Part shown: piece after piece, positions 1-64,000 of the stretch
How the letters are laid out: the number at the start of each line of letters is the position of its first letter
How positions within the stretch are numbered: the stretch's first letter is position 1
Source of the DNA: Sphingomonas sp.
Lineage (GTDB): Bacteria > Pseudomonadota > Alphaproteobacteria > Sphingomonadales > Sphingomonadaceae
Direction of reading: 5' to 3'
Assembly: GCF_017304635.1 (NCBI RefSeq)
Contig: NZ_JAFKMA010000004.1
Span: 248,001-312,000, forward strand
Length of the DNA stretch: 64,000 nucleotides
Notes under the pieces: generated by a model
Database searches by the model: none
What the model saw: only the letters and a program-made list of their open reading frames with translations
Told to the model about the DNA's origin: nothing
Position numbers and translations under genes: made by a program

Positions 1-9
1 CCTGCGCTA

Positions 10-24
10 GAACATAACAGGAAC
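10..24. promoter_or_regulatory. LexA-type SOS box (GAAC-N7-GAAC)
   Basis: The bases read GAAC, seven bases, GAAC, which is exactly the direct-repeat LexA operator known from alphaproteobacteria. It lies about 184 bases before the first gene of the 208-2686 cassette and may control it. It is also close enough to the left edge that it may instead serve a divergent gene outside the window, such as an imuA-type SOS gene. The site is seen directly; its function is inferred. Confidence 0.55.
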
Positions 25-207
25 GTATTGATGGGAACGCGTCGAGATGAATCGGTGACCGGTCGAACGGGGCAACCGCGGATCCCGCCGGAATGTTCAT
101 CCACAACGTGGTCCACAGCTCCTTCCACCGCTAATTCGCGGAAGGGCATCACCGTCGTTGAGCCGCGCGTGCCGGGATGCGACAGGGACCATCATGAGGA
201 CTGGACG

Positions 208-972
208 ATGACCCTGACGATGGAGGCCGCACCGACCGCGGCGGTCCGGCCCCGAACCGATATTCCCCCTCGGGAGGAATACGTCTGCTGGTCGCGCATG
301 CAGGCCGAGGCCGGCCAGGGGCTAGACGCGATCGTCGAACGCAAGGAGCGCGAGCGTCAGGCCGGCGGCGGCTCGTTCCTCTGGGGCGTGGGCAACGCGC
401 CCGCCCAGGTGACGAACGTGCTGGCGCGGGCCGGCATACCTGTCCGCGCGGTGTTCTCGGTGATGAAGACGCGGCCGAAGGCCGTCGACGTCTCGCCGTC
501 GCGCACCGTCATCTGGCGCCGCTACGTCGACGCTCAGGGTGTCGAGCGGCCGTTACCGCCGCATGCGCTGGTCACCAGCCGCGGCGACAGCGCGGGCGGA
601 GCCAAGCGCGTCCATCACGCCCTGATGTGCAGGTCGGACACGCCCCTCGCCATCAGACGCGGCGACGCGTTCGATCCGGCGGCATTCAGGAACGCCGGCG
701 GGTCGGGCGCGCCCGTCGGCTTCTCGCAGGTGACCGCCCTGCTGCGGCGCGTGCAGTTCGACCACGACCGCTCGGATTACGAGGCCAATCTGACGGCCTG
801 GCTGGCGGACAGCTACTGGGTCCGCCTCACCGATCCGGACGAACTCGACGCCGACCGGCTCGCCATCCTCGCCGACATACCGCGCCAGCCGCTCGACAGC
901 TGGTGCGACCTGGTCGCCCGGATACGCGGTGCACCTGCCGCCGTCGCCGTCGCGCCCGGCAGGCTGGTCTGA
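208..972 (+). CDS. Unrecognised protein, first gene of ImmA/PIN cassette
   Basis: This is a soluble protein of about 254 residues that I do not recognise. The frame is open further upstream, but the ATG at 208 has GAGGA 8 bases before it and the protein-like composition begins there (MTLTMEAAP). Visible features are the sequence FLWGVGNAP near residue 57, a charged central part, and a C-terminal region rich in Asp, Leu and Arg. There is no signal peptide and no membrane segment. It is followed after 63 bases by an ImmA/IrrE peptidase gene and then a PIN-like gene on the same strand. The FLWGVG stretch could hint at a small EVE/ASCH-like fold, but that is only a guess. It could be the substrate, antitoxin or sensor of the cassette. 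Confidence 0.65.
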   Translation: MTLTMEAAPTAAVRPRTDIPPREEYVCWSRMQAEAGQGLDAIVERKERERQAGGGSFLWGVGNAPAQVTNVLARAGIPVRAVFSVMKTRPKAVDVSPSRTVIWRRYVDAQGVERPLPPHALVTSRGDSAGGAKRVHHALMCRSDTPLAIRRGDAFDPAAFRNAGGSGAPVGFSQVTALLRRVQFDHDRSDYEANLTAWLADSYWVRLTDPDELDADRLAILADIPRQPLDSWCDLVARIRGAPAAVAVAPGRLV

Positions 973-1035
973 CGACCGTCCTTCGCGACGGACTCGCGTT
1001 GTGCTAGCCGGGGAGCTGGCGCTCCAGGGGGAACG

Positions 1036-2028
1036 GTGGCGGGAGACGATGACAACCTGATCGAGCGGCTGCGGAAGGCGGGGTTCAGCCGCGCCGCGAT
1101 TCGCGCGGCATGGCCGTCGTGGTGGACCGAGGAGGCCGGCGAGACCCCGTCGGGCCGCGCCGAGCTGCGGTTCGCGCTCGCGCGCCGGCTCGGCCTCGAA
1201 CCCAAGCCGCTCCTCGGCGAACGCGTCGAGTTCGTCTGGAACGACGAGGCGCGCTTCAAGCACCTGTCCACCCACGACGACGCACAGAAGGCCGCGCTGA
1301 CGTCGTTCGGGATGTCGGTCGGCCGGCTGCTGCTGCGCGCCACGCCAGCCGGGCCGACCGATCGGATCGCGGCGGAAGCGCTGCGCGACGCCATCATGGC
1401 CGGGTCGCCGTTCGTCGATCTCGGATCGCTGCTCGGCACCTGCTGGGCGCTGCGCATCCCGGTCATCCACCTGCGCGTCTTCCCGCTCGAGGCGAAGTCG
1501 ATGCACGCCATGGTCGTGGGCGTCGACGGGCGGTTCGCGATCCTGCTCGGGCGCGACGCGGCCTATCCGGCACCGGTGGCTTTCACCCTCGCGCACGAAC
1601 TGGGCCACGTCATGCTCGGCCACCTCGCCGACGCGCCGGCGCTGATCGACCTGGAGGATCCGGCCCTCGCGCGCGACGGCGACGAGCAGGAGGAGGAGGC
1701 GGACCGGTTCGCGCTGACGCTGCTCACCGGCTCGCCCGAACCCGACATCCAGACCGACATCGACCACTTCAACGCCCCGACGCTCGCCGCGGCGGTGCTG
1801 CGCGCGTCGGGCGAATACGGGGTCGAGCCCGGCACGCTGGCTCTCTGCCTCGCGCACGGCCGCGGCCTGTGGCCGGTCGCGATGTCCGCGCTCGGCTTCA
1901 TCTACGGCGAACGCAAGCCGGCCTGGCGCGAGGTGAACGGGATCGCCGACGGCGAACTCGACTGGGACGCGCTGGGCGACGAGGCCGCCCACTATCTGCG
2001 GAACGTCATGATCGGCGACAATGCCTGA
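1036..2028 (+). CDS. ImmA/IrrE-family metallo-endopeptidase
   Basis: A 330-residue zinc peptidase of the ImmA/IrrE (COG2856) family. The zinc motif HELGH is at residues 187-191, in the context FTLAHELGHVMLGH, and an acidic stretch at about 218-222 (EQEEEADRFA) supplies the likely third ligand. The first 80 residues form a helical region that resembles the arm often found between an Xre-type domain and the peptidase, but no complete HTH is clear. The start is GTG at 1036 with a strong AGGGGG ahead of it. Family members cleave repressors or antitoxins. Here the gene overlaps the PIN-like gene by 8 bases, so the two are probably translated together and act together. Confidence 0.9.
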   Translation: MAGDDDNLIERLRKAGFSRAAIRAAWPSWWTEEAGETPSGRAELRFALARRLGLEPKPLLGERVEFVWNDEARFKHLSTHDDAQKAALTSFGMSVGRLLLRATPAGPTDRIAAEALRDAIMAGSPFVDLGSLLGTCWALRIPVIHLRVFPLEAKSMHAMVVGVDGRFAILLGRDAAYPAPVAFTLAHELGHVMLGHLADAPALIDLEDPALARDGDEQEEEADRFALTLLTGSPEPDIQTDIDHFNAPTLAAAVLRASGEYGVEPGTLALCLAHGRGLWPVAMSALGFIYGERKPAWREVNGIADGELDWDALGDEAAHYLRNVMIGDNA

Positions 2029-2686
2029 GCGCGTCCTGCTGGACAACGACGTGGTCCTCAAGGTCGCGTGCTACGCCTTGGTCGAAGAGACGGTCGCCGC
2101 CGCCACCATCGACGACATCCCGCCCGCGATGCTGGGCGTCGGGCGCTTCGTCGTCCGCGGCAGGCTCGCCCGCGCCCCGAACATCGCCGATCGCGCACGC
2201 GCGACCGCTGCGTTCGAGCGCATGCTGGCGGCGATGTTGCTCGTCGAGCCCGACGATGCCGAGATGGCGGCGGCCGCCGACCTGGAAGCCGAGGCCAACC
2301 GCCGCGACCTCGAGCTAGACGGTGGCGAGAGTCAGCTCCTTGCGATGCTCGCGAACCGCGCATGCAAGCTGCTGATCACCGGCGACAAGCGCGCGATCGC
2401 GGCGATGGCGATCGTCGCCGTCGGCGTCGCGGGTGGCAGGGTTGCCTGCCTGGAGCAGTTGATGGCGCACATCGTGACCGGCACCGGTGCCGCTGTGACG
2501 CGCGCACGCGTATGTGCCGAGGCGCAGGTGGATCGAGCGATCACCGCCTGCTTCGGATGCTCGACGACCGCTCCCCCGCGAGACGAGGACGTATTGGATG
2601 GGCTGGCCAGCTATTCGGCCCACCTCGATCGCACGGCCCCGGGGGTGCTGCTTCCAGGCACCGACCTGCGGAACGTCCGCGCTTAG
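2021..2686 (+). CDS. PIN-like domain protein, partner of ImmA/IrrE peptidase
   Basis: A 221-residue protein starting LLDNDVVLK, the usual first strand and first acidic residue of a PIN nuclease fold. A second acidic cluster follows in the middle (DLELDGGESQLLAML), then the strand KLLITGDKRAI, which matches the later PIN strand with its conserved Gly-Asp. The last 70 residues are an extra tail with Cys residues around 166-169. The ATG at 2021 lies inside the end of the peptidase gene (ATGCCTGA), which indicates translational coupling. PIN proteins are usually Mg-dependent RNases, often toxins. Whether all four acidic residues are present needs a structure model. Confidence 0.7.
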   Translation: MPERVLLDNDVVLKVACYALVEETVAAATIDDIPPAMLGVGRFVVRGRLARAPNIADRARATAAFERMLAAMLLVEPDDAEMAAAADLEAEANRRDLELDGGESQLLAMLANRACKLLITGDKRAIAAMAIVAVGVAGGRVACLEQLMAHIVTGTGAAVTRARVCAEAQVDRAITACFGCSTTAPPRDEDVLDGLASYSAHLDRTAPGVLLPGTDLRNVRA

Positions 2687-2733
2687 CGGGGGCGGGCGGC
2701 CGGGGCGACGGACATCGCCGCCGCCCATATCGG

Positions 2734-3150
2734 CTACGCGGCGTTCAACGAATCCATGATCGGGCACTCCGGGACGTCGCCACCCGCACAGCGCGACGAC
2801 ATGTCGGCGAGCGTGCGCTCCAGCCGGCGCAGGTCGGAGATGCGCCTACGCACGTCCTGCAAGTGCCGCTCGGTCAAGGCCAGCACCTCCCCGCAGGTGT
2901 ATCGGTGCGAATCGGCCAGCCCGAGCAGGCTGCGCAACTCGTCGACGGAGAATCCCAGCTCGCGCGCCCGCAGGATGAACCCCAGCCGCGCCTGATCCTG
3001 CGGCGCATAGACGCGGTGGCCGCCCCGGGTCCGGTCGGGTGCCGCGAGAAGGCCAATCGTCTCGTAGTAGCGGATCGTCTCGATGTTGCACGAGAAGAGC
3101 TTCGCGAGCGCGCCCCGCTTGAGTGCCTGGCCGGTGGCGACGAAACCCAT
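2734..3150 (-). CDS. merR: MerR-family mercury-type regulator
   Basis: A 138-residue MerR regulator. The N-terminal winged helix (residues 14-80, CNIETIRYYETIGLL) is followed by the dimer helix. Three cysteines sit at 86, 121 and 129, with the 35-residue spacing of the Hg(II)-binding Cys in MerR. The ATG at 3150 was chosen because upstream codons extend into the operator and do not look like MerR. It is divergent from merT, across a 65-base gap with a classic MerR operator. It would repress, and with Hg(II) activate, merTP. The same operator core is present at 26210-26230, so this protein may also act there. A lead or cadmium specificity cannot be excluded. Confidence 0.88.
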   Translation of the reverse strand: MGFVATGQALKRGALAKLFSCNIETIRYYETIGLLAAPDRTRGGHRVYAPQDQARLGFILRARELGFSVDELRSLLGLADSHRYTCGEVLALTERHLQDVRRRISDLRRLERTLADMSSRCAGGDVPECPIMDSLNAA

Positions 3151-3163
3151 GAAAAAAAACCTC

Positions 3164-3194
3164 TTGAACCTGTAGCAGCTACAGGAACTATACC
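3164..3194 (+). promoter_or_regulatory. mer promoter with MerR operator
   Basis: A -35 element TTGAAC at 3164-3169 and a -10 TATACC at 3189-3194 are separated by 19 bases, the over-long spacing typical of MerR-regulated promoters. A perfect palindrome, CCTGTAGC-A-GCTACAGG (3169-3185), lies in the spacer. It drives merT on the plus strand and lies just upstream of merR on the minus strand. Confidence 0.85.
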
Positions 3195-3215
3195 ATCGTC
3201 GGAGGCTGATCGAGT

Positions 3216-3599
3216 ATGGAACGGATGGACGCGGCACCGACCAGGAAGACGCCCGCCGGCGGCGGGCGGTGGTTGGCGGCCGGCGGGATCGTCGGGGCGC
3301 TGCTCGCCTCGTCGTGCTGCATCTTGCCGCTCGTCCTCGTCACGCTCGGGGTGTCGGGTGCCTGGATCGGCAATCTGTCGACGCTAGCACCATACAATCC
3401 ACTTTTCGTCGCGATGACGCTGGCCTGCCTCGCCGGCGGCTTCTGGCACGTGTATCTACGCCCCCGGCCCGCCTGCCCGCCGGGAAGCCAATGCGCACGG
3501 CCAAGCTCGGCGATATTCACCAAGGCGGCGCTGTGGACGGCGACCGCCCTCGTCCTCGCCGCGATGACGATGTCGTGGTGGGCGCCCCTCTTCTACTAG
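3216..3599 (+). CDS. merT: Mercuric ion transporter MerT
   Basis: A 127-residue inner-membrane protein with three hydrophobic segments (about 21-43, 61-80 and 101-123). The vicinal cysteines SSCCILP in the first helix are the Hg(II)-accepting pair of MerT, and a second Cys pair (ACPPGSQC) lies in the cytoplasmic loop. MerT takes mercury from periplasmic MerP into the cytoplasm, normally handing it to the reductase MerA. It is transcribed from the MerR operator just upstream and followed after 9 bases by merP. No merA is in the window, so the fate of imported Hg(II) is open. Confidence 0.93.
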   Translation: MERMDAAPTRKTPAGGGRWLAAGGIVGALLASSCCILPLVLVTLGVSGAWIGNLSTLAPYNPLFVAMTLACLAGGFWHVYLRPRPACPPGSQCARPSSAIFTKAALWTATALVLAAMTMSWWAPLFY

Positions 3600-3608
3600 G
3601 AACAGCAA

Positions 3609-3923
3609 ATGAAGAACCGCACGCTCGTCTTCGCCGTCTTGTTGGCGACATCCGCCAGCGTCGCCGCGCTCACGCTCGCACCAGCGACCGCGAGCGCGCC
3701 CGCGCGGGAAGTTACCCGGACGTTCGCGGTGGGCAACATGACCTGCGCGACCTGTCCGATCACCGTGAAGACCGCGATGAGCCGCGTCGCGGGGGTCAGG
3801 ACGGTCACCGTCGATTTCGCGGCGAAGACCGCCACGGTCACCTACGATCCGACCAAGGCCAACCCGTCCACGATCGCGGCAGCGTCGACCAACGTCGGAT
3901 TCCCGGCGAAACCATTGACCTGA
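3609..3923 (+). CDS. merP: Periplasmic mercury-binding protein MerP
   Basis: A 104-residue protein with an N-terminal signal peptide (to about residue 30, ending in ATASA) and one HMA domain. The metal motif GNMTCATCPITVKTA contains the paired cysteines that bind Hg(II). Length and layout are normal for MerP. It scavenges mercury in the periplasm and passes it to MerT. It is the second gene of the mer operon, 9 bases after merT. Confidence 0.95.
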   Translation: MKNRTLVFAVLLATSASVAALTLAPATASAPAREVTRTFAVGNMTCATCPITVKTAMSRVAGVRTVTVDFAAKTATVTYDPTKANPSTIAAASTNVGFPAKPLT

Positions 3924-3984
3924 ACCACGGTGCCGCGTGGCCCATCGGTGCGATGGGCGACCGGCCGCCGACGAAGGGCCGACC

Positions 3985-4209
3985 ATGATACCCCAATCCA
4001 CCCTGACCTGCCCCAAGTGCGGACATGTCGAGACCGAGACGATGCCCACCAACGCCTGCCAGTTCTTCTACGACTGCAAGGGCTGCGCGGCGGTGCTCCG
4101 CCCGAACGCGGACGACTGCTGCGTCTTCTGCTCCTTCGGAACGGTGCCGTGTCCACCGATCCAGGAATCGCGCATCTCGGGCGCGGACCCCTGCTGCCGG
4201 GCCGGCTAG
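3985..4209 (+). CDS. GDCCVxC-type Cys-rich small protein
   Basis: A 74-residue Cys-rich protein. It has a leading CPKCGH pair, a middle CKGC pair and the signature DDCCVFC followed by SFGTVPCPP. This matches the small GDCCVxC-domain family, which occurs beside merT/merP genes and sometimes carries selenocysteine. Here the signature is DDCCVFC, and all positions are ordinary Cys codons. The ATG at 3985 gives the family-like start (MIPQSTLTCPKCG). It is 61 bases after merP and probably in the same operon. Its biochemical role is unknown; a thiol metal-binding or handover role is likely. Confidence 0.85.
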   Translation: MIPQSTLTCPKCGHVETETMPTNACQFFYDCKGCAAVLRPNADDCCVFCSFGTVPCPPIQESRISGADPCCRAG

Positions 4210-4257
4210 GCTCGGCATCGTTCGATCGCCTCTACGCCCGCGACACAATCCAGGCGG

Positions 4258-4845
4258 TCAGCGCTGGCCCCGAAGGAACACCGCGTAAGGGGCCTGGAGC
4301 GTCGCAACCAGGTTGATCTCGATCTCGCGCGGATCGACGTCGTTGGTGAGCTCGGGCGCGTCGAGCACCTCGAGGCAGGCCTTGTCGACCCGGCCCTTGA
4401 TGTAGCGGCTGCCCAGCCGGCCGGTGCTCGGCCCGACCGGCACCCGCGTCTGATCCAGCGGAAGCATGAAGCGCTCCTCGTGCAGCCGATCTATGACGAG
4501 CGCGTAGCGCGACCCTCTGACCTGGATCGTCTCCGGTATTTCCTTCCATGTCACGCCGTCGGGCGAATATTCGGCCGCGCACAGAGGCTCGGCGAAATGG
4601 TTCGACTCCATCTGCTCCATGCAGAGGTGGATGGTGCGGTCGCGCGAGGCGAAGGACCTGGCGAACGGCTGGACCATCGAGGACGGGTGGCAGGTGTTGC
4701 CGCCATAGCCCCACATGCCGAACCCGGTCTGACGGATCTCCTCGGTCTTGCGCGCGATGATCGCCGCGAGGTCCTCGCGGGCATGCGTCCCGATCTTCAT
4801 GAAGAGCAGACCCGCCCCGGGCTTTACGATGTCATTCACGGCCAC
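4258..4845 (-). CDS. Unknown protein, fourth gene of BpsA-like operon
   Basis: A 195-residue soluble protein that I do not recognise. It starts at a GTG (4845) that lies 14 bases inside the end of the BpsA-like gene, so the two are coupled. Notable stretches are GLLFMKIGTHARE near the start, and GFGMWGYGGNTCHP at about residues 41-54, whose Gly, Trp, Cys and His density looks like an active-site or ligand loop. The C-terminal half is strand-rich. It has no signal peptide or membrane segment. It is the last gene of the operon that begins at 7036. Its function is unknown; the context suggests a shared task with the kinase and transferase. Confidence 0.75.
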   Translation of the reverse strand: MAVNDIVKPGAGLLFMKIGTHAREDLAAIIARKTEEIRQTGFGMWGYGGNTCHPSSMVQPFARSFASRDRTIHLCMEQMESNHFAEPLCAAEYSPDGVTWKEIPETIQVRGSRYALVIDRLHEERFMLPLDQTRVPVGPSTGRLGSRYIKGRVDKACLEVLDAPELTNDVDPREIEINLVATLQAPYAVFLRGQR

Positions 4846-5752
4846 TGTCCAGCAACTCCAATTCGTATTCGTCCTCGTGCGCGACCCCGTAGTCGAGCCG
4901 CTTGCGTGCCCTTACGTAGCGGACCCGCGGCTCCTGCGACAGACCGTAGAAGTGCTCCAGGCGGGCGGGATCGGTGATCCCGACGCTCGCCGCGCGCGCG
5001 GGATTGCCCGGTAGCGCGGCGAGGTAGAGGTTGCAGGACTTCAGCTCGGGCGCATCGTCGAGATGGTATTCGTGCAGCTTGCGCTGCATGCGCGACACGT
5101 AGAAGCCCTGGCGCGCCGCGAACCCCTGGACGCTGGCGAGAACCTGCTTGGGCCAGTCGAGATCATCGTCGTCGGCGATGACCACCACGCCCTCGCCGGC
5201 GTGGCCGGTCGCCTCCATCCCGCGCTCGACGAAGACGTTCACGCTCTCGCCGTTGTTCGACGCGCCCCAGGGCGGGTTGGTGTAGAAGCAGTCGAACAGC
5301 TCGCCCGGCTCCATCGCGTCGAGGACGTTGTAGAGCCGCGCGTCGAGGTTCGCGATGCGCTCGCGGTCGGCGAAGTTCATCACCGCCTCGACGGTCCGCT
5401 CGTCGAAGTCGAACACCGTGATGTGCGACGGTCCGAAGTTCAGCACGTCGCGTGCGCGCAAATAGGCGACGCAGACGCTGATCGCATCGCCGTCGCCGAT
5501 GAAGGCCAGGCGCTTGCCGTCGGCCCAGTCGGCGATCATCTCGCTCTGCAGCACCATGTCGCCGGTCTTCATGTGGATCTGGTCGAACACGCGCAGCGGC
5601 CGAGGCCGGTTCTGCACGACGTCCGACACCGCATTGATCGCCTTGCGGAGATCGACTCGCCGCCGCTCCTGCGGCGCCGACTGCACCAACTGTTCCGGCT
5701 GCTGACCGCCGCCGCGGACGATGCCGCCGATCCACCCAAGCACCCCGGTCAT
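4832..5752 (-). CDS. BpsA-like (DUF43) aminopropyl/methyltransferase
   Basis: A 306-residue protein resembling the branched-chain polyamine synthase (BpsA, DUF43) family of class I transferases. A Rossmann first strand LAFIGDGDAISV (about 83-93), an acidic second strand VFDFDERT, and the motif NPPWG (159-163) are visible. The NPPW-type motif is also typical of enzymes that modify an amine nitrogen. The start ATG (5752) overlaps the kinase stop by 4 bases (ATGA). Known BpsA makes branched polyamines in thermophiles; a mesophilic relative in an operon with a kinase probably has another substrate. It could be an aminopropyltransferase or an N-methyltransferase. Confidence 0.8.
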   Translation of the reverse strand: MTGVLGWIGGIVRGGGQQPEQLVQSAPQERRRVDLRKAINAVSDVVQNRPRPLRVFDQIHMKTGDMVLQSEMIADWADGKRLAFIGDGDAISVCVAYLRARDVLNFGPSHITVFDFDERTVEAVMNFADRERIANLDARLYNVLDAMEPGELFDCFYTNPPWGASNNGESVNVFVERGMEATGHAGEGVVVIADDDDLDWPKQVLASVQGFAARQGFYVSRMQRKLHEYHLDDAPELKSCNLYLAALPGNPARAASVGITDPARLEHFYGLSQEPRVRYVRARKRLDYGVAHEDEYELELLDSGRE

Positions 5753-6327
5753 GCGAGCCTCGCCGCAAGGCGGTCGACCAGCACGCCGCGTTCCGCCGCG
5801 GTGTCGAAGAGAAAGACGGGCCGGCCGAGGGACATGCCGTAGGTCGCCGCCACCGACGACTGCAACGCGGTGTGCGTCCTCGCCTCCTCCACCGTCACCA
5901 TCGGTCGCCCGCCCGCGTCTTCCGCGATGCGCCGCCGGGTCTCCTCGGGGCTGGCGTAGAGCACCCATATCTCGTCAGGCGCGAGCTGCGCGAAGCGCGC
6001 GAGCGAGAATGGCGTTATGCGGTATCCGTATTCTTCCTTGGTGACCGGATGGCTGTCGATAAGGACGTCGCTGCGGCCGCGGTGATCCTCGACGAAGGCG
6101 ATCAGGGCATCGTCGACCTCGTCGACGTCGCCCGGCGTGACTACGCCGGCCGAGCGCGTTCGCAACTCGTCCTGGTCAACCAATCCATCGCTGCGCGCGC
6201 GGACATGCTCGGTCAATCGCGCGCCGTATTCCCAGACCTGCAGCCCGGGCACACGCTCGGCGAGCATCCTCGTCGTCGAACTCTTCCCCGACGCCGGCGC
6301 GCCGGTCAGGTATATGACCTTAGGCAT
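5749..6327 (-). CDS. P-loop kinase (adenylate-kinase-like)
   Basis: A 192-residue P-loop protein with Walker A GAPASGKSS at residues 9-17 directly after the first strand (KVIYLT). A central Asp strand (DVLIDSHPV) and an Arg-rich lid-like helix (SPEETRRRIAEDA) resemble small-molecule or nucleotide kinases of the adenylate-kinase type. It has no transmembrane segment. It is the second gene of the operon: 97 bases after the first gene and overlapping the BpsA-like gene by 4 bases. It may phosphorylate the substrate of that transferase or a nucleotide; this is inferred. Confidence 0.82.
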   Translation of the reverse strand: MPKVIYLTGAPASGKSSTTRMLAERVPGLQVWEYGARLTEHVRARSDGLVDQDELRTRSAGVVTPGDVDEVDDALIAFVEDHRGRSDVLIDSHPVTKEEYGYRITPFSLARFAQLAPDEIWVLYASPEETRRRIAEDAGGRPMVTVEEARTHTALQSSVAATYGMSLGRPVFLFDTAAERGVLVDRLAARLA

Positions 6328-6424
6328 TGAAATCCCCCCGAATGGCAGGATCGTCGCGGATCGCCGCCGCGAGTCAAGGGGGCCGGTCCGGGATGGTGCG
6401 ATCGGGTCGAGGCGCAGCCCGGAG

Positions 6425-7036
6425 CTAGGGTTGGAAAAGTGCGTCGTCCGGCGGCAGCGCGATCACGCCCTCGACGGCCGACGACAGCGCGAGGCACGCC
6501 GCGTCGAAGGCCGCCCACGCCTGGGCGTCGTCACGGCCGTAGCCGATCGCATTGGTGTGCATCTCGAGGCACCCCGCATTCCCGAAGAACGTCCGCAGCG
6601 GCGTGATCGTGATCTCGAAGGTGTAGTGGTGCGCGTCGCTGCCGGCGGTGCGGCCCAGCACGGCGCGCGCGAGTTCGTATATGCGTGCGGCGGTGTTCAT
6701 CCCGGCCGCGCGGAAGGCGATCGCGACATACGACCCGACGTAGCGGTCCGGCTCGCCTTCCGATTCCGGTTCCCGAGTAAACATCCCGCACTCGCAACCG
6801 AGCGTCATGAGTGGCGACCCGCGCCCGTTGACCGTCTCCAGCAGCGTGCGCAGGCCCACCGAGCGCTTCGCCTCGGGAATCTCGGCCGCGAGCTCGGGCC
6901 GGTCGGCGAGGTCGACGAAGCCGTGGTTGCGGTCGCCGTTCTCGCGATCGACGGCGCCATAGGGTATGGACGAGTGCGCCTCGTCGTCCTGCGCGACGGT
7001 GTAACCTGGCCCCTGCGCCAGGATGGTGTAGGCCAT
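6425..7036 (-). CDS. Unknown protein, first gene of BpsA-like operon
   Basis: A 203-residue protein starting MAYTILAQGPGYTVAQ. The frame stays open to an upstream TTG at 7084, but the ATG at 7036 has GGAGGAAG a few bases before it. A Cys cluster (LGCECGMF at about 81-88) and strand-rich segments such as YTFEITITPLRTFFG are visible. It has no signal peptide. I recognise no family. It is preceded by the copper ATPase gene, which ends 68 bases upstream on the same strand, so read-through from the copper promoter is possible. Its partner genes are the kinase, the BpsA-like transferase and a second unknown. Confidence 0.72.
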   Translation of the reverse strand: MAYTILAQGPGYTVAQDDEAHSSIPYGAVDRENGDRNHGFVDLADRPELAAEIPEAKRSVGLRTLLETVNGRGSPLMTLGCECGMFTREPESEGEPDRYVGSYVAIAFRAAGMNTAARIYELARAVLGRTAGSDAHHYTFEITITPLRTFFGNAGCLEMHTNAIGYGRDDAQAWAAFDAACLALSSAVEGVIALPPDDALFQP

Positions 7037-7104
7037 GACTTCCTCCAGTGCCGCCCGATATGGGGTGGCGATGCCGACGGCCAAGGTCGCGGCGCCGTCC
7101 CGCT

Positions 7105-9462
7105 TCAGAGCCGCGTGGCGTTCAGCCGCAGGGCGTTCGTCACCACGGTGAAGCTCGACAGCGCCATCGCGGCGCCGGCGATCATCGGCGACAGCAGGAT
7201 GCCGGCGACGGGATAGAGCACACCGGCGGCGACCGGCACGCCGATGCCGTTGAACAGGAACGAGAAGAACAGGTTCTGGCGGATGTTGCGCATCGTCGCC
7301 TTCGCGAGCCGGCGAGCGCGCACCATCGCCGCTAGGTCACCCTTGGTCAGCGTCACGCCCGCGCTCTCGATCGCGACGTCCGTGCCGGTGCCCATGGCGA
7401 CGCCGACGTCCGCGGCCGCGAGCGCCGGCGCATCGTTGATGCCGTCCCCCGCCATGGCCACGACCGCGCCGTTCGCGCGTAGTTCGGCGACGATCCGCGC
7501 CTTGTCTTCGGGCTTCAGGCCGGCATGCACCTCGTCGATGCCGCCGATCGACGCTGCCACCGCTTTGGCGGTCGCCTCGGCGTCGCCCGTGAGCATGACG
7601 ATCCGCAACCCTTCCCCGTGCAAGGCGGCGATCGCCGGTGCCGCGGATTCCTTCACAGGGTCGGCGACGACGAGAAGCCCGGCGAGACGACCTTCGATGG
7701 CCACGAACATCGCGCCGGCGCCGGTGCCCCGGTGACGCTCGGCCGCGAACTGGAGCGGAGCCGCGTCGACGCCGACCCGCACCATTTGGTCGGCACTGCC
7801 GACCACAACCGTCCGACCATCGACCCTTCCGGTCACCCCAAGTCCGGTTTGCGACTCGAAATCGCGCACCTCGGGCACCTCCGACCCATCGTCCTGCGCG
7901 GCGTCGACGATGGCGCGCGCCAGCGGATGCTCCGACCGCGCCTCGACGGCCGCCGCCGCAGACAGGACGTCCGCACGGAAGAATCCGGTCGCGACCTCGA
8001 CGTCGACGAGGCTTGGCCGGCCCTCGGTCAGCGTGCCCGTCTTGTCGATCACCAGCGTGTCGACGCGCTCGAGCAGCTGCAGCGCCTCGGCGTCCTTCAC
8101 CAACACCCCGGCGTGCGCCCCGCGTCCGGTCCCGACCATGATCGACATCGGCGTCGCCAGCCCGAGCGCGCAAGGACAGGCGATTATCAGCACGGCGATG
8201 GCGTTCAGCAGGGCGTGCCCGAAGCGCGGCTCCGGCCCGACGAGGTTCCACACGACAAACGTCGCGACCGCGACCAGGACGACGAGCGGCACGAACCAGC
8301 CGGAAACGCGGTCCGCTACCGCCTGGATCGGCGCACGGCTGCGCTGCGCCTGCGCGACCATTCGCACGATGCGCGCCAGCACGGTGTCCGAGCCGACCGC
8401 ACGCGCCTCGATCAGCAGCGACCCGGTCCCGTTGACCGTGCCGCCCGTCACCTCCGCGTCGGCCTCCTTCAGCACGGGTGCCGGCTCACCGGTCAGCATC
8501 GCCTCGTCGACCGACGATCGGCCCTCGACGACGACGCCATCGACCGGCACCGCCTCGCCGGGCCTGACGCGCAGGCGGTCGCCCTCGGCGACGTCGTCCA
8601 GCGACACCTCCTGTTCGGCCCCATCGGCGCCGATCCTGATCGCCGTCTTGGGCGCGAGGTCGAGCAGCGCCCGGATGGCTCGCCCGGTCGCGGCGCGCGC
8701 GCGCAGCTCGAGGACCTGGCCGAGCAGGACGAGCGTCACCACCACGGCCGCCGCCTCGTAATAGACCGGCACCATCCCGTGCATGCGGAAGGTATCCGGG
8801 AAAAGGCCGGGCGCGACCGTCGCCACGACGCTGTAGGCGAACGCCGCGCCGACGCCGATCGACACCAGCGTGAACATGTTGAGGTGCCAGGTGACGATCG
8901 ACGTCCAGCCGCGCTGGAAGAACGGCAGCCCTGCCCACAGCACGACCGGTGCAGCCAAGAGCAGCTGGACCCAGGGATTCCATGCCGCTGGCACGAGCGC
9001 CACGCCCAGCATCTCCGCGACCATGGACACCGCCAGCAGCGGCACGGTCAGCGCGCCAGCCACCCAGACCCGGCGCGTGAAGTCGACCAGCTCGGGATTG
9101 GGCGCGTCGTCGAGCGACGGCTCCTCGGGCTCGAGCGCCATGCCGCAGATCGGGCACGTGCCCGGGCCCTCGCGGCGGATCTCTGGATGCATCGGGCACG
9201 TCCACATCGCGCCGGGGGCAGCCGTCGGCGCCACCAGGCGTCCGTCGCCCAGGTAGCGCCCGGGGTCGGCGACGAACTTCGCGCGGCAACCGCCCGAGCA
9301 GAAGTGATAGTCGGTGCCGTCGTGCCGGGCGTGATGCCCGGTCGCCGCCGGGTCCACGTCCATGCCGCAGACGGGATCCTTCACCGTCTCGCCTTTGGCC
9401 GTGCCGTGTCCGGCGCAGCAGGCGTGTCCCGCGTTCATCGAGCCGTGTCCGTGATCGTGCAT
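7105..9462 (-). CDS. Copper-translocating P1B-type ATPase
   Basis: A 785-residue P-type ATPase that pumps Cu(I) out of the cytoplasm. Order: a His-rich N-terminus; a YHS domain (about 27-70); a heavy-metal-binding domain CPMHP...[10 protein letters not shown] (about 89-112); membrane helices; the actuator loop with TGE (324-326); the CPC transport motif at 429-431 ([12 protein letters not shown]); the phosphorylation motif DKTGT (D473); the hinge GDGINDAP; and two final helices. The YHS plus CPMHP N-terminus replaces the usual HMA domains. The ATG at 9462 has GGAGGACC ahead of it. The copper box lies just upstream. Often named copA or actP; the name copA is kept for the oxidase at 16179. Confidence 0.95.
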
Positions 9463-9489
9463 ATCGGTCCTCCGGCACCCCAAATGGCG

Positions 9490-9513
9490 TTTGACATCGT
9501 GTCAGGGTCAAGA
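9490..9513 (-). promoter_or_regulatory. Candidate copper operator upstream of the ATPase
   Basis: Read on the minus strand, the sequence is TTGACCCT followed by GACAC-GATGTCAAACG. It holds a TGACA-CGA-TGTCA inverted repeat and a TTGACC -35-like element. A near-identical box lies at 16077-16100 before copAB. No good -10 is visible at MerR-type spacing, so it may belong to CueR or to another copper sensor not in the window. Confidence 0.6.
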
Positions 9514-9585
9514 GGCATTCCGCGCACCCGCCCATGAGGGACTACGCATCGCGGCGCGTATCCCCTTGCGAAGGGCAAACAAACC

Positions 9586-10260
9586 ATGCCGACCGAAGAG
9601 GGACAGGACCGCGCATTCACGCCGGCGCTCGGCCGGGGGCCGACGAGGCTCTACGACGCCGCGCTCCGCGTCTTCACGCGCGAGCGCCGTTGGCGCGGCG
9701 CGGTGATGGACGCGGTCGCCGCCGCGAACCCGAGGACCGTGCTCGACGTAGGCTGCGGCACCGGGACGCTGGCCATCGGCATGGCGAGCCGGATTCCCGG
9801 CGCGTTGGTCACCGGCCTCGACCCGGATACCGAGGCGCTCGCGATCGCCGCGCGAAAGACCGCCGGAGTTCGGCAAAGCATCGCCTGGCGGATCGGATTC
9901 GCATCGGATGCCGCCCTCGACGGCCGCGCGAGCGCGTTCGACGTCGTCACGTGCACACTGGTGCTCCACCAGGTGCCGCTCGCCGGCAAGGCCGTCGGCC
10001 TGTCGGCAATGCAAGCGGCGCTGCGCCCCGGCGGCCGGCTGGTGCTGGCCGACTATTCGGAACAGCGGTTGCCGCTGATGCGCGCGCTGTTCCGCCTGAC
10101 CGTGCAGCGCATCGATGGGCGCGAGGACACGCAGCCCAACGCGGACGGCGTCCTGCCCCGGCTCATCGCCGGGGCCGGCTTCGCCGATGTCGCCGAATCG
10201 ATGGTCATCCCGACGCCTTCGGGCTCGATCAGCATCCTCACCGCCACCAAGGTCGGCTGA
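9586..10260 (+). CDS. Class I SAM-dependent methyltransferase
   Basis: A 224-residue methyltransferase. Motif I is VLDVGCGTGTLA (about 52-63), an acidic second strand follows (GLDPDTEAL), then the post-motif DVVTCTLVLHQVP and LRPGGRLVLADY, which are typical of the Methyltransf_11/25 group acting on small molecules. It starts at an ATG 123 bases from the divergent copper ATPase. The region between them holds the copper box, so it could be co-regulated with copper. The substrate cannot be read from the sequence; arsenite-type methylation is unlikely because the Cys residues needed are missing. Confidence 0.88.
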   Translation: MPTEEGQDRAFTPALGRGPTRLYDAALRVFTRERRWRGAVMDAVAAANPRTVLDVGCGTGTLAIGMASRIPGALVTGLDPDTEALAIAARKTAGVRQSIAWRIGFASDAALDGRASAFDVVTCTLVLHQVPLAGKAVGLSAMQAALRPGGRLVLADYSEQRLPLMRALFRLTVQRIDGREDTQPNADGVLPRLIAGAGFADVAESMVIPTPSGSISILTATKVG

Positions 10261-10371
10261 AACCGATCCGCCGCGGGCGGCGGACCGGCGCCTTGGACAG
10301 GGGTTCCGGTATATCGGGTTGATGCATTGGCTTGGGTGAGTCGTTAACCGTTCCGTCGCAACGCTGGCCGA

Positions 10372-11544
10372 GTGCTGCTGACCTGGTCCTGGAAATTGCG
10401 TCCGACACGCGCGCAGCATCGCCTGCTCGAACGGGCGCTGGAGCTGCAACGGCAACTCTACAACGCGGCACTGGAGGAGCGGATCGACGCGTGGCGCAAG
10501 TTCGGCCTTTCGATCTCGCTATACGACCAGATGAAATCGCTTACCCTGATCCGAGCCGACGACATCGATGGCTATGGCGCTGCGTCAGTGGCGATGTCGC
10601 GCTGGACGCTGAAGCGCCTCGATGACGCGATGAAGGGCTTTTTCCGTCGCGTGAAGAGTTCGAAGGCTGGCGCCGGCTTCCCGCGCTTTCGCTCCTATAA
10701 GCGTTGGCACAGTCTGGGGTTCGCCGAGTGGTCCGGCATTCGGCTTGTCGGCGACAGGCTGCGCATCCAGGGCTTAGAGCGTGGAATCCGCATCAACATG
10801 CACCGCCCGCTGCCGGCCGACGCGGTGCCGAAGTGCGCGTCGATAACCCGCAAGGGGCGGCGCTGGTTCGCCAACATTACGATTGAGAGCGAGGCCATCG
10901 TCGAGCGGCACACCGGCACAGGCGGAGCGCTCGGCGTCGACGCTGGCGTCGCCAGCGTCGCGACCTTCTCTGATGGCATCACGTTCCTAAAAGTTGCTCC
11001 GGGACGGCATCATGCTGACGCAATGCGGCGTGCGCAGCGCGCACTGGCGCGCTGCCGGCGCGGGTCGCGGCGGCGCGAGAAGGTTCGCGCGCGCTTGGGG
11101 CGGCTGCACCTGCGCGTCGCCAACACCCGCGCCACGCATCTTCACCGTGTGAGCGCCATCACCGCTCGGATGTATTCGACGATCGTCGTCGAAGATCTGA
11201 ACCTTCGTAACATGACGCGCTCAGCCAAGGGCATGGCGGACGCACCTGGCACGAACGTGGCGGCGAAGTCGGGCCTGAACCGTTCGGTGCTCGACGCCGG
11301 CATGGGCAAGTTGATACATATGCTGACCTACAAGGCGGAGCGATCCGGGGGCCGGCTGATCAAGGTGGATCCGCATGACACGTCGCAGGACTGCTCGGGG
11401 TGCGGCGTGCGGGTGGCCAAGGCGCTCGTCGTCCGATCCCACGCATGCGAAGCCTGCGGACTGACACTCGACCGCGACGTCAACGCGGCCAGGAACATCC
11501 TGGCGCGCGGCCTAGCCTCGCTTGAGGCGAGCGCGGGGGTCTGA
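10372..11544 (+). CDS. tnpB: TnpB RNA-guided nuclease (IS200/IS605-type)
   Basis: A 390-residue TnpB. The N-terminal helix-turn region (residues 1-110) is followed by the RuvC domain. Its catalytic residues appear intact: D190 (GVDAGV), E274 (IVVEDLNLRN) and D369 (LDRDVNAARN). A zinc ribbon is present at C341, C344, C359 and C362. Known TnpBs use a right-end RNA to cut matching DNA next to a short TAM. The start is GTG at 10372. No tnpA transposase is beside it, so the element is either TnpA-dependent in trans or stranded. It sits between a methyltransferase and fliQ, in an otherwise metal-related block. Confidence 0.93.
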   Translation: MLLTWSWKLRPTRAQHRLLERALELQRQLYNAALEERIDAWRKFGLSISLYDQMKSLTLIRADDIDGYGAASVAMSRWTLKRLDDAMKGFFRRVKSSKAGAGFPRFRSYKRWHSLGFAEWSGIRLVGDRLRIQGLERGIRINMHRPLPADAVPKCASITRKGRRWFANITIESEAIVERHTGTGGALGVDAGVASVATFSDGITFLKVAPGRHHADAMRRAQRALARCRRGSRRREKVRARLGRLHLRVANTRATHLHRVSAITARMYSTIVVEDLNLRNMTRSAKGMADAPGTNVAAKSGLNRSVLDAGMGKLIHMLTYKAERSGGRLIKVDPHDTSQDCSGCGVRVAKALVVRSHACEACGLTLDRDVNAARNILARGLASLEASAGV

Positions 11545-11551
11545 CCCCGCG
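11515..11551 (+). ncRNA. Candidate omega RNA/right-end hairpins of tnpB
   Basis: Two hairpins overlap the end of tnpB. One is GCCTC-GCTT-GAGGC at 11515-11528. The other is CGCGGGG-GTCTGA-CCCCGCG at 11532-11551 and spans the stop codon. TnpB guide RNAs are made from the 3' end of the gene and the adjacent right end, with several stems like these. The true 3' border and guide cannot be fixed from one copy. The 209 bases that follow, to the fliQ stop, hold no gene that I can support. Confidence 0.4.
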
Positions 11552-11760
11552 GGGAGCGAAACGTGGCCGGTCACGGCGTGCGTGCTCCCGGAACCCTCGT
11601 CGCCGGCTCAATCCGGCGCTCGAGATCCGGCTACGGGGCTGCCAACAGGTGGATCAACCCGAAATGCCGGAGGACCTTGGTATGGGCAGTGCTTGACCGG
11701 CACCGCCGACAGCGACGCGATGTGGCACAACGCCGCAATGCCATCCGATCGGCGGCGCTG

Positions 11761-12030
11761 CTAGCGCCCCATGTGCCCGATCAGGTCGAACACCTCGGCG
11801 GTGAAGGACGTGAGCAGCTCGACAACCGCCGCCCCGAATACCAAAATGCACAGCATCAGCGCGATCAGCTTGGGGACGAAGCTAAGCGATTGCTCGCTGA
11901 TCGAGGTCGCCGCCTGCACGATGCCGACGACCAGCCCCACGATCATCATCGGGACGAGCAGGACTATGGAGATCAGCCCGAGGACCACGAGCATCCTGCC
12001 GGTCTCGCCGATGAGCGCCGGCCCATCCAT
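11761..12030 (-). CDS. fliQ: FliQ-like flagellar/type III export gate protein (orphan)
   Basis: An 89-residue protein with two transmembrane helices joined by the sequence ATSISEQSLSFVPKL, the hallmark of FliQ/SctS (Bac_export_3). Length and topology are complete, ending shortly after FTAEVFDLI. FliQ works with FliP and FliR in the export gate, but neither is here and nothing flagellar is nearby. It lies 48 bases downstream of copD on the same strand, so it could be co-transcribed with copCD. A GTG at 12045 is an alternative start. Either a fragment of a flagellar operon was carried in, or the helix pair has been put to another use. Confidence 0.85.
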   Translation of the reverse strand: MDGPALIGETGRMLVVLGLISIVLLVPMMIVGLVVGIVQAATSISEQSLSFVPKLIALMLCILVFGAAVVELLTSFTAEVFDLIGHMGR

Positions 12031-12078
12031 CAGCGCGTAGGGCACGATGCGATGGAGGGCATCGATCCGGCCCTTGCA

Positions 12079-13002
12079 TCACATCGCCGACGCGGGCGGC
12101 TGCAGGATGCCGAGCCACGCGACCAATGCCAGAACCAGGACCACGCAGACCGTTTCCAGCGCGACGCTGACGCGGAGCGCCACGATCGCGCCGCGATGGT
12201 CCCCCGCGTCGATGCGGCCGGCGAGCGCGGGCGTCAGTCGGTAGCGGTTGACCGCCGCGAAGCCGAGCATCGCAGCGAACAGCGCCAGCTTGGCGATCAG
12301 GAGCTGGCCATAGGCCGTCGTCGGCAGCGACATCGCGTTGGTCGGCCCGACGAGCAGCCAAGCGTTGACCAAGCCCGTCGCCGTGATGACGGCGACGACG
12401 GTCGTCCCCATCAGCGAGAAGCCGTCGAGCGCGCGATGGGTCGCCCACAGGTGCGCGGCGTCCGCCCGGTGCGAAGGGCGCGCGACGAGCAGGACGAGGC
12501 ACGTCAGGGCGCCGACCCAGATCCCCGCCGCCAGGAGATGCGCGATGTCGGCCATCAGATGCAGCCAGCCGACCGCACCCTCGTCCATCGCGCCGTGGCC
12601 CGCCCAGGCGAGGCCGCCGAGCGCCAACGCGCCGCCGACGGAAGCGACGGACAAGGCGGCTACAGGACGGCTTCTCAGGAAGGCAGCTGCCGCGATCAAC
12701 AGCGCCAGCCCTCCGATTCGCACCATCCAGGCCTTGCCGAGCGACATGCCGGTCAGGATCGCCGCTACGCTCTCCGCATCGACTTGGGACAGGGGGACGC
12801 CCGCCATCGATGCGGAGAGCACCGCCAGACCCAGGACCGACAGCGCGATCCCGGCCAGTCCGGCGGATGCGAGCGCGCCCGGCAGCGGCAGCGCGCCACG
12901 GACCTGCGGCGCGCAGAGCGCGAAGAACGCCACGCCAAACGCAAGGGTCAGATCCAGGTAGAGCGCGAACCTGACGAGGACGTCGAGCGTGGGCAAGGTC
13001 AC
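12079..13002 (-). CDS. copD: Copper resistance membrane protein CopD
   Basis: A 307-residue membrane protein with about eight hydrophobic segments, matching CopD. Conserved His-containing segments include GHGAMDEGAVGWLHLMADIAH and the segment around WATHRALDGFS. The start is GTG at 13002, overlapping the copC stop by 4 bases (GTGA). CopD is thought to bring copper from CopC across the inner membrane or to assist its periplasmic handling. The neighbouring copAB, ATPase and cus genes show a full copper programme. Confidence 0.92.
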   Translation of the reverse strand: MTLPTLDVLVRFALYLDLTLAFGVAFFALCAPQVRGALPLPGALASAGLAGIALSVLGLAVLSASMAGVPLSQVDAESVAAILTGMSLGKAWMVRIGGLALLIAAAAFLRSRPVAALSVASVGGALALGGLAWAGHGAMDEGAVGWLHLMADIAHLLAAGIWVGALTCLVLLVARPSHRADAAHLWATHRALDGFSLMGTTVVAVITATGLVNAWLLVGPTNAMSLPTTAYGQLLIAKLALFAAMLGFAAVNRYRLTPALAGRIDAGDHRGAIVALRVSVALETVCVVLVLALVAWLGILQPPASAM

Positions 13003-13370
13003 TTCACCTTGAATGCGTAGCTTCCCTCGACGCGGTGCGTGTCGGTCGAGACGACGTGCCAGTCGAGCTTGTAGGCACCGCGCGGCAACGGCTTGGCGAG
13101 CGTCACCACGACGGTCTTGCCGTCCGCCGCGAGCGCGACCGTGACGGTCATCTTCATCGGCGATGACATCTTCATGCCCGGCATGTCGGTCATCACCAGA
13201 TCGACGCCCGAGAACTTGGCGACCAGCCCTTCCGAGAAGGTGAGCTGCAGCTTCGCCGGCGAGGCGACGACGGCGTTGGGCGCGGGCGTGGCCGAGACCA
13301 GCTTGGGATGGGCGACGGCAGGGGCTGCCGCAAAGAGGGCGGCGGTCGCCGCAACGAGGCCGAAACGCAT
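12999..13370 (-). CDS. copC: Periplasmic copper-binding protein CopC
   Basis: A 123-residue secreted protein: a signal peptide to about residue 20 (AAPAVA-HPK) and one CopC beta-barrel domain. The N-terminal His after cleavage, a Met-rich loop (TDMPGMKMSSPMKM, about 61-74) and a C-terminal HVVSTDTHRVEG with two His make up the Cu(I) and Cu(II) sites known for CopC. The ATG at 13370 has GGAGA before it; a further in-frame ATG lies 15 bases upstream. It is translationally coupled to copD. Confidence 0.94.
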   Translation of the reverse strand: MRFGLVAATAALFAAAPAVAHPKLVSATPAPNAVVASPAKLQLTFSEGLVAKFSGVDLVMTDMPGMKMSSPMKMTVTVALAADGKTVVVTLAKPLPRGAYKLDWHVVSTDTHRVEGSYAFKVK

Positions 13371-13573
13371 CAGTGGGTTCTCCATTGGCCGGCCAGTCGC
13401 CGACATGATGGATACGCGGCACTTGGCATCGCCCCTCGATCGATGTTGACCGGGGCGCGGGCCAGGAAGGAGAAGGTCCTCGACACAAGGAAGCGCGGGA
13501 AGGTCGACATGGGAAAATCCGAGGGCGGACGCGCCCGCGTGCGTATCGCCATCCACAGGAACTGGAGCTGAAG

Positions 13574-13846
13574 ATGAACACCGACATCGACACGGCGCTG
13601 CGCCGGCTATCAGCGACCGACCATCCCGGCCTCGGGGGGATCGAGGGCGCGGTGATGACGGGCGTGCGCGCCGGGCGCGAGACGCGCACGGGGATGAGGA
13701 TGGCGGCGATCGCAGGCATCGGCGCGATCGCGCTCGGGACGGTGGCGGCCGGCCCCGGCGCGCAGCCCGCGTCCGCCGCGCCGCTCGCGCCGTTCGGCGT
13801 GGCGGCACCGCTCGCCCCGTCGACCCTGCTGACGGCCGACCGGTGA
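13574..13846 (+). CDS. Small membrane protein, probable anti-sigma (CnrY-like)
   Basis: A 90-residue protein with a short cytoplasmic N-terminus (MNTDIDTALRRLS), one membrane segment at about 43-60 and an Ala/Pro-rich tail outside. Size, topology and position ahead of a metal sensor and an ECF sigma factor match CnrY/NccY, which hold the sigma factor at the membrane. Sequence identity with known CnrY is not obvious. GGAGCTGAAG precedes the ATG. It overlaps the next gene by 4 bases. It is divergent from copC. Confidence 0.65.
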   Translation: MNTDIDTALRRLSATDHPGLGGIEGAVMTGVRAGRETRTGMRMAAIAGIGAIALGTVAAGPGAQPASAAPLAPFGVAAPLAPSTLLTADR

Positions 13847-14283
13847 GGACCGCGAGGCTCGCCGCGATCGTCGCGGTCATCGCGTTCGTCGCGGCGGTCG
13901 CCGGCGTGTGGGTCGGCCGCACGTTCATCCCGCCGCACCGCCAGCAGGGATCCGAGCTGCACGAGGTGCTGCACCACCAACTTAACCTCGACGACGCCCA
14001 GAAGGCGAAGCTCGAGACGCTCGAGCAGCGGTTCGCCGTCCGGCGCCGCGCGTTGGAACTCGAGCTCAGATCCGACAACGCTCGGCTGGCGGACGCGATC
14101 GAGGCGGAACACGGCATCGGCCCGCGCGTCACCTCCGCCGTGGACGCATCGCATGCCGCGATGGGCCAACTGCAGAAGGAGACGCTCGCGCACATCTTCG
14201 CGATGCGCGGAATCCTGCGGCCCGACCAGGCGCCGGCGTTCGACCGGGCCGTGGTCAAGTCGCTCACCGCCGACGCGCAGTGA
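13843..14283 (+). CDS. Periplasmic heavy-metal sensor (CnrX-like)
   Basis: A 146-residue protein with one N-terminal membrane anchor (about 5-26) and a helical periplasmic domain. His residues near the start (HRQQ, HEVLHHQLNL at 35-49), the helical hairpin (ALELELRSDNARLADAIEAEHG) and a Met-containing last part (IFAMRGILRPDQ) are typical of the CnrX/ZraP metal-sensor fold. CnrX binds Ni or Co and releases the anti-sigma protein. The GTG start overlaps the upstream gene by 4 bases; the end overlaps the sigma gene by 4 bases. Confidence 0.85.
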   Translation: MRTARLAAIVAVIAFVAAVAGVWVGRTFIPPHRQQGSELHEVLHHQLNLDDAQKAKLETLEQRFAVRRRALELELRSDNARLADAIEAEHGIGPRVTSAVDASHAAMGQLQKETLAHIFAMRGILRPDQAPAFDRAVVKSLTADAQ

Positions 14284-14846
14284 GGCCCGACTACGGTTCG
14301 CTCCCCGACGGGGAGCTCGCCACGCTCGCCGTGGCGGGGGGCGATGCCGCCTTCTCGGAAATCCTGCGCCGTCACCGCAGCCACGTCTACCGCCTCGTCG
14401 TCGGCAACGTGGGCGACCCGGACGAGGCGCTCGACCTTACGCAGGAGACGTTCGTCTCGGCGCACCGCGCGCTGCGTCGCTACGATCCCGCGCGACCGAT
14501 GCGCGCATGGCTCGCGGCGATCGCCATCAACAAGTGTCGCGACTGGGGGCGGCGGCGCGCGGTCAGGCGCTTCCTGACCTTCGCGCGCCCGATCGACGAG
14601 GTCGCCGAGGCGGTGCCCGCCGACATCCCCGGACATGACGACATCGCGGCCGACCGGCAGGAGCTGGACAGGCTACGCCGCGCGGTCGCGGAACTGCCGG
14701 CGACACTGCGCGAACCGCTCGTGCTGCACGCGGTCGAGGGGATGAGCCAGGCCGAGACCGCGGCCGTCCTCGCCATCACGGAGAAGGCGGTCGAGACGCG
14801 CCTGCGACGCGCCCGGATCAAGCTGGCGGAGCGCCTCCGCCGCTGA
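14280..14846 (+). CDS. ECF RNA polymerase sigma factor (CnrH-like)
   Basis: A 188-residue ECF sigma factor. Region 2 lies at about 25-95 (LVVGNVGDPDEALDLTQETFVSAHRAL, split by the usual DLTQETF motif), and region 4 at about 125-182 (LPATLREPLVLHAVEGMSQ, AETAAVLAITEKAVETRLRRAR). It is the third gene of a coupled set with an anti-sigma-like protein and a CnrX-like sensor, the order of cnrYXH. No cnrCBA follows. Candidate targets are the czc or cus operons further on, or the set itself. Confidence 0.88.
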   Translation: MRPDYGSLPDGELATLAVAGGDAAFSEILRRHRSHVYRLVVGNVGDPDEALDLTQETFVSAHRALRRYDPARPMRAWLAAIAINKCRDWGRRRAVRRFLTFARPIDEVAEAVPADIPGHDDIAADRQELDRLRRAVAELPATLREPLVLHAVEGMSQAETAAVLAITEKAVETRLRRARIKLAERLRR

Positions 14847-14958
14847 CCAGAGGGCGTCGGGTCCGACAAACATAGTTGCGATCCGATGGCGACAGGCCGC
14901 GTCTCGATGCCTTAAAGCTCGATCTCAATACCGATGGACGCCTCTGCGGGACCTGCCC

Positions 14959-15999
14959 TTGCACATCTTCATCGACGAATCGGGCACGTTCACCGGGATC
15001 GGCGGCGAGACGCCCGCCGTCTCGACCATCGGCGCGCTCATCCTCACCTCGCACAGCCTTCCGAAGCTCCTCCGCAGATACGAGCGGCTGCGCGCCAACC
15101 TGCCGAAGCGCAAGGGCGAGGTGAAGGGCAGCCTGCTCAGCGAAGCGCAGGTCGCGGCCGTCGTCGAACTTCTGCGCAGGAACGGCGCGATCTTCTGCGC
15201 GTCGATGATCGACCTGGCCGCGCACACGGCCGACGACATCGCCGGACACCGGGATCGCCGCCGCGAAAGCCTGGCCGCCAACCTCACCGACGGCCACACG
15301 CCGGAACTGCGCGCCGGCGTGGCCGCCCTGCAGGACCGGATGGCCGGCTTCTCGGACCAGCTCTACGTGCAGGGCGCGGTCATGATCGACCTGCTCTACC
15401 GGGTCATGCAGGACATGATCGTCTATCACTGCCAGCGCTTCCCGAAGGAACTCGCCGAATTCCACTGGGTGGTCGACGCCAAGGACCCGACCGTCGTCAC
15501 CGACTGGGAGGATTGGTGGTCGAAGACGCTCGTCATCTGGCTGCAGGCGATGTCGCTCCAGCGACCCGGGGCGATGCTGCCCGGCGGGGACTATCGGCAT
15601 TTCCAGCGGTTCATCCTGCCTGAACTGCCGGCTTATCTTCGCGAGGTCGCTCCGCCGGGCGACCGGACCTACGGCGCCGGCGTCGATCTCCAGCTGATGT
15701 ATGGCGAGAGCTTCCGCTTCTCGTGCGATCCGGAACCCGGGCTCGAACTGGTCGACATCGTGACGAACGCCCTGCGCCGCGGCCTTGTCGGCAACCTGGG
15801 CGAAGCGGGTTGGCTTCCGCTGCGCGGGCTCATGATCCACCGGAGCGACGTCTATGTAAGGCCGGTCGGCCTCATCCGCGATGAAGACCGCAAGCTGGCA
15901 CGCCCGCTGCTGGCGACGATGAACAGGTTCAGGAGCGGCGGGCGCATCATGGCGACGCGCAACCTGCAGTGGCCGGAAGACACGACCGTCCGCGAATGA
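14959..15999 (+). CDS. DUF3800 domain protein
   Basis: A 346-residue protein whose first residues HIFIDESGTF are the signature of DUF3800, a family with an RNase H-like fold that is often found in mobile and defence regions. A second acidic cluster, WVVDAKDPT, and LELVDIVTNALRR near the C-terminus fit the family core. The start is a TTG at 14959, since no ATG lies before the FIDESG strand. It is alone: 112 bases after the sigma factor and 180 bases before copA. Its function is unknown; nuclease activity is possible. Confidence 0.82.
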   Translation: MHIFIDESGTFTGIGGETPAVSTIGALILTSHSLPKLLRRYERLRANLPKRKGEVKGSLLSEAQVAAVVELLRRNGAIFCASMIDLAAHTADDIAGHRDRRRESLAANLTDGHTPELRAGVAALQDRMAGFSDQLYVQGAVMIDLLYRVMQDMIVYHCQRFPKELAEFHWVVDAKDPTVVTDWEDWWSKTLVIWLQAMSLQRPGAMLPGGDYRHFQRFILPELPAYLREVAPPGDRTYGAGVDLQLMYGESFRFSCDPEPGLELVDIVTNALRRGLVGNLGEAGWLPLRGLMIHRSDVYVRPVGLIRDEDRKLARPLLATMNRFRSGGRIMATRNLQWPEDTTVRE

Positions 16000-16076
16000 C
16001 TTCGGGTTGACCGCGTCGCCCAGGTAGAGGTCGGCCGCGCCGGGCATGATCGCCCGCATGTGCCGGCGCCGCGCGC

Positions 16077-16100
16077 TTGACCCTTACACCATGTCAAACG
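16077..16100 (+). promoter_or_regulatory. Candidate copper operator upstream of copAB
   Basis: The sequence is TTGACCCT then TACAC-CATGTCAAACG. Apart from two bases it equals the box before the copper ATPase (9490-9513), in the same orientation relative to the gene. It lies 78 bases before the copA start. Sharing by two copper genes 6.6 kb apart supports a real operator. Confidence 0.62.
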
Positions 16101-16178
16101 GCAGACCGCGAGAACATCGTCAGATTCCTTGAGGGGTGAGCCGGACCGCCGCGTAGAGGATTGAAAGGAAGCCGTTCC

Positions 16179-18164
16179 ATGCCAGGGGCCGAAATGAACA
16201 ACACGATAGACCGACGCGCGCTTCTGCGAGGCGCGGGGCTCGGAGCCGGCGGACTCGCGCTGGCAGCCTGGATGCCCGCTTGGGCGCAGACTGTCTCGGC
16301 CGGCCTCGTCCCCGACCTGCCGACGGTCTCGGGCGAAGACATCACGCTCAGGATCGCGCGCCAGACGATGATGATCGACGGGCGGCCGTCGAGGGCGATC
16401 GGCATCAACGGGACGGTGCCCGCGCCGCTCATCAGATTGCGCGAGGGGCAGAACGTCCGCCTCAAGGTGATCAACGACCTGGACGAGGACAGCTCGATCC
16501 ACTGGCACGGGCTGCTGGTCCCAACCCAGTTTGACGGCGTGCCGGGCGTCTCGTTCCCCGGCATCAAGCCGCGCTCGACGTTCCTATACGAATTCCCCAT
16601 CCGGCAGAACGGCACATACTGGTATCACAGCCACTCGGGCATGCAGGAGCAGCTCGGCCACTACGGCCCGATCGTCATCGATCCCGCCGGCGCAGATCCC
16701 GTCAGGTTCGACCGCGAGCACGTGATCGTGCTGTCCGACCACAGCCAGTCGAGCCCCGAGGCGATCTTCCGCAACATGAAGACCATGCCGGGCTTCTACA
16801 ACTACCAGCGCCAGACGCTGGCGGGGCTGCTAGCGGGGCGTGACCAGAAGCTGAAGGACCGCGTCATGTGGGGCGGCATGCGGATGGACCCCGCCGACGT
16901 CTCGGACGCGACCGGTGCCGCCTACACCTACCTCGTCAACGGCCATGGCCCGTCCGACAACTGGACGGCACTGTTCAAGCCCGGCGAGCGCGTCAGGCTG
17001 CGCGTCATCAACGCCTCGTCGATGACCACCTTCAACGTGCGCATCCCGGGTCTGCGGCTGACCATCGTCCAGGCCGACGGGCAGAACGTGATGCCGGTCG
17101 AGGTGGACGAGTTCCAGATCGGGGTCGCCGAAACCTACGACGCGGTCGTCACGCCGACCGAGGACAAGGCCTTCACGCTGGTCGGTGAGTCGGTCGACCG
17201 CTCGGGCATGGCGCGCGCCACGCTCGCGCCGCGCGCCGGGATGGCCGCCGTGGTGCCCCCGCTACGCCCGCGCCCGATCGCCACGATGAAGGACATGGGC
17301 ATGGACATGTCGTCGATGGACGGCATGGGCGGCGAAAACGGCGGCATGGCCGGCATGGACCATTCCAAGATGGCCGGCATGGACATGTCGAAGCCGATGC
17401 CGGGCATGGACATGTCGGGCGGTTCCGGCGGCGCCATGCCGGGCATGGCTATGCCGCAGGCGCGCGGCGTCGACCCGACGAGTGAGCAGAACCGCTCGGC
17501 CGCGCTGGGCGGCGTCGAGCGGATGCCGCCGAGCATGGCGGGCATGGACCATTCGAAGATGGCGGGCATGTCGGGCTCGGGCGACATGGCGGGGATGGAC
17601 ATGGGCGGCATGAAGATGCGCGACTTCTCCTACGCGCCAGAGGTCAAGAAGGGACCAGGGGTCCAGACGATCTCGCCGATGCCGATGGACCGCACCGGCG
17701 AACCCGGCCAGGGTCTCGAGGACGTCGGCCACCGCGTGCTCGTCTACAAGGACCTGATGGCGCTCGAACGCAATCCCGACGTTCGCGCGCCGTCGCGCAG
17801 CCTCGACATCCACCTGACCGGCAACATGGAACGATTCATGTGGTCGTTCGACGGCGTGAAGATGTCGGACACGATGGAGCCGTTCCCGTTCACCGAGGGC
17901 GAGCGCGTGCGGATCAACCTGATCAACGACACGATGATGGGCCATCCCATCCACATTCACGGGCACTTCTTCGAGCTGGTCACCGGGCATGGCGACCATG
18001 CGCCGCGCAAGCACACCGTTATCGTCCAGCCGGGCGGCAAGGTGACCTGGGACTTCACGGCCGACGCGGTCGGCGACTGGGCGTTCCACTGCCACCTGCT
18101 CTACCACATGATGGCGGGGATGATGCGCACCGTCAGCGTGCGCCCGAAGGGAGCGGCGGCATGA
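16179..18164 (+). CDS. copA: Multicopper oxidase CopA, copper resistance
   Basis: A 661-residue periplasmic multicopper oxidase exported by Tat: an RR signal at DRRALLRGAGLG, cleaved near WAQ. The copper ligands are in SIHWHGLLV and YWYHSHSG near the N-terminus, and in HPIHIHGHFF plus AFHCHLLYHMMAGM at the C-terminus. Between domains lies a Met-rich insert (about residues 375-475) built from repeated GMDMS, AGMDHSKM and PGMAM units, thought to bind Cu(I). The ATG at 16179 follows AAAGGAAG; a second ATG 15 bases on is an alternative. It oxidises or sequesters Cu(I). copB overlaps by 4 bases. Confidence 0.95.
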   Translation: MPGAEMNNTIDRRALLRGAGLGAGGLALAAWMPAWAQTVSAGLVPDLPTVSGEDITLRIARQTMMIDGRPSRAIGINGTVPAPLIRLREGQNVRLKVINDLDEDSSIHWHGLLVPTQFDGVPGVSFPGIKPRSTFLYEFPIRQNGTYWYHSHSGMQEQLGHYGPIVIDPAGADPVRFDREHVIVLSDHSQSSPEAIFRNMKTMPGFYNYQRQTLAGLLAGRDQKLKDRVMWGGMRMDPADVSDATGAAYTYLVNGHGPSDNWTALFKPGERVRLRVINASSMTTFNVRIPGLRLTIVQADGQNVMPVEVDEFQIGVAETYDAVVTPTEDKAFTLVGESVDRSGMARATLAPRAGMAAVVPPLRPRPIATMKDMGMDMSSMDGMGGENGGMAGMDHSKMAGMDMSKPMPGMDMSGGSGGAMPGMAMPQARGVDPTSEQNRSAALGGVERMPPSMAGMDHSKMAGMSGSGDMAGMDMGGMKMRDFSYAPEVKKGPGVQTISPMPMDRTGEPGQGLEDVGHRVLVYKDLMALERNPDVRAPSRSLDIHLTGNMERFMWSFDGVKMSDTMEPFPFTEGERVRINLINDTMMGHPIHIHGHFFELVTGHGDHAPRKHTVIVQPGGKVTWDFTADAVGDWAFHCHLLYHMMAGMMRTVSVRPKGAAA

Positions 18165-19372
18165 GCCGGCTCCTCGCGACCCTTGCCGCCGGCACCGCCC
18201 TCGGCCTGACCTCGCCCGCGTCCGCGCAGGACATGGGCGGCATGAGCATGCCGGGCATGAAGATGCCGATGCCGGCCAAGAAGCCGGCGGCCAGAAAGCC
18301 GGCACCGCGCAGGGCGAAGGCCGGTAAGCCCGCCGCCAAGGCGAAGCCGGGCGTTGCCGCCAGGAAGCCGACCCCACGACAAGCCAGCCCGCGCGCCGAC
18401 TCGATGCCGGGTATGGACATGGGTCCGCCAAAGCCCGGGGCCGCCACGTCGGGCGCCATGCCGGGCATGGACATGAGCGGCGGAAAGCCGAGCGCGGCGG
18501 ACGCGATGCCCGGCATGGACATGTCCGGGAAGGGGCAGACACCGGGAGCGATGCCCGGGATGGCGATGCCCGGCGGGGCGATGACCGGCATGGAGATGAC
18601 CGGCATGGAGATGACCGGCACGGCCCTTTCGGCAGGCGACGCGCCGGCACCGCCCGCCCCGACGGACCACTACGCCGACCGCTTCTTCCCGGCACCCGAC
18701 ATGGCCCGCTCGCGCCGCGACATGATGCGCGAGCAGGGCGGCAGGCCGTTCGGCACCGTGCTGTTCAACCTCGCCGAATTCCAGGCGAAGCGCGGAAGGG
18801 ACGGATACCGATGGGACGGCGAGGGATGGTTCGGTGGCGACATCAACCGGTTCACGCTCAAGACCGAGGGCGAGGGTACGATCCGCGAAGGCATCGACGG
18901 CGCCGAGGTGCAGGCGCTCTACAGCCGCGCGATCGGCCCATACTTCAACCTGCAGGCCGGCGTGCGGCACGACTTCAAGCCGAGCCCCACGCGCACCTAC
19001 GCGACGATCGGGTTCGAGGGGCTCGCGCCCTACATGTTCGAGGTCGAGGGCGCCGCGTTCGTCTCGCCGCAGGGCGACGTGCTCGGGCGGCTCGAGGGCT
19101 ACTACGACCAGCGGATCACCCAGCGGCTGATCCTGCAGCCGCGCATTGAGATCAACCTGTCGGCGCAGGACATGCCTCGTCAGCGCATCGGCGCGGGGCT
19201 GACCGACGCCGAGCTGGGGCTACGGCTGCGATACGAGATCACGCGGCGCTTCGCGCCCTACGTCGGCGTGTCCTACGAGGCGAAGACCGGCCGCACCGCC
19301 GACTACGCGCGGGCCGATGGGCAGAAGCCGAGGTCGGCCAGCCTGGTCGCCGGCATCCGGTTCGGGTTCTGA
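18161..19372 (+). CDS. copB: Outer-membrane copper resistance protein CopB
   Basis: A 403-residue protein. The signal peptide ends near ASAQ. An N-terminal region of about 150 residues alternates Met-rich copper-binding units (GMSMPGMKM, MPGMDMSGG, GMEMTGMEM) with a Lys/Pro/Ala-rich stretch (about 36-70). The C-terminal half is the CopB beta-barrel, ending in the aromatic residue typical of outer-membrane proteins (GIRFGF). The ATG overlaps the copA stop (ATGA). The Lys/Pro/Ala stretch is unusually long and resembles a linker across the periplasm. Confidence 0.93.
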   Translation: MSRLLATLAAGTALGLTSPASAQDMGGMSMPGMKMPMPAKKPAARKPAPRRAKAGKPAAKAKPGVAARKPTPRQASPRADSMPGMDMGPPKPGAATSGAMPGMDMSGGKPSAADAMPGMDMSGKGQTPGAMPGMAMPGGAMTGMEMTGMEMTGTALSAGDAPAPPAPTDHYADRFFPAPDMARSRRDMMREQGGRPFGTVLFNLAEFQAKRGRDGYRWDGEGWFGGDINRFTLKTEGEGTIREGIDGAEVQALYSRAIGPYFNLQAGVRHDFKPSPTRTYATIGFEGLAPYMFEVEGAAFVSPQGDVLGRLEGYYDQRITQRLILQPRIEINLSAQDMPRQRIGAGLTDAELGLRLRYEITRRFAPYVGVSYEAKTGRTADYARADGQKPRSASLVAGIRFGF

Positions 19373-19377
19373 CCGCC

Positions 19378-19911
19378 ATGCACGGGATCCCGACCGACCG
19401 GACCGGAATGCCGCGGGCCACGATGGCCGCCGCGCGGCGACGCATCGCGATCGCGGCGACCGCGATCGGCGGCACCATCTCCCTTTCGGTCGCAGCGCTG
19501 GCGCAGCCGGCCGACCGGTCGTCGGACCTGCGCGCCGTCACGAGCGTCCTGGCCACCTACAAGGCCGCGATGGAGCGGCTCGACGTCCGGGGGACCGAGC
19601 GGCTCTTCGCTCCGGACTCCCAGATCTTCGAATCGGGCGGCGCGGAAGGGACCTACGCCGAATACCTGGCGCACCACCTCGCACCGGAACTCGCGGAATT
19701 CCGCTCGTTCAGCTTCTCCGACTATCGGATCGACGTCCGCTTCGTCGGACCCGTCGCGCTCGCGACCGAGACCTACCGGTTCCGCATCGCGCCGAAGGTC
19801 GGCGATCCCGCCGAGCGGCTGGGCGTGGCGACAAGCGTGCTCAGCAAAGCCGGCGGGGCATGGCGCATCGTGTCGATGCACAACAGCGCGCGGCGGCCGA
19901 AGGCGCCCTGA
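19378..19911 (+). CDS. Secreted NTF2-like (SnoaL/DUF4440) protein
   Basis: A 177-residue protein with a signal or anchor segment at about 22-42 (IAIAATAIGGTISLSVAALAQ... truncated here) and a single NTF2-like fold. Visible parts are VTSVLATYKAAMERLDVRGTE, the cone strand IFESGGAEGTY and a terminal SKAGGAWRIVSMHNS. Family members bind small ligands or act as chaperones and have no fixed reaction. It starts 5 bases after copB and so is part of the copper operon. Its role there is unknown. Confidence 0.8.
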   Translation: MHGIPTDRTGMPRATMAAARRRIAIAATAIGGTISLSVAALAQPADRSSDLRAVTSVLATYKAAMERLDVRGTERLFAPDSQIFESGGAEGTYAEYLAHHLAPELAEFRSFSFSDYRIDVRFVGPVALATETYRFRIAPKVGDPAERLGVATSVLSKAGGAWRIVSMHNSARRPKAP

Positions 19912-19973
19912 CGTTGCAGCCGCCCGGCGGGTTAGAAGACAGGGATCTGGGATTCCAACGTGGAGGAACGGGG

Positions 19974-20549
19974 ATGAAGCGCATCGACTGGCGACGCCAC
20001 CTTCCAAGCGTAACCTTCGTCGGCGCGAGCTCGGCCATGCTGGTCGTCGCGACGGCCGCATTCCTATACTTCGGCATCTACAACATCGCCGCCGACGCGC
20101 CGCACACCCGGCCGGTCTACGCGCTGATCGAGAATCTGCGCGACCGCTCGATCGCGGTGCACGCGCGCGGCATCCAGCCACCGGCGGACCTGGCGTCGCC
20201 CCAGCGGGTCGCGGTGGGGGCAGGCCTCTACAACGAGATGTGCTCGTCCTGCCACCTGGGGCCTGGCGTCGAGGCGTCCGAGCTCAGCAAGGGCCTCTAT
20301 CCACCGGCACCCGTCCTCGCCGAGGCGCAGGACCTGACCGCCGGCCAGCAGTTCTGGGTGATCAAGCACGGCGTCAAGCTGAGCGCGATGCCTGCGTGGG
20401 GGAAGACGCATCCCGATCCGCTGATCTGGGACATGGTCGCGTTCGTCCGCAAGCTGCCGGGCATGACCCCCGAGGAATACAAGCGGCTCGTCGCCAGCGC
20501 CCCCGCCGACCATGACGAGATGATGAAGGACATGCCGGGCATGAAGTGA
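19974..20549 (+). CDS. Membrane-anchored cytochrome c, copper operon
   Basis: A 191-residue protein with an N-terminal membrane anchor (about 12-35) and one class I cytochrome c domain in the periplasm. The heme-binding motif CSSCH is at about residue 87-91 and the axial Met is likely in KLSAMPAWG. The C-terminus is Met-rich (MMKDMPGMK), in line with the copper context. GGAGGAACGGGG precedes the ATG. It probably passes electrons to or from CopA or binds Cu directly. Confidence 0.88.
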   Translation: MKRIDWRRHLPSVTFVGASSAMLVVATAAFLYFGIYNIAADAPHTRPVYALIENLRDRSIAVHARGIQPPADLASPQRVAVGAGLYNEMCSSCHLGPGVEASELSKGLYPPAPVLAEAQDLTAGQQFWVIKHGVKLSAMPAWGKTHPDPLIWDMVAFVRKLPGMTPEEYKRLVASAPADHDEMMKDMPGMK

Positions 20550-20579
20550 CGCGGGGGCGAGAAAAACAGGAGAAGCGAC

Positions 20580-21038
20580 TTGGAAGACATGAAGGGTATG
20601 AAGAACGGCTACGTCAGCCTGGCTGTCCAGACCGCCGTCAGCGGCGTGATAATGTATCTGGTGATGTTCGTCATGATTGATGGGCTCGGCAGCTTCTACA
20701 ACAACCTCAATATGGTCTACATGACCCTTATGATGGCAGCTCCGATGACGATGATGGTCATCGCGATGAAAGACATGTTCCCCTCTACACGGGCGAATGT
20801 CGCGATCCTCGCTGTGTCGGTGCTCGTGTTCGTCGGGTCATTTGCCTTGATCCGCACGCAAACCACGATTGGCGACACCGCCTTTTTGCGTTCAATGATC
20901 CCGCATCACTCGGGTGCCATACTCATGTGCGAAAAGGCGAAGCTGCAGGATCCCGAGGTCAAACGGCTGTGCGAGGGAATCATCAAGTCCCAGCGCAACG
21001 AGATCAATGAGATGAAGGCGATTCTCCGGCGCATGTGA
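20580..21038 (+). CDS. DUF305 family membrane protein
   Basis: A 152-residue protein with three membrane segments (about 13-34, 42-62 and 72-92) and a C-terminal DUF305 domain. The motif MIPHHSGAILMCEKA carries the His-His and Met residues typical of the family. The start is TTG at 20580, with AGGAG 6 bases ahead; the ATG at 20589 is badly spaced. DUF305 proteins often sit with copper and silver genes. Base composition is clearly more AT-rich than in copAB, which suggests a separate origin. Confidence 0.88.
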   Translation: MEDMKGMKNGYVSLAVQTAVSGVIMYLVMFVMIDGLGSFYNNLNMVYMTLMMAAPMTMMVIAMKDMFPSTRANVAILAVSVLVFVGSFALIRTQTTIGDTAFLRSMIPHHSGAILMCEKAKLQDPEVKRLCEGIIKSQRNEINEMKAILRRM

Positions 21039-21066
21039 GCGATCCCGTGATAATCGAAGCCCCGGC

Positions 21067-21573
21067 TTATTGCTCCACCTTCTGGCGTGCTGCCTCCACT
21101 TTACCCTCGCTCCAAAACCGCAATGCAAGCGAGTGTCCGGCAGCCTGCGCCAAGCGGGACTTATACCTGAAGCCGTAGCCAGCGCGATATCGAACCTCGC
21201 GCAACGCCTCGATGAACCGAGCGCCACTGTTTTCCGATGTGCCGGCCTTTTCGCGAACCTCAGCTATTTCGGCGAGCGTGAGCGAGAAACCTGGTTCCGG
21301 GATTGAAGAAGGGTCGAGGCCGTCGAGGTGATTGCATCCCGCACATATGTAATCGGACTCGAAGCGGCGGACGGCCACCGTAACTGGATCCTCGGCCCAC
21401 ATGCGGTTGTCGTTCAGCACCTTCGCGACAACGGTCGGTTCTACGCCCAGCTTTAGAAGGCCGTCCTCGAGACCTTCTCGAACTACGCCTTGTGTGTGGC
21501 AGTGATGCTTTACAAGCCGGAGATGTCTGCCGCAGCCGGGACAGTCCCCATTTAGATCCCTTTCCTTGGCCAC
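21067..21573 (-). CDS. HNH-like zinc-finger protein of unknown role
   Basis: A 168-residue soluble protein with CPGCGRHLRLVKHHCHTQG near the N-terminus and YICAGCNHLDG in the middle, an arrangement like an HNH endonuclease (HH pair followed by a second Cys pair). The C-terminal half is helical and unassigned. It is convergent with the DUF305 gene. Base composition is less GC-rich than the neighbours. It could be a nuclease from a mobile element or a non-catalytic finger protein. Confidence 0.65.
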   Translation of the reverse strand: MAKERDLNGDCPGCGRHLRLVKHHCHTQGVVREGLEDGLLKLGVEPTVVAKVLNDNRMWAEDPVTVAVRRFESDYICAGCNHLDGLDPSSIPEPGFSLTLAEIAEVREKAGTSENSGARFIEALREVRYRAGYGFRYKSRLAQAAGHSLALRFWSEGKVEAARQKVEQ

Positions 21574-21966
21574 TCTTAAACTCTCCGTCGTTTGAACGGT
21601 GATCGAGCAAATAGGTTAAAGAGGCGCAAACCACGCCCAGGACACTGACGATCGTAATACCGCGCCGCGTCAGAACGGTGATTTGCGCCGAGCATCCGCA
21701 CGGCAACGCCGCGTGCGCGTCGGACCGGATTGGTTGCGCGCTAGATGCGCGGCGCCGCAGATGTGGGGGCGCCTGCGAGAAAAATACTTATCAGCCGCTT
21801 ACGCCGGAAGACGAGGTGATCGACCATCGGCTCGGCCAATCCACCTAAGTTGGCAGCGTTAATCCCCGACGCGCGAATGCTGTCGATGCAGAATGTCGGT
21901 TGTTCCGCTGCCACGTTCGTTTCGGACGGTCGAACTTCATCACTCCGACCAGACCTGCCCTTATTG
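21574..21966. other. Non-coding stretch before dmeR
   Basis: About 390 bases without a credible gene. It is less GC-rich than the surroundings and open frames across it are short and unlike proteins. It separates the HNH-like gene from dmeR and may be a junction between two acquired modules. A TTGACC at 21964 at its right end may be the -35 of the dmeR promoter. Confidence 0.5.
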
Positions 21967-21997
21967 ACCCCCTCCCCCCTAGGGGGTAGGGGGGGGT
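21967..21997 (+). promoter_or_regulatory. G/C-tract operator for DmeR
   Basis: The sequence has the form A-C5-T-C6-TA-G5-TA-G8-T, centred on a CCCCC-TA-GGGGG palindrome. RcnR/CsoR-family repressors bind such poly-C/poly-G inverted tracts. It runs right into the dmeR start codon, so the repressor would block its own promoter and translation start. Confidence 0.75.
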
Positions 21998-21998
21998 G

Positions 21999-22265
21999 AT
22001 GTCCCACCCATCCGATCCCGAAGTCCGCCGCGGACTGACCCAGGCCCAGGGCCACCTCGCCTCCATCCTCACGATGCTGACCGAACAACGGTCGTGCCTC
22101 GATCTCGCCCAGCAACTGCAGGCGGTCGAGAGCACGATCCGCACCGTCAAGCGTGCGCTAATCCACGACCACATGGAGCACTGCGTGGCGGACGCCGTGG
22201 CGGAAGGGGGAATGAGCGCGGAGCAGGCGCTGCGCGAGCTCAAGTCGCTCACCAAGTATCTTTGA
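21999..22265 (+). CDS. dmeR: RcnR/FrmR-family Ni/Co-responsive repressor
   Basis: An 88-residue, all-helical DUF156 repressor. His3, Cys33, His58 and Cys62 occupy the places of the metal ligands in RcnR (His3, Cys35, His60, His64), which favours Ni(II)/Co(II). The ATG at 21999 is preferred over the adjacent GTG (21996), because it puts His at position 3. It is followed after 10 bases by a CDF exporter, giving the dmeRF arrangement known from rhizobia. It probably releases the G/C-tract operator when bound to metal. Confidence 0.88.
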   Translation: MSHPSDPEVRRGLTQAQGHLASILTMLTEQRSCLDLAQQLQAVESTIRTVKRALIHDHMEHCVADAVAEGGMSAEQALRELKSLTKYL

Positions 22266-22275
22266 GGAAGACCGA

Positions 22276-23619
22276 ATGACGGGCGTCCGCGAATGGCTGG
22301 GGTTCGGCGGCGAGCAGGCGTTCGGTCACGCCGGACACGGTCATGACCACGGCGGTGCCGGTGGGCACGGCCACACGCACGGCGTCATCGACCCCTCGCT
22401 CACGACCACCGACCGCGGGATCTGGGCGATCAAATGGTCGTTCGTCATTCTGGCGATCACGGCGGCGCTGCAGTTCGTCGTCGTGATCCTGTCGGGTTCG
22501 GTCGCGCTGCTCGCCGACATGATCCACAACGTCGGCGACGCGACCACCGCCATCCCGTTGTGGTTCGCGTTCGTCCTCGCGCGCCGCAAGCCATCCAGGA
22601 CGTTCACTTACGGCTTGGGTCGCGTCGAGGATCTGGCCGGCATCCTCATCGTCCTGATCATCCTCTTCAGCGCGATCGTCGCCGGCTACCAGGCGGTCAG
22701 TCGCCTCATCCATCCGCAGGCGGTCACGCATCTCGGCTGGCTGGCAGCTGCCGGCGTGATCGGGTTCGTGGGCAACGAGGTCGTCGCGGTTTTCCGCATC
22801 CGGGTCGGCCGGCAGATGAACAGTGCGGCATTGATCGCCGACGGATACCATGCCCGCACCGACGGCCTCACCTCGCTTGCAGTGGTTCTCGGCGCGGCTG
22901 GCGTGTGGTTCGGCTATCCGCTGGCCGACCCGATCATCGGCCTGCTCATCACGATCGCGATCCTGGGGATCGTCTGGCAGTCGGCACGGGCGGTCATCAC
23001 CCGGACACTCGACGGCGTCGAGCCGGGCATCACGGCGGAGATCCGCCATGCGGCGGAGCACGTGCCTGGCATCGTCGAGGTGCTCGACGCGAGGGCTCGC
23101 TGGATGGGACACCGGCTCCATGCCGACGTCGCCATCGCGGTCGACGACGCGTCGCTGATGTCGGAAGGCGTCGAGATCTCGCGCAGGCTGAAGGCCGAAC
23201 TGCTCGAGCACATCCCAGCGCTGCGCAGCGCGAACGTCACGTTCGACGCTTCGGACCTATTCGTGCCCGCGTCGGAACCGGCCGGCGGCTCGGGTCACCA
23301 CCACGCCCCGGCCCCGTTTCGGTTCAGCGGAGAGCTGGCCCAGGGCGTGCTGGAGATCGTGGACACGCCCGAAGGCGAGCGGATGCGGGTCACATTCACC
23401 CGAGCGTCCCGCGAGATCGTCGCCGAGGTCGTCATCGACCGGCCCGGTGGCGAATACGAGACGCTCCACCTCGTTCAGACCAACCGGTCGCGCGTGTTCG
23501 AGAGCACGGTGGCACCGAAGGAGCCGCACGAGTTCCAGGCGGTCCTCGAACTGGCCGAAGGCGGGCGTGCGGAGGCACTGCCCTTCGCGATGACCGAACC
23601 TGCTGGCCATGCGCATTGA
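22276..23619 (+). CDS. dmeF: CDF-family Ni/Co exporter with long C-terminal extension
   Basis: A 447-residue cation diffusion facilitator. A His-rich N-terminus (HAGHGHDHGG) precedes six membrane helices with the metal motifs ALLADMIHNVGD and DGYHARTDGLTS, then the cytoplasmic CDF domain to about residue 325. Unlike a usual CDF of about 300 residues, a second His stretch (SGHHHAP) leads into about 100 further residues that look all-beta and end in GHAH. DmeF-type proteins export Co and Ni. The extra domain is unexplained. Confidence 0.9.
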   Translation: MTGVREWLGFGGEQAFGHAGHGHDHGGAGGHGHTHGVIDPSLTTTDRGIWAIKWSFVILAITAALQFVVVILSGSVALLADMIHNVGDATTAIPLWFAFVLARRKPSRTFTYGLGRVEDLAGILIVLIILFSAIVAGYQAVSRLIHPQAVTHLGWLAAAGVIGFVGNEVVAVFRIRVGRQMNSAALIADGYHARTDGLTSLAVVLGAAGVWFGYPLADPIIGLLITIAILGIVWQSARAVITRTLDGVEPGITAEIRHAAEHVPGIVEVLDARARWMGHRLHADVAIAVDDASLMSEGVEISRRLKAELLEHIPALRSANVTFDASDLFVPASEPAGGSGHHHAPAPFRFSGELAQGVLEIVDTPEGERMRVTFTRASREIVAEVVIDRPGGEYETLHLVQTNRSRVFESTVAPKEPHEFQAVLELAEGGRAEALPFAMTEPAGHAH

Positions 23620-23697
23620 GATGATCCCGGCTAAGGAAGGGGCGACTTCCGACCGCCAATAATCCCGTGATCCGAAACTCCAACCTATCGGACTGAA

Positions 23698-24120
23698 ATG
23701 GCCTCTGCATCACTGAGCATCGGCAAGCTCGCCGCAGCCACCGGCACCAAGGTCGAGACGATCAGATACTACGAGTCGATCGGCCTGTTGGCGGCACCCG
23801 AACGAACTGCCGCGAACTACCGCGTCTATTCGCCCGATCATCTCGCCCGGCTCAGCTTCATCCGCCGTGCCCGTTCGCTCGGCTTCTCGCTGGAACAGGT
23901 CCAGGCGCTGCTCGGGCTCGCCGACCAGAAGGACAGGTCGTGCTCGGCCGTCGATCTGATTGCGCGCGAGCATCTGGCCGACATCGACCGGAAGCTCGCC
24001 GACCTCACGATGTTGCGTGCGGAACTGGACAGTCTGATCGTGCAGTGCGGTCACGGGACGGTGTCCGAATGCCGCATCATCGAGTCGCTCGGGCCGCAGG
24101 GCGCGAAGGAGAATGCCTAG
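23698..24120 (+). CDS. pbrR: MerR-family regulator, PbrR/CadR-like
   Basis: A 140-residue MerR regulator: winged helix at residues 6-75 and cysteines at 82, 117 and 125. The single Cys at 117 (no Cys pair) and the context of a PbrT-like gene favour a Pb(II) sensor, although Cd/Zn or Hg cannot be excluded. It stands between dmeF and pbrT on the same strand. The operator at 24163-24193 follows it, so it acts on the downstream gene. Confidence 0.82.
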   Translation: MASASLSIGKLAAATGTKVETIRYYESIGLLAAPERTAANYRVYSPDHLARLSFIRRARSLGFSLEQVQALLGLADQKDRSCSAVDLIAREHLADIDRKLADLTMLRAELDSLIVQCGHGTVSECRIIESLGPQGAKENA

Positions 24121-24162
24121 CTCACGATTAAGACGCTATTGCAACTAACTTGCAAATACCGC

Positions 24163-24193
24163 TTGACCCTCTAGTCGCTAGAACCTTTATCGG
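24163..24193 (+). promoter_or_regulatory. MerR-type promoter of pbrT
   Basis: TTGACC at 24163-24168 is followed 19 bases later by TATCGG (24188). The spacer contains TCTAG-TCG-CTAGA. Promoters of pbr genes use a similar long spacer and a CTAG-centred palindrome. It differs from the CCTGTAGC palindrome of the mer and CDF sites, so this one is likely read by the adjacent PbrR-like protein. Confidence 0.7.
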
Positions 24194-24199
24194 ACGCGG

Positions 24200-26176
24200 A
24201 TGCCATCGTTCGTCCGCCCCCGAATCCGCAGCCTGCCATCGTCCGCACGGCGCTTGGCCTTTCGCTTGATGGCCATGCTAGCCCTATCCGTCGGCATGCT
24301 CGGCGGCGGTGCCGCCCACGCCCAAGGCGCCGACGTGCCGACGGCCTGGCGCCTGCTCGACTATGTCGCGGTGGACTATGCGGGCGCCGTCGCCGACGGC
24401 AAGGTTAAGAGCGCGTCCGAATACGCCGAGATGAGAGAGTTCGGCGCCTCCATCTCGGAGCGGATCGCCGCGTTGCCGCCATCGTCGGCGAAGGGCGGAC
24501 TTGTCGCGGGCGCGGCACGCCTCAGGTCCCTGATCGCGGCGAAGGGCCAGCCCGAGGACGTCGCCTGGCTAGCGCATGGCCTCGCGGCCGACCTGCTCAA
24601 AGCCTATCCCATCCCGCTCGCGCCGGCGCGAGCGCCCGACCTGTCGCGCGGCGCCACCCTATTCGCGCAGAACTGCGCCAGCTGCCACGGCATGAACGGC
24701 GACGGGCGCGGCGCCGACGCCGCGAAGCTCGCCACGCCGCCCATCGCCTTCGCGGACATCGGCCGGGCGCGTCAGCGCAGCCCGTTCGCGCTTTACCAGG
24801 TGATCCTGCAGGGCATCGACGGCACCGCGATGCAGAGCTTCGGATCGCTGCCGTCCGACGACCGCTGGGCATTAGCCTTCTATGCGGGGCGCTTCGCATT
24901 CACCGATGCGATGGCAACCGTGGGTGAGCGGATCTGGAAGGGCGACGCCTCGGTCCGTGCGCGCGTCCCCGACCTCACCACGTTGGCGGGCCTGACGCCG
25001 CAGGCGCTCGCCGGACAGTTCGGCCAGCCTGAGGCGGACGCCGTGATCGCCTATCTCAGGCGCCATCCGGAGGCGGTGACGCAGCCTGCGGCCGGATCGC
25101 TTACGGTCGCCCGTGCGAAGCTGGCGCAGAGCGTGGCGGCATACAGGGCTGGCGACCGCCTGACGGCGCGGGAGCTCGCACTTTCCGCCTATCTCGACGG
25201 CTTCGAGCCGATCGAGCCGACGCTCACCGCCCGCGACGCCACGCTGATGGGCCACATCGAAGGCGCGATGGGCGAGTTCCGCGCCGCGATCCAGCAGGGG
25301 CGGCCTGCCGACGAGCTCGCCACGCGCGTCCAGGTCCTGAACGGGCTCTTCGACGACGCCGACGCCGCGCTGTCGCCGGACGCCGCGAGCAGCGCATCGA
25401 CCTTCCTCGGCGCGTTCACGATCCTGTTGCGTGAGGGCCTCGAGGCGCTTCTGATCGTCGTCGCGATGATCGCGTTCCTGCGCAAAGGCGATCGCACCGA
25501 CGCATTGCCATACGTCCATGGCGGCTGGATCGGCGCCTTGCTCGCCGGCGGTGCCACCTGGGCGGTCGCGACCTACGCCATCGGGATCAGCGGCGCGAGC
25601 CGCGAGCTGACCGAGGGCTTCGGATCGCTGCTCGCCGCCGTCGTCCTGCTGTCGGTCGGCATCTGGATGCACGGCAAGGCCCAGGCGGACCAGTGGCAGC
25701 GCTACATCCGCGAGCGGATGTCGCACGCGCTGTCGCGACAATCCTCTTGGTTCCTGTTCGGCCTCGCGTTCGTCGTCGTCTACCGCGAGGTGTTCGAGAC
25801 GATCCTGTTCTATGCCGCCCTGTGGACGCAGGGTAACGGCGGCATGCTGCTCGCCGGTGCCGGATCGGCGATCGCGCTGCTCGGCCTGATCGCCTGGGCC
25901 ATGCTGCGCTACAGCCGCGACCTTCCGATCGCCAAGTTCTTCACCTACAGCGCCTGGCTCATGGCGGCGTTGACGGTCGTGCTGGCCGGAAAGGGCGTCG
26001 CCGCGTTGCAGGAGGCCGGGATCATCGACATCGCGCCGCTCGCCGGCGGATTGCGCATAAGCATGCTCGGCATCTTCCCGACCTGGCAGTCGGTCGCAGC
26101 CCAGCTGGCCATGCTCGTCGCGGTGGCAGCGGGATTCACCCTCAACCGCCGGCGGGCCGTCGCCACCGCGCGATGA
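24200..26176 (+). CDS. pbrT: PbrT-like FTR1 permease fused to cytochrome c domain
   Basis: A 658-residue fusion. After a signal peptide (cleaved near AHAQ) comes a periplasmic region with a heme motif CASCHGMNGDGRG at about residues 159-171, then a helical linker, then an FTR1-type permease of seven membrane helices. The two metal motifs are REGLEALLIV and REVFETILFY. This layout is that of PbrT, the lead uptake protein of pbr operons, and of some iron permeases. The promoter has a MerR-type operator and the PbrR-like gene is just upstream. Fe(II/III) transport is the alternative. Confidence 0.86.
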   Translation: MPSFVRPRIRSLPSSARRLAFRLMAMLALSVGMLGGGAAHAQGADVPTAWRLLDYVAVDYAGAVADGKVKSASEYAEMREFGASISERIAALPPSSAKGGLVAGAARLRSLIAAKGQPEDVAWLAHGLAADLLKAYPIPLAPARAPDLSRGATLFAQNCASCHGMNGDGRGADAAKLATPPIAFADIGRARQRSPFALYQVILQGIDGTAMQSFGSLPSDDRWALAFYAGRFAFTDAMATVGERIWKGDASVRARVPDLTTLAGLTPQALAGQFGQPEADAVIAYLRRHPEAVTQPAAGSLTVARAKLAQSVAAYRAGDRLTARELALSAYLDGFEPIEPTLTARDATLMGHIEGAMGEFRAAIQQGRPADELATRVQVLNGLFDDADAALSPDAASSASTFLGAFTILLREGLEALLIVVAMIAFLRKGDRTDALPYVHGGWIGALLAGGATWAVATYAIGISGASRELTEGFGSLLAAVVLLSVGIWMHGKAQADQWQRYIRERMSHALSRQSSWFLFGLAFVVVYREVFETILFYAALWTQGNGGMLLAGAGSAIALLGLIAWAMLRYSRDLPIAKFFTYSAWLMAALTVVLAGKGVAALQEAGIIDIAPLAGGLRISMLGIFPTWQSVAAQLAMLVAVAAGFTLNRRRAVATAR

Positions 26177-26206
26177 AACATCGCGTGGCGAAAGACCAGT
26201 TAGCGC

Positions 26207-26237
26207 TTGACCCTGTAGCGGCTACAGGGTGCATGGC
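26207..26237 (+). promoter_or_regulatory. MerR-type operator of the CDF gene
   Basis: TTGACC at 26207 overlaps a perfect palindrome (26210-26230) with the core CCTGTAGC-G-GCTACAGG. Except for the central base this core is the same as in the mer operator at 3169-3185. The -10 at MerR spacing (26232, CATGGC) is poor. Confidence 0.72.
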
Positions 26238-26268
26238 CGACACATGACGTCGAAACGAGCGATCCGCC

Positions 26269-26934
26269 ATGGCCTGTAGCAGCTGCCCGAGCGACGCACC
26301 CGCCCAGCCGGACCCCCGCTGGCGGCGCGTGCTGTGGATCGCGCTCGCGGTCAACCTGGCGATGTTCGCCGGCGAGATATTCGCCGGCATCGCGTCGGGC
26401 TCGCGCTCACTCCAGGCCGACGCGCTCGACTTCCTCGGCGATGCCGCCAACTACGCGATCAGCCTCGGCGTCGCTGGCCTAGCCCTTCGCTGGCGGTCGC
26501 GCGCCGCGCTGCTCAAGGGCGGCACGATCCTGGCGTTCGGCCTCTACGTGCTCGTCACGACGCTCGCCGCGGCATTCGGGACGCTGGTGCCGCACGGCGA
26601 GACCATGGGTGCGGTCGGCATCCTGGCGCTCGTCGCCAACGGCACCGTCGCGCTGATGCTGTTCCGCTACCGCACGGGCGACGCGAACATGCGGTCGGTC
26701 TGGATCTGCTCGCGCAACGACGCGATCGGCAACCTCGCGGTGGTTGCCGCGGCCGTCGGCGTGCTGGGCACCGGCACGCACTGGCCCGACCTCGCCGTCG
26801 CCGCGATCATGGCGGCGCTCGGCGTATCGGGCGGGCTGCAGATCATCCGCCAGGCTAGAGGGGAACTGACTTCGGAAACCGAGGCGTCCATGCTCCCGGA
26901 CCCTGCCGCGCTCAGAAACGCCGCCGCCGAGTAG
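26269..26934 (+). CDS. Small CDF-family cation exporter
   Basis: A 221-residue CDF-type membrane protein with six membrane segments. The motifs SLQADALDFLGDAANY and CSRNDAIGNLAVV hold the acidic metal ligands of the family (D, D and N/D). It ends soon after the last helix and lacks the C-terminal cytoplasmic domain, a short form that occurs with lead and mercury genes. A CSSC pair at residues 3-6 could catch metal. It has its own MerR-type promoter after pbrT. Confidence 0.85.
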   Translation: MACSSCPSDAPAQPDPRWRRVLWIALAVNLAMFAGEIFAGIASGSRSLQADALDFLGDAANYAISLGVAGLALRWRSRAALLKGGTILAFGLYVLVTTLAAAFGTLVPHGETMGAVGILALVANGTVALMLFRYRTGDANMRSVWICSRNDAIGNLAVVAAAVGVLGTGTHWPDLAVAAIMAALGVSGGLQIIRQARGELTSETEASMLPDPAALRNAAAE

Positions 26935-27049
26935 CATGCCGCCGTCGCCAAACCTGACGCCGCCCCGACGGCCGGCCCCGCGCGGCCTCGCCCGTGCACG
27001 TCGCGGAAACGGTTGGCCGCGCGCCGCGCTTCGTCTACGAGCGCCGGGA

Positions 27050-27397
27050 ATGCGCAAGCTGCTCGCCTCGATCGCAAGCCTGATGCTGGTCCTGACCCTG
27101 TGCTCGGGATTCCAGTCGTCGGCCGCCTACGCGGCCGAGATCGACGGCTGCAGCAAGACGATCGTCGACGAGAACGCTCCCGGCCATTCCGCGGGCGACG
27201 CGGACGAGGTGCCCGGCGATTCCGACAAGGCGACGCCGCACCACCACAGCGTCGGCCACAGCCACGAACTCGCCGTCCCGGCGGCCGAGGTCGCGTCGCT
27301 GGACCTGCAGGCACGCACGCTCCCATCTGGCCAAGGCGCCGCGGTGCCGCCTGCCGCCGCCGACCTGTTCCGCGACCTGAGACCACCGATCGCCTGA
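27050..27397 (+). CDS. Secreted His-rich small protein (CzcI-like)
   Basis: A 115-residue protein with a signal peptide ending in AYAAE. The mature part is acidic and has a His cluster (PHHHSVGHSHE, about 64-74), suitable for binding Zn, Co or Cd. Its place directly before czcC is that of CzcI, a periplasmic regulator or metal-binding protein, though similarity is only in layout. The ATG at 27050 was chosen because the upstream open frame is Arg/Pro-rich and lacks a signal peptide. Confidence 0.65.
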   Translation: MRKLLASIASLMLVLTLCSGFQSSAAYAAEIDGCSKTIVDENAPGHSAGDADEVPGDSDKATPHHHSVGHSHELAVPAAEVASLDLQARTLPSGQGAAVPPAAADLFRDLRPPIA

Positions 27398-27457
27398 CCT
27401 CGCCCGCTCCCGCGCCCCGGCGCGGGATTCCAAGCGAACGTCAGGAGACCAACCAAC

Positions 27458-28729
27458 ATGTCCCGAACTCTCGCGGCGCTGCTCGCCGCGACCGTCTGCG
27501 CCGGCACCGCCGTGGCGCAGACGGCCCCGGTCGCATCGACCGAGGCCCCACTCACGCTCGACGACGCGCTGGCGTCGGCACGCGCGCACTCCCCCGGCAT
27601 GGAGGCGGCGGAAGCCAGCATCCGTGCGTCCACGGCCGGCCGAACGGTGGCTGGCCTGAGGCCGAACCCGTCGTTCGAAGGCCAGGCCGAGAACGTCGCC
27701 GGAACCGGACCCTATCGCGGTCTGTCAGGCTCCGAGACGACCGTCGGCTTCTCGCTGCCGATCGAGACGGGCGGAAAACGGTCGGCCCGCGTGGCCGTCG
27801 CCGACACGCGCATCGGCCGCGCCAAGCTCGGCGCGGTCGTCGCGCTCGCCGACCTCGAGCTGCTGGTCACCGAGACCTATGTCGAGGCGGTCGGTGCCGA
27901 ACGACGGCTGCTGGTCGCGCGGCAGCAGGCCGTGATCGCCAAGGAAGGCCTGCGCGTCGCGCGGGACCGCGTGATGGTCGGCGCGGCCTCGCCGATCGAC
28001 GAGCAGCGCGCCGACGTCATCGCTATCAACGCGAACGTGGCGGTCGAACGCGCCGAGCGCTCGACCGACGTGGCGCGCCAGAACCTGTCGCGCCTGATCG
28101 GGCGGCCGGTCACGGAGCCACTCGACACGACCTGGTTCGACCGCGTCGGCGGGTTCGGGCCGACGATCGCGCCGAGCTCCGATGGCACGCTGGCGCTCGC
28201 CGTCGCCGCCGCGGACCTGGCGACCGCCGAAGCCCAGGTCCGCCTGGCCCGCGCGAATCGCATCCCCGACATCACGCTCAGCGCGGGTGCCCGGCGGCTG
28301 CAGTCGTCGCGCGACACCGCCGCGGTCGTCGGCGTGTCGATCCCGATACCGCTGTTCAACAACGGCCGGGCGGCCATCGGCCAGGCCACGGCCGAACGCG
28401 ACCAGTTCGCGGCGCAGCTCAGGCTCGCGCGGCTCGATGCCGACCGGGCGATCGCCAGCGCCATGGCGGACGTCGCCAACGCCGCGACCGCGGCGAGGGC
28501 GGCGAATGGCCCGGCGCTCGCGGCCGCCCAGGAGGCGGCGCGCATCGCGCGCATCGGCTACGGCCAGGGCAAGCTCGACCAGATCGAGCTGCTCGACGCC
28601 GAACGCACCCTGTCCGAGACCCGCGCGGCGGCCACCGACGCCCTCATCGCCTTCCATACCGCCACCGCGCGCCTGCGCCGCCTGACGAGCGCCGCGCCGT
28701 CGGCCACCCCATCCGGAGACTACCGATGA
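27458..28729 (+). CDS. czcC: TolC-family outer-membrane factor CzcC
   Basis: A 423-residue outer-membrane channel protein. Signal peptide to about residue 20 (GTAVAQ), then two TolC-type repeats starting TLDDALASARAHSPG and rich in heptad coiled-coil helices. It forms the outer duct of the CzcCBA complex, which expels Co, Zn and Cd. AGGAG precedes the ATG. The stop overlaps czcB by 4 bases. Confidence 0.93.
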   Translation: MSRTLAALLAATVCAGTAVAQTAPVASTEAPLTLDDALASARAHSPGMEAAEASIRASTAGRTVAGLRPNPSFEGQAENVAGTGPYRGLSGSETTVGFSLPIETGGKRSARVAVADTRIGRAKLGAVVALADLELLVTETYVEAVGAERRLLVARQQAVIAKEGLRVARDRVMVGAASPIDEQRADVIAINANVAVERAERSTDVARQNLSRLIGRPVTEPLDTTWFDRVGGFGPTIAPSSDGTLALAVAAADLATAEAQVRLARANRIPDITLSAGARRLQSSRDTAAVVGVSIPIPLFNNGRAAIGQATAERDQFAAQLRLARLDADRAIASAMADVANAATAARAANGPALAAAQEAARIARIGYGQGKLDQIELLDAERTLSETRAAATDALIAFHTATARLRRLTSAAPSATPSGDYR

Positions 28730-29886
28730 CCGAGACCAACAAGCGCCTGCTCGGCGGCGCGGCCGCCGTCGCGCTCGTCGCGTCCGCGGGCGGGTTCCTG
28801 ACCGCCCGGCTGACCGCACCCGCCGCGCCCAAGCCAGCGACGGAAGCTCCCGCCGAGGCCGGGAAGGCGGCGTCGGACACCGTCACCATGACCGACCCCG
28901 CGATCAAGGATGCGAGCATCGCGACCGAGACCGTCGGCGCCGGCGGCCTGTCCGCCGAGATCGTCGCCCAGGCGGCCGTGTCGGCGTCGCCGACCGGCGA
29001 GGCCGTCGTCACGGCACGCGCCGGTGGCGCGGTCGTTCGGCTGCTCAAGCGGCTGGGCGATCCGGTGCGGGCGGGCGAGGCGCTCGCGATCGTGGAAAGC
29101 CGCGACGCCGCGCAGTTCTCCTCGGACATCAAGGTCGCCGCCGCGCGCTCGACGCTGGCGCAGAAGGCGTTGGCGCGCGAGCGCTACCTATACGAGCAGA
29201 AGGTCTCGTCGCGCGCGGACTACGAGAAGGCGCAGGCCGAGGCCGCGACGGCCGCGGCGGAAGCCCAGCGCGCCCGGTCCACGGCGGGCGCCGCGAACGT
29301 GACGGCCGACGGCCGCGGCGTGATCGTGGCCAGCCCGATCTCGGGGCGCGTCACCGCGATCACCGCCAAGCTGGGCGCCTTCGTCCAGCCCGAGACGGAA
29401 CTGTTCCGCGTGGCCAACCCGCGCGAGGTGCAGATCGAGGCGGCGATCGGATCGCTCGACGCGAGCCGCCTCGCAGCCGGCGACCGCGCGGTGATCGAGC
29501 TCCCCGATGGACGGACGGTCGAAGGCCGCGTGCGCGCGGTCACGCCGACGCTCAACACCGAGACGCGGGCCGCGACCGCCGTCATCGACATGCCGTCCGC
29601 CGGGCTTCCGCCGGGCCTCGCCGTGCGCGTCCGCCTGCTGCCGAGCCGCGGGGCCGGGTCGACCGCGATCGTGGTCGCCGAGGAATCGGTCCAGTCGCTC
29701 GGTGGCCGGGACAACGTGTTCGTGCGCACGCCGCAGGGATTCCGCGCCCGGCCGGTCACCACCGGTCAGCGTAGCGCCGGCCGCATCGAGATCGTGAACG
29801 GCCTGCAGCCAGGACAGGTGGTCGCGACGACCAACGCCTTCCTGCTCAAGGCCGAGCTCGGCAAGTCCGCCGGCGAGGAGGAATAG
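28726..29886 (+). CDS. czcB: Periplasmic adaptor CzcB
   Basis: A 386-residue membrane-fusion protein. N-terminal anchor (8-28), lipoyl halves (ARAGGAVVRLLKRLGDPV and VASPISGRVTAI) around a helical hairpin, then beta-barrel and membrane-proximal domains. It joins CzcA to CzcC. It shows no His-rich N-terminus like that of CzcB of Cupriavidus. The ATG overlaps the czcC stop. czcA follows after 3 bases. Confidence 0.93.
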   Translation: MTETNKRLLGGAAAVALVASAGGFLTARLTAPAAPKPATEAPAEAGKAASDTVTMTDPAIKDASIATETVGAGGLSAEIVAQAAVSASPTGEAVVTARAGGAVVRLLKRLGDPVRAGEALAIVESRDAAQFSSDIKVAAARSTLAQKALARERYLYEQKVSSRADYEKAQAEAATAAAEAQRARSTAGAANVTADGRGVIVASPISGRVTAITAKLGAFVQPETELFRVANPREVQIEAAIGSLDASRLAAGDRAVIELPDGRTVEGRVRAVTPTLNTETRAATAVIDMPSAGLPPGLAVRVRLLPSRGAGSTAIVVAEESVQSLGGRDNVFVRTPQGFRARPVTTGQRSAGRIEIVNGLQPGQVVATTNAFLLKAELGKSAGEEE

Positions 29887-29889
29887 GCC

Positions 29890-32800
29890 ATGATCGCCAA
29901 CCTCATGGCGCTGTCCGTCCGGGCGCGCTGGGCCGTCGTGGCCTTCTTCCTCGTCGTCGCCGGCGTCGGCGCCTGGCAGCTGACCCGGCTGCCGATCGAC
30001 GCCGTTCCCGACATCACCAACAACCAGGTGCAGATCAACACGGTGGAACGCGGGCTGTCGCCGATCGAGATCGAGAAGCGCGTCACCTTCCCGATCGAGA
30101 CGGCACTGGCCGGCATTCCCGGCCTTGAGACCACCCGCTCGCTGTCGCGCAACGGGTTCAGCCAGGTCAGCGCCATCTTCACCGACAAGACCGACCTCTA
30201 CTTCGCGCGGCAGCAGGTCAGCGAACGGATCGCCCAGGCCCGCGACAGCCTGCCGGACGGCGTCCAGCCGCAGATCGGCCCGGTCACTACGGGCCTCGGC
30301 GAGGTCTTCATGTATGCGGTCGACTTCACCAACCCGGGCGGCAGGGGCGCCAAGGTCATAAACGGCAGGCCCGGCTGGCAGTCCGACGGCAGCTTCCTCA
30401 CCCCCGAGGGCGACCGACTGACCGACGACGTGTCGCGTTCCGCCTACCTGCGCACGGTGCAGGACTGGATCATCCGGCCGCAGCTGCGCACCGTCCAGGG
30501 CGTCGCCGGCATCGACTCGATCGGCGGATACGAGAAGACCTACGTCGTCGAGCCGGACCCGGTGAAGCTCGGCAACTACGGCGTCTCGTATTCCGAGCTG
30601 GCGAAGGCGCTCGAGGCCGCCAACCTCTCGGTCGGCGCCAACTTCTTCAACCGCGGCGGCGAGGCGTTCCTTGTGCGCGGCGACGCCCGCATCAAGGACA
30701 TCGACGAGATCGCCGACGCCATCATCGCGACGCGCGGCGGCGTGCCGGTCGCGGTCAAGAGCGTCGCGACCGTGCGGATCGGAGGCGACCTTCGGACCGG
30801 CGCCGCCAGCATGAACGGGCACGAGGTCGTGGTCGGCACCGCGCTGATGCTGATCGGCGGCAACAGCCGCATCGTCGCCCGCAGCGTCGGCGACAAGATT
30901 GCGGAGGTCACGAAGTCGCTCCCGCCTGGCATCAAGGTCACGACGACGCTCGACCGCTCGGTGCTCGTCAATGCGACCGTCGGAACGGTGCAGAAGAACC
31001 TCGCCGAGGGGGCCGTGCTGGTCGCCGCGGCGCTGTTCCTGCTGCTCGGGAACGTGCGCGCGGCGATCATCGCCGTGCTCATCATCCCCTTCTCGTTCCT
31101 AATGATGGCGATGGGGATGAACGCTTTCGGGGTGCCCGGTAACCTGATGAGCCTGGGCGCGCTCGACTTCGGTCTCATCGTCGACGGCGCGGTGATCATC
31201 ATCGAAAACTGCCTGCGACGCCTCGCCGAGCGACAACACAGGGAAGGACGATTGCTAGCGCTTCGGGAACGCCTGGAGGAGACGATGCGGGCGAGCCAGG
31301 AGATGATCAAGCCGACCGTCTTCGGCCAGGCGATCATCTTCCTCGCCTTCGCCCCCCTGCTGATGTTCACCGGGGTCGAGGGCAAGACGTTCTCGCCGAT
31401 GGCGATCACCATCATGCTGGCGCTGGCGGCGGCGTTCATCCTCGCCCTGACGTTCGTGCCGGCGATGGTGGCGCTGCTCATCCGCGGCAAGGTGGCGGAA
31501 AAGGAGGTGTGGATCGTCGCCCGCATCAAGGAGCGGTATGCGCCGATCCTCGAGCAGGCGGTGGCGCGGCCATGGCCGTTCATCGCCGCCGGCTTCGGCT
31601 TCTTCGCGGCCGCCATCCTGGCGTTCGGGTTCCTGGGACAGGAGTTCATCCCCCAGCTCGACGAGAAGAACGTGGCGCTCGCGTCTAGCCGCGTGCCCTC
31701 GGTCTCGATGGAGCAGTCGCTGAAGATGCAGCGCGGCGTCGAGCGGGCGGTCACCAGCCTGCCCGAGGTGGCGCTGATGTTCTCCAAGACCGGCACGGCG
31801 GAGGTGGCGACCGACCCGATGCCGTCCAACATCTCGGACGGGTTCGTGATCCTCAAGCCGCAGGACCAGTGGCCGGCCAGGGTGGAGACCAAGGCCGACG
31901 TGCTGAAGCGGATCGAGGAGAAGACCGGCGGTCAGATCGGCAACGCGTTCGAGGTCAGCCAGCCGATCCAGCTTCGCTTCAACGAACTCATCGCCGGCGT
32001 GCGCGGCGACGTCGCCATCAAGCTATACGGCGACGACCTCGACAAGATGAGCGCATCGGCGGCCAACATCGTGAAGGCGCTCCAGGCCATACCGGGCGCG
32101 GCCGACGTGAAGGCGGAGCAGACCAGCGGATCGCCGACGCTCGACGTCCGGTTCGACCGGGCGGCGATCGCGCGCTATGGCCTGACGGTCGAGGAGGTGG
32201 CCGACACGGTCGCCGCCGCGATGGGCGGCCGCGAGGCCGGACTGGTGTTCGAGGGGGACCGCCGCTTCGCGGTCCAGGTCCGCGTGCCGATGGCGTCGCG
32301 CGACAACCTCGACGCGCTGCGCAACCTGCCCGTCCTGCTGCCGCCGGAGCAGACCGAGCGGCGGGGCTCGGTCCCGCTGTGGCAGGTGGCGCAGTTCCGC
32401 TTCAGCGAGGGCCTCAACCAGATCAGCCGCGAGAACGGCAAGCGCCGCATCGTCATCCAGGCGAACGTGCGCGGACGGGACGTCGGCTCGTTCGTCGCCG
32501 AGGCGATGCCGAAGGTCGAGAAGGTCGGCGTGCCGACGGGCTCCTACCTCGAATGGGGTGGGCAATTCCAGAACCTACAGGCGGCGTCCGACCGGCTCTC
32601 GATCGTCGTGCCCATCTGCTTCGCGGCGATCTTCGCGCTGCTCTACTTCGCGCTCGGCGGGTTCGCACGCGCGCTGGCGGTGTTCGCCGCTGTGCCGCTA
32701 GGCCTGGCGGGCGGCGTGTTCACGCTGCTGATGACCGGCATCGCGTTCTCGGTGTCGGCGGCGGTGGGGTTCATCTGCCTGGCCGGCGTCGCGGTCCTCA

Positions 32801-33123
32801 ACGGACTGGTGGTGATGAGCGCCATCAGGGAACGGCTCGAGGACGGCGTCGAGCTAAGCCGCGCGATCATCGACGGGACGTTCGAGCGCGTCCGGCCGGT
32901 CATCATGACCGGGTTCGTCCCGGCGATCGGGTTCGTGCCGATGGCGCTCGCGCACGGCACCGGCGCGGAGGTGCAGAAGCCGCTCGCGATGGTCGTCATC
33001 GGTGGCCTCGTCGCCGCCACGGTGCTGACGCTGCTCGTGCTGCCGGCCATCTCCAAGGTCGTGCTCGGGGCGATCGAGCGCCGCCGGCCGGCATCGCCCG
33101 CGATCGAGGGAGCGGGACGATGA
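29890..33123 (+). CDS. czcA: RND heavy-metal efflux pump CzcA
   Basis: A 1077-residue RND transporter of the HME class. Twelve membrane helices; TM4 holds ALDFGLIVDGAVIIIEN, the D-D-E pattern of the divalent (Zn/Co/Cd) pumps, unlike the cusA product at 38973. The PN/PC porter domains are complete and the end is normal. It works by proton antiport. It is the centre of an operon that continues into the small membrane protein, DUF190 and czcD genes. Confidence 0.96.
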   Translation: MIANLMALSVRARWAVVAFFLVVAGVGAWQLTRLPIDAVPDITNNQVQINTVERGLSPIEIEKRVTFPIETALAGIPGLETTRSLSRNGFSQVSAIFTDKTDLYFARQQVSERIAQARDSLPDGVQPQIGPVTTGLGEVFMYAVDFTNPGGRGAKVINGRPGWQSDGSFLTPEGDRLTDDVSRSAYLRTVQDWIIRPQLRTVQGVAGIDSIGGYEKTYVVEPDPVKLGNYGVSYSELAKALEAANLSVGANFFNRGGEAFLVRGDARIKDIDEIADAIIATRGGVPVAVKSVATVRIGGDLRTGAASMNGHEVVVGTALMLIGGNSRIVARSVGDKIAEVTKSLPPGIKVTTTLDRSVLVNATVGTVQKNLAEGAVLVAAALFLLLGNVRAAIIAVLIIPFSFLMMAMGMNAFGVPGNLMSLGALDFGLIVDGAVIIIENCLRRLAERQHREGRLLALRERLEETMRASQEMIKPTVFGQAIIFLAFAPLLMFTGVEGKTFSPMAITIMLALAAAFILALTFVPAMVALLIRGKVAEKEVWIVARIKERYAPILEQAVARPWPFIAAGFGFFAAAILAFGFLGQEFIPQLDEKNVALASSRVPSVSMEQSLKMQRGVERAVTSLPEVALMFSKTGTAEVATDPMPSNISDGFVILKPQDQWPARVETKADVLKRIEEKTGGQIGNAFEVSQPIQLRFNELIAGVRGDVAIKLYGDDLDKMSASAANIVKALQAIPGAADVKAEQTSGSPTLDVRFDRAAIARYGLTVEEVADTVAAAMGGREAGLVFEGDRRFAVQVRVPMASRDNLDALRNLPVLLPPEQTERRGSVPLWQVAQFRFSEGLNQISRENGKRRIVIQANVRGRDVGSFVAEAMPKVEKVGVPTGSYLEWGGQFQNLQAASDRLSIVVPICFAAIFALLYFALGGFARALAVFAAVPLGLAGGVFTLLMTGIAFSVSAAVGFICLAGVAVLNGLVVMSAIRERLEDGVELSRAIIDGTFERVRPVIMTGFVPAIGFVPMALAHGTGAEVQKPLAMVVIGGLVAATVLTLLVLPAISKVVLGAIERRRPASPAIEGAGR

Positions 33124-33169
33124 CGCGGCGGCATCCGCGTCCCGGGACGACAGGAAGAGGAGGAACTGC

Positions 33170-33379
33170 ATGGCCGTGATCAAGTCGCTCGCCGCGGGCG
33201 CGGTGACGTCGCTCGTGATCGCCAACCTCGTGCACGAGGACGGCGGGACCGGCGCCCAGATGCTCGGCTCGACCGAGGTCACCGTGCTGGATCACCGCGT
33301 CGCCTGGTCCTGGACGGTGTTCGCGATCGCGACGGTGGCCGTCTGGCTGTTGTTCAAGGCGGTGGACGGCTCGCGTTGA
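33170..33379 (+). CDS. Small membrane protein in czc operon
   Basis: A 69-residue protein with two hydrophobic segments (about 6-19 and 46-63). I recognise no family. GGAAGAGGAGG precedes the ATG. It stands between czcA and the DUF190 gene, with short gaps, so it is co-transcribed. It could be a small regulator of the pump. Confidence 0.68.
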   Translation: MAVIKSLAAGAVTSLVIANLVHEDGGTGAQMLGSTEVTVLDHRVAWSWTVFAIATVAVWLLFKAVDGSR

Positions 33380-33408
33380 GCGCGGCGGGAAAAGGAAGGG
33401 ACACGGAA

Positions 33409-33744
33409 ATGACGAGGATGACGAAGCTGCTGCGCATCTACACCGACGAAGCCGCCTTCTACGGCGACCGCAAGGTCTTCGAGGTGGTCGCGGCGCGCGC
33501 ACGCGACGCGAAGATGGCGGGCGCGACCGTGCTGCGCGCGCTGTTCGGGTTCGGCCACTCGGCGCACGAGCACCGCAAGCACTTCCTCGAGGACGACCAG
33601 TCGCTCGTGATCGAGATCGTCGACGACGATGCGCGGCTTCGCGCGTTCGTCGACGGACTGGCCGACATCTCGGGCATCGGCCTCATCACGCTCGAGGCGG
33701 TCGAGGTCCTGGGCGGCGACAACATGGTGGAGACGGGGCGATGA
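33409..33744 (+). CDS. DUF190 (PII-like) protein
   Basis: A 111-residue protein of the DUF190 family, which has a PII-like ferredoxin fold. TKLLRIYTDE at the start, GATVLRALFGFG in the middle and the strand SLVIEIVDDDARL are conserved. Such proteins bind nucleotides and often accompany transporters. The ATG at 33409 follows AAGGAAGG and is preferred over an upstream TTG. The stop overlaps czcD by 4 bases. It may sense energy state or metal for CzcD/CzcA. Confidence 0.88.
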   Translation: MTRMTKLLRIYTDEAAFYGDRKVFEVVAARARDAKMAGATVLRALFGFGHSAHEHRKHFLEDDQSLVIEIVDDDARLRAFVDGLADISGIGLITLEAVEVLGGDNMVETGR

Positions 33745-34730
33745 GCGCGGCAGGAGGGGAAAAGGCTTTGCAGGACCACGACCACGGCGACCACGCGGGG
33801 CACGACCACGGGGGCGACGGCCACGCCCATGGCGGGCACGGACACAGCCACGCCCCCGCGCGCTTCGGCAGGGCGTTCGCGATCGGCACGGCGCTCAACG
33901 TCGGATTCGTCGTCGTCGAGGCGACGTATGGGCTGATCGCCGGGTCGGTCGCGCTGCTCGCCGACGCGGGCCACAACCTCAGCGACGTGCTCGGGCTGCT
34001 GATCGCGTGGGGCGCCGCGACGCTCGCGAGGCGATCGCCGAAGGGGCGCTACACCTACGGTCTGCGCAGCTCATCGATCCTCGCCGCGCTGCTCAACGCG
34101 CTGCTGCTGCTGGTGGCGATCGGCGTGATCGCGGTCGAGGCGGTCCGGCGGTTCGCCGAACCAAGTCCGGTCGCCGGCACGACCGTGATGATCGTGGCCG
34201 CCATCGGCATCGTGGTGAACGGCGCCACCGCGCTGCTCTTCATGAGCGGGCGCAAGGGCGACCTCAACATCCGGGGCGCGTTCCTCCACATGGCGGCGGA
34301 CGCCGGCGTGTCGGCCGGCGTCGTGGTGGCAGGTCTCATCATCGTCCTGACGGGCGTGACGTGGATCGACCCCGTCACCAGCCTGGTGATCGTCGCGGTG
34401 GTGGCGATCAGCACCTGGGGGCTGCTGCGGGATTCGGTGAACATGAGCCTGCAGGCGGCGCCTCCCGGCGTCGATCCGGCGAGGATCGGCGCGTTCCTGC
34501 GCAAGCAGCGCGGCGTGAAGGGCGTCCACGACCTGCACGTCTGGCCGCTCAGCACGACCGAGACCGCGCTGACGGTGCACCTGCTGGTGCCGGAAGGCTA
34601 TCCCGGCGACGCCTACACCGCCCAGCTCGCGGCGGCGCTGAAGGAGCGGTTCGAGATCGACCACGCGACGATCCAGATCGAGACCGATCCGGACGCCGAC
34701 TGCCCGCTCGAACCCGACCACGTCGTATGA
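33741..34730 (+). CDS. czcD: CDF-family Zn/Co/Cd exporter CzcD
   Basis: A 329-residue cation diffusion facilitator. A His-rich N-terminus (about 12-37: HDHGDHAGHDHGG and more) precedes six membrane helices with ALLADAGHNLSD and FLHMAADAGVSAG, which hold the His/Asp Zn site. The cytoplasmic ferredoxin-like domain ends in DADCPL. It exports Zn, Co and Cd to the periplasm, from where CzcCBA takes them out. It overlaps the DUF190 gene (ATGA). Confidence 0.94.
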   Translation: MSAAGGEKALQDHDHGDHAGHDHGGDGHAHGGHGHSHAPARFGRAFAIGTALNVGFVVVEATYGLIAGSVALLADAGHNLSDVLGLLIAWGAATLARRSPKGRYTYGLRSSSILAALLNALLLLVAIGVIAVEAVRRFAEPSPVAGTTVMIVAAIGIVVNGATALLFMSGRKGDLNIRGAFLHMAADAGVSAGVVVAGLIIVLTGVTWIDPVTSLVIVAVVAISTWGLLRDSVNMSLQAAPPGVDPARIGAFLRKQRGVKGVHDLHVWPLSTTETALTVHLLVPEGYPGDAYTAQLAAALKERFEIDHATIQIETDPDADCPLEPDHVV

Positions 34731-34877
34731 GCGCGATGACCGGCCAGGCCCAACGGCCGACGCGGTGCTTCGGACGGAAGGACGGCGCTTGATCGCCTTG
34801 CGCGACCCCACCGTCGACGAACGGCCCAGACCGGCGCACATCGGTAGCTGCAAGACCCATTCGCGAGGGAATCCACG

Positions 34878-35564
34878 ATGCTGGCACTGACCTACACGGT
34901 GTTCCCCCTGCTCGCCGTCCTGGCGGGCGCGGTCGTCGCGGTGCTGCGGCCGCCGGGTCCGAAGCTGTCCAGCGCGATCCAGCATCTCGCTGCGGGCGTC
35001 GTCTTCGCCGCCGCGGCGGCCGAGATCCTGCCGCAGGTGGTCCACGGTGGGTCGCCGGCCGCGACGCTGATCGGCGGTGCCGCGGGCGTGGTCGCGATGC
35101 TGTCGCTGAAGTCGCTCGAGGGCCGGTTCGAGGGACCGCTCGGGATGCTCGGCGCGGTCGGCACCGACATCCTGATCGACGGGCTGGTGCTCGGACTGGC
35201 GTTCATCGCCGGAGCCAAGGCCGGCATCCTCCTGACGGTGGCGCTGACGCTTGAGGTGCTCTTCCTCGGCGTGACGGTCACCGAGGAGCTGGGGGCGACG
35301 GTGCGGTCCAAGGCCAGGATCGTGGCGACCACTGCGGGACTCGGGCTGCTGCTGCCTGTCGGCGTCCTGCTGGCGACGCCCGTCGCCGGCTTCCCGCCTG
35401 CGGTCATCGCCGGGTTCCTCAGCTTCGGGCTAATCGCGCTGCTCTACCTGGTCACCGAGGAACTGCTGGTAGAGGCGCACGCCAAGCCCGACAGCCCGCT
35501 CATCAGCGCGATGTTCTTCGTCGGCTTCCTGGGATTGCTCCTGCTCGAGGAGGTCATGGGTTGA
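34878..35564 (+). CDS. ZIP-family-like metal transporter
   Basis: A 228-residue membrane protein with seven to eight segments. The sequence HLAAGVVFAAAAAEILP (TM2), DGLVLGLAFIAGAKAG (TM4) and LEVLFLGVTVTEELG (TM5) matches the ZIP/ZupT layout, but the usual TM4 metal motif HNxPEG is altered to DILIDGLVLG. That change may affect direction or metal. GAGGGAATCC precedes the ATG. It is 147 bases after czcD. Confidence 0.82.
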   Translation: MLALTYTVFPLLAVLAGAVVAVLRPPGPKLSSAIQHLAAGVVFAAAAAEILPQVVHGGSPAATLIGGAAGVVAMLSLKSLEGRFEGPLGMLGAVGTDILIDGLVLGLAFIAGAKAGILLTVALTLEVLFLGVTVTEELGATVRSKARIVATTAGLGLLLPVGVLLATPVAGFPPAVIAGFLSFGLIALLYLVTEELLVEAHAKPDSPLISAMFFVGFLGLLLLEEVMG

Positions 35565-35687
35565 GATCCATTGGTCCGGTGAAAAGCACCGCTGCCGCGG
35601 ATCTCGAGTGTAACCGCTCGGGTCCGCCGTGCGAACGACAGGGATGGTCCGATTGACAGCCCGACCGCAACGCCACAGGATGAAGAC

Positions 35688-36053
35688 GTGAAGCGCATCG
35701 CCACCCTGCTTCTCCTCCTGGGAGTCATCGTCGGCCTCGCCGGCCGGCCGGTGCAGGCATCAACGCCGCCGATGGCCGCGATGAGCATGGCGAAGATGTC
35801 GCAGGCCGACATGGCGGCGATGCCAGACTGCATGGCGAAGATGTCAAAGGACGCCGAGCACAAGCCCTGCAAGTGCGGCATGGGCGGATGCATCGCCATG
35901 ATGGCCTCGGGCGCCAGCCTGATGCTCGCCGACGGAACTTCCGCGATCGCCCCCAGCGTCGCGAGCAAGCGGCTGGACCGACCCTCGGCCATAGCGGCTC
36001 TGCACGGCAGGACGACCGCACCGGAACCCGAGCCCCCCACACTCCTTGGTTGA
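35688..36053 (+). CDS. Secreted Met/Cys-rich small protein
   Basis: A 121-residue protein with a signal peptide (ends near VQAS). The mature part has Met-rich units (MAAMSMAKMSQADMAAMPDCM) shortened here at their core, and a Cys cluster KPCKCGMGGC. These are suitable for Cu(I) or Ag(I). The start is GTG at 35688; the ATG just upstream is in a frame that stops at once. It precedes the cus operon and is probably its periplasmic metal binder. Confidence 0.68.
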   Translation: MKRIATLLLLLGVIVGLAGRPVQASTPPMAAMSMAKMSQADMAAMPDCMAKMSKDAEHKPCKCGMGGCIAMMASGASLMLADGTSAIAPSVASKRLDRPSAIAALHGRTTAPEPEPPTLLG

Positions 36054-36151
36054 ACCGAACGGCGCCGGAACGCGCCCCGCCGTGTCGTGCCCAGCACGCG
36101 CCGCAGGGTGACCGTCCGACGCCCCGCCGCGTCACAACCAAGGAAATCACC

Positions 36152-36442
36152 ATGAACATCTACATCCGCGCAGCCGCGATGGCGGCCGCGCTTGCCTCGT
36201 CCGCCTCGGCCGTTCCGGCGTTCGCCGACACGACCTCCTCTCCGCAGACCGGCCACTTCGAGTGGCGAACCCAGCCGTCCTATGGTCCCCGCGCGCCCAC
36301 GCGCGCGCCGGTCCGCGTATGGGTCGGCGACGCCAGGCCGATGGCCTCGGCCTGCGACTGCCCGATGATGCGCGGCAGCCAGGCGCAGGCATCCGCCTGC
36401 ATGGGCATGTCAGCTACGGATCGCGCCGACCCAAGAGGCTGA
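36152..36442 (+). CDS. Secreted small protein with CDCPMM motif
   Basis: A 96-residue protein: signal peptide to about residue 25 (VPAFA), a Pro/Arg-rich middle, and a C-terminal part with CDCPMMRG and ACMGMS, possible Cu(I) ligands. AAGGAAATCACC precedes the ATG. It is 98 bases after the previous small secreted gene and 96 bases before cusC. Family unknown; its role in copper binding is inferred from Cys/Met content and context. Confidence 0.62.
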   Translation: MNIYIRAAAMAAALASSASAVPAFADTTSSPQTGHFEWRTQPSYGPRAPTRAPVRVWVGDARPMASACDCPMMRGSQAQASACMGMSATDRADPRG

Positions 36443-36538
36443 ACGGGTCGTCGACGCGGGGCGCAGCCGGTGGTCGGACCCATCGGCTGCGCTTCCGCGC
36501 GATGGACCGCGTCGCTTCCCATCCAACGGGAGACCGTG

Positions 36539-37768
36539 ATGAAGGCACTATGCATATTGCTGCTCGGTGCGGCGCTGCCATCGGCGGCGCTGGCCGGACC
36601 GCTGACGTTCGACGATGCGCTGGCCAAGGCGAAGGCGGGCGCTCCCTCGGTGAAGGCCAAGGCGCTCAGCGCCGACGCGACGCGCTCGGCCCGCATCGCT
36701 GCCGGCCAGCTACCCGATCCCAAGCTCGCGCTCGGGATCGACAGCTTCCCGATATCGGGGGCGCTGGCATTCCAGCCCTCGCGCGATAATTTCACCTGGG
36801 CGAGGGTCGGCGTCTCGCAGGACATCCCCAACCTCGCCAAGCGCCGCGCCCAGCGCGGGCGGGCCGACGCCGACATCGCGGTCGCCGACGCCGGGACGCT
36901 CGTCGAGATCCGCACGGTCGAGGTGCAGACCGCGATCGCCTGGATCAACCTAGCCTATGCGGAGCGGCGGCTCGCCGCGCTCGACGACGTGCTCGCCAGG
37001 CTCGGCCGCATCGTCCGGACGGCCCCCAGCGCAGTGGCGTCGGGCAACGCCCGTCCGGCGCAGACGCTTGCGGGACGCGCGGCGCTCGCCCGACTGCAGG
37101 ATCGCCGCGACGAGCTGGTGTCGGCGGTCGCGCGCGCCAAGGCGGACCTGACCCGCTGGACCGGCGAGGCCGACCCCGAGATCGCCGGTGCGGTTCCGGA
37201 CCTGACCGTCGATCCGGCGAGGCTCCGAGCGGGGCTCGAACGCCACCCCTCGCTCGCACTGCTGACGGCGCAGGCCGGCCGGGCGGACGCCGACCTGCGG
37301 CTCGCGCAGGCGGATCGCCGCCCGGACCTCGGCCTCGACCTGTCCTACCAGCGGCGCGACCCGCGTTTCGGCGACTATGTGTCGGCAGGCGTGACGATCG
37401 GGCTGCCGCTGTTCAAGAAGCGCCGGCAGGATCCGCTGATCGCCGCGCGCGCCGCCGATGCCGGCAGCGCCCGCGCCGACGCCGACGCGGCCTTGCGCGC
37501 GCTGACCGCCGACCTCGAGGCCGGCCTCGCCGACCACGTCATGCACCACGCCCAGTGGATGCGCGCGCGCGACGTGCTCCAGCCACTCGCGCAGGAGCGT
37601 GTGACGCTGGAAGTGGCGAGCTACGCCGCCGGCCGCGCCAGCCTGGTCGACCTAGTCGACGCCCATTCCGCGCTCGCCGACGCGATCCTCGAGACGCTCG
37701 ACCGCGAAGCGACCGTCGCAGCCGACGGCGTCCGGCTCAACCTCCTGTTCGGGAACACCGACCTATGA
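36539..37768 (+). CDS. cusC: TolC-family outer-membrane factor (CusC-like)
   Basis: A 409-residue outer-membrane factor with a signal peptide to about residue 20 and two TolC repeats (TFDDALAKAKAGAPSV near the start). GGGAGACCGTG precedes the ATG. It overlaps the adaptor gene by 4 bases. It is paired with a monovalent-type RND pump, hence CusC-like. It is clearly different from the czcC product. Confidence 0.9.
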   Translation: MKALCILLLGAALPSAALAGPLTFDDALAKAKAGAPSVKAKALSADATRSARIAAGQLPDPKLALGIDSFPISGALAFQPSRDNFTWARVGVSQDIPNLAKRRAQRGRADADIAVADAGTLVEIRTVEVQTAIAWINLAYAERRLAALDDVLARLGRIVRTAPSAVASGNARPAQTLAGRAALARLQDRRDELVSAVARAKADLTRWTGEADPEIAGAVPDLTVDPARLRAGLERHPSLALLTAQAGRADADLRLAQADRRPDLGLDLSYQRRDPRFGDYVSAGVTIGLPLFKKRRQDPLIAARAADAGSARADADAALRALTADLEAGLADHVMHHAQWMRARDVLQPLAQERVTLEVASYAAGRASLVDLVDAHSALADAILETLDREATVAADGVRLNLLFGNTDL

Positions 37769-38976
37769 CCCTCAATTCGCTTCAGCGATCGAAGCTCGCC
37801 GCCGCCTTCGCCGCCGTCACGCTCGTGGCCGGCGCAGGTGGCTACTATCTCGCCGGATCGCGCGGCGCGGCATCGGCGACCGCCGACACCGGGCGCAAGC
37901 CGCTCTATTACTATGATCCGATGGTGCCCGGCGAGCACTATGACAACCCGGATTCGCTCTCCTCGATGGGGATGAAGACGGTCCCGAAATACGCCGACGA
38001 CAGCGGCGGTCCGACCGCTGTTCCGGGCGTCAGGATCGATCCGTCGTCGATGCAGAGCCTCGGCATCCGGCTGGCGACGGCAACCAACGGCACGCTCGCC
38101 GGTTCGCTCGACGTCACCGGCGCGATCGACTTCAACCAGCGCGACGTCGCGATCATCCAGGCGCGCGCCGCCGGATTCGTCCAACGCGTCTATGGGCGGG
38201 CGCCTGGCGACGTGATCCGAGCCGGTGCGCCGATCGCCGATGTCCTGGTGCCCGAATGGGGCGGTGCCCAAGGCGAATACGCCGCGGTGGCGAAAACCGG
38301 CGATCCGGCGCTGATCGCGGCCGCGCGACAGCGCCTCCGGCTGCTCGGCGCACCCGGCGGCGCGACGGGCGGACGCGGCATGACCACGATCCGCACCCCG
38401 ATCGGCGGCGTCATCACCACGCTCGACGCGCGTGCCGGCGTGACGCTCGCGGCGGGGCAGACCCTCGCCCAAATCAACGGCCTCGGCACGGTCTGGCTGA
38501 ACGCCGCCGTGCCCGAAGTGCGCGCCGCCGACGTGCGGGTTGGCCAGGCGGCCACCGCCGAGCTCTCGGGGTTCCCCGGCGAACGCTTCACCGGCCGGGT
38601 GATCGCCGTGCTGCCGACCGCGCAGGCCGACAGCCGGACGCTGACCGTGCGCATCGAGCTCGCCAACCGCGACGGACGGCTGCGGCCCGGCATGTTCGCG
38701 ACCGTTCATCTCGGCGACACGTCACGGTCGGCGCTGCTGGTCCCAAGCGAGGCGGTTATCCGCACCGGCAAGCGCACATTGGTGATGCTCGCTGACGGCA
38801 AGGGCCGCTTCCGCCCCGCCGAAGTCCGGATCGGGCGAGACGCCGGCGGCCAGACCGAGATCCTCGCCGGACTCGCTGCTGGCGAGAAGGTCGTCGCCTC
38901 GGGCCAGTTCCTGCTCGACAGCGAAGCGAGCCTGACCGGCATCGCGGCGCGTCCGATCTCGGGCAACGCGAAGTGA
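37765..38976 (+). CDS. cusB: Periplasmic adaptor CusB
   Basis: A 403-residue membrane-fusion protein. Anchor at about 11-30, then a degenerate heavy-metal-binding domain ([17 protein letters not shown]...[10 protein letters not shown]) as is normal in CusB, then lipoyl, barrel and membrane-proximal domains. Met-rich N-terminal sites take Cu(I)/Ag(I) in known CusB. It overlaps cusC and cusA by 4 bases each. Confidence 0.92.
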
Positions 38977-41900
38977 TCGCCCGGATCATCGAGGCGTCGG
39001 TCCGGCTGCGCATCCTCGTCCTGCTCGCGGCGCTCACGCTCGTCGCGGTCGGCATCGGCGCGGTGCGCTCGACACCGGTCGATGCGCTGCCCGACCTGTC
39101 GGACGTGCAGGTCATCATACGGACAACCTATCCGGGGCAGGCACCGCGCATCGTCGAGGACCAGGTCACGTATCCGATCGCGACGACGATGCTGTCCGTC
39201 CCCGGCGCGCGCGTCGTGCGCGGCTATTCGTTCGTCGGCGACAGCTTCGTCTACGTGCTGTTCGACGAGGGCACCGACCTCTACTGGGCGCGCAGCCGCG
39301 TGCTCGAATATCTGAGCCAGGTGCAGGGCAGGTTGCCCGAGGGCGCGAAGGCGTCCCTCGGCCCCGATGCGACCGGGGTTGGCTGGATCTACGAATATGC
39401 GCTGGTCGACCGCACCGGCCACCACGACCTCGCGCAATTGCGGAGCATCCAGGACTGGTTCCTGCGCTACGAGCTGAAGACGGTGCCGGGCGTCGCCGAG
39501 GTTGCCAGCATCGGCGGCATGGTGAAGCAGTATCAGGTCATCCTCGATCCGCAGAAGCTCGCATCCTACGGCATCACGCACGAAGCGGTGATCGAGGCGC
39601 TCAAGCGCGGCAACCAGGAGAGCGGCGGCTCGGTGCTCGAGATGGCCGAGGCCGAATACATCGTCCGCTCGACCGGCTACCTCGCCTCGCTCGACGATTT
39701 CCGGGCGATCCCGCTCAAGACCGTTGGCGGCACACCGGTGACGCTCGGCGACGTCGCTACGATCCAAGTTGGTCCCGACATGCGGCGCGGCGTCGCCGAA
39801 CTCAACGGCCAAGGCGAGGTCGCCGGCGGTGTCATCGTCATGCGCCAGGGCAAGAACGCGCGCGAGGTCATAGACGGCGTGCGGACCAAGCTCGCCGAGT
39901 TGAAGAAGAGTCTGCCGCCCGGCGTCGAGGTGGTGACGACCTACGACCGTTCGGGGTTGATCGACCGCGCGGTCGACAACCTCACCGGCAAGCTGATCGA
40001 GGAGTTCATCGTCGTCGCGCTCGTCTGCGGGCTGTTCCTGTGGCACGCGCGGTCGGCGCTGGTCGCGATCCTGACGTTGCCGCTCGGCATCTTGGCGGCG
40101 TTCATGGCGATGCGCGTCCAAGGAATCAACGCCAACATCCTGTCCTTGGGTGGGATCGCCATCGCGATCGGCGCGATGGTCGATGCGGCGGTGGTGATGA
40201 TCGAGAACGCGCACAAGCATCTCGAACATTGGGATCGCGATCATCCCGACGAAACGCTGGACGGGACGGAGCGATGGCGCGTCATCACGGCGGCCGCCGT
40301 CGAGGTCGGCCCTGCGCTCTTCCTCTCGCTGCTGATCATCACCTTCTCGTTCGTGCCGATCTTCTCGCTCCAGGGGCAGGAGGGACGGCTGTTCGCGCCG
40401 CTCGCCTTCACCAAGACCTACGCCATGGCCGGAGCGGCGATCCTTTCGATCACGCTGATCCCGGTGCTGATGGGCTACCTGATCCGGGGACGCATCCCTT
40501 CGGAAGGCGCCAACCCGATCAACCGCGTGCTCACCCGTGTCTATCGGCCCGCGCTCGACTGGGTGCTGGCGCGGCCGAAGAAGGCGCTGGTGATCGCCGG
40601 TCTCGTGTTCGCGACCAGCATCTGGCCGATCAGCCAGCTCGGCGGCGAGTTCATTCCACAGATGAACGAGGGTGACCTGCTCTACATGCCCTCGGCTCTA
40701 CCTGGCATCTCGACCGCCAAGGCGGGCCAGCTGCTCCAGCTGACCGACCGCATGATCAAGACCGTGCCCGAGGTGGAGAGCGTATTCGGCAAGGCCGGAC
40801 GCGCCGACACAGCGACCGATCCCGCGCCGCTCGAGATGTTCGAGACGACGATCCGCTTCAAGCCGAAGGACCAGTGGCGGCCCGGCATGACGCAGGCGAA
40901 GCTGATCGACGAGTTGGACCGTGCAGTCAGGGTGCCCGGGCTCGCCAACTTCTGGATCCCGCCGATCCGCAACCGCGTCGACATGCTGTCGACCGGCATC
41001 AAGAGCCCGATCGGGATCAAGGTCTCAGGCTCGAACCTGGCCGAGATCGACGCGACGGCGCGGGAGATCGAGCAGGTGGCGAAGACCGTGCCCGGTGTGA
41101 GTTCGGCGCTGGCCGAACGACTGACCGGCGGACGCTACATCGACGTCAGGATCAACCGCGCGGCTGCAGCGCGTTACGGGCTCAACATCGCCGACGTCCA
41201 GTCGGTCGTCTCGAGCGCGATCGGCGGCGAGACGGTAGGCCAGACCGTCGAGGGCCTCGCGCGCTACCCGATCAGCGTGCGCTATCCGCGCGAGCTGCGC
41301 GACAACATCGACGCCCTGCGCGACCTGCCGGTGCTCACCCCGTCATTGCAACAGGTGACGCTCGGGACCGTGGCCGACATCTCGGTCGGCGACGGGCCGC
41401 CGATGCTGCGCACCGAGAACGGCCGGCCGGTGACGTGGATATACGTCGACGGCCGCGGCGCGCCGTTGACGACCATCGTCGGCAATCTCCAGCAGGCGAT
41501 CGGCGCCAAGGTGAAGCTGCCGCCCGGGATCAGCGTCAGCTACACCGGGCAGTTCGAGTTCCTGCAGCGCGCGGTCGAGCGGCTGAAGATCGTCGTGCCC
41601 GCGACGCTGCTGATCATCTTCCTGCTGCTCTACGCGACGTTCCGGCGGCTCGACGAGGCCGCGCTGGTGATGGGCACGCTGCCGTTCGCGCTGACCGGGG
41701 GCGTGTGGCTGCTCTACCTGCTCGGCTACAACCAGTCGGTCGCAACCGGGGTCGGGTTCATCGCGCTCGCCGGCGTGTCGGCGGAATTCGGCGTGGTCAT
41801 GCTGATCTACCTGAAGCACGCACTGGCCGACTGCGGACCTTCGCCGGATGGGCAGGCGCTCGAGGCCGCAGTGCGCGAGGGGGCCCTGCTGCGGGTCCGC

Positions 41901-42119
41901 CCGAAGGCCATGACCGTCGCGGTCATCCTCGCCGGCCTGCTGCCGATCCTCGTCGGGACCGGAACGGGCTCCGAGGTGATGAGCCGCATCGCCGCGCCGA
42001 TGGTCGGCGGCATGCTGACCGCCCCGCTGCTGTCGATGCTCGTGATCCCGGCTGCATACCTGCTGTTGCGGCGACCGGGCGGCCATCATTCCAATCCCAA
42101 CGAAGGAGTAGCGAAATGA
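38973..42119 (+). CDS. cusA: RND Cu(I)/Ag(I) efflux pump CusA
   Basis: A 1048-residue RND pump of the monovalent HME class. TM4 reads [21 protein letters not shown], whose shape IGAMVDAA marks Cu/Ag pumps. The porter domain has several Met residues ([11 protein letters not shown]). The start is GTG at 38973, overlapping cusB (GTGA), and the stop overlaps cusF (ATGA). It moves copper or silver from the periplasm to the outside. Confidence 0.95.
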
Positions 42120-42463
42120 GTCAGAGGATGTTGCTCGCGGTGGCTCTGCCACTCGCGGTCGCCGCGTGCGGCAAGCCGGCGCCACAGGCAGCTGGGCCCG
42201 ACAGCGGGTCGATGGCGGGCATGAACATGTCGGCAGAGGCCAAGTCCGGCCGCGGCAGCGGGGCCGTCACCAAGATCGATGCCGCTTCCGGCGAGGTCAC
42301 GCTGCAGCACGGACCGGTGACCGAGCTCGGATGGCCGGCGATGACGATGACGTTCTCCGGCAAGCCTGGATCGCTCGATCGGCTGAAGGTCGGAGACAAG
42401 GTCGACTTCGCCTTTGATTGGGACGGCAAGACTGGAAGGCTGACATCGATCACCAAGCGGTGA
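42116..42463 (+). CDS. cusF: CusF-like copper-binding lipoprotein
   Basis: A 115-residue protein with a lipobox (AVAACGK) and a C-terminal CusF small barrel. Typical elements are GVVTKID-like [29 protein letters not shown] with the W-M-M copper site, and [10 protein letters not shown] short Met-rich stretch (SMAGMNMS) follows the lipid anchor. It delivers Cu(I)/Ag(I) to CusB. Last gene of the cus operon and of the accessory block. Confidence 0.93.
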
Positions 42464-42705
42464 GGGTATCATTATGGCGACCCTGTGGGTCGGCGTCGGC
42501 CAATCGCCCAGACCGCCGACGCAGGTCGCTGTAGGCTCCGTCGGCGGCTAGCCGGTCGACCAAAATGGGCTGGCCAGTCGAGCCTCGCCGGGCATTCCCG
42601 CATAGCTCGCGGATGCCCGTCATTGCGCGGCGCCAGCTTAATCGAGTCCAACAACCGTCCAATTGAGGCCAAAGAAAGCCTAATTGGGTCCGTTAAGAGA
42701 CGAGC
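42464..42705. other. Junction between metal block and gyrB
   Basis: About 240 bases between cusF (plus) and the end of gyrB (minus). No complete gene is seen. An imperfect stem, CAATTGAGGC with GCCTAATTG (about 42659-42685), could be the gyrB terminator, though it has no clear T tract. The middle part has a protein-like open frame on the minus strand that may be a decayed gene; I cannot name it. It is the likely border of the acquired region. Confidence 0.45.
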
Positions 42706-46004
<3,299 letters not shown>

Positions 46005-46025
46005 TCGACTGCGACAATTCGATGG

Positions 46026-47081
46026 CTAGACCGCCGCGGCGAGGGTGAACCACGTCGCGGCGGTTTGTTCGGTCGGCGCGAACGGCGCGGTTTCGGTGCC
46101 GGTCATCCAGACCTGACCGCCGGTCGCGGCGAGACGATCGAACAACGCGCTGCGTCGCGCCGGGTCGAGATGCGCGGCCACTTCGTCGAGCAGCAGGATC
46201 GGCGGCCGACCGGTGCGCTCCGCGACGAGGTCGGCATGGCCGAGGACGAGGCCGAGCAGCAGCGCCTTCTGCTCGCCGGTCGAGCACAAGGCCGCGCGCT
46301 GGCCCTTGTCGAGATGCGTGACGAGCAGGTCGCTGCGATGCGGCCCGATCAGCGTGCGCCCGGCGGCGGCATCGCGGCGACGCCCGGCCGCGAGGTCGGC
46401 GACCAAATCGCCCGCATTCTCCCATCCCTCCAGCGCGAGCCCGGCGCGGGCGAAGGCATCGCCGGCGCGATCGGCCAGTCGCGCGCCGAGCGCCGCGACC
46501 GTCTCACGCCGGGCGGCGTCGATCGCCGCGCCATGCTCGGCCATCTGCGCCTCCAGCGCCGCGAGCCACGCGGTATCGTCGGTCTCCTCGGCGAGCAGGC
46601 GGTTGCGTGCGCGCATCGCCGCTTCGTAGCGGTTGCTGTGCTGGGCATGACCGGGTGCGAGCGCCAGCGTCAGGCGGTCGAGGAAACGGCGGCGCTCGCT
46701 CGCCGGTTCGACGAACAGCCGGTCCATCGCCGGCGTCAGCCACAGCACGGTCAGCCATTCGGCCAGCGCGGTCGCGGCGGCGGGCGCGCCGTTCACGCGC
46801 ACGATCCGCCGCTCGGGCGTGGTCGCCAGCGTGCCGGTGCCGATCTCGACATCGCCGTCGATCGTCGCGGCGACGCCGAACCCGCCGCTCCCGCCCTGCC
46901 GCGCCATGTCGGCGAGCGGCGCGCGGCGCAGGCCCCGGCCCGGCGCGAGCAGCGACACCGCCTCCAGCACGTTGGTCTTGCCCGCGCCATTGTCGCCGGT
47001 CAGCACGACGAAGCCCGGTCCTGGCGCGAACGCGGCGGCGGCGTGGTTGCGAAAATCGGTCAGGACCAGGCGCGAGAGCAT
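46026..47081 (-). CDS. recF: DNA replication/repair protein RecF
   Basis: A 351-residue SMC-like ATPase. Walker [14 protein letters not shown] is at about residues 29-41, the signature motif is in [19 protein letters not shown], and Walker B is [13 protein letters not shown]. It loads RecA at gaps. The ATG at 47081 gives the conserved start [12 protein letters not shown]. It belongs to the usual dnaN-recF-gyrB group, here with other genes in between. Confidence 0.96.
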
Positions 47082-47349
47082 TGCTGCGGTCTCTAGCCGC
47101 TCTTCGGAGAAAGCCGAAACGGCGGCGGCGTGACGACCGCAGGCACGGTCGTCCTCAGCCTGACGCTGCCGTCGAAGCTCGCCCCGATCGCAATTGGCGA
47201 CTCTCGCGATGGGCATCAGCGCGACTTTGCGACAGCCTTTCCACCTGGACCCTAGCCTTCGCCGGAGTGGTTAAACTGGCCGAAGAACGCCGGAATCTCG
47301 CCAGTGACGTCATGCCGCCACATGCTGATGCGCGGTCGGCGCGATCCGC

Positions 47350-48138
47350 TTACGCCGCCAGCTTCTCCGGCACCGCGTTCGCGTCGCGCCGCTGGCTGAG
47401 GTAGGAGGCCATCTCCTCGCCCAGTTCGCGTTGCGCCTTGAGATAGGCGACCGGCTCGGCCAGCCCGAGCCGCGCCCGCGCTGCGTCGATCGGTTCGTGC
47501 ATCAGCTGCTCGTAATCCTCGCCTTGCAGCCATCGGGCCTTGCGGCCCCGCTTGTAGCCTTCCCACACCGCCTTCGCGAACAGGTTGTTGCCCGTCACCT
47601 TGCGGCTCTTGAGCGCGGCCGCGCCGCCGATGAACGCCCAGCCCAGCCCGCCGACCTGCGCATAGCTGAACGCGACCAGCGCCGCTTCGCCCAGGCTTTC
47701 GTCGGCCTTGTACCCGGTCAGCACGTGCCAGATGTCGTGCGTGTCGCGCACCCGGCGGCCCATCCAGGCATACGGATGGAGCATGTCCTCTTCCTGGTTG
47801 ATCTTCGACACTTCGGCGAGGCCGTCGGCCGAATAGCCGGTCGATTCGAGGAAGTGGTTGTACGCCGCCCCGACCGTGCCGGGCGCGAACTGGCGGGCAT
47901 AGCCGGGCTGCGAGAAGACCTGCGCCAGTTCCTTGCGCTCGTACGCCATCCGCCCGCCGGTTTCGGTGGCGATGAAGCGGGCATAGTTCATCGGCGCGTT
48001 GCCGACGTTCAGCGCGCGCATGATGCGGAACACCTGCGTCGTGTCGTCGCCGTTCGCGAGCAGCTTCTTGATCGCGTCGAACGCGGTCTTCCAGTCGCGG
48101 CGTCCGGTCGTGCCGGGGAACGGAGGGAGCGTGGCCAT
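47350..48138 (-). CDS. coq4: Coq4-family ubiquinone biosynthesis protein
   Basis: A 262-residue protein of the Coq4 family. The zinc-type motif HDIWHVLTGY is at residues 134-143. Coq4 organises the ubiquinone-making complex in mitochondria and has recently been linked to C1 decarboxylation/hydroxylation; bacterial forms are found in alphaproteobacteria. The ATG at 48138 directly follows a hairpin that contains its ribosome binding site. It lies 42 bases after the regulator gene on the same strand and is probably co-transcribed with it. Confidence 0.9.
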   Translation of the reverse strand: MATLPPFPGTTGRRDWKTAFDAIKKLLANGDDTTQVFRIMRALNVGNAPMNYARFIATETGGRMAYERKELAQVFSQPGYARQFAPGTVGAAYNHFLESTGYSADGLAEVSKINQEEDMLHPYAWMGRRVRDTHDIWHVLTGYKADESLGEAALVAFSYAQVGGLGWAFIGGAAALKSRKVTGNNLFAKAVWEGYKRGRKARWLQGEDYEQLMHEPIDAARARLGLAEPVAYLKAQRELGEEMASYLSQRRDANAVPEKLAA

Positions 48139-48183
48139 GAGCGAAATCCTTACTGACATGAGTGTCAATAAGGATTTCGCTCA
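48138..48183 (-). promoter_or_regulatory. Perfect 15-base inverted repeat over the coq4 RBS
   Basis: TGAGCGAAATCCTTA at 48138-48152 pairs perfectly with TAAGGATTTCGCTCA at 48169-48183. Inside is a smaller TGACA/TGTCA repeat. On the minus strand the coq4 Shine-Dalgarno AAGGAT (8 bases before ATG) is in the stem, whose outer end touches the start codon and the stop codon of the upstream gene. It may be an RNA switch or a DNA operator. Confidence 0.8.
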
Positions 48184-49041
48184 CAAAGTCAAGCGCAGCC
48201 CCATCGCCGCCGCCGGCGGGCGCCCGCGGCGATAGGCGAGCGGCGGGTCGACGAACGGAAAGCCCTTCGCCTCCAGCGTCGCCAGCACACGCCGCATGTT
48301 GACCTGAGTCGCGGCGGTGGTGTCGTGCGCCAGATCGTTGGCCAGCCACTCGGGCGAGACGACGATGCCGTCGCGCCGGTTCTCGACGATGCCGGCCGCG
48401 TGCATGCCCGCGATCCGCCGCTGGACCGTGCTCCCCGCCAGCGACAGCGCGCGCGCCAGTTCGGCGACCTTGATCGCGCGCAGCGGCACCGCGGCATCGG
48501 CGAACGAGCCGTCGGCGGTCGCGCGATGGTTCGCGCACAAAAGGGTGGAGAACAGCACCAGGTCGAGCCAGTCGCGATGCGCGTTGCGGTTGGTCTCCGC
48601 CACCGACAGCATCAGGTCGATCGCGGTCTGCAAGCCCGCGGTCCAGTCGTAGACGGTCGACGGGCGCCCTTGCAGCGACAGCGGCTCGACCGCCTGCAAG
48701 TCGGCGATGAAGCGGACGAAGCAATCGTGCGCCAGTTCGCACAGCTCCTGGATCTCGCCATCGTCGCGCCAATGGTCGGTGGCGACGATGCCGCCGGCGA
48801 TGCGCCGGCACAGCCCCATCGCGATCAGCGATTGGACGTGGCGCCGCGTCGTCTCGAACGGCAGGCCGAGCGAACTCGACACCGACAGGACCGGCGTGCC
48901 GGCATCGGACCCGCGCAGCGACTGGCGCAGGATCAGGACGTAGATTCCGAAGCGTTCGACATTGCCGTCCATCAGCGGCAACGCGGTCGTCATGATGCTG
49001 GTCTGCATTTCCGCCAGCAAACGAGTCATCGGCCGCGGCAT
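48181..49041 (-). CDS. Putative transcription regulator with two winged-helix segments
   Basis: A protein of about 286 residues. Two helix-turn-helix-like parts are visible: SSSLGLPFETTRRHVQSLIAMG at about 65-87 (shortened: PFETTRRHVQSL) and LARALSLAGSTVQRRIAGMH at about 195-215. No metal or ligand domain is recognised. The start is uncertain: GTG 49068, ATG 49041 or ATG 49029 are possible. It precedes coq4 with a 42-base gap full of the inverted repeat. It may regulate that gene and itself. Confidence 0.7.
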   Translation of the reverse strand: MPRPMTRLLAEMQTSIMTTALPLMDGNVERFGIYVLILRQSLRGSDAGTPVLSVSSSLGLPFETTRRHVQSLIAMGLCRRIAGGIVATDHWRDDGEIQELCELAHDCFVRFIADLQAVEPLSLQGRPSTVYDWTAGLQTAIDLMLSVAETNRNAHRDWLDLVLFSTLLCANHRATADGSFADAAVPLRAIKVAELARALSLAGSTVQRRIAGMHAAGIVENRRDGIVVSPEWLANDLAHDTTAATQVNMRRVLATLEAKGFPFVDPPLAYRRGRPPAAAMGLRLTL

Positions 49042-49248
49042 CGTCGCTATTCGCCCAGCCGTTGCCACATGTCGATCATGGCGCGGCTTCCTGCCATCCC
49101 GGCAGGGCGGACGGCCAGCGCTTTCGCACCCGGGTTACCCGAAATGGGCCGAATCGGGCCGGGTAGCGCATCACGGCCGCGAATTTCGCACCCTCCGGCA
49201 CGGCGTGCGGCGCGCTGCGGCGTGCGCTGGGCGTGGCGTCTCCCTCGC

Positions 49249-50361
49249 TCAGACGCGCATCGGCATCAGCACGTAGAGCGCCGGCGCCTTGTCGTTCTCG
49301 CGGATCAGCGTCGGTGCGCTGGCATCGGCCAGATGCACCTCGACCATGTCGCCCTCGATCTGGCCGAGAATGTCGAGCAGGTAGCGGCTGTTGAAGCCGA
49401 TCTCGAACCCCTGCGCGGCGTAATCGCCCGGCACGTCCTCGGCGGCGGTGCCGTTTTCCGGGCTGGTCACCGACAGCGTGATCTTGTCGCGATCGAGCGC
49501 CATCTTGACCGCGCGGGTCTTTTCGGTGGCGATGGTCGACACGCGGTCGACGCCCTCCTCGAAGCTGCGCGGGTCGATCTTCAGGATCTTGTCGTTGCCG
49601 GTCGGGATGACGCGGCTGTAGTCGGGGAAGGTGCCGTCGATCAGCTTCGACGTCAGCAGCGCCTGCCCCATGTCGAAGCGAATCTTCGAGTTCGACAGCG
49701 ACACGCCGACCGACCCGTCGATCTCGTCGAGCAGCTTGCGCAGTTCCGCCACGCATTTGCGCGGGATGATGATGTCGGGCATCCCGTCGGCGCCGTCCGG
49801 CCGCGGGATGGTGACGCGCGCCAGGCGGTGGCCATCGGTCGCCGCCGCCTTCAGCACCGGCTGGCCGTCGTCCGCCACGTGCCAGAAGATGCCGTTGAGG
49901 TAGTACCGCGTTTCCTCGGTCGAGATCGCGAAGCGCGTCTTGTCGATGATCTGCTTCAGCGTCTCGGCGGGCAGCTCGAACTGGGTCGGCAGCTCGCCTT
50001 CCGCGATCACCGGAAAGTCGTCACGCGGCAACGTGCCGAGCTGGAACCGCGCGCGACCGGCGACGATCTGCATCTTGCCCTCGGCCGCGGTCAGGCTGAC
50101 CTGCGATCCCTCGGGCAGCTTGCGCGCGATGTCGAACAGCGTGTGGGCGGAGACGGTGGTCGCACCCGGCTGGTCGACCGCGGCGGCGACGCTTTCGTTG
50201 ATCTGGAGGTCGAGGTCGGTCGCCATCAGCTTGAGCGATCCGTCCGCGCTTGCCTCGATCAGCACGTTGGACAGGATCGGGATCGTGTTGCGGCGCTCGA
50301 CCACGGACTGGACGTGGCTCAGCCCCTTGAGCAGGGTCGCGCGTTCGATCGTCGCCTTCAT
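49249..50361 (-). CDS. dnaN: DNA polymerase III beta clamp
   Basis: A 370-residue sliding clamp with three similar domains. MKATIERATLLKGL at the start, TDGHRLARV in the middle and the end YVLMPMRV are conserved. It holds polymerase III on DNA. Upstream codons to 50388 are not conserved, so the ATG at 50361 was chosen. It is on the same strand as recF and gyrB. Confidence 0.97.
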   Translation of the reverse strand: MKATIERATLLKGLSHVQSVVERRNTIPILSNVLIEASADGSLKLMATDLDLQINESVAAAVDQPGATTVSAHTLFDIARKLPEGSQVSLTAAEGKMQIVAGRARFQLGTLPRDDFPVIAEGELPTQFELPAETLKQIIDKTRFAISTEETRYYLNGIFWHVADDGQPVLKAAATDGHRLARVTIPRPDGADGMPDIIIPRKCVAELRKLLDEIDGSVGVSLSNSKIRFDMGQALLTSKLIDGTFPDYSRVIPTGNDKILKIDPRSFEEGVDRVSTIATEKTRAVKMALDRDKITLSVTSPENGTAAEDVPGDYAAQGFEIGFNSRYLLDILGQIEGDMVEVHLADASAPTLIRENDKAPALYVLMPMRV

Positions 50362-50492
50362 CTCAATCATCCCCCGGGGCCCCGCCAAGGGGCAACTCGC
50401 CGTCTCTAGTCCTTAACGCGAAAAGGGGCCGGAGCAAGCGCTCCGACCCCCGATATCAACAGGTTTTAGTCCCTGTGCCCGCTAACGCGGGC

Positions 50493-50574
50493 GGCGGTGC
50501 CGGCCCACTCCCCACCCGGCCGCCCATCTAGGATATGATCTGGCGGCCGGGTGGGGGAGTGGGCCGGCACCGCC
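50493..50574. repeat. Long palindromic repeat, copy 1
   Basis: Arms of about 32 bases (50493-50524 and 50542-50574) pair with one bulged base around a 17-base loop. The right arm shares GGGGGAG-N-GGGCCGGC and GCCATC with the second copy at 54055-54090. It lies between dnaN and the stop of the porin gene, where it may end transcription of the porin gene. Confidence 0.8.
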
Positions 50575-50587
50575 ATCAATTCAACGC

Positions 50588-51256
50588 TTAGAAACGGAAG
50601 CCCACGCCGACCACCGCCTGGTGGCGGTCGGTATCGACCGAGAAGTTGTTGGTGTTCGACCCATTGGCATATTCCAGCCGCGCCTGGCCGTAGTTCGAGT
50701 AGCGATACTCGATCTTGGCATAGGTGTTGGTGCCGATCGACTGTTCGAGGCCAATGCCCGCGCGCCAGCCGTCAAGGTTGAAGTGCTGGCCGGTCTCGGT
50801 CGTGCCGTTCGACGCGACCAGGTCGAGCCGCTGGTTGGTGTAGCCGCCCTTGACGTAGATCAGGGTCGCCGGGGCGACGCGATAGCCGGCGCGGACGCCG
50901 CCATAGATGTCGCGGCCCGCCTTGACGCGGCCATAGCCGAGCGCACCGGCGGCGGACGGGTTGTTGGTGACCTTGCTGGTCGAGCCGGTGACTTCGCCCT
51001 CGACACCGAACACCCAGCGGTTGCTGGAAATGTCGTAGCCGACGTCGCCGCCATAGGTCAGGCCGTCGGCCGAATTGCTGTCGTCGATCGACGAATTGGG
51101 CACCTTGCCCGGCTGTAACCGGTCATAGCCGAGGATCGCGCCGGCACGGAAACCGGTGAAGGTCGCATCGGACGGCGGCGGCCCATCCTGCGCGAAGGCC
51201 GGGGCGGCGGTGACCAGCGCGGCGGCACTGGCGGCGGCGAAAACGAACTGACGCAT
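50588..51256 (-). CDS. Outer-membrane beta-barrel porin-like protein
   Basis: A 222-residue OmpA/Omp25-like barrel of eight strands. Signal peptide to AFAQ, first strand FRAGAILGYDRL, and a last strand VVGVGFRF ending in Phe as required for Bam-dependent insertion. GGAGTATTAT precedes the ATG. It is monocistronic and probably structural or involved in adhesion. Confidence 0.88.
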   Translation of the reverse strand: MRQFVFAAASAAALVTAAPAFAQDGPPPSDATFTGFRAGAILGYDRLQPGKVPNSSIDDSNSADGLTYGGDVGYDISSNRWVFGVEGEVTGSTSKVTNNPSAAGALGYGRVKAGRDIYGGVRAGYRVAPATLIYVKGGYTNQRLDLVASNGTTETGQHFNLDGWRAGIGLEQSIGTNTYAKIEYRYSNYGQARLEYANGSNTNNFSVDTDRHQAVVGVGFRF

Positions 51257-51411
51257 ATAATACTCCATCATTCCTGACCCGGGCCGCCGGGGGTCAACGG
51301 CGCGGGGAACGCCAAATGGTCGGTGACGCGCGAAGTTGCATGAACCTCAGATAAACGCGGAAATCCGTTGCTTTCGCGCCACAGGGGGTTGAAACGCGGG
51401 CGGTGGGGACC

Positions 51412-52056
51412 ATGCGCGCAACGACGACGAGGAAGGGCCGCGACTTCATCGCGCGGCACGGCGAAACCGTGTTCAACGCGGCCGGGCGGCTACAGGGCGA
51501 GGCGGCGCATACGCCGCTGACCCGGGCCGGTTTCCTCCAGGCCGACGAGATGGGGGAGGCGTTGCAGCTTGCGCTGGGCGATCGGCCCGCGCTGATATTG
51601 TGGGCGTCGCCGACCGGGCGTGCGCTCCAGACGCTGGCGGTGATGGCCGAGCATCTCGGGCTCGACTGGCACGATGCGAAGACCGACCCGCGCCTGACCG
51701 AAATCGGCATGGGCGGCTGGGGCGGGCGCTATTATGCCGACGTCATCGCCGAAGCGGGGGACGTCATCGACCGATCGAGCGGTCTGCTGCTGTCGGCGCC
51801 CGACGGCGAGCTCTACCCCGACATCGTGTCGCGAGTGTCCGGCTGGCTCGCCGACACGCAAGACGATGACGGCGACCGGCTGGTCATCATGCACGGCATC
51901 TCCAGCCGGGTGATGCGGGGCGTGATGACCGACGCGCCGGCGATCGAACGGTTCGGCGCGCCGGCCGCGCCGCATCTGCCGCAGGGGTCGCTGGTGATGA
52001 TCGAGCGCGGGGTGGAGACGATCGTCCATCTCGGCGGCGGTGGGGAGCGAGTGTGA
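51412..52056 (+). CDS. Histidine phosphatase family protein
   Basis: A 214-residue phosphatase/mutase-type protein. The RHGET motif (about 15-19) carries the phosphorylated His, and the second His is in VIMHGISSRVMRG. A likely acid is in the loop LTEIGMGGWGG. It hydrolyses phosphomonoesters; substrate unknown. ATG at 51412 preferred over an upstream GTG. It overlaps the next gene by 4 bases. Confidence 0.9.
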   Translation: MRATTTRKGRDFIARHGETVFNAAGRLQGEAAHTPLTRAGFLQADEMGEALQLALGDRPALILWASPTGRALQTLAVMAEHLGLDWHDAKTDPRLTEIGMGGWGGRYYADVIAEAGDVIDRSSGLLLSAPDGELYPDIVSRVSGWLADTQDDDGDRLVIMHGISSRVMRGVMTDAPAIERFGAPAAPHLPQGSLVMIERGVETIVHLGGGGERV

Positions 52057-52508
52057 GCGTTGTGCTGGCGCTGGCGCTGGCCGCGGGCGCGCGCGACACG
52101 ATCGGCGTGTTCGGCGGCTGGGGCGCCTTTCGCGACGCCGAGCCCGCCCGCTGCTACGCGATCGCGCAGCCGGTCGACCCCAGCCACCGCGCTGGCTTCG
52201 CCAGCATCGCGACCTGGCCCGGCCGCAACGTCCGCGGCCAGCTCCACGTCCGCCTCAGCCGTGCGCTCGGCGCGGCGCCGCGCGTCACCCTGTCGATCGG
52301 CGAGCGCCGTTTCGACCTGACCGCGAGCGGCAGCGACGCCTGGGCGCCCGACGCGCGCACCGACGCCGCGATCTCCGCCGCGATGCGCGAAGGCCGCTCG
52401 ATGAGCGTCGAGGGTGTCGACCGCGCCGGCGCCCCCTTCGCCGACAGCTACGCCCTCGCCGGCGCCGCCACCGCGATCGACGCCGCCGCGCTGGCGTGCC
52501 GGCGGTGA
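52053..52508 (+). CDS. Secreted protein of unknown function
   Basis: A 151-residue protein with a short hydrophobic N-terminus and one mature domain with two Cys (ARCYAI and ALACRR) that may form a disulfide. The strand pattern and the segment FDLTASGSDAWAPD resemble invasion-associated locus B-like proteins of alphaproteobacteria. The start is GTG at 52053, overlapping the phosphatase stop. Confidence 0.7.
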   Translation: MSVVLALALAAGARDTIGVFGGWGAFRDAEPARCYAIAQPVDPSHRAGFASIATWPGRNVRGQLHVRLSRALGAAPRVTLSIGERRFDLTASGSDAWAPDARTDAAISAAMREGRSMSVEGVDRAGAPFADSYALAGAATAIDAAALACRR

Positions 52509-52517
52509 CGAGCCGCG

Positions 52518-52736
52518 TTACGATCCGCGGCGATCGTCCTTGAACACCTGCTCTCGACGCAACCGAGCCCGGCGTTGCGCCAACCATCGGAGGTCCATCA
52601 GCCAGGCGAAGGGAACGGCCATCAACAGGGCGCCGATCGTCCGCACGACGCTCACCGCGACCGGGGGGCGTAGCCAAATCCACACGATCCCGATCGCCCA
52701 GATCATCACGACGTTGGTGGCGATGCGAAGGGCCAT
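52518..52736 (-). CDS. Small two-helix membrane protein
   Basis: A 72-residue protein with two hydrophobic segments (about 5-22 and 27-45) and a basic tail (RRARLRREQ). No family is recognised. It is convergent with the secreted protein gene and divergent from rlmN, with only short gaps. Confidence 0.62.
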   Translation of the reverse strand: MALRIATNVVMIWAIGIVWIWLRPPVAVSVVRTIGALLMAVPFAWLMDLRWLAQRRARLRREQVFKDDRRGS

Positions 52737-52794
52737 GCCATCGTCCTAACACGCGGCGGTGGAAAATGCTCGCGATTTGCCCTAAGTGGCGGGC

Positions 52795-54003
52795 ATGCAG
52801 ACAGTCTCGGCCGCCCCGATGCCCATTCCCGGGCACATCGATCCCGTGCCCGTGCCGCGCGCGAGCGTCGCGCGGGAGGATGGGCGGGTCGACCTGGTCG
52901 GGCTGGCCAAGGCGGAACTGCGCGAGGCGCTGCTCGCCGCGGGCATGGACGCGAAGCAGGCGAAGCTGCGCGCGAAGCAGATCTGGCACTGGATCTACAA
53001 TCGCGGCGCCACGCAATTTGCGGCGATGACCGACATCGCCAAGGCGCAGCATCCCTGGCTCGAGGAACGCTTCGTCATCGGCCGGCCGGAGGTGGTCGAG
53101 GCGCAGGTGTCGACCGACGGCACGCGCAAGTGGCTGCTCCGCGCGCCAGATGCGCAGGATTACGAGATGGTGTTCATCCCGGATGCCGATCGCGGGACGC
53201 TGTGCGTGTCGAGCCAGGTCGGTTGCACGCTCAACTGCCGCTTCTGCCACACCGGGACGATGCGGCTGGTGCGCAACCTGACGAGCCAGGAGATCGTCGG
53301 CCAGGTGATGCTGGCGCGCGACGCGCTCGGCGAATGGCCGTCGAGTTCCGAGGGACGGATGCTGACCAACATCGTGATGATGGGGATGGGCGAGCCGCTC
53401 TACAATTTCGATAATGTCCGTGACGCGCTGCACGTCGTGATGGACGGCGACGGCCTCGCGCTGTCGAAGCGGCGCATCACGCTGTCGACCAGCGGCGTCG
53501 TGCCGATGATGGCGCGCGCGGGCGAGGAGATCGGGGTCAACCTCGCGGTGTCGCTGCACGCGGTGACCAAGGAGATCCGCGACGAGATCGTGCCGCTCAA
53601 CCGCAAGTACGGGATCGAGGAACTGCTCCAGGCGTGCGCCGATTATCCCGGCGCCAACAACGCGCGGCGGATCACGTTCGAGTACGTGATGCTGAAGGAC
53701 AAGAACGATTCGGACGAGGATGCGCGCGAGCTCGTCCGGCTGATCCGCAAGTACAAGCTGCCGGCGAAGGTCAATCTGATCCCGTTCAATCCGTGGCCGG
53801 GCGCGCCCTACGACACGTCGACACCCGAACGGGTGCGCGCTTTCTCGAACATCGTGTTCGAGGCCGGCATTTCCGCCCCCGTCCGCACGCCGCGCGGGCG
53901 CGACATTGATGCGGCATGCGGCCAGCTGAAGACCGCCGCCGAGCGCAAGTCGCGCGCCGAACTCGACCGGCTGGCGGAGGAGAAGTTGGCGGCGCTCGGT
54001 TAG
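52795..54003 (+). CDS. rlmN: 23S rRNA (adenine-C2) methyltransferase RlmN
   Basis: A 402-residue radical SAM enzyme. [11 protein letters not shown] holds the Fe-S cysteines, and [13 protein letters not shown] and [20 protein letters not shown] with the catalytic Cys are typical. It methylates A2503 of 23S rRNA and A37 of some tRNAs. The ATG at 52795 is chosen over a GTG 9 bases upstream. It ends just before the second palindromic repeat. Confidence 0.96.
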
Positions 54004-54005
54004 TC

Positions 54006-54087
54006 GCTGCGCCCGCCCGCTCCCCCTCCCGACCGCCCAAACATCGTACCCTATGGGCGGTCGGGAGGGGGAGCGGGCCGGCGCAGC
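54006..54087. terminator. Long palindrome between convergent genes (repeat copy 2)
   Basis: Arms of about 33 bases (54006-54038 and 54055-54087) pair with one mismatch; the inner 24 are perfect. It lies between the convergent rlmN and CAP-domain genes and could terminate both. The right arm is closely similar to the copy at 50542-50578. Confidence 0.8.
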
Positions 54088-54108
54088 CATCCGCGTTAGC
54101 GGATCAGA

Positions 54109-55143
54109 CTACGTCATCCGGAACGTGTAGCTGTAGCTCGTCTGCGGCGCGCCGGTCACGCCGCTGATCGTCACGGTATAGGTCACGCCCGCCTGCAACC
54201 CCGCGACATGCCATTGCACGCTGTTGGCGACGCCATAGCCGTCATTGTCGCTGGCGACGTCGCTGACCGCGAGCGAGCCGGACGGGCCGCTCACGCCGAT
54301 CGTGGCGTGCGCGAAGCTGACGCCGGTGTTGGCGCCGAACGCGCCGCTCGCATTGGCGATCGCGGTGAACGACAGGTAATCGCCCGCCTGGAAATAGCGC
54401 GACGGATAATCGTGATAGGGATAGGCAACGAAGGCCGGGATGCTGCCGGTGACGGTCACCCCGTTCGCGAAGTTGAACACGCGCATCGCCGACGTGCTGG
54501 CGCGCGTGCCGTCGGGCAGGACCATCGCGGCGCGGCCGTACGACACCTGGCCGAGGAACGGGTCGAGGATCCAGCGGCGGTGCCCGATCGACGCGCTGTT
54601 GGTCTCGCGCAGCCAGCCGGCGAGCGCGTCGTCCTCGGTCGAGAAGCTGAGGCCGGTGCCCCAGCCGCCGATCAGGTTGCTCGATCCCGCGGCGGTCGCG
54701 CCGTCGCTCGAATAGCATAGCCAGCTGGTCGGCGGCGTATGGCTCAGTGCCTTGTTGACCGCCATCATCAGCGCGGCGGCGGCTTCCTGATTGTCCTCGA
54801 CCGCCGAATAGCTGACCGCGGGCAGGCCGTGCAGCGCGCGGACGCCGTTGAGCCAGGTCAGGAAATCCTGCTTGACCGACGCCTTGAGCACGCCCGCGTT
54901 GCAGGTCGTGGCGTTGGGCAGCACGTCGTACAACGCCGCCGCCTGCGCCGCGAAGCCGACCGGGCTGGCGGTGGGGCTCGGCGTCGGCGTCGGGGCGGGA
55001 GCCGGGGTCGGAGTGGGCGTCGGGGCCGGTGCCACGATCGGGCCGCCGCCCGCCGTCGTCGTCGCGGTGCCCCCCGAATCGGACCCGCCGCAACCGCTCA
55101 CCAGCGGCAGCGCGCCCAACAGCACGATCAGCGCTTTTCTCAT
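54109..55143 (-). CDS. CAP-domain (SCP/PR1-like) lipoprotein
   Basis: A 344-residue lipoprotein (lipobox LVSGC). A linker of alternating Thr-Pro and Ala-Pro follows (about 40-60). The CAP domain runs from VKQDFLTWLNGVRALHGLP, through EDNQEAAAALMM and LSHTP, to SIGHRRWILDP, with the conserved His pair. The C-terminal 90 residues form a beta-sandwich (GVSGPSGSLAV). Function of bacterial CAP proteins is mostly unknown. Start ATG 55143. Confidence 0.9.
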   Translation of the reverse strand: MRKALIVLLGALPLVSGCGGSDSGGTATTTAGGGPIVAPAPTPTPTPAPAPTPTPSPTASPVGFAAQAAALYDVLPNATTCNAGVLKASVKQDFLTWLNGVRALHGLPAVSYSAVEDNQEAAAALMMAVNKALSHTPPTSWLCYSSDGATAAGSSNLIGGWGTGLSFSTEDDALAGWLRETNSASIGHRRWILDPFLGQVSYGRAAMVLPDGTRASTSAMRVFNFANGVTVTGSIPAFVAYPYHDYPSRYFQAGDYLSFTAIANASGAFGANTGVSFAHATIGVSGPSGSLAVSDVASDNDGYGVANSVQWHVAGLQAGVTYTVTISGVTGAPQTSYSYTFRMT

Positions 55144-55283
55144 CACCCCACCCTCACCCGGATTGGTGACCAAGCGATTAAGATCGCGTGTTTTTCCATC
55201 GTCGAAGCGGCCGGATGCCGGTTCGTTGCGACAAAGCGAGGGCGGGGTTCCCGGCGGGGCCGCTGTCGCGCTATCGACGGCCT

Positions 55284-56045
55284 GTGGTCGGATCGGTTCT
55301 GCATGTCGCCTTGGTCGCCGCCGCCGGGTTCGTCGGCGGGGCGATGAACGCATTGGCGGGCGGGGGGACGTTCGCGACCCTGCCGTCACTGCTCGCGATC
55401 GGCTTGCCGGCGAACATCGCCAATGCGACCAGCAACGTCGCCTTGTTGCCGGGTGCCGCGACCAGCGCCTGGGCGTTTCGCGACGAATTGGGGCCGCTCG
55501 CCGGCGTGCCGGTCGCGACGCTGGCGGCGATCACCTTCGCCGGCGGACTGGTCGGCAGCCTGCTGCTGGTGATGACGCCCAGCCATGCGTTCGACGTCAT
55601 TATCCCGTGGCTGGTGCTCTACGCCTTTGTCGTGCTGGCGTTCGGCAAGCGCGCGGCGGCGTGGCTGCACGAGCGCATCACGATCGGGCGGCGGACGCTG
55701 CTGACGGCGCAGGCGCTGCTCGGCGTCTATGGCGGCTATTTCGGGGGTGGGGTCGGGCTGATGACGACTGCGACCTACGGCCTGCTGGCGGGACACACCC
55801 CGCGCGAGTTGTTCGCGCCGCGCACGCTGATGCTCGCGATCGCCAATGCGGCGGCGGCGATCGTGTTCGTGGTGGCGGGCATGGTCGCCTGGGCGTCGTG
55901 CCTGCCGATGATGGCGGGGGCGATCCTGGGCGGCTGGGCGGGCGCGCGAGTCGGGAAGGTACTGCCGGCGCCGGCGGTGCGAGTCTGGACGCTGCTGGTG
56001 ACGGGGGTGACGACGGTCGTGTTCTTCTGGCGCGCGTACCACTGA
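55284..56045 (+). CDS. TauE/SafE-family sulfite/sulfonate exporter
   Basis: A 253-residue membrane protein with about eight helices. FVGGAMNALAGGGTF and GVYGGYFGGGVGLMT are the two repeats typical of TauE/SafE. The GTG at 55284 fits the family start; the frame is open to 55188, but that part is Arg-rich and lies in the promoter region of the CAP gene. It may export sulfite or organosulfur anions, in keeping with the sulfite-oxidase-like pair that follows. Confidence 0.85.
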   Translation: MVGSVLHVALVAAAGFVGGAMNALAGGGTFATLPSLLAIGLPANIANATSNVALLPGAATSAWAFRDELGPLAGVPVATLAAITFAGGLVGSLLLVMTPSHAFDVIIPWLVLYAFVVLAFGKRAAAWLHERITIGRRTLLTAQALLGVYGGYFGGGVGLMTTATYGLLAGHTPRELFAPRTLMLAIANAAAAIVFVVAGMVAWASCLPMMAGAILGGWAGARVGKVLPAPAVRVWTLLVTGVTTVVFFWRAYH

Positions 56046-56086
56046 ATCCGCTGTCCTACCGCGCCGAAGCGGCGTAGGATCGCGCG

Positions 56087-56863
56087 GTGCCCGCCGCATC
56101 CGCCTCCGCGTCCGACGCAGAAGAAACGGTTGCGCGCAACCTTCGCCAACTTCCGGGTCATGTGTACCGCCACCGGCTGGCAACGCGGTTGTGGCACTGG
56201 CTGACGGCGGTCACGATCTTCGTGATGATCGGTAGCGGGATCGGCATCCTCAACGCGCACCCGCGACTCTATTGGGGCGCGTATGGCGCCAACTTCGACC
56301 ATGCCTGGCTCGATCTTTCGTCCTACAAAGACTGGATGCGGTCCGGAATTTTCACGATTCCCCGCAACTACAACCTCGCTCTGTCGCGGCGCTGGCACCT
56401 CACCTTCGCCTTGGTGCTCGGGTTCGCGTTGCTGGCGTTCATGGTCGCCAGCCTCATCAACCGCCATTTCCAGCGCGACCTGCGCGTCCGCGCGAAGGAG
56501 GTCGCGCCCCGCCACCTGATCGCCGACGCGGCGGCGCATGCGCGGTTCGATTTCCTCAATCCCGACGACCCGGCGCGCTATAACACCTTGCAAAAGCTGT
56601 CCTATGTCGGGGTGATCTTCTTGATCTTGCCGCTGATGATCCTGACCGGGCTGGCGCTGTCGCCGGGGATGGATGCGGCGTGGCCGTGGCTGCTCGAGCT
56701 GTTCGGCGGGCGGCAGTCGGCGCGGTCTATCCATTTCATCGCGGCGTCCGCGCTGGTCGCGTTCATCGTCATCCACCTGGCGCTGGTCATCCTGGCCGGG
56801 CCGATCGGGGAGGTGCGGTCGATGCTGACTGGCTGGTGGCGCGTGCCGGAGGACGATCGGTGA
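56087..56863 (+). CDS. Cytochrome b561-type membrane subunit
   Basis: A 258-residue membrane protein of four main helices. Heme-binding His are visible in ATRLWHWLTAV, RRWHLTFAL, IHFIAAS and IVIHLALV. The N-terminal RHRLATRLWHW is typical of the thiosulfate reductase/YedZ-like cytochrome b subunits. GTG start. The stop overlaps the molybdopterin enzyme gene by 4 bases, so it is its electron partner. Confidence 0.88.
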   Translation: MPAASASASDAEETVARNLRQLPGHVYRHRLATRLWHWLTAVTIFVMIGSGIGILNAHPRLYWGAYGANFDHAWLDLSSYKDWMRSGIFTIPRNYNLALSRRWHLTFALVLGFALLAFMVASLINRHFQRDLRVRAKEVAPRHLIADAAAHARFDFLNPDDPARYNTLQKLSYVGVIFLILPLMILTGLALSPGMDAAWPWLLELFGGRQSARSIHFIAASALVAFIVIHLALVILAGPIGEVRSMLTGWWRVPEDDR

Positions 56864-57618
56864 CGTTGGTCACGCGGCGGCGGCTGGTCGGGCTCGGCGC
56901 GGCGAGTGCCGGGTTGCTGCTGTCGGGTTGCGACAAGCTCGCCGACCAGCCGGGCTTCCGCAAGATACTGTTTTCGGGCGACAAGATCAATCAGGGGCTG
57001 CAACGCGCGATGATGGATCGCGGCACGCTGGCGCCCGAATTCCGCGCCGACCAGATGTCGCCGATCTTCCGCATCAACGGCACCAGCAACCCGAACACGG
57101 CCGACTATAACGGGCATGCCGCGGCCAACTTCGCCGACTGGCGAGTCAGGGTCGGCGGGCTGGTCGCCAGGCCGCTGGCGCTGTCGCTCGGCGACTTGGC
57201 GACGATGCCGCAACGCGCGCAGATCACCCGGCACGACTGCGTCGAGGGGTGGAGCGCGATCGGCAAGTGGCAGGGGCCGATGCTCGGCGCCGTGCTGAAG
57301 GCGGCGGGGCTGCGCGATGCGGCGCGCTACGTCGTGTTCACCTGCGCCGACCTCTACAACGGCGCGCCCTATTACGAATCGATCGACCTGATCGACGCAT
57401 TCCACCCGCAGACGATCCTCGCCTTGCTGATGAACGACAAGCGCCTGTCGGTCGGACACGGCGCGCCGGTCCGGCTGCGGGTCGAACGCCAGCTCGGCTA
57501 CAAGCACGCCAAATATGTCAGCGCGATCGACGCGGTCGCCAGCCTGGACGGGATCGGGGGCGGACAGGGCGGCTATTGGGAGGATGCGATCGGCTACGAC
57601 TGGTACGCCGGAATCTGA
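56860..57618 (+). CDS. Molybdopterin-dependent oxidoreductase (sulfite oxidase fold)
   Basis: A 252-residue protein with a signal that is both RR-like (TRRRLVGLGAASAG) and a lipobox (LLSGC). The molybdopterin domain has the ligand Cys in TRHDCVEGWSAIGKWQG and the loop CADLYNGAPYYESIDL. It resembles MsrP/YedY-like enzymes, which reduce or oxidise sulfur compounds. GTG start. Paired with the cytochrome b gene upstream. Confidence 0.88.
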   Translation: MTLVTRRRLVGLGAASAGLLLSGCDKLADQPGFRKILFSGDKINQGLQRAMMDRGTLAPEFRADQMSPIFRINGTSNPNTADYNGHAAANFADWRVRVGGLVARPLALSLGDLATMPQRAQITRHDCVEGWSAIGKWQGPMLGAVLKAAGLRDAARYVVFTCADLYNGAPYYESIDLIDAFHPQTILALLMNDKRLSVGHGAPVRLRVERQLGYKHAKYVSAIDAVASLDGIGGGQGGYWEDAIGYDWYAGI

Positions 57619-57674
57619 TCGAAAGCGGATCGGGTCTTTTCGCCGCCGTAATCAGATATTAGCTGCACGCCATC

Positions 57675-58910
57675 ATGGCGCTGATCGACCGCTTCTTCTC
57701 CCGTGCGTTCAGGCGCGGCACGCTGACCGTCACCTATGCCGACGGGACCGTCCGTACCTTCGGCGCGCCCGATCCCGATCATCCCGACGTGGCGATCCGT
57801 TTCGCCGATCGCGCCACGCCGGGCCGCATTCTGCGCGATCCGGCGCTCGGCGTGGCCGAGGCGTTCATCGAGGGCCGGCTGACGATCGAACGCGGTGACG
57901 TCATGGCGCTGCTCGCGCTGGCGACCAAGAACAACCGTTGGGAGGCGGAGACCGGCGCGCTCGATCCCAATCTGGCGGCGCGCAGCGTCACCTGGGTGCG
58001 GCGCAAGCTCGACCAGTTCAACCGGACGCGCGTCTCGCGCCAGAACGTCAAGCATCACTACGATATCGGCAACCAGCTCTATGATCTCTTCCTCGACGAG
58101 GACCGCCAGTACAGCTGCGCGTATTTCCTCGATCCGGACAACGAGAGCCTGGAACAGGCGCAGCTCGACAAGAAGGCGCATATCGCCGCCAAGCTGGCGC
58201 TGAAGCCCGACATGCGCGTGCTCGACATCGGCTGCGGCTGGGGCGGGATGGCGCTGTACCTGCACCGAACCTACGGCGTCGACGTGCTGGGCATCACGCT
58301 CAGCGACGAGCAGATCCGGCTGGCGCGCGAGCGGGCCGTGGCGGCCGGCGTCGCCGATCACGTGAAGTTCGAACTAATCGACTATCGCAACCTGACCGGC
58401 ACGTTCGACCGGATCGTCTCGGTCGGCATGTTCGAGCATGTCGGGCCGCCGCAATACCGCACCTTCTTTCGCAAGTGCCGCGACCTGTTGATCCCCGACG
58501 GCGTGATGCTGATCCACACGATCGGCCGCGCTGGCGCGCCGGGCGTGACCGACGAGTTCACCGCGCGCTACATCTTCCCCGGCGGCTATATCCCCGCACT
58601 GTCGGAGATCGCGAAGGGTTACGAGGGCCTGCGCTACTACATGACCGATTGCGAGGTGTTGCGGCTTCACTACGCCTACACCCTCCGCGACTGGTACGAC
58701 CGCGCGACCGCCAACCGGGACAAGATCGTTGCATTGTACGACGAGCCGTTCTTCCGGATGTGGACCTTCTACCTCGCCGGGTCGTGCGTCAGTTTCCTGT
58801 ATGGCGGGATGGTCAATTTCCAGCTGCAATTCGCGCGCGACCGCAACGCGTTGCCGATCACGCGCGATTACATGAACGACGAGGAACGGCGGATCGCCCG
58901 CACCGTCTGA
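57675..58910 (+). CDS. cfa: Cyclopropane-fatty-acyl-phospholipid synthase
   Basis: A 411-residue SAM enzyme. The N-terminal lipid-binding part has [18 protein letters not shown], and the catalytic part [15 protein letters not shown] with the later GMFEHVG. It adds a methylene group to unsaturated fatty acids in membrane lipids. Complete in length. It is on the same strand as the molybdopterin gene. Confidence 0.94.
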
Positions 58911-58956
58911 CCCGCACCGCTTGCCGATCGCGGCGATGGAACCTAGAGGCGCGCGC

Positions 58957-60210
58957 ATGACCGACTCCTCCAACATCAACCGCCCCGCCGGCGACGCCGG
59001 CAAGATCAACAAGGTCGTCCTGGCCTATTCGGGCGGGCTCGACACCAGCGTCATCCTCAAGTGGTTGCAGCAGACGTATAATTGCGAGGTCGTGACCTTC
59101 ACCGCGGATCTCGGCCAGGGCGAGGAGCTGGAGCCGGCGCGCAGGAAGGCGCTGGATGCCGGGGTCAAGCCCGAGCATATCTTCATCGACGATCTGCGTG
59201 AGGAATTCGTCGCCGACTACGTCTTCCCGATGATGCGGGGGAACGCGCTGTACGAGGGGCTGTACCTGCTCGGCACCTCGATCGCGCGGCCGCTGATCGC
59301 CAAGCGCCAGATCGAGATCGCGCGTCAGGTCGGCGCCGACGCGGTCAGCCACGGTGCGACCGGCAAGGGCAACGACCAGGTCCGGTTCGAGCTCGGCTAT
59401 TACGCGCTGGCGCCCGATATCAAGGTGATCGCGCCGTGGCGCGAATGGGACCTGACCAGCCGTTCCAAGCTGATCGAGTTCGCGGAACAGCACCAGATCC
59501 AAGTGGCAAAGGACAAGCGCGGCGAAGCGCCGTTCTCGACCGACGCCAACCTTCTCCACACCTCGTCCGAGGGCAAGGTGCTCGAGGATCCGTGGGAGGA
59601 AGTGCCCGACTACGTCTATTCGCGCACCGACAATCCCGAGGACGCGCCGGACGAGCCCGAATTCATCACGATCGATTTCGAGTGTGGCGACGGCGTCGCG
59701 GTCAACGGCGTGGCGCTGAGCCCGGCGGCGTTGCTGACCAAGCTCAACGAACTCGGCAAGAGGCACGGCATCGGCCGGCTCGACCTGGTCGAGAACCGCT
59801 TCGTCGGCATGAAGTCGCGCGGCATGTACGAGACGCCGGGCGGCACGATCTATCACCTCGCGCATCGCGGGATCGAGCAACTGACGCTCGACCGCGGCGC
59901 CGCGCATCTGAAGGACGAACTGGCGCCGCGTTATGCCGAGCTGATCTACAACGGCTTCTGGTTCTCGCCCGAGCGCGAGATGCTGCAGGCGGCGATCGAC
60001 TACAGCCAGGAAAAGGTCGCCGGCACCGTCCGGCTCAAGCTCTACAAGGGCGGCGTCTATATCGTCGGGCGCAAGTCGCCGAATTCGCTCTACAGCGAGA
60101 AAGTGGTGACGTTCGAGGACGACCAGGGCGCCTACGACCAGCGCGACGCCGCGGGCTTCATCAAGCTCAACGCGTTGCGGTTGCGCCTGCTGGGCCGTCG
60201 CGATCGGTGA
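58957..60210 (+). CDS. argG: Argininosuccinate synthase
   Basis: A 417-residue enzyme joining citrulline and aspartate. The PP-loop motif [17 protein letters not shown] is at about residues 21-37, and [11 protein letters not shown] and [16 protein letters not shown] are conserved. The ATG at 58957 has AGAGGCG ahead; the first 15 residues are extra. Arginine biosynthesis, cytoplasmic. Confidence 0.97.
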
Positions 60211-60260
60211 ACTATTTTGAGGCGATACCGTAGGACGCTTCTCGGCGTGTCCTCAAATAC

Positions 60261-61478
60261 TCAGCGCCGTGGCTGATCGAGCAGGCCGATGAAGAAGGCG
60301 GTCACCGCCATCTGCACGCCCAGGCACGCGAACACCATCGACGGAATCGTCAGCCGCATCAGCGCGGCGGGATCGAGCGCGCCGAAGCCTTTCGTCGCCC
60401 AGATCGCGGTCGCGCTCACCGCGCCGCCGATCCCGACCGCGAGCATGCCACCGCCGAGCAGGCAGGCACGCTCGACCGAGAACCAGTTGCGCACGCGGCG
60501 CATGACGCCGCTTTCGGGCCACATCCCGGCGATCGTGCCGTAGCGGCGGGCCATCACGCTCAGCCCGATCAACTGCGCCCCGATCAGCACCGCCATCGCG
60601 GCGAAGATCATCGTGTGCACGCCTAACTCGACCTCGCCGACGTGCAGGTCGCCCGGCATCAGTGCGACCAACCCAGCCGCCCCGCTCAAGCCCAACGTGA
60701 CGCCGGGGTAAAGAAACAGGAACTTCGGCGCGTAGATCAGCAGGAAGCGCAGATGCCGCCAGCCGTCGCGCCATGTGCGCAAGTGCGGCGGCCGGCTGCG
60801 CCCGTCGGGCTGGAGCGTGGTCGGTACCTCGCGAATGTCGAGCTTCTCGATCGCCGCCTTGACGACCATCTCGCTCGCGAACTCCATCCCCGGCGTCGCC
60901 AGGCCGAGCGCGCGGATGCTGTCGCGATTGAACGCGCGCAAGCCGCAATGGAAATCGCCGACCGGAATGTCGAAAAAGGTGCGGCCGAGAAAACTCAGCA
61001 CCGGATTGCCGAGATACCGATGCAGCGGCGGCATCGCGCCATCGGCGATCCCGCCGCGGAAGCGGTTGCCCATGACGAGGTCGGCGCCATCGCGCAGCGT
61101 CTCGACGAACGGCATCAGCGCGGTGAAATCGTAGCTGTCGTCGGCATCGCCCATGACGACGTACCGGCCCTTTGCCGCCGCGATCCCCCCGATCAGTGCC
61201 GCGCCGTAACCGCGTTCGCTGACCGGCACGAGCCGTGCGCCCATCGCATTCGCAATCTGTTGCGACCCATCGGTAGAGCCATTGTCGGCGACCAGCACTT
61301 CGCCGGCGACGTCGTGCTCGCGCAGGAAAGTCTGGGCCTTCTTGATGCACACCGCCAGCGTCTCCGCCTCGTTGAGGCAAGGCATGACGATCGACAGCTC
61401 GATCGTTGGTTCGGCGGTCGGCGCCGTCGACCGGTGTTTCGGCGTCGGATAGGATTTCAACAGCGATGCTGCGGACAT
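60261..61478 (-). CDS. Family 2 glycosyltransferase with C-terminal membrane part
   Basis: A 405-residue protein. GT-A domain at residues 28-240: SIVMPCLNEAETLAVC, ADNGSTDGSQ, and the DXD-like MGDADDSYDF. Then four membrane helices. Similar to dolichyl-phosphate-glucose/mannose-type synthases that load polyprenyl phosphate. GGGGGAATCC precedes the ATG. Divergent from a methyltransferase; together with the GT-C-like gene it suggests surface glycan assembly. Confidence 0.9.
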   Translation of the reverse strand: MSAASLLKSYPTPKHRSTAPTAEPTIELSIVMPCLNEAETLAVCIKKAQTFLREHDVAGEVLVADNGSTDGSQQIANAMGARLVPVSERGYGAALIGGIAAAKGRYVVMGDADDSYDFTALMPFVETLRDGADLVMGNRFRGGIADGAMPPLHRYLGNPVLSFLGRTFFDIPVGDFHCGLRAFNRDSIRALGLATPGMEFASEMVVKAAIEKLDIREVPTTLQPDGRSRPPHLRTWRDGWRHLRFLLIYAPKFLFLYPGVTLGLSGAAGLVALMPGDLHVGEVELGVHTMIFAAMAVLIGAQLIGLSVMARRYGTIAGMWPESGVMRRVRNWFSVERACLLGGGMLAVGIGGAVSATAIWATKGFGALDPAALMRLTIPSMVFACLGVQMAVTAFFIGLLDQPRR

Positions 61479-61636
61479 GGATTCCCCCTTCGGACGCATT
61501 CCTGTGCCGTATCGATGGGAAAATTTTGGTTAACGCTCGCCGGCGCGATCGATCAGGCCGGTACATCCCCTTCAACCCGGTATTAACCAATCCCGGTCAT
61601 CTTCGTTCGGGAGTTTCGACAACGAAGGGGATCACT

Positions 61637-62227
61637 ATGCTCGCGTCGGTTCATGGAAAGCTGGTATTCGATCGGCGCGTGCGATGCCTGGCGACCGCGA
61701 TTGCCGAACGACTGCCGCAAGGTGCGCGCGTGCTGGACGTCGGTTGCGGCAGCGGCGATCTCGCGCAATTGGTCATGCTGCAGCGACCGGACGTCCGGAT
61801 CGAGGGGATCGACGTGCTCGTCCGCCCGAATACCGCCATCCCCGTTACCGAATATGACGGATCGCACATCCCGTTCGAGGACAATGCGTTCGACGCGGCA
61901 ATGGTGGTCGACGTGCTGCATCACACCGACGACCCTGCGCTGGTCCTGGCCGAGATCGCACGCGTCGCGCCGATGGTCGTCATCAAGGACCATCTGCGCG
62001 ACGGCATTGCCGCCGGCCCGACGCTGCGGTTCATGGATTGGGTAGGCAATGCCGCGCATGGCGTGCGCCTGCCCTATAATTATCTTTCGCATCGCGAGTG
62101 GAAGGCGATCTGGCAGCGATTGCGGCTAGGGGCGAGCGAGTTCACGACTCGGCTGCCGCTGTACCCGCGGCCGTTCTCGTGGTTGTTCGGGCGCCGCCTG
62201 CATTTTGTGGCGATTCTGTCGCGCTGA
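61637..62227 (+). CDS. Class I SAM-dependent methyltransferase
   Basis: A 196-residue methyltransferase. Motif I VLDVGCGSGDLAQL (about 32-45), acidic strand IEGIDVLV, then DAAMVVDVLHHTDDP as in the Methyltransf_11 group. AAGGGGATC precedes the ATG. It stands between two glycosyltransferase-type genes and may methylate a glycan or lipid precursor. Confidence 0.88.
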   Translation: MLASVHGKLVFDRRVRCLATAIAERLPQGARVLDVGCGSGDLAQLVMLQRPDVRIEGIDVLVRPNTAIPVTEYDGSHIPFEDNAFDAAMVVDVLHHTDDPALVLAEIARVAPMVVIKDHLRDGIAAGPTLRFMDWVGNAAHGVRLPYNYLSHREWKAIWQRLRLGASEFTTRLPLYPRPFSWLFGRRLHFVAILSR

Positions 62228-62246
62228 CCAGCCCTCGGTGAGTATA

Positions 62247-64000
62247 ATGCAACCGATCGAGGCGGCGGCCCGGATTCGCCGCGACCGCCGACTCGACCTT
62301 GCCGTCGCGATCGCGCTGGCCGTGATCCTGACACTCGGCTGGGCGATCCACGATTGGTGGCAACTCAGCCGGATGCTGCTGCCTGATCCGGACGACGTGA
62401 TGCGGTTGGCGCAGGTGCGCGACTGGCTGGGCGGGCAGGGGATCAACGACTGGACGCAGCATCGTATGGCGCCGCCGCTCGGCGCGCCGATGCATTGGTC
62501 GCGCGTCAACGATATCGGCATTGCGGCGCTGATCCTGGCGGCAACGCCGATCGTGGGGCGGCACGGTGCCGAATTGTTCGCGGTGCTGACGTATCCGGCA
62601 TTGCTGTTCGCCGCCGCTCTCTATCTGTCGGCGCGGATCGCTCGGCGGCTGTGGGGGCCATCGGCCGGTCCGGTCGCGATCGTGCTGATGGCGCTCGCGT
62701 ATCCGGGGACGACCGTCTTCATCCCGGGGCGGATCGATCATCACGCGTTGCAGGTCGTCCTCGTCCAGCTGTTCGTTCTGTTGCAAATGCGCAAGCCGAC
62801 CTGGGGCAACGGCATGGCGGCGGGCGCCGTGACGGCGGTCAGTCTGGTCGTGGGGCTGGAAACCGCGTTGCAGATCGCCGTGCTGATCGGCGCGATGGCA
62901 TTGGCTTGGATCGTTTTCGGCGTTCGCGAACGGGCGCGGCTCGGCGGATTTGCCGTCGGGCTCGGCGCGACGACTCTCGCGTTTCTGATTTTCTTGCGGC
63001 CGGACTTCTGGTCGCCGAATTATTGCGATGCATTCACTCCCGCGTCGTCGACCGGGACGTTGATCGGCGCGGCTGCGCTTGGCGCGCTGGCGCTCGCGAC
63101 GCCACGACTGACCAACTGGCGATGGCGCGCCGGCAGCGGGTTGGCGCTGGGCGCGCTGACCGTCGTTGCCACCGTGATCGCCTTCCCCGCTTGCGTGAAC
63201 GGGCCCTACGGCGTGATGGACCCGTTCCTTCGCGCCAATTTCCTGCCGTTCATCGACGAGGCCAACGGATTGTTCCGCCAAATCGAGGTGACGCGTATCC
63301 TGGCGATCGGCGGGCTCATGACCGTCGGCGCGATGGCGGCGATATGGATGCTGTATCGTGCACCCCGCCAATGGGGTGTGACATTGCCGGTTGCCGCGGT
63401 CGTGCTGGTATCGGCGGGACTGATGCTGTTTCAGGTGCGCAGCGCCTATATCGGAGCACCGTTGGCAGCGCCGATACTGGCGGGGGTCGTACTCGCGGCG
63501 CGACGGCGGACGCGCTGGCAGACGCCGGCGGTGATCGCCGCCTGGCTGGCCTGCGCCGGCATGTCCTATTCCGAGTTACCGCGGCGGATTGTGCACGTCG
63601 CGGCGCCGAGTTCCAGTGCTGCGTCGGCCGATGCGTTGCCAACGACACGCGTGAAATGCAGCGCGGGCGATAGTTGGGCACAGGTCGACCGCTATCCGGC
63701 CGGCGTCATCATGGCCGGCACCAGCGTCGCGGCATACGTGATCGGCGACACCCGCCATTCGACGGTCGGCGCCGGATACCATCGCAGCAACCAGGGCAAC
63801 ATGGCGATGTATCGCTTCTTCCTGTCGCCCCCGAATCAGTCGATAGCGATCGCTCGGGCGTGGAAGGTGAATTACGTGTTGTGGTGCCCGAACGATTTCG
63901 ACGAACTGCATGTCGGCCGCGCCTATCCCGACAGCCTTGCCGCAGCGTTGCGGGCAAACCGCCCGCCCGATTGGCTCGTCCCCGTGCCGCTCCGCGATAC
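62247..64000 (+). CDS. GT-C-like membrane glycosyltransferase, cut by window end
   Basis: At least 584 residues with about ten membrane helices; the end is beyond the window. DPDDVMRLAQVRDWL at 47-61 and GRIDHHALQ at 161-169 recall the acidic loop and the DHH region of STT3/PglB-type oligosaccharyltransferases. A soluble part begins after about residue 440. It starts 19 bases after the methyltransferase. A sugar transfer from a polyprenyl carrier is likely; the acceptor is unknown. Confidence 0.75.
   Translation, partial: MQPIEAAARIRRDRRLDLAVAIALAVILTLGWAIHDWWQLSRMLLPDPDDVMRLAQVRDWLGGQGINDWTQHRMAPPLGAPMHWSRVNDIGIAALILAATPIVGRHGAELFAVLTYPALLFAAALYLSARIARRLWGPSAGPVAIVLMALAYPGTTVFIPGRIDHHALQVVLVQLFVLLQMRKPTWGNGMAAGAVTAVSLVVGLETALQIAVLIGAMALAWIVFGVRERARLGGFAVGLGATTLAFLIFLRPDFWSPNYCDAFTPASSTGTLIGAAALGALALATPRLTNWRWRAGSGLALGALTVVATVIAFPACVNGPYGVMDPFLRANFLPFIDEANGLFRQIEVTRILAIGGLMTVGAMAAIWMLYRAPRQWGVTLPVAAVVLVSAGLMLFQVRSAYIGAPLAAPILAGVVLAARRRTRWQTPAVIAAWLACAGMSYSELPRRIVHVAAPSSSAASADALPTTRVKCSAGDSWAQVDRYPAGVIMAGTSVAAYVIGDTRHSTVGAGYHRSNQGNMAMYRFFLSPPNQSIAIARAWKVNYVLWCPNDFDELHVGRAYPDSLAAALRANRPPDWLVPVPLRD

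Follow-up and report, generated by a model that had tools for sequence, protein, structure and literature searches.

The genes highlighted by an earlier note on this 64,000-nt stretch of Sphingomonas sp. DNA (hereafter called the window) make up one half of a cassette of five to six genes. Distant bacteria carry this cassette too, and it has the look of an immunity or addiction system not described so far, and not of a polyamine or metal pathway. We regard the membership and the layout of this module as practically settled, and we consider it reasonably probable that it acts in defence or addiction by means of a PIN nuclease and a methyltransferase that works on nucleic acids.

On the plus strand of the window lie wg2 (208..972), in which a second 'WGxGN' protein without a Pfam family is encoded (its start codon at position 208 was picked by eye in an ORF that is open from position 28), the gene for IMM (1036..2028), an ImmA/IrrE (COG2856/CapP-like) metallopeptidase with an N-terminal extension, and the gene for PIN (2021..2686), a PIN-fold protein and putative RNase, which overlaps the preceding gene by 8 nt. 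Facing them on the minus strand are the genes for WG1 (4258..4845), a 'WGYGGN' protein and putative YTH-like modified-base reader that likewise has no Pfam family, for BPS (4832..5752), a BpsA_C-related class I methyltransferase with GDGD and NPPWG motifs, and for KIN (5749..6327), an AAA_17 P-loop kinase that is an optional member. In distant bacteria the module takes the form of the same convergent operon pair, (KIN)-BPS-WG1 versus (WG2)-IMM-PIN. WG2, IMM and PIN, situated at 208-2686 beyond a mer cassette, had been overlooked by the earlier note, which described four minus-strand genes as one operon. These four ORFs are intact (7036-6425, 6327-5749, 5752-4832 and 4845-4258), and the last three overlap by 4 nt (5749-5752) and 14 nt (4832-4845) as reported. 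The four-gene operon itself does not hold: its first gene, encoding the unknown protein P4 (6425..7036, minus strand), is set 97 nt apart and is found in just one of 88 module loci, that of a close relative (L012), and we consequently rejected it as a member. P4 has no Pfam family, matches phrog_18578 (unknown function; E 1.3e-7), has no relatives in 50,697 phage records, and its two relatives among 72,556 plasmid records reside in records without a BPS or WG1 match.

The mer cassette (2734..4209; merR on the minus strand, merT, a MerP-like HMA gene and a small Cys-rich ORF on the plus strand) separates the two halves of the module and stands outside the system. Its proteins match the Pfam families MerR-DNA-bind, MerT and HMA, with none for the small Cys-rich ORF. 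The stop-to-stop distance between the PIN and WG1 genes is 1571 nt in the window, versus at most 60 nt, often with an overlap, in 78 of 85 loci. It is 1569 nt in L010, and L012 carries mer genes at the same junction and in the same order, together with an extra Pyr_redox (merA-like) ORF. The repeats at the mer borders revealed no convincing transposon ends. Since the cassette was inserted into the tail-to-tail junction of the module, the metal context is acquired and says little about function, and we rejected a metal function as a matter of context.

The set does recur in distant genomes. A TBLASTN search with BPS matched five of the 72,556 plasmid records. Plasmids of Agrobacterium, Sinorhizobium and Rhizobium present kinase-BPS-WG1 followed by an opposite-strand gene of about 220 aa and an ImmA/IrrE gene; the fourth record is a near-duplicate of that from Rhizobium, and the fifth, a Pseudomonas koreensis plasmid, has the same families in a different order. 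An IMG/VR contig possesses BPS-WG1 and the same convergent genes, with a WG1 relative beyond the protease. In the reverse test on the plasmids, WG1, BPS and KIN matched exactly the same five records and PIN four of these, while IMM matched 14 and WG2 12 records. Among 61 genomes searched, two contain the BPS methyltransferase, one of them being the host, which would leave little power to a presence/absence correlation across random genomes.

A scan of the WG1 alignment against genome contigs of 84,980 species yielded 103 relatives, the best 80 of which were kept. In the resulting set of 88 loci (80 genome, 4 plasmid, 4 IMG/VR), profiles grown from the genes of the window found BPS in 85, WG1 in 86, PIN in 86, IMM in 87 (including a weak 29-bit match away from the module in L086) and WG2 in 82. 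The loci are not independent, as 82 of them were fetched by WG1 (L004, L005, L010-L089), whose own count is therefore given by construction for those 82; four others were fetched by BPS (L006-L009) and two by WG2 (L092, L095). Near-copies are present as well (L010-L012; L021 and L022; L004, L005 and L064-L066), and some gene absences are explained by contig ends. Outside the 88 stand L001-L003 (the own genome and a relative) and L090, L091, L093 and L094 (same contigs as L004 and L005). The alignments comprise the window plus part of the loci (WG1 79 of 88, WG2 80 of 82, PIN 80 of 86, BPS 53 of 88, KIN 28 of 36); plasmid rows or near-copies were left out, and for BPS and KIN also others, keeping the set small. 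By record title, the five-gene loci stem from Pseudomonadota (55), Actinomycetota (10), Acidobacteriota (6), Myxococcota (1) and Cyanobacteriota (1), with six lacking a group, and a Chloroflexi bin has a partial gene set. The actinobacterial carriers include isolates (Nocardioides, Mycobacterium, Pseudonocardia, Antrihabitans), and bin contamination is consequently no explanation for that spread; the members from Acidobacteriota, Myxococcota, Cyanobacteriota and Chloroflexi are all bins. The five-gene tree tracks the phyla fairly closely, with six changes versus a minimum of four.

The assignment of BPS as a BpsA-like transferase is sustained by its match to BpsA_C (PF01861; E 2.4e-13, 50.3 bits versus a cut-off of 27), and its NPPWG motif is indeed intact. 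Both GDGD and NPPWG are kept in all 54 BPS rows, and NPPW is a signature of amino-methyltransferases. The nearest solved structures are 2qm3 (E 1.2e-14) and Tk-BpsA 5xnc (E 1.7e-14). The alignment with BpsA, with which BPS shares a Rossmann methyltransferase-like core, spans about 150 residues. It starts at about residue 106 of BpsA, and nothing in BPS thus corresponds to the first part of that protein. The GDDD motif of BpsA (Gly157-Asp160) reads GDGD in BPS, with Gly in place of Asp159 and an unchanged Asp160 in all 54 rows, and Asp225 of the BpsA DPP motif corresponds to the Asn of NPPWG, again in 54 of 54 (BpsA residues were counted in the alignment, where the GDDD motif sets the offset at 20). 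In the relevant part of a review (PMC12979288), Asp159 and Asp160 are described as essential, and Asp225 is listed among the residues that raise the nucleophilicity of the acceptor amine. As Asp159 and Asp225 are replaced by Gly and Asn, synthesis of a branched polyamine or a metal-binding amine is unlikely, and we disfavour such a product. BPS differs from BpsA also in its mesophilic hosts, and no polyamine genes were noticed nearby. BPS has an acidic tail with the consensus DEYxLELLE, which may or may not be equivalent to the C-terminal acidic aminopropyl-carrier cluster of BpsA. Judged by its sequence, BPS is a BpsA-related methyltransferase and not BpsA; four of the five plasmid copies are annotated as 'bis-aminopropyl spermidine synthase family protein', which is probably misleading.

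Cys/Gly-rich loops had been proposed for the first and the last of the four genes, and this stands for the last one: the WG1 loop WGYGGNTCHP is conserved, with W45, G46, Y47, G48, G49, C52 and P54 present in 80 of 80 rows and H53 in 79. WG2 retains W59 and W103 in all 81 rows. Profile comparison identifies WG1 and WG2 as homologues (probability 96.7%, E 3.6e-10) and aligns W45 of WG1 with W59 of WG2, leaving W100 of WG1 and W103 of WG2 unaligned. A forced, low-confidence alignment places W45 and W100 of WG1 on two YTH tryptophans, which we take to form the aromatic cage for the methylated base. The YTH profile PF04146 matched none of the 80 WG1 and 81 WG2 members; a search of 25 genomes out of the 80 that carry the module gave only three weak YTH matches, all below the cut-off and none at WG1 or WG2 coordinates. 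ASCH exceeded its cut-off in six of these 25 genomes, counted at any position. Pfam EVE matched no WG1 or WG2 member, and hhalign comparisons of both proteins with YTH and EVE were not significant, those with six EVE sequences being at chance level (score reached by 49 of 50 shuffles for WG1 and 8 of 50 for WG2). No EVE chain was among the 50 matches listed in VIA, which excludes nothing; no predicted viral fold matched WG1 at E 0.001, and the profiles of PIN, WG1 and WG2 produced nothing useful against PDB sequences. We propose only tentatively that WG1 and WG2 might be methylation readers.

IMM exceeds the Peptidase_M78 cut-off (25.1 bits versus 22), matches PADLOC capP (E 3e-11), and has HExxH in 85 of 85 sequences; the distant member from L009 scores 20.8 bits, just below the cut-off. 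In the locus listings, the IMM and PIN genes are adjacent. The WG2 gene is co-directional with that of IMM in 40 loci and divergent in 41. Genes for HTH proteins related to those of L004 or L009 lie next to IMM in 30 of the divergent loci, in none of the co-directional ones and in one of the seven others. By our fold test PIN is a PIN-fold protein, and its structural matches are headed by VapC-type toxins; a Pfam scan of its 81 rows gave no match. Its acidic residues D8, E103 and D122 occur in 81 of 81 rows and D100 in 78, and the predicted metal-binding residues would be among these. KIN was correctly recognised as a P-loop kinase: it matches AAA_17 (E 7e-16), retains Walker A in 36 of 36 sequences, and resembles PADLOC mad8 weakly (E 0.0029). 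Three hand-picked records have GajA/GajB-like genes (L006), LmuABC (L007) and an AAA ATPase (L008) as neighbours, which suggests that the module may reside in defence islands.

These data lend themselves to a reading of the module as an immunity or addiction device that gates a PIN RNase via nucleic-acid methylation, to which we give slightly less than even weight. BPS would methylate an exocyclic amino group of a nucleic acid, probably N6 of adenine, and RNA is the more likely target, given that the VapC-type proteins matched by PIN are RNA-cleaving enzymes. WG1 would guide this writer or read its mark, and WG2 would read the presence or absence of the mark and thereby set PIN activity. Upon activation by infection or DNA damage, IMM would cleave a repressor, a candidate for which is the HTH protein adjoining the protease in many loci, and the PIN RNase would be released. 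Characterised relatives of this protease respond to ssDNA as the activating signal. The methyltransferase half would thus be the antitoxin or a self-marker and the PIN half a toxin, restrained both by repression and by the methyl-mark state, with the kinase as an accessory. The most detailed version, in which the NPPW methyltransferase marks RNA (possibly as m6A), two YTH-like readers report the mark, and the damage-activated protease frees the PIN RNase against wrongly marked or unmarked RNA, is speculative.

A rather unlikely alternative, slightly less so than those that follow, moves these events to DNA: BPS would methylate DNA adenine or cytosine in restriction-modification or modification-dependent restriction, WG1 and WG2 would read DNA, and PIN would cut DNA or act as a suicide arm. 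One PADLOC Type II MTase model matches 28 of the 54 BPS rows and mad2 matches 49 (best E 1.7e-13), and a prokaryotic YTH domain fused to McrB is reported, in the part of PMC7641849 covered here, to bind m6A in DNA. Against this stand the VapC-type toxins at the head of the PIN matches, a weak match of BPS to the METTL5 rRNA m6A methyltransferase as well (E 0.0088), and the length of BPS, which at 306 aa has no evident target-recognition domain.

The module could also be two unrelated neighbours, a plain Xre-ImmA-PIN three-component toxin-antitoxin system and a separate methyltransferase pair, which we consider unlikely. IMM-PIN does occur without BPS, WG1 and WG2 within 6 kb on a Fischerella plasmid and in P2-like prophages of Klebsiella and Enterobacter, where the pair is flanked by the genes for the replication endonuclease and the portal protein; L019 and L036 have second BPS-WG1 copies; and WG2 is without other module genes within 6 kb in plasmid records of Rhizobium phaseoli, Methylomonas and Burkholderia. 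However, the halves meet within 60 nt in the large majority of loci, in Pseudomonadota and Actinomycetota alike, the distance matrices of the families correlate (r 0.58-0.88 in the 79 loci with all five genes), and the homologous WG1 and WG2 are distributed one per half. To anti-defence or to plasmid or prophage maintenance (addiction) instead of host immunity we assign a similarly low likelihood; this concerns the beneficiary and is compatible with the mechanism outlined above. Two plasmids typed as conjugative and the IMG/VR contigs carry the module, but genome contigs supply 80 of the 88 loci, and defence systems are among the neighbours. Of the two options that the earlier note had entertained, defence is the better supported one, and a small-molecule pathway (polyamine-like or modified nucleotide) built from a kinase, a BpsA-like transferase and a PIN-fold enzyme is improbable given the replaced BpsA aspartates, the presence of the kinase in no more than 36 of 88 loci, the stress-type protease and defence neighbours, and the conserved acidic residues of PIN.

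What had appeared as a polyamine enzyme beside metal genes is hence replaced by a defined recurrent cassette with a candidate toxin (PIN), switch (the ImmA/IrrE protease) and writer (BPS-WG1), and two Pfam-less families, WG1 and WG2, present across isolates of Pseudomonadota and Actinomycetota and bins of other phyla, now have a hypothetical function. If WG1 and WG2 read the mark, this would be a new bacterial way of combining RNA modification and RNA cleavage in immunity. Should writer, readers and RNase cooperate as proposed, at least two bacterial phyla would possess a counterpart of restriction-modification that works on RNA, in parallel to the eukaryotic m6A writer and reader.

The gene set matched no described pathway that we could find. 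In the open-licence papers searched, the titles and opening lines of abstracts listed contain no description of this gene combination, which may nevertheless have been published; the portion of a BREX survey (PMC12839542) covered here does not contain the words YTH, BpsA, ImmA and DUF43. MADS shares a mad2-like methyltransferase core with the module, whose kinase resembles mad8 very weakly, and we rejected it as no other mad model matched the core proteins scanned; mad3 matched only neighbourhood AAA proteins for which GajA or LmuB gives the better score. The YTH-like readers of CoCoNuT and McrB-YTH restriction, as treated in parts of PMC11090510 and PMC7641849, represent the same proposed modified-base reader fold, whereas WG1 and WG2 are standalone proteins with a weak fold match, no McrB GTPase and a putative writer as partner. 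The protease-repressor switches of CBASS CapP and Deinococcus PprI-IrrE employ the same protease family and HExxH motif as IMM, which in contrast is embedded in a PIN/methyltransferase module and has a long N-terminal extension. Closer is the predicted Xre-COG2856-PIN three-component arrangement (Makarova 2009, PMC2701414), which, in the part of that study covered, likewise combines an ImmA/IrrE HExxH protease beside a PIN toxin with HTH proteins in many loci and with prophages and plasmids; our module goes beyond it in its dedicated methyltransferase, WG1 and WG2, the optional kinase and the conserved convergent layout. The predicted (PIN)-GNAT-EVE systems with ASCH and AAA_17 (Bell 2020, PMC7641849) share, again as far as the covered part extends, the PIN nuclease, an often present AAA_17 protein, HTH proteins and a defence or prophage context, and their two PUA-like domains find a parallel in our two YTH-like candidates. 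The module differs from them by a methyltransferase in place of GNAT (absent from the Pfam matches of the core proteins in the window), by separate proteins in place of fusions, by a near-constant ImmA/IrrE protease, and by candidate readers that Pfam does not detect as EVE or ASCH. By analogy, its parts resemble a PIN-GNAT-EVE-like system that has a methyltransferase instead of the acetyltransferase and is coupled to an Xre-ImmA-PIN switch.

The mer cassette of the window (2734-4209) is an insert at the tail-to-tail junction of the two convergent operons, and a mer cassette is likewise placed in the tail-to-tail operon junction of the close relative L012 (10631-13476). No merA-like ORF lies between the two stops in the window copy of this cassette; at the corresponding place in L012, a Pyr_redox ORF is present. 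Directly upstream of the kinase gene, in the window as well as in L012, lies the gene P4 (window 6425-7036), whose product matches phrog_18578 (E 1.3e-7) and is not assigned to a protein family; two other plasmids encode weak relatives of this protein. At 7105-9483 the window encodes a P-type metal ATPase and at 9586-10260 a small methyltransferase; past both lies the gene (10372-11544) of a TnpB/OrfB_IS605-type protein with a Cas12f1-like TNB domain.

Parts of the module also occur by themselves. Near their main modules, L036 (5685-7100) and L019 (6939-8500) each carry a divergent second pair of the methyltransferase BPS and WG1, and none of the genes listed there represents a PIN half of its own for these pairs. 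In P2-like prophages (L117, 5974-7617; L119, 5974-7614), an ImmA/IrrE-PIN gene pair is inserted as an accessory element, flanked by the genes for the replication endonuclease and the portal protein. On a Rhizobium phaseoli plasmid (L114, 4644-11306), a WG2 protein stands alone, neighboured by a DUF4258 gene, TcmP, DUF5131 (PADLOC PDC-M30/PDC-M41 candidates) and N6-methylase genes.
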